38,892 bases of DNA from Gemmatimonadota bacterium (GTDB taxonomy: Bacteria; Gemmatimonadota; Gemmatimonadetes; Gemmatimonadales; GWC2-71-9): contig QKHC01000080.1 in the NCBI GenBank assembly GCA_003251175.1, positions 1 through 38,892 of the forward strand, given 5' to 3'. The notes beneath the pieces were generated by a model. The model was not told the origin of the DNA. It made no database searches and saw only the letters and a program-made list of their open reading frames with translations. The translations under genes were made by a program, and so were the position numbers. Position 1 is the stretch's first letter; the number at the start of each line of letters is the position of its first letter. Positions 1 through 38,892 of the stretch are shown in pieces.

Positions 1-222
1 CCCGCCGACCGCCTGTACGAATTGTTCCAGGCCGCGGGGGCGGAGCCCGGCACGGAGCTGGTGCTCTACTGCACCGTCGGGATGCGCGCCAGCCATCTCT
101 ATTTCGTTGCCCGCTATCTCGGGTACCGCGCGCGTGTGTACCAGGGATCGTGGGCCGACTGGAGCCGGCGCGCCGATCTGCCCATCGCCACGGGGCCCAC
201 CCCCAGAGGAGAGCCACGATGA
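1..222 (+). CDS. Rhodanese-like sulfurtransferase, C-terminal part (5' end outside window)
   Basis: Open from base 1: ...ELVLYCTVGMRASHLYFVARYLGYRARVYQGSWADWSRR; active-site-like YCTVGMRAS loop and G-S-W-x-x-W ending of rhodanese domains; stop overlaps the next start (ATGA). Confidence 0.85.
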   Translation, partial: PADRLYELFQAAGAEPGTELVLYCTVGMRASHLYFVARYLGYRARVYQGSWADWSRRADLPIATGPTPRGEPR

Positions 223-1079
223 TCGCGACGTTGCTCGCCGCCCTCACCCTGACCGCGCCGCGCGACACGATGCTCGTCACGCCGGCCTGGCTCGCCGAGC
301 GGCTGGCCGACCCGCAGCTGATCCTGTTTCAGGTCGGCACGCGCGCCGACTACGACTCCGTGCACATCCCCGGGGCCCAATTCCTCGAGCTGCGCACGGT
401 GTCGGCTCCGCGCGACACCGTGCTGCCCCTCGAGCTCCCCGCGCCGGCGGCGCTCGATTCGGTGCTCGAGGCACGCGGCGTGTCGGACGACTCGCGCATC
501 GTGCTGTACTGGGGCAGCAACTGGGTGACGCCGACGACCCGCATCTACCTGACGCTCGTGTGGGCGGGGCTCGGTGATCGCGTCTCGATTCTCGATGGCG
601 GTCTGGCCGCCTGGCGCGAGGCCGGGCACCCGGTGACCGCCGCGGTGCCGGCGGAGCGCGCCCCGGGTGATCTCACCATCAGGCCGCGCGACGACGTCGT
701 GGTGACCGCGTCGTGGGTCGCCGAGCATCGCGCGGATCCCGCGGTCGCGGTCATCGATGCGCGCAATCCGCGCTTCTACACGGGCGAGGACACCAACTAC
801 ACGCGGCCCGGTCACATCGCCGGCGCGATCAGCATCCCCTTCACTTCCGTGGCAGACTCCTCGCTGCACTTCCTGCCGCCGGCCGAGCTCGATGCCTTGT
901 TCGTCGCGGCCGGCGCCACGGCCGACCGGCGGGTGGTAGCCTATTGCCACATCGGCCAGCAGGCCACCGCGGTGTGGTTCGCGGCACGCCTCACCGGCCG
1001 CGAGGCGCGCCTCTACGACGGGTCCTACACCGAGTGGGACCGGCTGACCCAGTACCCCGTCGAGCGGTCGGTGCCATGA
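219..1079 (+). CDS. Two-domain thiosulfate/3-mercaptopyruvate sulfurtransferase with signal-like N-terminus
   Basis: Two rhodanese repeats; C-terminal active-site loop VVAYCHIGQQATAVWFAARL and LYDGSYTEWDR ending; ATG at 219 inside ORF 150..1079. Confidence 0.88.
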   Translation: MIATLLAALTLTAPRDTMLVTPAWLAERLADPQLILFQVGTRADYDSVHIPGAQFLELRTVSAPRDTVLPLELPAPAALDSVLEARGVSDDSRIVLYWGSNWVTPTTRIYLTLVWAGLGDRVSILDGGLAAWREAGHPVTAAVPAERAPGDLTIRPRDDVVVTASWVAEHRADPAVAVIDARNPRFYTGEDTNYTRPGHIAGAISIPFTSVADSSLHFLPPAELDALFVAAGATADRRVVAYCHIGQQATAVWFAARLTGREARLYDGSYTEWDRLTQYPVERSVP

Positions 1080-1594
1080 GCACGCCACGCCCCTACAGCA
1101 ATCCCTACGTGGCGGGCGTCGGGCTTGGGCTGGTGCTGCTGGCCACCTTCGTGCTCGTCGGCCACGGCATCGGCGTTTCCGGGGCCGCCGCATCGGTGGC
1201 CGCCGCCGCTACGGACGCCGTGTCCCCGGCGCACGCGCGCGACAACCCGTACTTCGCGGCGTACCTGGGCGACGGCTCGCGCAGCCCACTGCACGACTGG
1301 TTCGTGGTCGAGGTCGCCGGGATCCTGATCGGCGGCCTGATCTCGGCCGCGATGGCGCGGCGCGTGCGGCCGGCGGTGGAGCGCGGGCCGCGCGCCACCG
1401 CCCGCAGCCGGCTGGCCTACGCCTTCGCCGGCGGCGCCGTCATGGGCTTCGGCACCCGCCTGGCGCGCGGCTGCACCAGCGGCCTCGCCCTCACCGGTGG
1501 CGCCCTGCTGAGTGTCGGCGCGTGGATCTTCATGATCGCCATCTTCGCCGCCGGCTACGCCGTGGCACCCCTGGTTCGGAGGCAGTGGACATGA
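1076..1594 (+). CDS. YeeE/YedE (sulfur transport) family half-transporter
   Basis: MSTPRPYSNPYVAGVGLGLVLLATFVL...GGAVMGFGTRLARGCTSGLALTGGALLSVGAWIFM; G-x-R-x-A-x-G-C-x-S-G motif; ATGA overlap with upstream gene. Confidence 0.85.
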   Translation: MSTPRPYSNPYVAGVGLGLVLLATFVLVGHGIGVSGAAASVAAAATDAVSPAHARDNPYFAAYLGDGSRSPLHDWFVVEVAGILIGGLISAAMARRVRPAVERGPRATARSRLAYAFAGGAVMGFGTRLARGCTSGLALTGGALLSVGAWIFMIAIFAAGYAVAPLVRRQWT

Positions 1595-2145
1595 CGGGCC
1601 TCTCCGAGAGCCTGTGGCTCGCGCTGCTGCTCGGCGTCGGCTTCGGCTTCTTCCTCGAGCGCGCAGGGCTGGGCTCGAGCGTCAAGCTCGCGGCGCAGTT
1701 CTACCTCACCGACCTGACCGTCTTCAAGGTGATGTTCACCGCCATCGTCACGGCATTGGTAGGTCTCGGTGCCCTGTCGGCCGTCGGCCTCGTGGACCTG
1801 GCCCGCATCGAGCTGCCACGCACGTTCGTCCTGCCCCAGCTCGTCGGCGGCCTGGTGTTCGGCGTGGGCTTCGTGGTCGGGGGCTACTGCCCCGGCACCG
1901 GCTGCGTCGGCCTGTCATCGGGACGCCTCGACGCCGTCGCCGTGGTGGTGGGGATGCTCGTCGGGGCCTTCGCCTTCGCCGAGGTTTACCCGCTGCTCGC
2001 GAAGTTCTACGTCACCACGCCGCTCGGCGCCATCACGCTGCCGGAGCTGGTCGGGATCCCGGGATGGGTCGGTGGCGCCGCCATCGTCGCGATCGCCGGC
2101 GCGGGATTCTGGCTGGCGGAGAACATCGAGCGGCGCCACGCCTGA
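1591..2145 (+). CDS. YeeE/YedE (sulfur transport) family half-transporter, second subunit
   Basis: LGVGFGFFLERAGLGSSVKLAAQFYLTD...LVFGVGFVVGGYCPGTGCVGLSSGRLDA; paired C-P-G-T-G-C motif; start overlaps the previous stop. Confidence 0.85.
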   Translation: MTGLSESLWLALLLGVGFGFFLERAGLGSSVKLAAQFYLTDLTVFKVMFTAIVTALVGLGALSAVGLVDLARIELPRTFVLPQLVGGLVFGVGFVVGGYCPGTGCVGLSSGRLDAVAVVVGMLVGAFAFAEVYPLLAKFYVTTPLGAITLPELVGIPGWVGGAAIVAIAGAGFWLAENIERRHA

Positions 2146-2256
2146 AGAATTGCGGCGGCGGAGCTCGGTCGCGCGGCAACCCGACTACGGGAGGGCCGTT
2201 TGCGCACCGCGCTCCGGCGCGACAGGTTTGCGGTTCCCCGGACCCCTGGAGGTACC

Positions 2257-2790
2257 ATGACACGCGTCGCATGGCTCACGGCGGTGACCGTCCTGAGCGC
2301 TACCGCCTGCCAGAAGCCCGAGACGCCCGCGGAGACGGCGTCCCGCATCGAGCGCGAGTCCGCCGCGGCACGGACGGCCATCGAGGCGCAGAACGCGCGG
2401 TTCGCGCAGTTCATGGCGGCCGGCGAGGCCGACTCGATGGCGTCGATGTACACCGAGGACGCCGACGTGCTCGCACCCAACGCCCCTCCGGTGCGCGGCC
2501 GGGAAGCGATCAGCGGCATGTTCAGCGGCATGGGTGGCACCGGCTCGTTCACGCTCACGCTCACCACCGAGAGCGTCGTCGCCAACGGTCCGCACGCAAT
2601 CGAGAGCGGCCGCTATACGATGACCTTCGCCCCGGGACCCGATTCGCCGCCCGGCATGACGGCGTCCGCCGACACCGGGAAGTACCTGGCCCACTGGCGC
2701 GACGACGATGGACAGTGGCGCATGGCGCACGACATGTGGAGCAGCAACCTGCCGCCGCAGCCGGCGCCCGAGCCGGGACCGGACACCTGA
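2257..2790 (+). CDS. SnoaL-like/DUF4440 (NTF2 fold) lipoprotein
   Basis: Lipobox-like LSATAC; DUF4440 pattern RFAQFMAAGEADSMASMYTEDADVLAPNAPPVRGREAI; GGAGG upstream of ATG. Confidence 0.75.
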   Translation: MTRVAWLTAVTVLSATACQKPETPAETASRIERESAAARTAIEAQNARFAQFMAAGEADSMASMYTEDADVLAPNAPPVRGREAISGMFSGMGGTGSFTLTLTTESVVANGPHAIESGRYTMTFAPGPDSPPGMTASADTGKYLAHWRDDDGQWRMAHDMWSSNLPPQPAPEPGPDT

Positions 2791-2805
2791 GGCCAGCCCT
2801 GGGCA

Positions 2806-3954
2806 GTGGGTGACGCGCCGGGCGCCAGCCCACTCGCCCTGGTCCTGTCCGGCGGCGGCGCGCGCGCCGCCTACCAGGTCGGCGTGCTGGCGGCGCTGGC
2901 CGAGCGGGTGCCGGCGCTCACCCCTCCCATCATCACCGGGGTCTCGGCCGGTGCCATCAACGCGATGTACCTGGCGGCGCGCGCGGGCCCCTTCGCCGCA
3001 GCGGTGAGCCAGCTGGCCGACGAGTGGCGCCGGCTCACCGTTGATCGCGTGGTGCGGGTGCGGCCCCTCCAACTGGGGCGGGCGGCCATCGGCGCCCTGC
3101 TCACCGGGCGCCGCGCCAGACCGGCGCGGCAGCGGGGCCTGCTGGATACGGCACCCCTGCGACGGTTCCTCACGGCCGCGATCGAGCCACGGGGCATCGA
3201 CACTAACCTGACCTCTGGCCGGCTGCGCGCCGTGGCGCTCACCGCGACGGCCTACGGTACCGGGCAGACCGTCAGCTTCGTGCAGGCGCCGCCGACGGTG
3301 GCGATGTGGACCCGCGCCCGTCGGGTGGCCCGCCACGCCCGACTGAGCATCGACCACGTCATGGCATCGGCGGCGATCCCGCTGCTCTTTCCGGCGGTGC
3401 GCATCGGTGACGAGTTCTTCGGCGACGGCAGCGTGCGGCTCACGGCCCCGCTCGCCCCCGCCATCCACCTGGGTGCGCGGGCGATTCTCGCCATCGGGCT
3501 GCGACCCGCCGACCCCGACGTCGCCGTCAGCCCGGCCGAGTATCCCAGCGCCGCCGAGTCGCTGGGCCTGGTGCTGCACTCGATCTTCCTCGATGCCCTG
3601 GACGCCGACGCGGAGCGGCTGGAGCGCCTCAACCGCGTTGTCACAGCGCTGCCCCCCGGCACCCCCGTTCCGGAGGACTTGCGTCCGCTCCGCCTGCTGG
3701 TGCTCCGACCGTCGCGCGATCTCGCCGCGCTGGCGAGTGGCCAGCTGCCTCGGCTGCCACGCCTGGTGCGGCTCGTCGTGCAGCGGCTGGGCGGCCAGCG
3801 CATCGGCGCGGCCGGGTTCCTCAGCTACCTGTTGTTCGACCCGGCCTACACGACCCGCCTCATGGAGCTGGGCTACGAAGACGTGGCTCGAGAGTGGCCG
3901 CGGGTGGTGCGTTTCCTGGCGGCGGTGGACCGGAGGGTGCCCGCGGGCGGGTAG
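2806..3954 (+). CDS. Patatin-like phospholipase family protein
   Basis: VLSGGGARAAYQVGVLAAL (G-G-G-A-R-A oxyanion motif), GVSAGAINA (G-x-S-x-G nucleophile), FFGDGSV (D-G dyad). Confidence 0.88.
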   Translation: MGDAPGASPLALVLSGGGARAAYQVGVLAALAERVPALTPPIITGVSAGAINAMYLAARAGPFAAAVSQLADEWRRLTVDRVVRVRPLQLGRAAIGALLTGRRARPARQRGLLDTAPLRRFLTAAIEPRGIDTNLTSGRLRAVALTATAYGTGQTVSFVQAPPTVAMWTRARRVARHARLSIDHVMASAAIPLLFPAVRIGDEFFGDGSVRLTAPLAPAIHLGARAILAIGLRPADPDVAVSPAEYPSAAESLGLVLHSIFLDALDADAERLERLNRVVTALPPGTPVPEDLRPLRLLVLRPSRDLAALASGQLPRLPRLVRLVVQRLGGQRIGAAGFLSYLLFDPAYTTRLMELGYEDVAREWPRVVRFLAAVDRRVPAGG

Positions 3955-4024
3955 CGCGGTTCCCCGGCCAGCCGGCGGGGGTCGCGGGGTGGCGGCGACT
4001 CGCCGGCCCCCATAGAGTTGCGCC

Positions 4025-5065
4025 ATGCCCGTCCTCGAGGACCGCCACCAGCGCGCGTCATCGATCATCATTTTGCTGGGCGTCGGGATCGCCGTGGCAC
4101 TGTTCCCGTTCGCCACCGGCCTGCTCGCCATTCCCGTGCTGTACGTGGTGTTCAGTCCCCTGTACCGGCGGCTCGTGACGCACGTCCGACCGACGCTGGC
4201 GGCGAGCCTGGTCGTGACGCTGGGCGTCGTGATCGTGTTCCTGCCGCTGGCCTCCGCCGCGGGATTGATCGTCGCCGAGGCGCAGGACCTCTCCGCCGGG
4301 GTCGCCGGATCGGCCGTGTTTCAGCGCATCAGCGAGCTGCGGCTTGGCGGGTTTGCCGTCGGGGCCGCGCTGGCTGAGGTGGGACGGAGCGTGAGCGAGT
4401 GGGTCGGGCGCAGCGCGTTCACGCTCGCCGGCGCGGCGACCCGGCTCACGCTCAATCTCGTCATCGCGTTCTTCGGCCTGTTCTACATGCTGCAACGCTC
4501 GCGCTCGCTGTGGGACGGGCTCTTGCCATACATCCCCTTCTCCACCGTGAACGCCGAGAAGCTGCGCACCCGCTTCGAAAGCGTCACCATCTCGACGGTC
4601 ATCGGGACCGGGTTGACCGCCGTGGCGCAGGGCACGCTCCTCGGTGTGGGATTCTGGTTCACGGGCCTCGCCAACGGACTGTTCTGGGGGGTGGTGACGG
4701 CGCTCTGCTCGGTGCTGCCGGTGGTGGGATCGGGGCTGGTGTGGGTGCCGGGCGCGGCGGTGCTGCTGGTCGAGGGCAACCAGCAGGCGGCGATCGGGCT
4801 CGTGCTGTGGGGCGGGATCGTCGTATCCAACATCGACAACGTGATCCGGCCGATGGTCTACCGGCGGTGGGCGAACATCCACCCGCTGCTCACGATCGTC
4901 GGCGCGTTCGGCGGCATCCGCTACTTCGGGATGCTCGGCCTGCTGATCGGGCCCCTGGCGCTGTCCTATTTCTTCGAGCTGTTGCGCATGTACCGGCAGG
5001 AGTACATGGCGGGCACGACGAAGTCCACGATCACCACGGAATACCCGACGGCCGCGGGCGAGTGA
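4025..5065 (+). CDS. AI-2E family transporter (UPF0118/PerM-like)
   Basis: Multiple TM segments; NGLFWGVVTALCSVLPVVGSGLVWVPGAAVLLVEGN and VIRPMVYRRWANIHPLLTIVGAFGGIRYFGMLGLLIGP. Confidence 0.88.
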   Translation: MPVLEDRHQRASSIIILLGVGIAVALFPFATGLLAIPVLYVVFSPLYRRLVTHVRPTLAASLVVTLGVVIVFLPLASAAGLIVAEAQDLSAGVAGSAVFQRISELRLGGFAVGAALAEVGRSVSEWVGRSAFTLAGAATRLTLNLVIAFFGLFYMLQRSRSLWDGLLPYIPFSTVNAEKLRTRFESVTISTVIGTGLTAVAQGTLLGVGFWFTGLANGLFWGVVTALCSVLPVVGSGLVWVPGAAVLLVEGNQQAAIGLVLWGGIVVSNIDNVIRPMVYRRWANIHPLLTIVGAFGGIRYFGMLGLLIGPLALSYFFELLRMYRQEYMAGTTKSTITTEYPTAAGE

Positions 5066-5075
5066 CTCCGCGGAT

Positions 5076-5990
5076 CTAGCACTCGCCGCGGCGATGCCTC
5101 GCCGGCTCACACGCGAACCCGTCCACGGCCCACAATCCCGCCCGATCCTCGCGGGCCGCCCGCTGCGCGCCGCGCAGGTCATCGACGTACTGCACGTTCG
5201 GCGGAATCGTGAGCATCACAGCCCAGCCGCTCCGGACCATGACCCAGTTCACCAGGACGCCCTCGCGCCACGCGTAGGACAGCCTGCGTCCGTAGCGGTC
5301 GCGGGGCTCGACGTCGCCCTCGAGCTGGAGCCGGGTGCCCACCGGCACGAGTGTCTCCAGCGCGTCGCGGGCCTGGTCGCCGAACGGCTGCTGGTCGCCT
5401 TCGGGGCTGTCGATCCCGATGAGCCGCACCCGGCCCAGCCGGGCGCACACCAGTGTGTCGCCGTCCACGATGCGCTCGACGATACAGTTCTCGATGGGCC
5501 GTCGCGGCGCGGCGGGACCACCACCCGACGCCTCGCCGCTCGCCGGCTGGCCCGGCGGGACGAGGGTGCTGGTGTGATCGTGCACGATGCGCCACCCCTC
5601 CCGGCTGCGCCGATAGACCAGCGTCATGACGCCCCGGCTCACGACCGCCCGGCCGGGCGGGCCCAGGGTCCAGCGGTAGGGGAAGAGGGCGAGCGCCGCC
5701 GCCTCGCCCAGCGGAACCACCGTGACCGAATCGCCCGGGATCTCCATGCGAATGACGCGCAGACCGCGGTAGGCATCCGCGTACGCATCGGCCACGGCGT
5801 CCCAGCCGAGCGTGAGATGTCCGTCGCCGGCGGTGGACGCGGTCGCATCGCGCTCGTAGAGTTCCGCCACGGCGCGCGCGTCCCCGCCATTCACGGCCGC
5901 CACGTAGCGCGTCACCTCCGCTCGAATCTCCCCATCGAGCGGCGCCTGCGGCGTGGCGATCGCCGCGCTCACCAGCAGCACCAGGATCAT
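5076..5990 (-). CDS. Secreted NTF2-like (DUF4440/SnoaL) plus thermonuclease (SNase-like) fusion protein
   Basis: Starts MILVLLVSAAIATPQAP (ATG at 5990); NTF2-like ...VTRYVAAVNGGDARAVAELYERDATAS...GWRIVHDHTS; SNase ...CIVERIVDGDTLVCARLGRVRLIGIDSPEGDQQPFGDQARDALETLV...EPRDRYGRRLSYAW...VNWVMVRSGWAV. Confidence 0.8.
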   Translation of the reverse strand: MILVLLVSAAIATPQAPLDGEIRAEVTRYVAAVNGGDARAVAELYERDATASTAGDGHLTLGWDAVADAYADAYRGLRVIRMEIPGDSVTVVPLGEAAALALFPYRWTLGPPGRAVVSRGVMTLVYRRSREGWRIVHDHTSTLVPPGQPASGEASGGGPAAPRRPIENCIVERIVDGDTLVCARLGRVRLIGIDSPEGDQQPFGDQARDALETLVPVGTRLQLEGDVEPRDRYGRRLSYAWREGVLVNWVMVRSGWAVMLTIPPNVQYVDDLRGAQRAAREDRAGLWAVDGFACEPARHRRGEC

Positions 5991-7333
5991 CGGCCCCGCT
6001 CCCGTCGTCGTGACCAGTACCAATACACCGGAATTCCGGCGCCGATCAGCGCAGCGCCCTTCGCCGCGTTGCCCGGTCCCGCCCGCACGGCGCTCACGAC
6101 CACGAAGGCGGCGACGGCGACGAAGAAGCCGGCGACCAGGCGGTAGGCAGGGACGCGGAAGCCGGGTGCCACCGCCCCGGGACGCTCGCGGGCGCGGTGA
6201 ACGAACACCGTGGCGGCGGCGAGACCGAAGAAGATCCAGTCGCCGAAGACCACGTAGTCGAGCAGCTCGGCGTAGGTCCCCGTGAGCGTCAGCGCGATGG
6301 CCCACCCCGCCTGGATGGCGACGGCGCGAACGGGGGTGCGGTAGCGCGGATGCAGCCGCGCCACCGTCTCGAAGAACAGCCCGTCGGCCGCCATCGCCTG
6401 GAAGACGCGCGGCGTGACCAGCATGACGAGACTGAGAAAGCCGAACGTCGAGGCCGCGATCCCCGCACTGATGATGCGCCGCCCCATCCCACCCCAGGTC
6501 GCCTCGAGCGTATCGGCCGCCGGTGCCGCACTGGCCGCGAGCCCGGCTGCCCCCAGAGCGCGGAGATAGGCCGCATTGGCGAGCACGTACACAGCCACCA
6601 CCATGGCCACACCCAGCACCAGCGCGCGCGGCAGGGTACGCGGGGCATCCACGATCTCTTCGGCGATGAAGTTGGTCTGCTGCCACCCGCCGTAGGTGAA
6701 GAGCACGGGGACGAGGGCGGTCCCGACCGCGGCGCCCACACCCCACCACCCCACCGCCCCCATCCCCACCACGACGGACGGAGACGGACCGGGACCGACA
6801 GGGACGGACGGCGTCAGCAGCACACCCGCGATGATCACCAGCGCGAGCGCGGCGAGCTTGAGGAGCGTGAAGACGTTCTGCGTGTACGCGGCGGGCCGCA
6901 CCCCGACGATGTTGAGCGCCGCCAGCACGGCGATCGCGCCCACCGCAAGCGGCCGCTCGGCACCGGCGGGAAGACCGGCGAGGGGGATGACGTAGCGCGC
7001 GAAGGTGACCGCGACGGCCGCCGTGGCACCGGTCGCGATCACCAGCAGCAGCGCCCATCCATAAAGGAAAGCCGGGAGCGCTCCGAACGCCTCGCGCAGG
7101 TACACATACCCGCCGCCCGCGCGCGGCAGGCGCGCGCCCAGCTCGGCGAAGCAGAAGGCGCCCGCCAGCGCCACCAGGCCGCCCAGCACCCACACCGCGA
7201 GCGTCATGCCGCCCGATCCCACGCGCTCCGCCACCACGCTGGGGCTCACGAAGATGCCGGCGCCGATGATGCCGCCGACGACGGAGAAGGTGGCGGAGAA
7301 GAGACGGAGCGAGCGGCGGTAGGGGATCGTCAC
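5987..7333 (-). CDS. APC family amino acid permease
   Basis: LFSATFSVVGGIIGAGIFVSPSVVAERVGSGG...LPRAGGGYVYLREAFG; about 12 hydrophobic segments; ATGA overlap with downstream gene. Confidence 0.9.
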   Translation of the reverse strand: MTIPYRRSLRLFSATFSVVGGIIGAGIFVSPSVVAERVGSGGMTLAVWVLGGLVALAGAFCFAELGARLPRAGGGYVYLREAFGALPAFLYGWALLLVIATGATAAVAVTFARYVIPLAGLPAGAERPLAVGAIAVLAALNIVGVRPAAYTQNVFTLLKLAALALVIIAGVLLTPSVPVGPGPSPSVVVGMGAVGWWGVGAAVGTALVPVLFTYGGWQQTNFIAEEIVDAPRTLPRALVLGVAMVVAVYVLANAAYLRALGAAGLAASAAPAADTLEATWGGMGRRIISAGIAASTFGFLSLVMLVTPRVFQAMAADGLFFETVARLHPRYRTPVRAVAIQAGWAIALTLTGTYAELLDYVVFGDWIFFGLAAATVFVHRARERPGAVAPGFRVPAYRLVAGFFVAVAAFVVVSAVRAGPGNAAKGAALIGAGIPVYWYWSRRRERGR

Positions 7334-7358
7334 TGCAGGGGGCCACCACCGCCCGAGG

Positions 7359-7619
7359 ATCCTCTTCGATCAGCTCGCGCGAGCCGCCCTGTCGGTCGAG
7401 CTGAACATCGTCGAGGGTTACGCCTTGGGCACTCGGGCCCAATTCCGGCGTCACCTCCGGATCGCGCTCGGATCGGCCCCCGAGGCCCAATGCGCGATCG
7501 AACTGGCACGCTCACTCGGGTGGCTTTCCGCCGATGCCGCCCCTCAACTCGAAGGCCTGGTGGACGAAGTACTCGCGTGTCTCCACGGGTTGTTGAAGCA
7601 GGTTGGGCCCAGTCGTTGA
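7359..7619 (+). pseudogene. 5'-truncated four-helix-bundle protein (S23 / 23S rRNA intervening sequence family) remnant
   Basis: Frame open from 7323: ILFDQLARAALSVELNIVEGYALGTRAQFRRHLRIALGSAPEAQCAIELARSLGWL resembles the family core (QLxRAAxSVxxNIAEGxxR...FxRxLxIAxGSxxExxxxLxLAxxLGxL); expected N-terminal helix absent. Confidence 0.6.
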
Positions 7620-7624
7620 ATTCG

Positions 7625-9853
7625 TCACCGGCCCGCTCCCTGCTCCCCGCTCCCCGCTCCCCGCTCCAGAGAATCCGTCTCCGCCACCAGCCCCTCCCAG
7701 TCCAGCCACGTCGGCCGGCCGCGCAGCCAGTGCTCGAACCACCCCAGCTCCGCCACCACCTTGACCAGCTGGTGGCGCGGTTGACGCAGGCCGTGCGGCT
7801 CGCCCGGGTACACCAGGAGCTCGGTCGGGACACCGAGTTTCTTGAGCGCCATGTGGAGCTCGAGGCCCTGCGGCAGCGGGACCCGCGCGTCCTTCTCGCC
7901 GAACTGGATCAGCGTGGGCGTGCGGGCACGCGTGATGTAGCGCAGCGGTGATTCAGCCCACCAATGCTCCCAGTCGTCCCACGGCTTGTTGGCACCGTCG
8001 CGTCCGGCCTCGCCGCCGAGGTAGTACTCGCGCGTCGCCTGCACATCGGTCTGCGCATACAGGCTGATCCAGTTGGCGACCCCCGCGCCGCTCGAGATCG
8101 CGCGGTAGCGCGTGGTGGTCACGAGGGTCCAGTTGGACCAATGCCCGCCTGCCGACCACCCCATCATCACCAGCGAGTCGGGGTGCGCCACGCCGCGTCC
8201 GATCAGCGTATCCACGCCGCTCTCGATGTCCTCCTGCGCCAGCGGCCAGTAGCTGCCGGCGATGGCGTCCTGGAAGCGCTCCCCGTAGCCAGCGGAGCCG
8301 CGGTAGTTGGGCTGGAAGACGGCGTACCCCCGTCCGGCAAACACGTGCGGATAGGTGCGATAGGTGTCGTCGAAGGCGTTGAGAAACGCTGACGCTGGCC
8401 CCCCATGCAGCTGCACCACCAGCGGATAGCGCCGTGCCGGGTCGTAGCCAACTGGATAGTAGAGCGTCCCCTCGACCAGCGTTCCGTCGCCCGCGCGCCA
8501 GCGCACCGTCTCGTGGCGGGCGAGCGCCAGGGAGTCGATCCACGGGTTCAGTGCGGTGAGCCGGACCCACCGCTCGGGCCGCGACAGCGCCGCGAGCGGA
8601 GCGAGGTACAGATCGGTCGGCGTGCCGCCGTCGGTATAGCGCAGCAGCGCCGTCTCGCCGTCGCGCCCCACCGCGAGGGATAGCACCCCATCCATGGCGG
8701 TGAGCGCTCGCACCGTGCCGCTGGCGACGTCCAGCGCCTGCACGTTGCGGCGCACCCCGTCGGATCCGACGTAGTAGATCCGCCGCCCGTCGGCACTCCA
8801 GGCGCCGAACCCGACGTCGCGGTCGTGCCCCTGTCCCAGCTCGCGCCACGCGCCGTCGGCGCCAACGGGTCGCACGAACACGCGGTCGAGCGTCCCCCAG
8901 GTGAATGCGCGGTCCGCGGTCATCGCCAGCAGACGCGAATCGGGTGAGAAGGCGAGGTCGCGCTCGCGGACGTAGTTGTCGGTGAGCCGCTGCGGCGCGC
9001 CGCCGCGCAGATCCAGCAGGTACACCTCGGAGGCCCGCGGGTCGACGTAGCGGTCGTCGGGGAGCGCACGAAACGCCACCCACCGGCCGTCGCGGGACAG
9101 CGTCGCGTCCGTCACCCGCAGACCGCCGGCGGTGAGCCGCGTCTCCGCACCCCCGATCAGGTCCGCGGCCCACAGGTGCACCGGGGCGCGGGGCTCGTCG
9201 GCGACCCTGACGTCCAGCTGCGCCCGGCGGCGCGCGCGCTGCGTCGAATCGGACTCGTCGGGAGCGGTGAAGTACACCGCCCCGCCCGTCGCCGCCCACC
9301 AGAACGCCTCGACGCCGGTGGCGTGGCGGGTGAGCGGGACCGCCGGTCCCGCACCGTCACCACGCAGCAGCCACACCTGGCGCTGCCCCGGCGGACCGGT
9401 CAGGTAGGCGAGGCGCGCGCCGTCGCTGCTCCACGCCCAGCTCGTCACGCCGTCGGTGGCGGTGGTGACCTGGCGCGCCTCACCGCCGTCGGGACGGAGC
9501 AGGAACAGCTGCTGCTCCCCGCCCTGCCGATCGGACACGAATCCGATCAGCGTCCCGCCGGGACGCCATCGCGGCTCCGCCTCATCGTGCCCCCTGCTGC
9601 GCGTCAGGCGGCGCGTGACGCGACCGTCGGCGCTCACGAGCCACAGGTCGGTGCGCCACTGCCAGTCGGGGAACTCGACCCGCGCGACCTGGTACATGAC
9701 CCACCGTCCATCGGGCGACAGCGCGGCGTCGCCGAGTCGGGCGAAGCGCAGCAAGTCGGCGACGTCCATGGGCTGGCGCGCCACCTGCCCGGCGAGGGGC
9801 ATGGCGAGTGCTCCCACAAGGGCGAGGGGAGCGACGCGGCTGGCACGGGGCAT
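7625..9853 (-). CDS. S9 family peptidase (prolyl oligopeptidase / acylaminoacyl-peptidase type)
   Basis: Signal-like MPRASRVAPLALVGALAMPLAGQ; beta-propeller WD40-like repeats (SPDGRWVMYQVARVEF...); catalytic MMGWSAGGHWSNW, FGEKDARVPLPQG, PGEPHGL. Confidence 0.9.
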   Translation of the reverse strand: MPRASRVAPLALVGALAMPLAGQVARQPMDVADLLRFARLGDAALSPDGRWVMYQVARVEFPDWQWRTDLWLVSADGRVTRRLTRSRGHDEAEPRWRPGGTLIGFVSDRQGGEQQLFLLRPDGGEARQVTTATDGVTSWAWSSDGARLAYLTGPPGQRQVWLLRGDGAGPAVPLTRHATGVEAFWWAATGGAVYFTAPDESDSTQRARRRAQLDVRVADEPRAPVHLWAADLIGGAETRLTAGGLRVTDATLSRDGRWVAFRALPDDRYVDPRASEVYLLDLRGGAPQRLTDNYVRERDLAFSPDSRLLAMTADRAFTWGTLDRVFVRPVGADGAWRELGQGHDRDVGFGAWSADGRRIYYVGSDGVRRNVQALDVASGTVRALTAMDGVLSLAVGRDGETALLRYTDGGTPTDLYLAPLAALSRPERWVRLTALNPWIDSLALARHETVRWRAGDGTLVEGTLYYPVGYDPARRYPLVVQLHGGPASAFLNAFDDTYRTYPHVFAGRGYAVFQPNYRGSAGYGERFQDAIAGSYWPLAQEDIESGVDTLIGRGVAHPDSLVMMGWSAGGHWSNWTLVTTTRYRAISSGAGVANWISLYAQTDVQATREYYLGGEAGRDGANKPWDDWEHWWAESPLRYITRARTPTLIQFGEKDARVPLPQGLELHMALKKLGVPTELLVYPGEPHGLRQPRHQLVKVVAELGWFEHWLRGRPTWLDWEGLVAETDSLERGAGSGEQGAGR
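7635..7669. repeat. Heptamer tandem array, 5 units of GCTCCCC (first and last imperfect)
   Basis: GCTCCCT GCTCCCC GCTCCCC GCTCCCC GCTCCAG read directly; lies inside the 3' end of the S9 peptidase ORF. Confidence 0.9.
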
Positions 9854-10056
9854 TGGCTCGGTCCACCGATCTCGGATGCCGGAATCTGACGTGGCGTGTA
9901 CCGTTGCGATACCGCCTGTTGCGGGGGGATAGTCCGGAGGCACTGGTTCCGCTGAACCCGCTCGCGGCGCAACTTTCCGGCGCGCTCGCGCGTCTAGCTC
10001 AGCATAGACGCCGTCGTACCTTCCCCAGCGACCCACACCCGGAGGAGACCCCTCGT

Positions 10057-12678
10057 ATGATCCGATCGCTCGCGACCGCGCTCGCCGTCCTGGCGGCCGC
10101 CGCTCCGGCCCCCGCGCAGGGCACCCGTGCCGGTGCCAGCCGCGACTCCGCGCCCTCGAGCCCGTTCAAGAAGTTCGACGACGTGGTGAAGGGCGCCACG
10201 CATCGTGCCGGCTTCTTCGACACCTACGAGAAGGGCGACAATCTCTACCTGGTGATCCCGGCTGACCGGGTGGGCCAGGACTTCCTGATGGAGTACAAGA
10301 TCGCCCAGGGCGTCGGCGCCAACGGGCTGTTCGGCGGCACGATGCTGTCGATCTTCGAGGGCAACGTGGTCGCCCTCGAGCGGCACGGCGACCGCGTCTT
10401 CCTGGTGCAGCGGCCCCACCGCTTCACCGCCAGCGAGGGCGGCGCGGCGGCCCGCGCCGTGGATCTCACGTTCAGCCCCTCGGTGCTCGAGTCGGCCAAG
10501 ATCGAATCGATGCGCGACGACTCGGCGCTGGTGATCAACGTCGCAGACTGGGTCGTGTCGGACCTGTCGGAGATCAGCCGACGCATCCGCTTCGCGGTGT
10601 CGACGACCCCGGGCCGACCGGGACAGGCGGGCTTCGACAAGAGCCGCAGCTACATCGAATCCGTGAAGGGCTTCCCCGATAACCTCAACGTTCGCGTGAA
10701 GCTCACCTTCAAGCCGTCGGAGCCGGTGAACTGGGCGTCCACCCCCGATGGGCGCTACATCTCCCTGTCGATCTTCTATACCTTCGCGCGACTTCCCGAG
10801 CATCCGATGACACCCCGCCTCGGCGACGACCGGGTGGGTAACTTCTGGACGATCCACAAGGACTTTTCGCAGGAAGACTCGTCCTTCTTCGTGCGGTACG
10901 TGAACCGCTGGCGGCTCGAGCCCGGAGAGCGGGTCGGCGACCTGTGGCGCCCGAAGCAGCCGATCACCTATTACATCGACCCCAACGTGCCGGAGGAATA
11001 CCGCGCCGGGTTCACCGCGGGCGTCGAGGCGTGGAACCGTGCCTTCGAGGCGGCAGGCTGGAAGGACGCGATTCGCGCGCTGCCGCTCCCCGAGGGCGCC
11101 GACCCCGAAGACATCCGCTACGCCACCTTGCGCTGGAACGTCTCGGACGACCCGGGCTATGGCGCCATCGGTCCCTCGGTGGTGGACCCGCGCACGGGTG
11201 AGGTTCTCGATGCCGACATCCTGTTCGAAGCGAACATGTTCGTCGGTTTCCGCTCGGCATGGCGCAACCTCATCAACCCCGCCACGGCGGCGGAGGCGTT
11301 CCAGCAGACCCTCGAGCTGCCCGAGAGCGACCTGCGCCTGCTGGCGGCGGGGGGCGAGCTGGCGAGCTTCGGCACGGCCCTGGTCGAGCAGGGCGGCCTG
11401 CTGCAGGCGGTGCTCGCCGAGCGCGGCGAGATCGCGCCCGGAGACCCCGTGCCGATGTCGTACGTGAACGAGGTGGTGAAGTGGGTCACGATGCATGAGG
11501 TGGGTCACACCCTCGGTCTGCAGCACAACTTCCGCTCGTCGGCCTCGACGCCGCTGGCCCGGCTGCACGACCGCGCCTGGGCCGACTCCAATGGCGTGTT
11601 CAGCTCGGTGATGGAGTATCCCACAGCGAACGTCGCGCCCAGGGGCACGCCCAACGGGTACTACTACAACCCCGGCGTGGGCTCGTATGATCGGTGGGCA
11701 ATCGCCTTCGCCTACAGCGCCGACGCCGCGCGGGCAGCCGAGCTGGCGCGTCAGGTCGCGGACCCGCGGCACCTGTTCGGCACCAACGCGGAGGCCGGCG
11801 GCCCCGGGGCGCTCGATCCGACCATCAACGTCTACGACCTCTCCGCCGATCCCCTCGGTTGGGGCAAGCAGCGCACGGCCATCGTGCGCGACCTGTGGAG
11901 CTCGCTGCCGGACCACGTGCTGGCCGACAACACGCGCTACAACGAGCTGGCGGTGGCGTTCCAGGGCCTGTTGAACGACTACGCCCGCGCGGTTGCGCCC
12001 GCCCTCAAGTACGTCGGCGGACAGTACATCAACCGCGACCACGCCGGCGACCCCAATGGCCGCATGCCGTTCGTGAACGTGCCGCGGGCCCAGCAGCGGG
12101 AAGCGCTGAGCTTCGTCACCGAGGCGCTGTTCTCGGAACGCGCGCTCGCCGTCCCGGCGACGGTGCTGCAGCGGTTCGGCTCGAACCGCTGGATCATGGA
12201 CTGGAGCGGATCGTCCACGTGGAACGGCCGGCTCGACTACCCCTACCACGAGCAGATGGCCGCCCTCCAGTCCGCCGCGCTCGCGCAGCTGCTGCACCCC
12301 TTCCGGCTGGCCCGCATCCGCGACGCCGAGACGAAGTACGGGACGGCCAACGTCGTCACCATCCCTGAGGTGATGGACGCGGTGACCCGCGCGGTGTGGG
12401 CGGAGGCCTGGACGGCGCCGGGCCGCGACGTGTCCGCGCTGCGGCGCGACCTGCAGCGGGCGTACGTGGAGCAGCTGGCGGGGATGCTCAACGAGCCGCC
12501 GGAGCGGCTGCCCGCCGACGCCCGCGCGGTGGCCCGCGCCCAGCTGACCGAACTCAACCGCCGACTGGCGGCGCGCCTTTCGCCCCCGGCGCAGTTCGAC
12601 GCCTACACCACCGCCCACTACCAGGAAATGCGCGCGTGGATCGGCAAGGCGCTGGAAGCGGGGATGCAGGTGAAATAG
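10057..12678 (+). CDS. Zinc-dependent metalloprotease (DUF5117/DUF5118/DUF4953-type)
   Basis: Signal peptide; FKKFDDVVKGATHRAGFFDTYEKGDNLYLVIP...; zincin motif VTMHEVGHTLGLQHNF. Confidence 0.9.
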   Translation: MIRSLATALAVLAAAAPAPAQGTRAGASRDSAPSSPFKKFDDVVKGATHRAGFFDTYEKGDNLYLVIPADRVGQDFLMEYKIAQGVGANGLFGGTMLSIFEGNVVALERHGDRVFLVQRPHRFTASEGGAAARAVDLTFSPSVLESAKIESMRDDSALVINVADWVVSDLSEISRRIRFAVSTTPGRPGQAGFDKSRSYIESVKGFPDNLNVRVKLTFKPSEPVNWASTPDGRYISLSIFYTFARLPEHPMTPRLGDDRVGNFWTIHKDFSQEDSSFFVRYVNRWRLEPGERVGDLWRPKQPITYYIDPNVPEEYRAGFTAGVEAWNRAFEAAGWKDAIRALPLPEGADPEDIRYATLRWNVSDDPGYGAIGPSVVDPRTGEVLDADILFEANMFVGFRSAWRNLINPATAAEAFQQTLELPESDLRLLAAGGELASFGTALVEQGGLLQAVLAERGEIAPGDPVPMSYVNEVVKWVTMHEVGHTLGLQHNFRSSASTPLARLHDRAWADSNGVFSSVMEYPTANVAPRGTPNGYYYNPGVGSYDRWAIAFAYSADAARAAELARQVADPRHLFGTNAEAGGPGALDPTINVYDLSADPLGWGKQRTAIVRDLWSSLPDHVLADNTRYNELAVAFQGLLNDYARAVAPALKYVGGQYINRDHAGDPNGRMPFVNVPRAQQREALSFVTEALFSERALAVPATVLQRFGSNRWIMDWSGSSTWNGRLDYPYHEQMAALQSAALAQLLHPFRLARIRDAETKYGTANVVTIPEVMDAVTRAVWAEAWTAPGRDVSALRRDLQRAYVEQLAGMLNEPPERLPADARAVARAQLTELNRRLAARLSPPAQFDAYTTAHYQEMRAWIGKALEAGMQVK

Positions 12679-12682
12679 ACAT

Positions 12683-12742
12683 TGCGGAAGTGGGAATGCG
12701 GAATGTGCGCGCACGGCGCCATTCCGCATTCCCTATTCCGCA
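12683..12742. terminator. Long imperfect hairpin between convergent genes (candidate bidirectional terminator / REP-like palindrome)
   Basis: Left arm TGCGGAAGTGGGAATGCGGAATG (12683-12705), right arm CATTCCGCATTCCCTATTCCGCA (12720-12742): 21 of 23 positions complementary, 14-nt loop. Confidence 0.65.
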
Positions 12743-12746
12743 TCAG

Positions 12747-13322
12747 CTACCGCCTCCGCATCGCCCCCGCCACGACGAGCCCCACCACTCCCAGCCCTGC
12801 GAGCAGCACCACCGGGCTCCGCCCTGTCCCGGGGGCGGCGGCGAGCGACGCGGCGTGGGCGCGCAGAGCCGACTCCACGTCTGCCGGAGAGACCGGCCGC
12901 GGCCCCCGGCCCTGGGTCGGGACGGTAACGCCGACGACCGCACCCTCCGCGATACGGACGATCGCCGTTGCAGCGTCGTGACGCTCCTCACCCTGCCGCA
13001 CCGTGATGGCGAGCACCCAGGCGCCATCGCTCGGCGCTGCGTAGCGCAGCGCGTACACCCCCGGCCACGGCGTCTCGGTGAACTCCAGCGGCTGCGAGCG
13101 CCGCTGCCCCCGCACCAGCCCTTCGGCGGTTCCGCTCACCGGGAATCCGACCGGTGTGCCGTGGTGGTACGCGTGCACCAGCAGCAGCGCGCCACGGGAG
13201 CCGGGGTGGAGCGGGTTGGCCGGGATCTCGATCCCGACCCATGGCGGCCCGGCAGCGGCAGGGGCGGTGCCGAGGACGATCACCAGTGCCGCGAGCACGA
13301 GCGAGCGGATCGTCAACGTCAT
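12747..13322 (-). CDS. Secreted hypothetical protein with C-terminal TM anchor and arginine tail
   Basis: N-terminal signal MTLTIRSLVLAALVIVLGTAPAAA; C-terminal SPVVLLAGLGVVGLVVAGAMRRR; high GC3 frame. Confidence 0.65.
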   Translation of the reverse strand: MTLTIRSLVLAALVIVLGTAPAAAGPPWVGIEIPANPLHPGSRGALLLVHAYHHGTPVGFPVSGTAEGLVRGQRRSQPLEFTETPWPGVYALRYAAPSDGAWVLAITVRQGEERHDAATAIVRIAEGAVVGVTVPTQGRGPRPVSPADVESALRAHAASLAAAPGTGRSPVVLLAGLGVVGLVVAGAMRRR

Positions 13323-13375
13323 GACATCCTCCGGTTGGTGTACAGACGGTCGGATGCCGCTCGCGCTCCCGCGGT

Positions 13376-14512
13376 TTACGATCCGGCCCGCGGAGGGATG
13401 AGACGCATGCGTTTCTTCTTCTTGATGAGGGCGCCGGCGTCGCGCTCGAGGCGCGGCGGACGGATGGCGTCCCACCAGCGGTTGACGGCCCGCGTGTCGA
13501 GCGCCAGCGCCGCCGCGCGCTCCACACCGGCGGGCGGCGGGGCGAGCACCACCAGCCGCTCGTACACGGCGACGCGCGTCGCCCCCGCCGTGCGCGTCAG
13601 CAGGTTCATCAGGGACACGGCGTCCTCCGGGCGCGCGGCCGCGAGCACCTCGCCCAGCGCCGCCTCCCCGCCCGTCCCGGCGTCGAACGCAGCCAGGGCG
13701 TCGCGCAGAACCGGCGGCGCGCCCGCCACGTACGGCGTTCCCGGCCCGCGGCGCGGGTCGATCGGCGCATAGGCGTCGTAGGGCACCGTCACCAGATCCG
13801 AGTCCCGTGCGAGCTCGACCCATCCCGCGGTGACATGCAGCAGGCCCGCCCCGAGCGAGTCCACCGTGAGCGCATACGCGCATCCGAGATCGGTGGCCAC
13901 GGCCGCCGGGGTTTCCACCACGAAGCGGCGGGGAGCAGCGGTGATTTCGGCGTACACCGCGCCCCGTGCGAGCATCAGGCGGTGCTCGCCCCCACCGGCG
14001 GAAACCACCCGCGCCCGGCTCCCAGGGCTCAGCGCCACCATACCGATGTCCCCAACCCGGAACCGTACCGAGTCGCCCGCCCCGGTCTCGATCCAGCGGC
14101 CCGGCCGCAGCCGACCGCTCGACGGCGCCGGCGCGCCGTCGACCGTCACACGCCCCCGCGCGACCGAGTACTCCCAGCCCATCGACCGGCGCGCTGTCCA
14201 CCAGATCATCCCGAGGCCCAGCACCAGCAGCGCCGCCAACGGCAGCGGCAGCCAGCGCATCACGGAACGTCCTGCTCCCCGCTCCTGACTCCCCGCCGTG
14301 ATCCTCGCCTCGATCCCCCCCCACAGATCCCGATCCGGGGCGATGCTGCGGGGCAGCGCCCGGGCGGCGCCCAGCAGCGCGGCGAGCGCCGCCGCCTCGG
14401 CCCGACACGCCGCGCAGCTCGCGAGGTGCGCCTCGACCGCGACTCGCGCGGCAGCGTCGAGCGAGCCGTCGGCGTACCCGTTGAGCCGAGCCTCGTCCGG
14501 GTGAGTGCTCAT
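13376..14512 (-). CDS. Zinc-finger anti-sigma / FecR-domain membrane protein
   Basis: ZAS-like HxxxCxxC (EAHLASCAACRAE), TM segment WLPLPLAALLVLGLGMIWW, FecR-like GRWIETGAGDSVRFRVGDIGMVALSPGSRARVV...RGAVYAEI...FVVETPAAVATDLGCAYALTV; overlaps the sigma gene. Confidence 0.85.
   Translation of the reverse strand: MSTHPDEARLNGYADGSLDAAARVAVEAHLASCAACRAEAAALAALLGAARALPRSIAPDRDLWGGIEARITAGSQERGAGRSVMRWLPLPLAALLVLGLGMIWWTARRSMGWEYSVARGRVTVDGAPAPSSGRLRPGRWIETGAGDSVRFRVGDIGMVALSPGSRARVVSAGGGEHRLMLARGAVYAEITAAPRRFVVETPAAVATDLGCAYALTVDSLGAGLLHVTAGWVELARDSDLVTVPYDAYAPIDPRRGPGTPYVAGAPPVLRDALAAFDAGTGGEAALGEVLAAARPEDAVSLMNLLTRTAGATRVAVYERLVVLAPPPAGVERAAALALDTRAVNRWWDAIRPPRLERDAGALIKKKKRMRLIPPRAGS
14274..14294. 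repeat. Three degenerate GCTCCCC heptamers inside the anti-sigma/FecR gene
   Basis: GCTCCCC GCTCCTG ACTCCCC; 15-nt identity CCTGCTCCCCGCTCC with 7639-7653. Confidence 0.7.
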
Positions 14513-15084
14513 CGCTCGAGCCACTGGCGCAACAGGCGCCGCGCCCGGAACAGCTGGGCCTTGGAGGTCCCGGTCGCGATCCCCAGCATCCCGGCGATCT
14601 CGACGTGTCCGTACCCTTCGACGTCGAACAACAGGAACACCTCCCGCGCTCCTTCCGGCAGCCTGGCCAGCGCCCGCTCGAGGTCGAGCGCCAGACCCGG
14701 CGCGTCACCGTGCGGGGGGGGCGCCAGCGCTTCGGGGTCCTCGGAGGACGCGACGCGTCGCTCCCGGCGCCCGCGGGCGCGTCGTGCCATCAGCACCGTG
14801 TTGACGGCCAGCCGATGGAGCCAGGTCCCGAAGGCGCTCTCGCCCCTGAAACTGCCCAGCTTCTCCCAGGCCCGGACGAACACGTCCTGCGTCAGCTCCT
14901 CCGCCTCCTGGCGGTCGCCGCTCAACCGCAGGCACAGCGCGTACACCCGCCCCACGTGGGCGTCGTAGACGGCGCGGAATGCCGCGGCGTCACCCGCCTG
15001 CGCCCGCCGGATCGCGTCCGTCACGCGCGCGTGGACACCCGGCGGCGGACGATCCGGACCTGCGGGGACGGCGTCGGGCCACAC
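14509..15084 (-). CDS. ECF-type RNA polymerase sigma-70 factor
   Basis: Region 2 DAHVGRVYALCLRLSGDRQEAEELTQDVFVRAWEKLGSFRGESAFGTWLHRLAVN; region 4 ARLPEGAREVFLLFDVEGYGHVEIAGMLGIATGTSKAQLFRARRLLR; start codon uncertain. Confidence 0.92.
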   Translation of the reverse strand: MWPDAVPAGPDRPPPGVHARVTDAIRRAQAGDAAAFRAVYDAHVGRVYALCLRLSGDRQEAEELTQDVFVRAWEKLGSFRGESAFGTWLHRLAVNTVLMARRARGRRERRVASSEDPEALAPPPHGDAPGLALDLERALARLPEGAREVFLLFDVEGYGHVEIAGMLGIATGTSKAQLFRARRLLRQWLER

Positions 15085-15127
15085 GCGAGTGAGATGCCGC
15101 CCGCGCGGTCAGGGTTGATACGGATGC

Positions 15128-16909
15128 TCAGGGAATGCGGATGCCGGGGATGCCGCGCGTCACCTGACGCAGCTGCTGCTCCAGCAGCTGCTCCGCCTCG
15201 GCGAGCTGTGTGCGCTCCACGCCGAGGCGCTGCGCGGCGTCGTCGGACAGCGCGGTCAGACGCTGTCGTGCCGCCGCCAGCTGCGGGGCGACGGCCGAAT
15301 CCACCTGGGCGCGGAGCTTGCGCTCGGCGGTGGCGACCTCCTCGCCGAGGACGGCGGCGAGCCGCTGCGACAGCACCGCGTCGAGGTTGGACCGGACGCT
15401 GAGGCGCGGCGCGGCGAGGCTGCCGCCCAGCTCGGCGGCGAGCTCGATCTGGTCGATCCCCGTGAGCACGCGCTCGACCAGGCGCTGGATGTCGGACCCG
15501 CGAGGCGCGGCGCTGTCGCGCACCCAGCTGGTGGCCGGCGCGCGCACGCGCCAGGCACCCCGCAGCCGGTCGCCATCGAGGGCAAAACTCAAGCCCACGG
15601 TGCCGCGTCCCGGCTCGAGCCGCAGCGGCAGCCCCGGGATGGTGATCGCCGGGAGCGCCATGCCGCCGATCTCGGCGCCCCCCGAGTCGCGAGGCGTCGC
15701 CGTGACGTGGTCGATCACCGCGCCGGCGGTCACGGCGGGCCCGCGGGCGCTGAACGTGGTGGGACGGCCATACACCGCCGGGGCGCTGGTGAGTCCTTCC
15801 AGTCTCCCGCTGAACGATTTGGGATCGTTGGATTCCGCCGCCAGGGTGAGCGACAGCTCCCCCTCGCGCAGCAGGAACCCGGGGTAGGCGCGCTCGCGGG
15901 GGAACCGCACGTCGGTGCCGTCGCGCCGCAGCCGCTTGGCCGCGGGCGTTTCGCGCGGCCGCAGGCCCGGCGGCAGGTATTCGCGGCCCAGCTGCGCCCA
16001 GTACAACGCGCGCTGGAAGCGCCGGATCGCCGCTGTCCCGAACAGCGCCGCGGCCAGATTGGGGGCGTCGAGCGACGGCAGCTGCACCAGGCTGCGGGCG
16101 AAGGCGTAGTCGCGCTGGCGCGCCGCCTCGAGGCCGCGGACCCCCGCGCTGAGGGAGTCGAGCCCCGCGCGCACCGCGCGCTCGAGACCGCTCACCTGCC
16201 CTTCGAGCTGCTTGAGACCGTCGAGCTGGCGGCGCGCGTCGTTGATCAGTGCCAGGTCGGTGGGCCGCGCCGTCTTGAGCCGCTCCGCCAGCGTACGCGC
16301 GCTGTCGATCCTGGGGCGGACGTCCAGCCCCGCGAGCTGCGCCATCCACGCCGTCCGGCTCGAATCGGCCCGCGTGACCACCGCCTCAGCCGCGGAGACG
16401 GTCTCCAGACGGCGCAGGTCGAGTTGGCCCACGTCGATCGTGCCGCCCGCCAGCTGCAGCGCCGGGATGCGGAATCGCTCGCCCCATTCGGCCACCTGCG
16501 CGCCGACGCTGCGGGTAGCCGCCGCCTGGCCCTCGCGCGGCACCAGCCCGGAGGTCGTCCGCGTCGTACCGAAGCGCAGGCCGTTCGCCGCCAGTCGATC
16601 GATCACCACCTTCTTCTCGAGCAGCGGCAGCACGTCGATGTCCGCCACCAGCTCGTCGGCCTGGAGCAGGTTCCTGAACGCCTCGAACGGGCTGGCGACC
16701 GTGAGACCGCGGATCTCGATGCGACCCCCGGCGAGATCGATGTGCAGTCGGTCGATGTCCACGCGGGCGCCGAGGATCGCCGTCCCGACTTCCTCGCTGG
16801 TCTGGCGCGCGACCCGGTCCGCGAACAGCCACCACAGCACCACCAGGGCCACGGCGAACAGCAGCAACGGACCGATCGCCTTCCAGCGGAAGATCTTGAT
16901 CCGTCCCAC
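15128..16909 (-). CDS. TIGR03545 family protein
   Basis: MGRIKIFRWKAIGPLLLFAVALVVLWWLFADRVARQTSEEVGTAILGARVDIDRLHIDL...; next to a TIGR03546 gene, a known pairing. Confidence 0.75.
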   Translation of the reverse strand: MGRIKIFRWKAIGPLLLFAVALVVLWWLFADRVARQTSEEVGTAILGARVDIDRLHIDLAGGRIEIRGLTVASPFEAFRNLLQADELVADIDVLPLLEKKVVIDRLAANGLRFGTTRTTSGLVPREGQAAATRSVGAQVAEWGERFRIPALQLAGGTIDVGQLDLRRLETVSAAEAVVTRADSSRTAWMAQLAGLDVRPRIDSARTLAERLKTARPTDLALINDARRQLDGLKQLEGQVSGLERAVRAGLDSLSAGVRGLEAARQRDYAFARSLVQLPSLDAPNLAAALFGTAAIRRFQRALYWAQLGREYLPPGLRPRETPAAKRLRRDGTDVRFPRERAYPGFLLREGELSLTLAAESNDPKSFSGRLEGLTSAPAVYGRPTTFSARGPAVTAGAVIDHVTATPRDSGGAEIGGMALPAITIPGLPLRLEPGRGTVGLSFALDGDRLRGAWRVRAPATSWVRDSAAPRGSDIQRLVERVLTGIDQIELAAELGGSLAAPRLSVRSNLDAVLSQRLAAVLGEEVATAERKLRAQVDSAVAPQLAAARQRLTALSDDAAQRLGVERTQLAEAEQLLEQQLRQVTRGIPGIRIP

Positions 16910-17434
16910 TCAGGCCTCGGGCCGGAACAGGCGGTAGACGTTGTACAGCTTGGACGCCGTCACGGTCCTGTACAGTGCCGAGCGGCGGATGCGCTCGCCG
17001 ACGGTGGCGCGGTAGCGAGCCACGCCCCAGCGGGCCGCCAACACCAGCGGCACGAACAGCACGAGGGCCGTGACCAGACTGCCGAGCACCACGGTGTTGT
17101 TGAAGTCGGTCAGGGGCACGACCGGCGTGTTGTACAGCTCGGTCCACAGCGGCGTGAGGGCCGGCGTGCCGACCAGCAGCAGACGGCCGAGGGCGTCGAA
17201 CAGCGGGTCGAGCAGGAACGCGAGGGGCGTGAAGACGGCGATGCCGAGCAGGGCCCCGGGGAACGACACGTTGAGGATGATGATGAGCCCGAAGACGACG
17301 GCGTTGTGCAGGCTCATCAGCGGGGTGAGTCCGATGATCGCGCCCAGTGCCAGCCCGATCGCGACCTGCCCCGGCGTGCCGTCGGAGTGCAGCGCTTTGA
17401 CGATGGACTGGATCAGCTTGACGATCGCCAGCAC
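16910..17434 (-). CDS. TIGR03546 family membrane protein
   Basis: MLAIVKLIQSIVKALHSDGTPGQVAIGLALGAIIGLTPLMSLHNAVVFGLIIILNVSFPGALLGIAVF. Confidence 0.82.
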   Translation of the reverse strand: MLAIVKLIQSIVKALHSDGTPGQVAIGLALGAIIGLTPLMSLHNAVVFGLIIILNVSFPGALLGIAVFTPLAFLLDPLFDALGRLLLVGTPALTPLWTELYNTPVVPLTDFNNTVVLGSLVTALVLFVPLVLAARWGVARYRATVGERIRRSALYRTVTASKLYNVYRLFRPEA

Positions 17435-17508
17435 GGTCGCAAGCTAGGCGGTCGCCGCGCCGCTCGCCACCGGCGGTGCCGCGCCCTCTCGCCGCGGCAC
17501 CGCCCGAC

Positions 17509-18969
17509 TCACCGCACCTGCACCACCGCGCTCCCCGCCCGGCCTTCGCTCGTCGCCGTGAGCGACACCGTCCCGATGGCGAGCGGCCGCACCGCCACGA
17601 ACTCTCCGACGTGATTGAACAGGTGCAGCACCGTGGAATCGCTCACCACCCAGGTCACGGCCCGGCCGGTCAGGACGGCGCCGCTGGCATTGCGCAGCAC
17701 CGCCTGAAAGAAGGTGCTGTCGCCGACGCTCAGCGTCGTGGCCTCGGGCACGACGGTGACGCTCGCCACCGTGTCCGTGGGGATCCCTCCCCCCCCGCCA
17801 CCCGTGGTGTCGTTCACCGAGCGGATCTGCACCGAATCCACGAGCGACCCGCTGGTGGCCACGATATACACCTGTCCGGGGCCGACCCCGGCAATGCTCG
17901 CCAGCGTCTGCGTATCAGGAGGACTCTCCACGGTCGCGACTGCCGGGTTGCGGCTCGCCCAGCTCACCTGCGGGCTCGGCTCCGGAACGCCCGCGGGGTC
18001 GGTGACCAGGGCCTCCAGCACGATGGTCGCGCCGACCCGCACCACGTAGGTCGCCCCCTGAATCCTGATCCCCGCCCCGTTGGGGAGGCTCACCGACAGC
18101 GACGTCTCGAGCCCCGGGGTCACCGGGACGTCGAACGCGAGCCGCGAGCCGATGTTCGGACGTCCGGGGGCGTCGATCTCCACGATGTAGCTGCCGGCCC
18201 GGAGATAGGCGATGCGGTAGTGCCCCTGGGCGTCGGTGTGGCCGCTGGCCCAGTCGAGCCACGTCTCCCGCCGCGCCGGATCGCCGTACGAGACAGTGAT
18301 GCGCGCGTTGTCGAGCGCCTCGACGGTACCGTCGTTGTCCACGTCGGCGGACACCGTGCCCACGATCGAGCCGGTTGCCGCGGCGTTCACTGCGCGAACC
18401 CACGGAATGAAGAGGAAGTCGCAGCAGAACGAGACACCGTAGACGAAGCTGCGACCGACGTCGAAATCGATCACGATGTCGGCACCCGCCAGCGAGTCCA
18501 CCCCGATGGGGGACTCGACGAGGGCGTGCAGCGAAAACACCGGCACCGTCGTTTGCCAGTCCACCGATGCCACACGTCCATCGCGCAGCAGGACGCGAGA
18601 CGAATCAGCGTCGAGGGTCAGGCGCACCGCCCGATAGTCGGCGGCGGGCAGCTGCCCCTCGCCCAGCAGCGTGGTGGTCCCCTGCTGCAGCGCGAGCAGG
18701 TCGAACCGCTCCCGCGGCTCCGCGATCGTCACCCAGCCCTGGGTCGCACCGCCGGTGTCGGGCTGGGTCGAGGCCGCGATCTCGACGACATACACCTCGA
18801 CGCGGTCCACCAGGTCGTACGGGAATGGTGCGTCGGTGAGGAACACCCGGGCGACTCCGCTCCCCCCGGCCGGCCCCGCAGATGGAGAATCCTGGCAAGC
18901 CCCGCCCAATCCCACGACCGCGGCGGCCACGACCGCCGTTGCCCGCTGCGCCACACGCCTGTCGCCCAT
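17509..18969 (-). CDS. DUF4382-like lipoprotein with carboxypeptidase-regulatory-like and BIG2-like domains
   Basis: Lipobox VGLGGAC; VARVFLTDAPFPYDLVDRVEVYVVEI (DUF4382-like); GSIVGTVSADVDNDG...AGSYIVEIDAPG; Big2-like repeats ...VTVVPEATTLSVGDSTFFQAVLRNASG. Confidence 0.75.
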   Translation of the reverse strand: MGDRRVAQRATAVVAAAVVGLGGACQDSPSAGPAGGSGVARVFLTDAPFPYDLVDRVEVYVVEIAASTQPDTGGATQGWVTIAEPRERFDLLALQQGTTTLLGEGQLPAADYRAVRLTLDADSSRVLLRDGRVASVDWQTTVPVFSLHALVESPIGVDSLAGADIVIDFDVGRSFVYGVSFCCDFLFIPWVRAVNAAATGSIVGTVSADVDNDGTVEALDNARITVSYGDPARRETWLDWASGHTDAQGHYRIAYLRAGSYIVEIDAPGRPNIGSRLAFDVPVTPGLETSLSVSLPNGAGIRIQGATYVVRVGATIVLEALVTDPAGVPEPSPQVSWASRNPAVATVESPPDTQTLASIAGVGPGQVYIVATSGSLVDSVQIRSVNDTTGGGGGGIPTDTVASVTVVPEATTLSVGDSTFFQAVLRNASGAVLTGRAVTWVVSDSTVLHLFNHVGEFVAVRPLAIGTVSLTATSEGRAGSAVVQVR

Positions 18970-19064
18970 CGTGCCGTCTCCTCGTTGCGAAACGTGACGC
19001 CGACCCACTGCATCGGTCGTCCGGGAATACCCCGGCATGGGGCCTCGCGTCACCGGCGCCCGCC

Positions 19065-19622
19065 TCAGGCCCGCATGCGCGCGACCTCGCGGAACGCCCG
19101 ACCGGTGGGATTGTCGGGCAACGCGTCGGCGCTCGCGGGCACCGGCATGTCGAGCTGGAGCACACCCGCCTCCTGCCGCGTCACCCGGGCCCCGATGTCG
19201 CGGAAGATGCGGATCATCGCGTCGTTGCCCGTGAGGGTGTAGGCCCGGAAGGTCCGCACGCCATGGGCCGCGGCCCATTCGCTCAACAGCCCCAGGAGCA
19301 GCGTGCCCAGCCCCCGACCCTGCCAGGCGTCAATCACCGTGACCGCGACCTCGGCCAGGTCGGGGTGGCCGGCGACGCGGATGTAGCGGGCCACGCCGAG
19401 CCCCGGGAGATCGGGCTGCGTCGGATCGAGCGCCACCCACGCCATGTGGTCGTGGTAGTCGATCTCGGTGAGATGGCGCAGCTGACTCTCGGAGAGCTCG
19501 CGCACCGTCGCCTGGAACCGCTGGTAGCGGGACTCGGGGGAGAGGTGCTGAAACCCCTCGCGCAGACGCGCCTTGTCGTCAGCCGTGATCGGGCGCACGA
19601 GCACCGTGGCCCCATCGCGCAC
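19065..19622 (-). CDS. GNAT family N-acetyltransferase
   Basis: VRDGATVLVRPITADDKARLREGFQHLSPES...VAVTVIDAWQGRGLGTLLLGLLSEWAAAHGVRTFRAYTLTGNDAMIRIF; start uncertain, the frame stays open further upstream. Confidence 0.82.
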   Translation of the reverse strand: MRDGATVLVRPITADDKARLREGFQHLSPESRYQRFQATVRELSESQLRHLTEIDYHDHMAWVALDPTQPDLPGLGVARYIRVAGHPDLAEVAVTVIDAWQGRGLGTLLLGLLSEWAAAHGVRTFRAYTLTGNDAMIRIFRDIGARVTRQEAGVLQLDMPVPASADALPDNPTGRAFREVARMRA

Positions 19623-19678
19623 CCGGTATTCGCGTGGCGGCGGGAGGGCCGAGGCTATCGCTGGTACAGTCGGTCGGA

Positions 19679-21697
19679 TCAGAACCGCAACCGGCGCGCG
19701 TTGATCGCCACGATCACGGTCGATGCCGACATCAGCACGGCACCGATCGCCGGCGAGAGCAGGATCCCCGCGCCCGCCAGCACCCCGGCGGCGAGCGGCA
19801 GCGCGACGGCGTTGTAGCCCGTCGCCCACCACAGGTTCTGCACCATCTTGCGGTAGGTCGCGCCCGCCAGCTCGACGAGCGCTGCCACGTCGCGGGGGTC
19901 GGAGCGCACCAGGACGATGTCGGCCGACTCCACGGCGACATCGGTGCCGGCGCCGATCGCGATCCCCACGTCGGCCTGGACCAGGGCGGGCGCGTCGTTC
20001 ACGCCGTCACCGACCATCGCGACCGCCATGCCGCGCCGCTGCACCTCCTGGACCTTGGCGGCTTTCTGGTCGGGGAGCACCTCGGCGAAGTACTCGTCGA
20101 GGTCGAGCTCACCTGCCACCCACCGGGCCACCGGCGCGGCATCGCCCGTCAGCATCATGACGCGCACCCCGCGCCGGCGCAGCCGCGCCAGAGCCTCGCG
20201 CGACTCCGCGCGGACGATATCGGCGAGGCCGATGGCGCCGATCACGGCGTCGTCGCGCAGCACGTACACCACCGTCTTGCCCTGCTCGGCCAGGGCGGCG
20301 ATGCGCGGATCGCCCGGCAGACGACCGTGCTCCCTCAGGTACCCGGGGCTCACGACCTTCACCGCCACCCCGTCCACGGTGCCCTGCGCCCCCTTCCCGG
20401 GAATCGCCACGAATTCGGCCGCGGCGCCGTAACCCAGGCCCCGCTCGGCCGCGGCGCGCACGATCCCCGCGGCGATGGGGTGCTCCGAGCGACTCTCGAG
20501 ACCCGCCGCGAGACGCAGCACCGATTGGTCTCCACCCCCGTCGAGCGCCACCACGTCGGTCACACCAAAACGCCCCTCGGTGAGGGTCCCGGTCTTGTCG
20601 AACAGGACGGCGTCGAGAGCGCGCGCCCGCTCGAATGCCGAGCGGTCACGGATCAGCAACCCCTGCCGCGCCGAGAGCGACGTCGAGACGGCGACCACCA
20701 GCGGCACCGCAAGACCCAGGGCGTGCGGGCAGGCGATCACCATCACGGTGACCATCCGCTCGAGCGCGAAGTCGAACTCCCGGCCCAGCGCGAGCCAGGC
20801 CGTGAGGGTGACCGCACCGCCCCCGAGCGCCACCAGGGTGAGCCACAGGGCGGCGCGGTTGGCCAGGTCCTGCGTCCGCGACCGCGTTTCCTGCGCGCGG
20901 CGCACCATGTCGATCACCTGCGACAGGTACGTGTCGGCCCCAGTCTTGGTGACCTGAAGCGTGATCGCCGCCTCGCCGTTGACCGACCCGCCGATCACCT
21001 CGTCGCCTTCCCCCTTCTCGACCGGCTGCGATTCGCCGGTGAGCATCGCCTGGTTCACGCTGGTTCGCCCCTCGGCGACCACGCCATCGGTCGGGACGCG
21101 CTCGCCGGGCTTCACCAGCACCCGGTCGCCGTGACGCAATGCGCTGACCGGCACGTCCTCGATCGATCCGTCGCCCCCGAGGCGGTGCGCCTCGGCGGGC
21201 AGTAGTCGCACGAGCTGCTCCAGTGCGCGCGAGGCGCCCAGCACCGAGCGCATCTCGATCCAGTGCCCCAGCAGCATGATGTCGATGAGGGTCGCCGTCT
21301 CCCAGAAGAAGATCGTGCCCGGCAGTCCCAGCACCACGGCGGCGCTGTACACGTACGCCACGCTGATGGCGATCGCGACCAGCGTCATCATCCCGGGGCG
21401 CCACCGACGCAGCTCGCTCAGCAACCCGGTGAGAAACGGCCACCCGCCGTACACATACACCGCGGACGCGAAGGCGAAGCTCACCCAGGTATCGCCCGGG
21501 AACGCCAGCGCCGAGCGCAGCCCGAAGAGGTGCTGCAGCATGGCCGAGGTGGCGACCACCGGCACCGTGAGGACGAGAGAGATCCAGAAGCGCCGCCGGA
21601 AGTCCGCCACCATGTGTGTGTGGTGGTCTCCGGACCCGCCGGGGTGCTGCGCCGGCGTCGCAGCCTGCCCCTGGTGACCGTGGTGCTCGTGATTCAC
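19679..21697 (-). CDS. copB: Heavy-metal (copper) P-type ATPase, CopB-like
   Basis: His-rich N-terminus VNHEHHGHQGQ...GDHHTHM; CPH metal motif MVIACPHALGLAVPLV; DKTGTLTEG phosphorylation site; MVGDGVNDAPAL. Confidence 0.92.
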   Translation of the reverse strand: MNHEHHGHQGQAATPAQHPGGSGDHHTHMVADFRRRFWISLVLTVPVVATSAMLQHLFGLRSALAFPGDTWVSFAFASAVYVYGGWPFLTGLLSELRRWRPGMMTLVAIAISVAYVYSAAVVLGLPGTIFFWETATLIDIMLLGHWIEMRSVLGASRALEQLVRLLPAEAHRLGGDGSIEDVPVSALRHGDRVLVKPGERVPTDGVVAEGRTSVNQAMLTGESQPVEKGEGDEVIGGSVNGEAAITLQVTKTGADTYLSQVIDMVRRAQETRSRTQDLANRAALWLTLVALGGGAVTLTAWLALGREFDFALERMVTVMVIACPHALGLAVPLVVAVSTSLSARQGLLIRDRSAFERARALDAVLFDKTGTLTEGRFGVTDVVALDGGGDQSVLRLAAGLESRSEHPIAAGIVRAAAERGLGYGAAAEFVAIPGKGAQGTVDGVAVKVVSPGYLREHGRLPGDPRIAALAEQGKTVVYVLRDDAVIGAIGLADIVRAESREALARLRRRGVRVMMLTGDAAPVARWVAGELDLDEYFAEVLPDQKAAKVQEVQRRGMAVAMVGDGVNDAPALVQADVGIAIGAGTDVAVESADIVLVRSDPRDVAALVELAGATYRKMVQNLWWATGYNAVALPLAAGVLAGAGILLSPAIGAVLMSASTVIVAINARRLRF

Positions 21698-21719
21698 GCC
21701 GTTGGCTCCCGACCCGCGC

Positions 21720-22943
21720 TCAGTTGGCGATCGGCTGGACGGCGACGCGGACGCCGTCCGGAACGGTCCAGGCGAAGAGCAGCTCGTCACCGAGACGCAG
21801 CAGACGCGGGAAACCGCTCGAGCGCGCCTCCGCGGTCGGGGTCACGAGCCAGGAGCGCGACGGCGGGCCCGCGAGCGGGATCCGTCGCGCACGCACTTCC
21901 GCCGCCTGCGGCCCCGACTCGAGCCAGGTCAGCACCGCTCCGCCGTCGGGCAGCAGCTCGATGTCCACCCGCCCCAGCGGCCGGCCCTCGTCGACGCGCC
22001 GCGCCGTGCCCCAGCTCGCGCCGCCGTCGAACGAGAATGCCGCGAACACGCGCGGCTCGCCGTCCGGCGCGGTGTACCAGGCGATGGCCACGGTGTCGCC
22101 GGACGCGGAGAGCGATGGGCCGTTGACGGGACAGGCCGGGTAGTGCCACTGGTCGGCGGCGACCCGCGCGGGCGCCGTCCACGCACCGTCCACCCAGCGC
22201 ACGACGGCGATGTCGCGGATCTCCTCCGGGCTGCGGTCGCGGTACGCCGCCAGCAGGCCGCCGCCGGTCCGGACGAGCGCCGTCTGGCAGCACTCGCAGG
22301 TGCGTCCGTCGAGCAGCGCCTCGGGACCCAGGGTACCCCCCGTCGTGACCGTGCGGGACCGCAGCGTCATGTCGCCCTGCGCCTCCTCGGTGGGGCCGGC
22401 GAGCGCCATGTCGCGCCCATCGAGCCACACGAGTGCGGCGGTGCTGTCGTCCCACGGCACCATGGACACGAAGCCGTGCTCCTGGGGCGAGGTATCCTTG
22501 TGCGCGGTGATCGGCGGTGTCCACGTCGCTCCCCGGTCGCGCGAGACGGCGAGACGCACGTGGTAGGCGTACACTCCCCCCGGCACCCGCGCCAGCCAGT
22601 GCGCGATCCACGCGCCGTCCGGCAGCACGACGAGCGACGGGAAGTCCGCCCAGTTTACGAAGAACGAGTCACTCGCCACGATGGTGCGCGGCGCCGACCA
22701 CTGGCCGGCCGTACGCGCCGCGACGCGCAGCGCGTGCCTCCCCTCACCCACCGGTTCGAGCCACGTCAGCACCGCCGCGCCGTCGGCGGTGCGCGTGAGG
22801 TTCGGCTCCCCGCTGCCGGGCGGGGCCGAGAACTCGAGCGCGGGTGCCGAGGTGCGCTCCCCCGCACCGCAGCCCAGCAGCAGCGCAGCGAGCGCACCGG
22901 CCCACCACCGGTCAACCACGGTCAGCGTCACAGGCCCAGGCAT
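21720..22943 (-). CDS. BNR/sialidase-like beta-propeller lipoprotein with CECC motif
   Basis: Lipobox AALLLGC; Asp-box-like repeats SRDRGATWTPP and SFDGGASWGTA; GRTCECCQTALVRTGGGLLAAYRD. Confidence 0.8.
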   Translation of the reverse strand: MPGPVTLTVVDRWWAGALAALLLGCGAGERTSAPALEFSAPPGSGEPNLTRTADGAAVLTWLEPVGEGRHALRVAARTAGQWSAPRTIVASDSFFVNWADFPSLVVLPDGAWIAHWLARVPGGVYAYHVRLAVSRDRGATWTPPITAHKDTSPQEHGFVSMVPWDDSTAALVWLDGRDMALAGPTEEAQGDMTLRSRTVTTGGTLGPEALLDGRTCECCQTALVRTGGGLLAAYRDRSPEEIRDIAVVRWVDGAWTAPARVAADQWHYPACPVNGPSLSASGDTVAIAWYTAPDGEPRVFAAFSFDGGASWGTARRVDEGRPLGRVDIELLPDGGAVLTWLESGPQAAEVRARRIPLAGPPSRSWLVTPTAEARSSGFPRLLRLGDELLFAWTVPDGVRVAVQPIAN

Positions 22944-22960
22944 GATCCGGTCGTCTCTGC

Positions 22961-23485
22961 CTACCGCCGCTCGTATACGCTCCAGCCACCTTCGGCTCGA
23001 AACGCCATCACCTCATAGGGCTGGGGGTTGGGGCCTTCCATGCCGGGCGACCCCACGGGCATGCCCGCGACGGCGATGCCGGCCACGGCGGGGTGCTCGC
23101 GCAGCATGCGCGCGATCACGTCCGCCGGCACGTGGCCCTCGACGATGTAGTCGCCCACGATGGCGGTGTGGCAGGATTCGAGGGGCTCGGGCACGCCCTG
23201 CTGGCGCTTGATCGGCCCGACGTTGTCCACGTCGTGGGCCGTGACCGTGAACCCGGCCCGCTGGAGGTGCGCGATCCACTGGGTGCAGCAGGTGCAGCTC
23301 GGGTTCTTGTACACGACCACCTCCGGCAGGCCGGTGCCGGACGGCGTCGCGACGGCTGGCGCCACGGGGACCGGCGCCGGCGCGGCTGCCGACCCTTCGC
23401 CCGGCCGCCGGGCATCCAGCAGCAGCACGGCGGCGAGCGCCACCGTCGCGCCCGCGGCCACCATCCAGATCGTGCTCGTCTTCAT
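22961..23485 (-). CDS. DUF411 domain protein (putative copper-binding)
   Basis: VVVYKNPSCTCCTQWIAHLQRAGFTVTAHDV...QQGVPEPLESCHTAIVGDYIVEGHVPADVIARML. Confidence 0.92.
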   Translation of the reverse strand: MKTSTIWMVAAGATVALAAVLLLDARRPGEGSAAAPAPVPVAPAVATPSGTGLPEVVVYKNPSCTCCTQWIAHLQRAGFTVTAHDVDNVGPIKRQQGVPEPLESCHTAIVGDYIVEGHVPADVIARMLREHPAVAGIAVAGMPVGSPGMEGPNPQPYEVMAFRAEGGWSVYERR

Positions 23486-23629
23486 TGGTCGACGCTCCTG
23501 TTGTTCATGAGACCGCGCCCTGCGGTCCTGCGGCCACCTGGTGCCTGGCCGCGCCGAGACGCATGGCGCGCCTGCGAGAAGATAGCCCCGGCGCCAAGCC
23601 GGGGTCGATCCGCTCGCCTCGCGTCCCCT

Positions 23630-26600
23630 TCACCCCTGCCGCACCACTCCGGTGGCGGTGCGCACCGCTTCCACGCTGACGGCGTCGGGCCGGCGCGCCA
23701 CCTGCCAGCGGCGCCACAGCAGATACACCGACGGGATCACCACCAGCGTCAGCGCCGTGGTGGTGATCATCCCCCCCACCATCGGCGCCGCGATGCGCTT
23801 CATCACGTCGGCGCCGGTGCCGTGGCTCCAGAGAATCGGCGCCAGCCCGGCGACGATCGCCGTCACCGTCATCATCACCGGCCGCAGCCGCTCCAGCGCA
23901 CCCTCGCCGACGGCCGCGGCCACGTCGGCGGGGCGGCGCAGACGCCCGTCGAGACGGTGGCGGTGAAAGGCCTCGTCCAGGTAGATCAGCATCACGACGC
24001 CCGTTTCCGCCGCCACCCCCGCGAGCGCGATGAACCCCACCCACACGGCGACGCTGGTGTTGTAACCGGCGATCCACAGGTACCAGACGCCACCCACCAG
24101 CGCGAACGGCACGGTGAGCATCACGATCAGCGACTCCGTCACGCCGCGGAAATTGAGATACAGCAGCAGCAGAATGATGCCCAGGGTCACCGGCACCACC
24201 AGTCGCAGCGTCGCCGCGACGCGCTGCATGAATTCATATTGCCCGCTCCACTCCAGCCGATAGCCCGCGGGCAGCGTCAGGCCGGCAGCCACCACCTGCT
24301 GCGCCTCCGCCACGTAGCTGCCCACGTCCCGCTCGCCGATGTCCACGAAGATCGTGGTGACGGGGAAGGCATTCTCGGTCTTGACGGCCATGGGACCCTG
24401 CCGCACCACGACCTCGGCGATCTGACCCAGCGGGATCTGCAGCAGTCCTCCGGCGGCCGGCGCGTCCATCGCCATGCCGCCCGCCGTGGATGCCAGGCGT
24501 GGTACCGCCATCCCCCGCGGTGCTGGGATCAGGACCTCGCGCAGCTTCTGGACGTTATCGCGCAGCTCGCGCGGGTACCGCACGTTGACCGCGTAGCGCT
24601 CGCGGCCCTCGACCGTGAGGGTCGCATTCATCCCGCCGACACTCGCCATGATGGCCGCGTGGACGTCGCCCACGTTGAGGCCGTAGCGCGCCGCCTCGGC
24701 GCGGTCGATAGCGATGTCCACGTAGTACCCCGACACCCCGCGCTCGGCGAAGGCACTGCGGGTGCCGGCCACGCGCTGCACCAGCCGCTCCACCCGTTGT
24801 CCCAACGCCTGCAGGGTGTCGAGGTCGGGCCCGAAGATCTTGATGCCCACCGGCGTGCGAATGCCCGTTGCCAGCATGTCGATCCGGCCCTTGATCGGCA
24901 TGGTCCACGCGTTGGTCACTCCCGGCATCCGCACCGCCGTATCCATCGCGGCGACGAGCCGCTCGTACGTCATGCCGCGGCGCCACTCCCCCGCGGGTTT
25001 CAGCGTGATGGTCGTCTCGAACATGTCGAGCGGCGCGGGATCGGTCGCCGTGCGCGCCCGGCCGGCCTTGCCCAGGACGGACGCCACCTCCGGGAACGCC
25101 GCCAGCACGCTGTCCTGGTAGCGCATGATCTCGCGGGCCTGCGCGATCGCGACGCCCGGTACGGTGGTCGGCATGAACAGCACCGAGCCCTCGTGCAGCG
25201 GCGGCATGAACTCGCTCCCCAGCCGCCGCCACGGAAGCACGCTGATCGCCAGCACCGCGGCGGCCGCCGCGATCACCGTCCACGGCCGGCGGAGTGCGAA
25301 GCCGATCACGGGGCGGTAGGCGCGTTGCAGCGCGCGATTGACCGGGTTCGACGCCTCGGGCCGGATATGGCCCTTGACGAGGTATCCCATCAGGACCGGC
25401 ACCAGGGTGATGGAGAGCAGCGCCGCGCCCGCCATGGCGAACGTCTTGGTGAAGGCGAGCGGCTTGAAGAGCCGGCCCTCCTGCTGCTCCAGCGCGAACA
25501 CCGGCAGGAAGCTGAAGGTGATGATCAGCAGCGAGAAGAACAGCGGCGGCCCCACCTGCTTCACGCTTTCGCGGACGATCTCCCAGCGCGCCTGGCCCGG
25601 CTGCGCGCGCTCGAGGTGCTTGTGCATGTTCTCGATCATCACGATCGCGGCGTCCACCATGGCCCCGATGGCGATGGCGATCCCTCCCAGGCTCATGATG
25701 TTCACGTTCACGCCGATCGCGCGCATCGTGATGAAGGAGATCAGGATGCCCAGCGGCAGCGTCACGACGGCAACCAGCGCCGAGCGCACGTGCATCAGGA
25801 ACAGCACCGTCACCGCTGCGACGATGAGCGATTCCTCGACGAGCTTCTCCTGCAGCGTGGCGATGGCGCGGTGAATCAGGTCACTGCGGTCGTACGCGGT
25901 GCGGAGGTGCACGCCGGGCGGGAGGCCGCGCTCGATTTCCGCGAGGCGCGCCTTGACCGCCTCGATGGTCTTGAGTGCGTCGGAGCCGAAGCGCATCACG
26001 ACGATCCCGGCAACGACTTCCCCCTGGCCGTTCCAGTCGGCCGCGCCGCGGCGCGGCGCCGGTCCCAGCTGCACCGTGGCGATGTCCGCCACCCGGATCG
26101 GCGTACCGTTGGCGGTGGCGCCCACGGCGACGTTCTCGATGTCGGCGACGCCGTTGAGGTACCCGAGACCACGGATCATGTACTCGCGCCCGCCCATCTC
26201 CAGCACCCGTGCCCCGATGTCCACGTTGTGCGCCCCGATGGCGCTCGCCACCCGGGTCACCGGGATGCTGAACGCGCGCAGCCGCTCGGGGTCCACCTCG
26301 ACCTGATACTGCTTCACGAAGCCACCCAGGCTCGCGACCTCTGACACCCCCGGAACCGCCGTCAGCTGGTAGCGGATGTACCAATCCTGCAGCGTGCGCA
26401 GCTCCGCGAGGTCGAGACTGTCGGACTCGAGCACGTACTCGAACACCCACCCCACACCCGTGGCGTCGGGGCCGAGGGTCGGCTCGACGCCCGGCGGCAG
26501 GTCCTGACGGATGCCGTTGAGGTACTCGAGGACCCGGGAGCGGGCCCAGTAGATGTCCGTTCCGTCCTCGAAGATCACATACACCAGGGAGAGGCCGAAG

Positions 26601-26860
26601 AACGAGTAGCCGCGCACCACCCGCGCGCCGGGCACCTTCAGCATCTCCGAGGCGATGGGATAGGTGATCTGGTCTTCGACGATCTGCGGCGCCTGCTCGC
26701 GGAAGTCGGCCTGCACGATGACCTGCACGTCGGAGAGGTCCGGGATGGCGTCGACCGGTGTGGTGCGCATGGCCCACAGGCCGAAACCCACCAGCGCGAC
26801 CGTGCCGAGCAGCACCAGGAAGCGGTTGCGCAGCGACCAGGAGATGATGCCGCTAATCAT
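23630..26860 (-). CDS. cusA: CusA-type heavy-metal efflux RND permease
   Basis: MISGIISWSLRNRFLVLLGTVALVGFGLWAMRTTPVDAIPDLSDVQVIV...; full-length about 1076 aa HME-RND protein with GIAIAIGAMVDAAIVMIEN. Confidence 0.95.
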   Translation of the reverse strand: MISGIISWSLRNRFLVLLGTVALVGFGLWAMRTTPVDAIPDLSDVQVIVQADFREQAPQIVEDQITYPIASEMLKVPGARVVRGYSFFGLSLVYVIFEDGTDIYWARSRVLEYLNGIRQDLPPGVEPTLGPDATGVGWVFEYVLESDSLDLAELRTLQDWYIRYQLTAVPGVSEVASLGGFVKQYQVEVDPERLRAFSIPVTRVASAIGAHNVDIGARVLEMGGREYMIRGLGYLNGVADIENVAVGATANGTPIRVADIATVQLGPAPRRGAADWNGQGEVVAGIVVMRFGSDALKTIEAVKARLAEIERGLPPGVHLRTAYDRSDLIHRAIATLQEKLVEESLIVAAVTVLFLMHVRSALVAVVTLPLGILISFITMRAIGVNVNIMSLGGIAIAIGAMVDAAIVMIENMHKHLERAQPGQARWEIVRESVKQVGPPLFFSLLIITFSFLPVFALEQQEGRLFKPLAFTKTFAMAGAALLSITLVPVLMGYLVKGHIRPEASNPVNRALQRAYRPVIGFALRRPWTVIAAAAAVLAISVLPWRRLGSEFMPPLHEGSVLFMPTTVPGVAIAQAREIMRYQDSVLAAFPEVASVLGKAGRARTATDPAPLDMFETTITLKPAGEWRRGMTYERLVAAMDTAVRMPGVTNAWTMPIKGRIDMLATGIRTPVGIKIFGPDLDTLQALGQRVERLVQRVAGTRSAFAERGVSGYYVDIAIDRAEAARYGLNVGDVHAAIMASVGGMNATLTVEGRERYAVNVRYPRELRDNVQKLREVLIPAPRGMAVPRLASTAGGMAMDAPAAGGLLQIPLGQIAEVVVRQGPMAVKTENAFPVTTIFVDIGERDVGSYVAEAQQVVAAGLTLPAGYRLEWSGQYEFMQRVAATLRLVVPVTLGIILLLLYLNFRGVTESLIVMLTVPFALVGGVWYLWIAGYNTSVAVWVGFIALAGVAAETGVVMLIYLDEAFHRHRLDGRLRRPADVAAAVGEGALERLRPVMMTVTAIVAGLAPILWSHGTGADVMKRIAAPMVGGMITTTALTLVVIPSVYLLWRRWQVARRPDAVSVEAVRTATGVVRQG

Positions 26861-28070
26861 GGCGGTGTCCTCCTGACGCGGTGTCGCCGGCGGCCCCGTG
26901 CTGCATCCCTGGCATCGCGCCGCCGGTGCTCGCCAGCCGCGATTCGGCGTCGATGAGGAAGTTGGCCGAGGCGACGATGGTCTCCCCCGCCACCAGCCCG
27001 TCGAGGATCTGCACCTGGTCGGCGGCGCGTGCGCCGAGCACCACTTCGTGCGGCACCAGCAAGCCGGCGTCGTCGCGCACGAACACGACGTTGCGCTCGC
27101 CGGTGGCGATCACGGCTGCCAACGGCACGGCGAGCACGTCGGGGAGCTCCGCCTCGAAGAAGGTCGTCGCGTACATCCCGGGCTTGAGCCGCCCGCCGGG
27201 GTTCGGCACGGTCGCCCGCACCTGATTGGTGCGGCTGGCGGCATCCACCGTCGGGTAGATGAAGCTCACGCGGCCCATCAGATGCTCGCCGGGATACGCC
27301 GACAGCTCGATGTGCGCTGGCGCGCCGAGGCGCACGAAGCGGAGGTCCTGCTCGAAGACGTCGCCCGCGACCCAGACCTCGGTCAGATCGGCCACCCGAT
27401 ACAGCGGCATCCCGGACATCACCTGCTGGCCCCCGAGCACGTTCTTCTCGAGCACGATGCCGGTCACGGGCGACACCAAGGTGAGGGTCTTGGTCACCTC
27501 ACCGGTCCGCTCGAGCCGGTCGATCTGCTCCGGGGTGATGTCCCAGTAGGCGAGGCGCCGCCGCGCCGCGGCGAGCATCCCCTGGGCACCGCGCCACGAC
27601 TCGCCCGCCGACGAATCGAGCTGCGCCACCAGGCGTTTCGCCGTCAGCAGCTCCTCCTGAGCAGCAACCAGCATCGGACTGTAGACGGTGAGCAGTGGCT
27701 GCCCACGACGGACTGCTTCGCCGGTGGCGTCCACGAAGAGCCGTTCTACGAACCCGTCGATCTTCGGGGTCACGTCGGCGACCCTCGGCTCCGCGGCTTC
27801 GATACGCCCCACGGTGCGGATCGTGCGGATGAGGGTGCGGCGGTCCACCGTCGTGTAGGTGACGCCCAGCGCCCGCTCCTGGGCCGCGGTGAGATGCACG
27901 GCCTGGCGCATCGCCGTGCCGCTCGAATCGACGGCACCAGCGGTGCCGCCCGCCTGCATCCGGGCATGCTCCTCGGCCGTCATTCCCGGCATCGGTGACT
28001 CGCTCGCACCACCGCCGCACGCCGCGCTCGCGACCGCCAGCAGGACCGCACCCAAGGCACGGATGGTCAT
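26853..28070 (-). CDS. cusB: CusB-type RND periplasmic adaptor
   Basis: VGRIEAAEPRVADVTPKIDGFVERLFVDATGEAVRRGQPLLTVYSPMLVAAQEELL; lipoprotein signal; Met/His-rich termini; 8-nt overlap with cusA. Confidence 0.93.
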   Translation of the reverse strand: MTIRALGAVLLAVASAACGGGASESPMPGMTAEEHARMQAGGTAGAVDSSGTAMRQAVHLTAAQERALGVTYTTVDRRTLIRTIRTVGRIEAAEPRVADVTPKIDGFVERLFVDATGEAVRRGQPLLTVYSPMLVAAQEELLTAKRLVAQLDSSAGESWRGAQGMLAAARRRLAYWDITPEQIDRLERTGEVTKTLTLVSPVTGIVLEKNVLGGQQVMSGMPLYRVADLTEVWVAGDVFEQDLRFVRLGAPAHIELSAYPGEHLMGRVSFIYPTVDAASRTNQVRATVPNPGGRLKPGMYATTFFEAELPDVLAVPLAAVIATGERNVVFVRDDAGLLVPHEVVLGARAADQVQILDGLVAGETIVASANFLIDAESRLASTGGAMPGMQHGAAGDTASGGHRHD

Positions 28071-29341
28071 CGGGTCCCTCCCGTTCCGGCGCCGGTGAGC
28101 GCCTCGAGTTGCGCCACGGCGCCGTGAAACTCCGCCGCGAAGCGCACCCGCTCGATCTCGTAGCGATTGACCGTCATCTCGTTCTCCACCAGCGTCAGAT
28201 AGTCCACCCGCCCCACGCGGTAGGCGGACAGTGCCGCCTCGACCGCCGCGCGCGCCTGCGGGATCACGGCCGTCGCGTACAGCTGCACGAGCTCGCTCGC
28301 GCGCACCGCCGCGGCCCGCCAGCGGACCAGCTCGGCGTAGGTCTCGTTGCCGAGATCGCGCAGCTCGGCATCCGCCATGGCCTGCTCGGCTTGCAGCTCA
28401 CGGCGCTGCGCCAGCTGCTTGCGCCCCGCCCACAGCGGCACGCTGATGCCGACCATGAGGGTGGACATGTCGGCGAACTGCGGGCGCTGGCTGTAGGCCA
28501 CGCCGGCCATGAAATCGGGATACAGCTGCCGCCGCGCGGCGCGATACCCCGCCTCAGCGGCACCGACCCGTTCCCGCGCGGCACGCAACGCCGGTCGGCG
28601 CTCCGCGGCCGCGACAACGAGCGAGTCGAGCGACGGCAGCTCATCTCCGGGCCACGGCAGCTCGAGCGCGCCGATCGATGCCGTCGCCGGCCGATCCAGC
28701 AGCGCGTTGAGGCGCGCCGCCAGTGCCGAACGCTCGGCTGCCATCACGGCGATGTCGCCGGTCATCCTGGCAACGGCCACCTGCGCCTGGAGCACGTCCT
28801 GCTGGAGACCCGAGCCGACCGCATAGCGGGTCTGCGACACGTCGCGGAAGCTCCGCAGCAGGCGCCTCGTCTCCTCCATGATCTCCAGCGCCCGGTCGAC
28901 CGCGGCGAGGTCGGAGTAGACCATCCGCACACGGGCCGCCAGCATCGCGGCCGACTCGTCGGCCTCGAACGAGGCGGCGGCGGCCAGCCCGCGTTCCCGC
29001 TCCGCGGCGTTGCCGAGCTTGCCAGGCCAGGGCAGCATCTGCGTGAGCTGCACCTGGTTCATGGTCATGGGCTCGCCGGTATTGCCGAAGTCGCCCACCA
29101 GCCGGTTCATCAGGCCGAACGACAGCTGCGGATCGGGGAGCGCGCCCACCTGCGGCGCCCGCTCCGCAGCCGCATCGGCGCGGAGCCGCGCGGCACGGAG
29201 CATCGGGTTCGCCTCGAGCGCGAGCGCGACGGCCGCAGCGGCGGTGAGCGTGTCACCCGCCGCCTGGGCCGTGGCGGGCGTTGCGCGCGCGCCCGCCCCG
29301 ATTATGAACGCGGCCATCGCACACCAGCTCAGCCGGCGCAT
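28067..29341 (-). CDS. TolC family outer-membrane efflux protein (CusC-like)
   Basis: DTLTAAAAVALALEANPMLRAARLRADAAAERAPQVGALPDPQLSFGLMN...; ATGA overlap with cusB. Confidence 0.92.
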   Translation of the reverse strand: MRRLSWCAMAAFIIGAGARATPATAQAAGDTLTAAAAVALALEANPMLRAARLRADAAAERAPQVGALPDPQLSFGLMNRLVGDFGNTGEPMTMNQVQLTQMLPWPGKLGNAAERERGLAAAASFEADESAAMLAARVRMVYSDLAAVDRALEIMEETRRLLRSFRDVSQTRYAVGSGLQQDVLQAQVAVARMTGDIAVMAAERSALAARLNALLDRPATASIGALELPWPGDELPSLDSLVVAAAERRPALRAARERVGAAEAGYRAARRQLYPDFMAGVAYSQRPQFADMSTLMVGISVPLWAGRKQLAQRRELQAEQAMADAELRDLGNETYAELVRWRAAAVRASELVQLYATAVIPQARAAVEAALSAYRVGRVDYLTLVENEMTVNRYEIERVRFAAEFHGAVAQLEALTGAGTGGTR

Positions 29342-29467
29342 GATGTCCCTCGACGTTGTCCGTTCACGTGATCCTCCCGCGCACCGCCGACAGATCGGCC
29401 GGGTGCACACGCAGTCGCGCCCCGGCGACGTGCCGGAGCGGCATGGCTCGCCCTCAGGCGAGGAGGA

Positions 29468-29818
29468 TCAGGAGTTGGGCGGGGGAGTTGGCGGGCCGGT
29501 CGTGAGACGGCCGTGGTCCGTCTGCGGTCCCGTGGGCACGGTCAAGGCCACCGCCACGGAGAGCGCGACGGACGCCGGCGCGGTCAGCACTGCCGCCGGC
29601 GTCGCGAGACAACCGAGCATGTCGCCACACGGGCCGGCCTGCGCGTGGTGGCAGTGCCCCGCGAGGGGGGCAACAGCCAGCGACGCCGGTGCCGGCCGCG
29701 GACAGGCGTGGTCCGCAACAGCCATCGGCGGCGGAGCCAGCATCCCGGCGAACGCCGCGAGTGCGATCGCCGCCGTGAGCCGTCTGCGGGCCGGTTGGGG
29801 TCGTGTGGTCAGTGCCAT
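29468..29818 (-). CDS. Small secreted Cys/His-rich hypothetical protein in copper island
   Basis: Signal-like LTAAIALAAFAGMLAPPPMAVA; DHACPRPAP...HCHHAQAGPCGDMLGC; located directly upstream of the TolC-cusBA set. Confidence 0.55.
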   Translation of the reverse strand: MALTTRPQPARRRLTAAIALAAFAGMLAPPPMAVADHACPRPAPASLAVAPLAGHCHHAQAGPCGDMLGCLATPAAVLTAPASVALSVAVALTVPTGPQTDHGRLTTGPPTPPPNS

Positions 29819-30005
29819 GCGCCTCGCTCGAACCCCGAACTGCGTGATCGGGTTCGCGAGTAACAGCCTAGCGCCGTCCCTCGCGGAGGGCAATGCCATC
29901 GCCGGGCCGGGATGTGAAGGGGGCTTTATGGGGACGCTTCGGACGCGGCGGCACCGCGCCCCCGGGACTGCGGGGCACGGGCGCCGCTATGTCGGTTGCC
30001 GCGGG

Positions 30006-30320
30006 CTACGCCGCGACGGAGCGAACGGATCGGGCGGACACGCGACGGTCGCGCACCACGCGACGGTCCGTACCGCAGCGTCGGTCACCGACGTCGCGTC
30101 GGTGTGGCGCCTGGCGCCGCTCCACCGCCACGGGTGTGGCAACCCGGCGGCGCTCGGCCACGCGCCGGTCCGTGCCGCGACGTTGCGTCACGCGGCGGCG
30201 CCGGCCACGGCGTTCTCTTTTGGCGAGGGCCACGTCCCGCGTTCGCTCCGCTCGAACTGCTGTCCGCGACCGTTCAAGGCAAGCCCCGTGCCACTGCCCT
30301 GGCCGATGGTGGGTTCGCAC
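30006..30320 (-). CDS. Possible arginine-rich low-complexity protein (RRxxDRR repeats)
   Basis: QRRGTDRRVAERRRVATPVAVERRQAPHRRDVGDRRCGTDRRVVRDRRVS; may be degraded or spurious. Confidence 0.3.
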   Translation of the reverse strand: MRTHHRPGQWHGACLERSRTAVRAERTRDVALAKRERRGRRRRVTQRRGTDRRVAERRRVATPVAVERRQAPHRRDVGDRRCGTDRRVVRDRRVSARSVRSVAA

Positions 30321-30355
30321 CGGGCCTCGTCACATGCGGCGCGGGCGCCACGCAG

Positions 30356-30850
30356 CTAGATCAGCCCGGCCAGGTCGGGCGCGACGCGCCGCAGCTCCGC
30401 CGCCAATTCGGACTGATCGGCGAGCAGGGCGAAATCGGCGAAGTCGAACCCCGGCGCCACCGTGCATCCCACGAGCGCGTAACTGCCCAGGGGACGCGCG
30501 GCCTGCCAGGCGCCCCCTGGCACGACCGCGACCCGGCGCGCGTCGCCCGTCGAGCCGAGGCGGCGGCGCTCCACGGCGTCGCCGGGCGACGCCATCCACA
30601 ACAGCTCGATGCTCTCACCTTCGTAGAAGTGCCACACCTCGTCCGCCAGCACGCGGTGCCAGCGGCTGCGCTCGCCCGCGGCCAGCAGGAAGTAGATGGT
30701 GGTGAGGGCGGATCGCTCCACCGTCCGATCGGCGGGACGGACCAGACGCGGGGAGCGATACACCTCGGCGAAGTGCCCCCCCTCGGGATGGGGACGCAGG
30801 GCGAGGGCGCGCACCAGCTCGGCCACGCGCCCGGGCGCCCGCGGCGTCAT
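30356..30850 (-). CDS. DUF985 family cupin
   Basis: LRPHPEGGHFAEVYRSPRLVRPADRTVERSALTTIYFLLAAGERSRWHRVLADEVWHFYEGESIEL...VVPGGAWQAARPLGSYALVGCTVAPGFDFADF. Confidence 0.92.
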   Translation of the reverse strand: MTPRAPGRVAELVRALALRPHPEGGHFAEVYRSPRLVRPADRTVERSALTTIYFLLAAGERSRWHRVLADEVWHFYEGESIELLWMASPGDAVERRRLGSTGDARRVAVVPGGAWQAARPLGSYALVGCTVAPGFDFADFALLADQSELAAELRRVAPDLAGLI

Positions 30851-31995
30851 CGCGTGGTCGGCGACGTCGGCAGCACTTCGTAGCGTCCCTGCATCCCCAT
30901 CAGCAGGTGGGCGCCGACGTGACAGTGGAACAGCCACACCCCCGGGTTGTCGGGCGTCATGTCGGCGATCGCCATTCCCATGGGGAGGATGGCGGCGACG
31001 TCGGTGCGCATTTGGTCGATGTCCACCACATTGCCGTGCCAGTGCGGCGCGTGGAACTCGAAGTTGGTGGAGCCCATGATGTACCAGCGTACGCGCTCGC
31101 CGACCCGCATCTGCGGCATCGGGCCGTTGCCGTACAGGAATCCGTTCATCGTCTCACGGAAATGGGCCGCGCCGTCCGGGCCCAGCCCGGGGGTGCCGAA
31201 CACGACCGTGCGCACCACGCTGTCGGGGGTGCCCCAGTAGGTCTGCACGTTGTGGTCGGTGTACAGACTCGACCCCTCGTCCACCTCGATGAACCCCATC
31301 ACGATCTCGCGGTCCACGTCCTTCGGGGTCCCGTCGGGCCTGAGCGCGCCGCGGCGACCGATGATCATCGGCCCCAGAAGCCCGGCGTTCACGTCCTCCA
31401 CTTCGTGCACGTGGGAGTGGTACATCCAGAAGGCCGTGCTGGTCTCGTGCGCCGTGGGACCAGCCCGCTCCGGCACCGGCCAGGTGTAGACGTGGGTCCC
31501 GCCCGTCGGCAGGCCGTCATCCGCCTTGTCGGCTCCGCTGGTGCCATCCTCGTAGAGGGCGCCCTCATCGTCCTTGTCGTAGAAGACGCCGTGTGGATGG
31601 ACACTCACCGGGAAGCGCGCGTTGTTACGGAACACCACCCGGATCGTGTCGCCGACCTCCGCGCGGATCACCGGTCCCAGGAATCCCAGGTGCTCCCACT
31701 CGGGCGGTCGCGGCGTGAGGGTGCGGAACGTCGAATCGGAATACTCCCGGTACAGGGCCTTGACCACGCGGCGGCCCATGCGGCGGGGCCCCGCCTCCGT
31801 GAAGGGGCGCGACACGGAGTCGAACGGCTGCCCGCTGATCAGGTCGCGGCCAGCGGGCGCGTAGTCCCATTCGACCTCGTCGGCGGCGATGTAGTACACC
31901 CGCGTTTGCGGAGCGGGGGTCGCGCGGGCGGCGATCCACACCAGGGCGCCCGCTGCGAGGAGCGCGACGGCGGCGAAGAGACGGCGGGAGTTCAC
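30847..31995 (-). CDS. Ceruloplasmin-like multicopper oxidase
   Basis: Copper-site motifs [50 protein letters not shown] start at 31995 followed by signal-like segment. Confidence 0.9.
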
Positions 31996-32136
31996 GGGGG
32001 TCCTTTCGTTTGGGTCACCGGTCGGAAGCGCCCAACTTGCCCGCCGAGTTGCCGGAAGGCAAGCGAAGAGTGGTTTCCCGTGGCACGGGCGCAGTGTGAT
32101 CGTCCGCGGCAACTCCTCTGAGACCCGAACTTCTTG

Positions 32137-32142
32137 TAACTT
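32137..32142 (+). promoter_or_regulatory. Candidate -10 element (TAACTT), 7 nt before the malate synthase ATG
   Basis: CTTGTAACTTGCAACTCATG; spacing suits a leaderless start; no Shine-Dalgarno seen. Confidence 0.35.
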
Positions 32143-32149
32143 GCAACTC

Positions 32150-33748
32150 ATGACGACCTTTCCCCCAGCCGTCGCCGGCGTCGAGATTCGCGCCCCGCTC
32201 GGCCCGCGGCACGACGAGATCCTGACCGCTCCGGCCCTCACCTTTCTCGCCAAGCTCGCCCGCACCTTCGAGGACCGCCGACGCGACTTGCTGGCGCGTC
32301 GCGTCACGGTGCAGCGCGAGATCCAGGACGGCCGGTTCCCCGATTTCCTCGCCGAGACCGCGGCGGTCCGTGCCGCGGAGTGGACCGTGGCCCCGGCGCC
32401 CGCCGACCTGCGGGACCGCCGCGTGGAGATCACGGGACCGGTCGAGCGCAAGATGATCATCAACGCGCTCAACTCCGGCGCGAAGGTGTTCATGGCCGAC
32501 TTCGAGGACGCCAACGCCCCCACCTGGGCGAACAACGTGGATGGCCAGGTGAACCTGGGCGATGCCGTGCGCCGCGCCATCGAGTTCACCAGTCCCGAGG
32601 GCAAGCAGTATCGGCTCAACCCGGACGTCGCCACGCTGGTCGTGCGCCCCCGCGGCTGGCACCTGGTCGAAAAACACCTGCTGGTGGACGGCCGCCCAAT
32701 CAGCGGCTCGCTGTTCGACTTCGGGCTGTACTTCTTTCACAATGCCGCCGAGCTGATCCGACGCGGCAGCGGTCCGTATTTCTACCTTCCGAAGCTCGAG
32801 AGCCATCTCGAGGCACGGCTGTGGAACGATGTCTTCCTCCTGGCACAGGACACGCTCGGCATCCCGCGGGGTAGCATCCGCGCCACGGTGCTGATCGAGA
32901 CCATCCTAGCGGCGTTCGAGATGGACGAGATTCTCTCCGAGCTGCGGGAGCACTCGAGCGGTCTCAACTGCGGGCGCTGGGACTACATCTTCAGCTTCAT
33001 CAAGAAGTTCCGGCACCGACGCGACTTCGTGCTGCCCGACCGGGCGCTGGTCACGATGGACCGGCACTTCCTGCGCTCGTACGTGGATCTGCTGATCCGC
33101 ACCTGCCATCGCCGCGGCGCCCACGCGATGGGCGGGATGGCGGCGCAGATCCCCATCAAGGCCGATCCCGCCGCCAACGAAAAGGCGCTCGAGAAGGTGC
33201 GCCAGGACAAGCTGCGCGAAGTGCGCGCCGGCCACGACGGGACCTGGGTAGCCCACCCCGGCCTCGTTCCGGTGGCCCAGGGGGTGTTCGACGCGCACAT
33301 GAAGGGAGCCAACCAGCTGGAGCTGCGCCGCGAGGACGTCCGGGTCACGGGCCGCGACCTGCTCACCGTCCCCGAGGGTCCGATCACCGAGGCCGGCCTG
33401 CGGGTCAACGTGGACGTGGGGATCCAGTACCTGGAGTCGTGGCTGGGCGGAGTGGGTTGCGTGCCCATCTACAATCTGATGGAAGACGCGGCCACGGCCG
33501 AGATCTCCCGCACCCAGGTGTGGCAGTGGCTCCACCATGGTGCGGCGCTGGAGGGGGGCCGGGCGGTCACCCCGGAGCTGGTCCGGGCGGTCACGGCGGA
33601 GGAGCTGGAGAAGCTGCGGAAGGCGCTGGGGCCGGCCCGCTTCGACGGAGGGCATTTCGGGCTGGCGGCGCGGTTATTCGACGAGCTGATGACGGGCACG
33701 GAGTTTGCTGATTTCCTCACCCTGAAAGCCTATGACTATCTCGACTGA
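32150..33748 (+). CDS. aceB: Malate synthase A
   Basis: [116 protein letters not shown]. Confidence 0.96.
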
Positions 33749-35054
33749 CAAGCGGGCGTTCGTGGACGCGCTCGCCCGCCGCTGGGCCACCGACCCCCGC
33801 TGGGCCGGCATCATGAGGCCGTACACGGCCGACGATGTGTGGCGGCTGCGGGGCACGCTGGCGATCGAGCACACCCTCGCCGGGCGCGGCGCGCGCCGGC
33901 TGTGGACGCTGTTGCAGGACGACGACTACATCGCCGTCCTCTCGGCGATCACCGGGAACCAGGCCGTGCAGGAGGTGCAGGCCGGGCTCAAGGCGATCTA
34001 CGTGAGTGGCTGGCAGGTGGCGGGCGACGGGAACGAGGCCCTCGAGACCTATCCCGACCAGAGTCTGTACCCGGCGGACAGCGTGCCCACGCTGGTGCGG
34101 CGGCTCAACAAGGCCCTGCGCCGCGCCGACCAGATTCACCACCAGCGGGGCGACGACCGCATCGACTGGTACGCACCGATCATCGCGGACGCCGAAGCGG
34201 GGTTCGGCGGCGTGCTGAACGCCTATGAGCTGATGCTGCACCTCATCGAGGCCGGCGCGGGCGGCGTCCATTTCGAGGACCAGCTCGCGTCGCTGAAGAA
34301 GTGCGGCCACCTGGGCGGCAAGGTGCTCGTGCCGACGAGCGAGTTCATCACCAAGCTCGTGGCGGCGCGCCTGGCCGCCGACGTGGCGGGCGTCGACACG
34401 GTGCTGATCGCCCGCACCGACGCCCTCAGTGCCACGATTCTGGCGAACGACATCGACCCCTACGATCACGAGTTCATCGAGGGGGAGCGCACCAGCGAAG
34501 GGTTCATTCGGACCCGTCCCGGGATCGAGTCCGCGATCGCGCGCGCCCGGGCGTACGCCCCGTACGCCGACGCGCTGTGGTTCGAGACGTCCAAGCCGGA
34601 CCTCGCCGAGGCGCGGGTCTTTGCCGAGGCGATCCACCGGGAGTTCCCCGGCAAGCTGCTCGCCTACAACTGCTCACCGTCTTTCAACTGGCGCCGCCAT
34701 CTGTCGGAGACGGCGCTGGGCACCTTCCAGCGCGAGCTGGGGGCGTTGGGCTACAAGTTCCAGTTCGTGACCCTGTCGGGCTTCCACGCGCTGAACCACG
34801 GGATGTTCGAGCTGGCGCGGGACTACGCGCGGCGTGGCATGGCCGCGTACGCCGATCTGCAGACGCGGGAATTCGCCGCCGAGTCCGAGGGATACGAAGC
34901 GGTCAAGCACCAGGAATTCGTCGGTGTCGGCTATTTCGACGACATCACGACCGTGGTGACGAGCGGTCGCAGCTCGACCACGGCGCTGGAGGGATCGACC
35001 GAGAAGGAGCAGTTCACGGCACCGCCGAGCCCGGCGGCGCCGGCGTCGCGCTGA
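33732..35054 (+). CDS. aceA: Isocitrate lyase
   Basis: Catalytic [28 protein letters not shown]-like [45 protein letters not shown]; 17-nt overlap with aceB. Confidence 0.97.
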
Positions 35055-35222
35055 GCGACGCGCCACATCGTGGGAGGGGGTCCGCCGGAGCTGGCAGTGT
35101 CCGGTACGCACGGGCACCGCGCCGGCCGCTCGGACGGCTCGCGACCGCCGAGCCCCCTTCCCGCCACCGCTGCCGCCGCGCCGTCCGGGTTTTGCCGGGC
35201 GCCGCGGCGGTATGTATTTTGT

Positions 35223-35417
35223 ATGGCCGCCGAGTGGTCCGGTCTCCCGCCCCGCGTCGCCCGCGGCGAAGTGTGCGCCTGGTGCACGCGGGAATTCACG
35301 CGACCTCACGGACGGCCGGTGTGTTGCGCGCGCTGTTTCGAAAACGCGTTCGCCACCCGGAAGAGCTTCGATCTGCTGCCGCTGGCCGAACACCCTCTCA
35401 AGGCCCCGGAGCCATGA
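35223..35417 (+). CDS. Small cysteine-rich (zinc-ribbon-like) hypothetical protein
   Basis: MAAEWSGLPPRVARGEVCAWCTREFTRPHGRPVCCARCFENAFATRKSF; CxxC...CCxxC; ATGA overlap with the next gene. Confidence 0.6.
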   Translation: MAAEWSGLPPRVARGEVCAWCTREFTRPHGRPVCCARCFENAFATRKSFDLLPLAEHPLKAPEP

Positions 35418-35683
35418 AATCTTCGACGCTGTATGCGATCGCCGTGATAGCGGGAATCGCCGCGCTGTTTTTTTTCATGACCGCCGGCACCGCGAAGGAA
35501 GAATGTCGCGTGTGCATGGACTTTCGCGGGCGCCACAACTGCGCTACGGCGGCCGGACCGACGGAGGCCGCCGCCACCGAGACCGCCCGGCAGACCGCCT
35601 GCGGTCCCATCACCAGCGGCATGGACGAGACCATCGCGTGCGGCAACGTGGCGCCGGCGTCCGTCCAGTGCCGCACGCGATAG
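35414..35683 (+). CDS. Small membrane/secreted hypothetical protein with conserved-looking cysteines
   Basis: MKSSTLYAIAVIAGIAALFFFMTAGTAKEECRVCMDFRGRHNCATAAGPTEAAATETARQTACGPITSGMDETIACGNVAPASVQCRTR. Confidence 0.65.
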   Translation: MKSSTLYAIAVIAGIAALFFFMTAGTAKEECRVCMDFRGRHNCATAAGPTEAAATETARQTACGPITSGMDETIACGNVAPASVQCRTR

Positions 35684-35689
35684 GCCGCC

Positions 35690-36196
35690 ATGACCACTGG
35701 TGACGCCTCACTCTCGCTGCCCCGCACCGCCGTCTCCGTCCAGCTCCATCTCGCGGACGGCGAGTCGTTCCCGGGTGACGTGTTCGTGATGGACCGGGTC
35801 CCCTACCGCGACGGTCCGGAGACGGTGCTCGAAATGCTGAACCGCGCCGAGGACTTTTTCCCGTTCCGTGTGCGACGCAAGAAGGGGAAGAAGGGCGCGA
35901 CCACAGAGGAGGTGCTGCTGGTGGCGCGCAGCCACACCGTCGCGGTGACCCTCAAGGCGGCCGACCTGCTCGGCGACCCCGAGCGGCGGGCCGCCGCCCA
36001 CGCGGTGACCTTCCACGCGCACCTCACCACCGGCAATCCGATCACCGGCGAGGCGCGCTTCGAGGCGCCGGTGATGCGCCAGCGGCCGCTGGACTACCTC
36101 AACGCCTCGCGCGATCCGTTCTTCGGGCTGGTTCAGGGTGACACGATGTGGTACATCAATCGGACCCACGTGCGCTTCGTGCGGCCCGGAGACTGA
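35690..36196 (+). CDS. Hypothetical protein linked to PilT-like ATPase
   Basis: TAVSVQLHLADGESFPGDVFVMDRVPYRDGPETVLEMLNRAEDFFPFRVRRKKG...PLDYLNASRDPFFGLVQGDTMWYINRTHVRFV; ends 4 nt before the PilT-like start. Confidence 0.7.
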   Translation: MTTGDASLSLPRTAVSVQLHLADGESFPGDVFVMDRVPYRDGPETVLEMLNRAEDFFPFRVRRKKGKKGATTEEVLLVARSHTVAVTLKAADLLGDPERRAAAHAVTFHAHLTTGNPITGEARFEAPVMRQRPLDYLNASRDPFFGLVQGDTMWYINRTHVRFVRPGD

Positions 36197-36200
36197 TGCG

Positions 36201-37790
36201 ATGTCAGCCCGCCTCGATCAGTTCGTCGACGTCCTCCTGCGCGAGAAGGCGGACCAGCTCTACCTGCTGCCCGACGAACCTGTCACGATCGTGGTCAACG
36301 GCAAGCCGCGGAAGGTGACCAAGCAGCCGCTCACCGACCGGCACATCTACGCGCTGCTGGTCGAGGTTGCCCCATCGGAGGCGGCCGACAAGATCGATCG
36401 GCACGCGGAGGTGGAGTTCGACTACGCCGCGAGCCGCGGACTGGCGCGGATCCGGGTGGTTCCGGAGGGCAAGCGGCTCACCGCGGTGATCTCGCCCCAG
36501 CTGCGCGACAGCGGGGCGGCGACGACGCCGCGCGGCCGGCCGTCGGTGGGGGAGCGCCTCACCCCGCGGGCCCCCGCCCCGCGAGCCCCTCGGCCGTCGG
36601 CCATCGCCGCCGCGCCGTTCGTCGCCGAACCCCTGATGGGCCCGCCGTCGCCGACACTGCCGGCCGCCGCCCCCTCCTCGCTGCCGAGCGAGTTCGCGGC
36701 CTCGCAGTACGCGGCGGCCGAGCAGCGGCTCCAGGGCCTGCTGCGCGCGCTGGTGAAATCGAGCTCGTCGGATCTGCACCTGCGGGTCGGTGAGCCGCCG
36801 ATCTTCCGCACGCACGGCGAGCTGCGCCGCCAGGAGGGCGCGGCGCTCACCGCGCAGGACATCCAGCTGATGCTGCTCGCCGTGACGCCCGAGTCCAACC
36901 GGGCGGAGTGGAAGGAGACGGGCGACACCGACTTTGCCTACGAGGTCGCCGGGCTCGCCCGCTTCCGCTGCAACGCGGCGCGGGAGCGCCGCGGTCCCGC
37001 CGCGGTGCTGCGGGTGATCCCCACCACGATCACCACCGCCGACACCCTGGCGCTGCCCGAAGCGGTCCAGCGACTGTGTCACCTGAGCCGCGGACTGATC
37101 CTGGTCACGGGACCCACCGGCACCGGAAAATCCACGACCCTCGCCGCCCTGATCGACCTGATCAACCGCGAGCGGGCCGTGCACGTGATCACCATCGAGG
37201 ATCCGATCGAGGTGGTGCACGAGAGCCAGCGGGCCGTGGTGACGCAGCGCCAGATCCGGCTCCATTCGGCGGGGTGGCGGGCCGCCGTCCGCGCCGCGCT
37301 GCGCGAGGACCCGGACGTGATCGTGCTGGCCGAGCTGGCGGACGCCGAGGCCGTCGCGCTGGCGCTCGAAGCCGCGGAGGCAGGCCACCTGGTCCTGTCC
37401 ACCATGCGGACCAACACGGTCGTGGCCACGGTGGACCGGCTGGTGGACCAGTTCCCTCCCGAGCGTCACGTCCCGGTGCGGGCCATCCTGGCGGAGGCGC
37501 TGCGCGGAGTGATCGCGCAGGTGATGTGTCGCACGGTGAGTGGGGAGCGTGACGTCGCCCGCGAGATTCTGCTGGTCACCCCGGCGGTGGCGAACCTGAT
37601 CCGCGAAGGCAAGACCTTCCAGCTGCCGGCCCTGATGCAGACCGCGCGCAAAAGCGGGATGCAGACGCTGAACGACGCGCTGCTGGAGCTGGTGGAGAAG
37701 AAGGCCATCGAGCCCGGCGAGGCAGAGCTGCGGGCGGTGGAAAAAGCGACACTGATGGCGGCGATGCGACAGAAGGGGCTGGTGACGTAA
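36201..37790 (+). CDS. Divergent PilT/PilU-family type IV pilus retraction ATPase with duplicated N-terminal domain
   Basis: Walker A GPTGTGKSTTLAAL; ITIEDPIEVVHE; Walker B REDPDVIVLAEL; two PilT-type N-terminal domains separated by a Pro/Ala-rich linker. Confidence 0.9.
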   Translation: MSARLDQFVDVLLREKADQLYLLPDEPVTIVVNGKPRKVTKQPLTDRHIYALLVEVAPSEAADKIDRHAEVEFDYAASRGLARIRVVPEGKRLTAVISPQLRDSGAATTPRGRPSVGERLTPRAPAPRAPRPSAIAAAPFVAEPLMGPPSPTLPAAAPSSLPSEFAASQYAAAEQRLQGLLRALVKSSSSDLHLRVGEPPIFRTHGELRRQEGAALTAQDIQLMLLAVTPESNRAEWKETGDTDFAYEVAGLARFRCNAARERRGPAAVLRVIPTTITTADTLALPEAVQRLCHLSRGLILVTGPTGTGKSTTLAALIDLINRERAVHVITIEDPIEVVHESQRAVVTQRQIRLHSAGWRAAVRAALREDPDVIVLAELADAEAVALALEAAEAGHLVLSTMRTNTVVATVDRLVDQFPPERHVPVRAILAEALRGVIAQVMCRTVSGERDVAREILLVTPAVANLIREGKTFQLPALMQTARKSGMQTLNDALLELVEKKAIEPGEAELRAVEKATLMAAMRQKGLVT

Positions 37791-37920
37791 GGGGCGGTCA
37801 GGGACGGTCAGGGGCGGTCAGGGGCGGTCAGGGACGGTCAGGGACGGTCAGGGGCGGTCAGGGGCGGTCAGGGGCGGTCAGGGACGGTCAGGGACGGTCA
37901 GGGACGGTCAGGGACGGTCA
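37791..37920. repeat. Decamer minisatellite: 13 perfect-length units of GGGRCGGTCA
   Basis: Unit order by base 4 (G=GGGGCGGTCA, A=GGGACGGTCA): G A G G A A G G G A A A A; begins right after the PilT-like TAA. Confidence 0.97.
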
Positions 37921-37939
37921 GGGCGGTGGGAGTCCTCAC

Positions 37940-37957
37940 ACGGTCTCAGACCGTCCC
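37940..37957. other. Palindrome ACGGTCT-C-AGACCGT continuing into inverted minisatellite unit GACCGTCCC
   Basis: ACGGTCTCAGACCGT (37940-37954) plus GACCGTCCC (37949-37957), the reverse complement of GGGACGGTC in the array. Confidence 0.7.
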
Positions 37958-38003
37958 GGTCCGTCTCTGCCCGTCTCGTGGTGGATGGGTGGGATGGGGA
38001 AAG

Positions 38004-38075
38004 AGCCACCGGTCGGATTTGAACCGACGACCACTCGATTACGAATCGAGAGCTCTACCACTGAGCTACGGTGGC
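38004..38075 (-). tRNA. tRNA-Thr(CGT)
   Basis: Minus strand GCCACCG TA GCTC AGTGGTA GAGC T CTCGA TTCGTAA TCGAG TGGTC GTCGG TTCAAAT CCGAC CGGTGGC T: full cloverleaf, anticodon CGT; no encoded CCA. Confidence 0.95.
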
Positions 38076-38192
38076 GGTGTTGTACAGCAACGACTTACCG
38101 CATCGGTCGAGAGGTCTATGCCGTGGTGCCAATGGTGCCGCCAAAACCGGGACCCCGCCGAGCGCCTCGAGACGACCGCCTAACTTAGCCAC

Positions 38193-38315
38193 GTGCCGCT
38201 CGACGCGGTACTCCGCGGCCTCCGCTCGGTGGCGTACCCGGGAATCGCCACGATCCTGACCGGGCCCGAAGCGGGACGGACCGTCCCGCTCCACACCTCC
38301 TTCTCGTACTACTGA
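38193..38315 (+). CDS. Possible leaderless 40-aa small protein
   Basis: GTG start: VPLDAVLRGLRSVAYPGIATILTGPEAGRTVPLHTSFSYY*; about 36 of 40 third positions G/C; TAACTT at 38181-38186, 6 nt before GTG; below the ORF track's size cutoff. Confidence 0.35.
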   Translation: MPLDAVLRGLRSVAYPGIATILTGPEAGRTVPLHTSFSYY

Positions 38316-38364
38316 CGTCCGGGACGAGCGTCTGGACTCGTTCGCCCTGGCGGCCACAACGCGC

Positions 38365-38398
38365 GGGGTCCGGCGCGCCCCCAGGCGCACCGGACCCC
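38365..38398. terminator. Strong two-tier hairpin (terminator or structured RNA element)
   Basis: GGGGTCCGG-C-GCGCC-CCCA-GGCGC-A-CCGGACCCC: 14 bp pairing with one internal mismatch; no U tract. Confidence 0.6.
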
Positions 38399-38594
38399 GG
38401 TACAGCATGACCGATCGGCGCGGACCGCGTCGGTCGACCAGCAGTTACATCGCCCTACGGGCGACCGGCGATCCGCGCCTGCGTTAGGTCATGAGACACT
38501 GGATCACCTCCTCGGTTGCAGGTGGCACATAGGGGAGGAACGCCATCAATCTACACTGGCTGCCGCCACGAGCCCACACCCACCAGGACCGCCG

Positions 38595-38890
38595 TCACCG
38601 CGCGCCCAGCACGCGGCTCGCGCGGGCATAGTCCTTGGGACGCACCCACAGGATCATCCCGTAGCGCCCCTTGCCGGCGCACACCGCGTCGGCAGCCACG
38701 ACGTTGATCCGCGCGTCCGCCAGCTTGGCGAAGTGGCGGTGCGCGGCGCCCGGCCGGTCGTCGCCAGTCATCAGGAAGCCCTTCTTCACCTGGCTCAGCC
38801 GCCAGCTGTTCGCGCGGGCGACGCGCCTGAGACCGGCCATGTCGTCAGTGACGAAGTCCAGCTGTGACCGGCCGCGACCCGTCGGGAATC
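38595..38890 (-). CDS. ACT-domain-like protein, C-terminal part (5' end outside window)
   Basis: Open to window edge: GFPTGRGRSQLDFVTDDMAGLRRVARANSWRLSQVKKGFLMTGDDRPGAAHRHFAKLADARINVVAADAVCAGKGRYGMILWVRPKDYARASRVLGAR*; D-R-P-G-A and R-I-N-V ACT-type motifs. Confidence 0.7.
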   Translation of the reverse strand, partial: FPTGRGRSQLDFVTDDMAGLRRVARANSWRLSQVKKGFLMTGDDRPGAAHRHFAKLADARINVVAADAVCAGKGRYGMILWVRPKDYARASRVLGAR

Positions 38891-38892
38891 CC

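Follow-up and report, generated by a model that had tools for sequence, protein, structure and literature searches.

CopG is a thioredoxin-like protein in which a CxCC motif and two methionine residues bind a tetranuclear copper (Cu4) cluster (PMC7558416, PMC8456105), and reduction by TlpA precedes the copper loading of the chaperone ScoI and of CoxB, the CuA subunit (PMC6696091). In Nitrososphaera viennensis, a gene named 'sialidase' is found together with a DsbD gene in clusters upregulated under copper limitation (PMC7785015); this possible relative by name was the only lead that the literature gave. Our literature search on sialidase or BNR proteins and copper yielded no description of this family and a curated family naming the protein was not found; its annotated public copies are called 'sialidase family protein', 'exo-alpha-sialidase' or hypothetical. 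Here, we describe a member encoded in the window, the whole stretch of 38,892 nucleotides of a Gemmatimonadota contig that was analysed. We propose, at roughly even chances, that it is an exported, lipid-anchored propeller with a thiolate site, by inference a Cu(I)-binding one, which is served by a thioredoxin-fold partner.

The open reading frame with a lipobox and Asp-box-like repeats described in the earlier note was borne out and lies on the minus strand (Table 1). The N-terminus (...ALAALLLGC, followed by GAG) matches a lipobox (LLGC) of the exported type, and two canonical Asp boxes were found, SRDRGATW at residue 134 and SFDGGASW at residue 304. The Pfam BNR_2 match, 33.7 bits, is just over the cut-off of 31.4. 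No matching family was returned by an NCBIfam search with the protein of the window, phmmer against the PDB found nothing, and a profile search gave weak sialidase matches alone. The CECC motif was located exactly by the earlier note, its codons running from 22298 to 22287; the three closely spaced cysteine residues to which that note pointed are present, with a fourth invariant cysteine, C271, which it had overlooked.

The gene is the fifth of a same-strand run of six, cusC-cusB-cusA-DUF411(CopG)-BNR-copB, with gaps of 17 bp to the DUF411 gene and about 22 bp to copB. The flanks named previously, a CopB-like ATPase and a DUF411 gene on the same strand, were confirmed, the DUF411 gene (85.7 bits) lying upstream and the P1B ATPase with its CPH motif downstream. 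Absent from the earlier note was that the neighbouring DUF411/CopG protein carries a CxCC too. As listed, the ATPase frame begins upstream of the BNR stop codon, but its likely start is the GTG at 21697, which gives the protein a His-rich N-terminus (NHEHHGHQGQ...HHTHM). The multicopper oxidase frame has a long 5' extension that is out of family and probably spurious, the true start being probably well downstream of 32634. Just upstream of cusC, a 143-residue open reading frame (29468-29899, minus strand) contains Cys and His residues and a proline-rich PP tail, and resembles the criteria given for CutF-like proteins (small, likely signal peptide, Cys, C-terminal PP, no Pfam match; PMC8456105). 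A recent plasmid import of the island, considered at the DNA level, was rejected: nothing closely similar was found to span the island, whose GC content is equal to that of the window.

Table 1. Positions of the BNR gene, its cysteine codons and the surrounding copper genes in the window.
Feature	Positions	Strand	Evidence
BNR/sialidase-fold lipoprotein, 407 aa, four-Cys site (C216, C218, C219, C271)	21720..22943	minus	PF13088, alignment, AF2
CECC, residues 216-219, loop ahead of blade 4 first strand	22287..22298	minus	sequence, alignment, AF2 model
C271 codon (CPVNGP), fourth invariant Cys, loop ahead of blade 5 first strand	22131..22133	minus	sequence, alignment
CopB-type P1B ATPase, CPH motif (ACPHALG)	19679..21697 (listed ORF opens at 21790)	minus	TIGR01511, 594.9 bits
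DUF411/CopG-type protein, own CxCC (NPSCTCCTQW), two Met near C-terminus (GMPVGSPGME)	22961..23485	minus	PF04214, 85.7 bits
CusA/CzcA-family heavy-metal RND transporter	23630..26860	minus	TIGR00914, 1154.6 bits
CusB-like periplasmic adaptor	26853..28070	minus	PF16576, 256.6 bits
TolC-family outer membrane protein, CusC-like	28067..29410	minus	PF02321, 131.5 bits
Multicopper oxidase, farther upstream	30847..32634	minus	PF07731 and PF07732

We investigated the conservation of the cysteine residues in 80 relative loci taken from genome contigs of many phyla by search patterns that did not include CxCC. The motif was present in all 80, no fetched locus lacking it, and in all 25 sequences, the one of the window included, of a separate earlier set. 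When the window protein was aligned with 78 of these relatives, C216, C218, C219 and C271 were invariant, as were H156, M192, R235, R237, R243, D244 and N274, and R325, E155 and Y127 are further invariant residues of the family; in 60 of these 79 sequences the mature protein has no other cysteine. The complete conservation of C271 among the 80 loci is partly by construction, this residue falling within one of the two search patterns, and it was also kept in the 25-sequence set and in distant paralogs, both independent of the 80 loci. The CxCC motif is no chance feature, since four cysteine residues are invariant and CxCC occurs in every locus although it stood outside the patterns. The earlier suggestion that an exported protein carries a conserved site of cysteine residues is supported. 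One scan detected at least 565 relatives in Gemmatimonadota, Acidobacteriota, Bacteroidota, Pseudomonadota and others. The distant paralogs, at about 30% identity, carry CPCC and likewise retain a histidine and the fourth cysteine. Loci L116-L125, from relatives of the genome of the window, hold such paralogs, with CPCC-R and CPHxGP motifs; in several genomes CPCC paralogs adjoin TonB-dependent receptors, and some have MsrP/MsrQ genes close by. These paralogs may represent a further branch of the thiolate-site family, one linked to uptake.

The AlphaFold2 model built on the 79-row alignment was an all-beta six-bladed propeller with a mean pLDDT of 91.9 and a pTM of 0.89. In its predicted strand layout, residues 216-221 with the CxCC form the loop leading into the first strand of blade 4, and the loop with C271 leads into that of blade 5. 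H156 lies at the start of blade 3, M192 at the start of a strand that comes after a blade-3 loop, and R235-R237 stand at a blade 4 loop. Propeller loops of this kind open on one face. As the cysteine loops of successive blades would open on the same face, a single site there is likely, and the four cysteine residues probably sit on one face, in inter-blade loops of the predicted propeller.

The genomic neighbourhoods of the relatives were then compared for copper-type genes, counted as HME-RND, CusB, P1B ATPase, MCO and DUF411. HME-RND pumps and CPC-type ATPases can also transport other metals. Such a gene was found within 5 kb at 11 of the 80 loci, and the two hits at 5-10 kb both belonged to those same loci. 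Adjusted for the sequence available, the 17 hits lying at 0-5 kb and the 2 lying at 5-10 kb represent an enrichment with a p of 0.003; counted by locus, the test gave 11 against 2 (p = 0.04). Clear operons among these loci were, for example, CusA-CusC-CusB-HMBD-BNR (L082) and CusA-BNR-CusC-CusB (L109) in Bacteroidota, MCO-TolC-cupredoxin-DUF1775-BNR (L042) and a YHS/HMBD P1B ATPase (L065) or a P1B ATPase (L112) adjoining the BNR gene in Acidobacteriota, and CusCBA-DUF411-MCO-CopB near it in Gammaproteobacteria (L089). All nine Roseobacter plasmid copies that were opened lay among copper genes, in two layouts: TolC-MCO-copper-binding protein-plastocyanin-ABC-cytochrome c-BNR, with CusA or P-type ATPases nearby, and BNR with a two-component system, CopC, CopD and MCO. 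Mapped onto a 99-sequence tree, copper context required 11 changes, at least 8 of them forced by starred branches, gains being indistinguishable from losses. Copper linkage arose repeatedly, in Roseobacter plasmids, Saprospiraceae, Acidobacteriota, Gammaproteobacteria and the window. A single separate copper clade was ruled out, the copper context being scattered on the tree. Most family members have no copper genes nearby, and in the 23 other BNR-bearing relatives of the same order neither DUF411 nor an above-cut-off CusA was found near the BNR gene. The expectation that CxCC homologs lie in copper neighbourhoods hence held for the enrichment and its independent recurrence, but just 11 of 80 loci show it and most members are elsewhere.

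At the genome level, 60 relatives of the genome of the window were sampled, 23 with the BNR gene and 37 without. DUF411 occurred in 21/23 BNR-bearing genomes against 20/37 others (OR 8.9, p 0.004) and SCO1 in 21/23 against 19/37 (OR 9.9, p 0.002). In these genomes alkaline phosphatase trended the same way (OR 4.9, p 0.09) and catalase did not co-occur with BNR (p 1.0). This co-occurrence gives weak support, because an aerobic lifestyle could explain part of it; genome size may be reflected as well.

The commonest partner of the family was a TlpA/ResA-like thioredoxin, encoded at 19 of the 80 loci by the immediately following gene, in the same orientation and nearly without a gap. Within 2.5 kb there were 20 TlpA hits, and farther away a single one (p = 2e-9), the related sequences not being independent. 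At two more loci, in Acidobacteriota, the two are fused in a single protein with the TlpA-like thioredoxin C-terminal (L076:9848-11539 and L104:9842-11554), good single-chain targets for structure determination, and a CPCC paralog (L116) is likewise fused to a TlpA domain. Because CopG is itself thioredoxin-like, a thioredoxin-fold partner is common to the copper and the TlpA contexts. With TlpA/ResA as the dominant genomic partner, a thiol role is favoured no less than Cu(I) binding: the tie to copper genes is genuine but confined to a minority, and the association with a thiol partner is the more regular and better supported of the two. The copper-handling interpretation put forward earlier is thus partly supported: the recurrent copper linkage is on its side, while the dominance of TlpA/ResA speaks at least as strongly for the thiol function that the same note had offered as an option.

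We propose that a propeller of sialidase fold would have become a thiolate-site protein instead of a sialidase. The CxCC motif and C271, probably with H156 and perhaps M192, would lie on one face of blades 3-5 and most likely form a Cu(I)-binding site, either periplasmic or exposed on the cell surface. The protein might hold Cu(I), or pass it between CopG/DUF411 and the CusCBA/CopB export machinery of its own operon, and a thioredoxin-fold partner, TlpA/ResA in many lineages and CopG here, would keep the thiols reduced or exchange thiols and copper. We infer that the cysteine residues come together in three dimensions, that they bind a metal, that this metal is copper, and which way it is passed on. 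More tentatively, and with somewhat less than even confidence, the four cysteine residues (CxCC and C, perhaps with His/Met) could form a putative Cu(I)-thiolate or multi-copper cluster, present on widespread exported propellers that are paired with TlpA or CopG for envelope copper.

The main rival, which we consider unlikely, is a thiol-redox protein without metal, whose CxCC and C271 would swap disulfides with TlpA (or with CopG/DsbA). TlpA could then act on the propeller as its substrate, or the propeller could serve some envelope protein as reductase or redox switch, and copper operons would carry it since copper oxidises periplasmic thiols. A TlpA partner also fits metal-free disulfide exchange, a point against Cu(I) binding, and TlpA/ResA is the strongest genomic partner, to which members of two subfamilies are naturally fused. 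A redox role also agrees with the DsbA genes found close to some copies in Roseobacter, with MsrPQ near CPCC paralogs and with the position of most members away from copper genes. However, a CxCC with its adjacent cysteine residues is an unusual site for disulfide exchange. The repeated origin of copper linkage on the tree also counts against a purely redox function, as does the Cu4 cluster bound by the same CxCC in the neighbouring CopG family (PMC7558416).

Less likely still is a sugar-active enzyme, and the prospect that the protein is a sialidase or another enzyme of the glycoside-hydrolase propellers appears rather remote. The cysteine residues would in that case serve a structural or catalytic metal (e.g. 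Zn) or form disulfides, and copper islands would carry a surface-modifying enzyme. Foldseek with the AlphaFold2 model retrieved sialidases and related glycoside-hydrolase propellers with a TM of about 0.5-0.6, in line with the BNR_2 match, and two Asp boxes (S-x-D-x-G-x-x-W) occur in 55 of the 79 aligned sequences, but identity to the solved sialidases was 8-18%. The sialidase FRIP motif ([FYW]R[IVL]P near the N-terminus) was absent in 78 of the 79 sequences, with one WRIP at residue 248 of L094, and no carbohydrate-gene context recurred among the 25 commonest families of immediate neighbours. Residues of the kinds that make up the GH33 catalytic set (Arg triad, Tyr/Glu nucleophile pair, Asp acid/base) are found among the invariant positions of the alignment; R235, R237, R243, R325, D244, E155 and Y127 could be catalytic, and CPCC paralogs adjoin TonB-dependent receptors. 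We retain the enzyme because these invariant residues remain. Copper or thiol handling is more likely than sugar cleavage, since four conserved cysteine residues go with a gene placed beside copper genes or a TlpA-type partner across phyla. That an unrelated periplasmic protein resides in the copper operon of this genome by chance is highly improbable: its nearest relatives on the tree (L036, L004) are without copper context, but the 17- and about 22-bp gaps in a six-gene run and the independent copper linkages repeated across phyla argue against a passenger.

If the Cu(I)-binding propeller is true, the 'sialidase' label has hidden a periplasmic component of copper handling, its copper site would stand on a scaffold, the sialidase-fold propeller, not known to carry one, and through the pairing with TlpA the reduction of envelope thiols would be tied to copper in lineages for which few models exist. 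The Roseobacters carrying family members on plasmids, such as Phaeobacter inhibens P66 and Sulfitobacter indolifex DSM 14862, are culturable, so the readings are directly testable there.

Compared with known systems, the BNR protein is a variant on a known fold and not a new kind of system. With the GH33 exo-alpha-sialidases and BNR_2 proteins it shares the six-bladed propeller, the Asp boxes and the PF13088 match, but the family lacks FRIP, has CxCC and C, and stands beside copper genes or TlpA. The Roseobacter copper-plasmid 'sialidase family protein' (e.g. WP_005619237.1, WP_007120881.1) belongs to the same family, is 39-44% identical, keeps CxCC and C271 and lies beside MCO, plastocyanin, CusA or P-type ATPases; unlike the window protein, these copies have other operon layouts, some with two extra cysteine residues near the C-terminus, and bear a generic name alone. 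ScoI and CoxB of Bradyrhizobium have periplasmic cysteine residues reduced by TlpA (PMC6696091), as the BNR protein often adjoins or is fused to a TlpA-like protein, but ScoI has a thioredoxin fold with no homology to the propeller. CopG/DUF411 (PF04214), the neighbour in the window, likewise carries a CxCC on an exported protein in Cus/CopB copper operons; it is of thioredoxin-like fold and about 170 residues, whereas the BNR protein is a propeller with no PF04214 match, and the CxCC common to both is convergent, a shared motif without homology.
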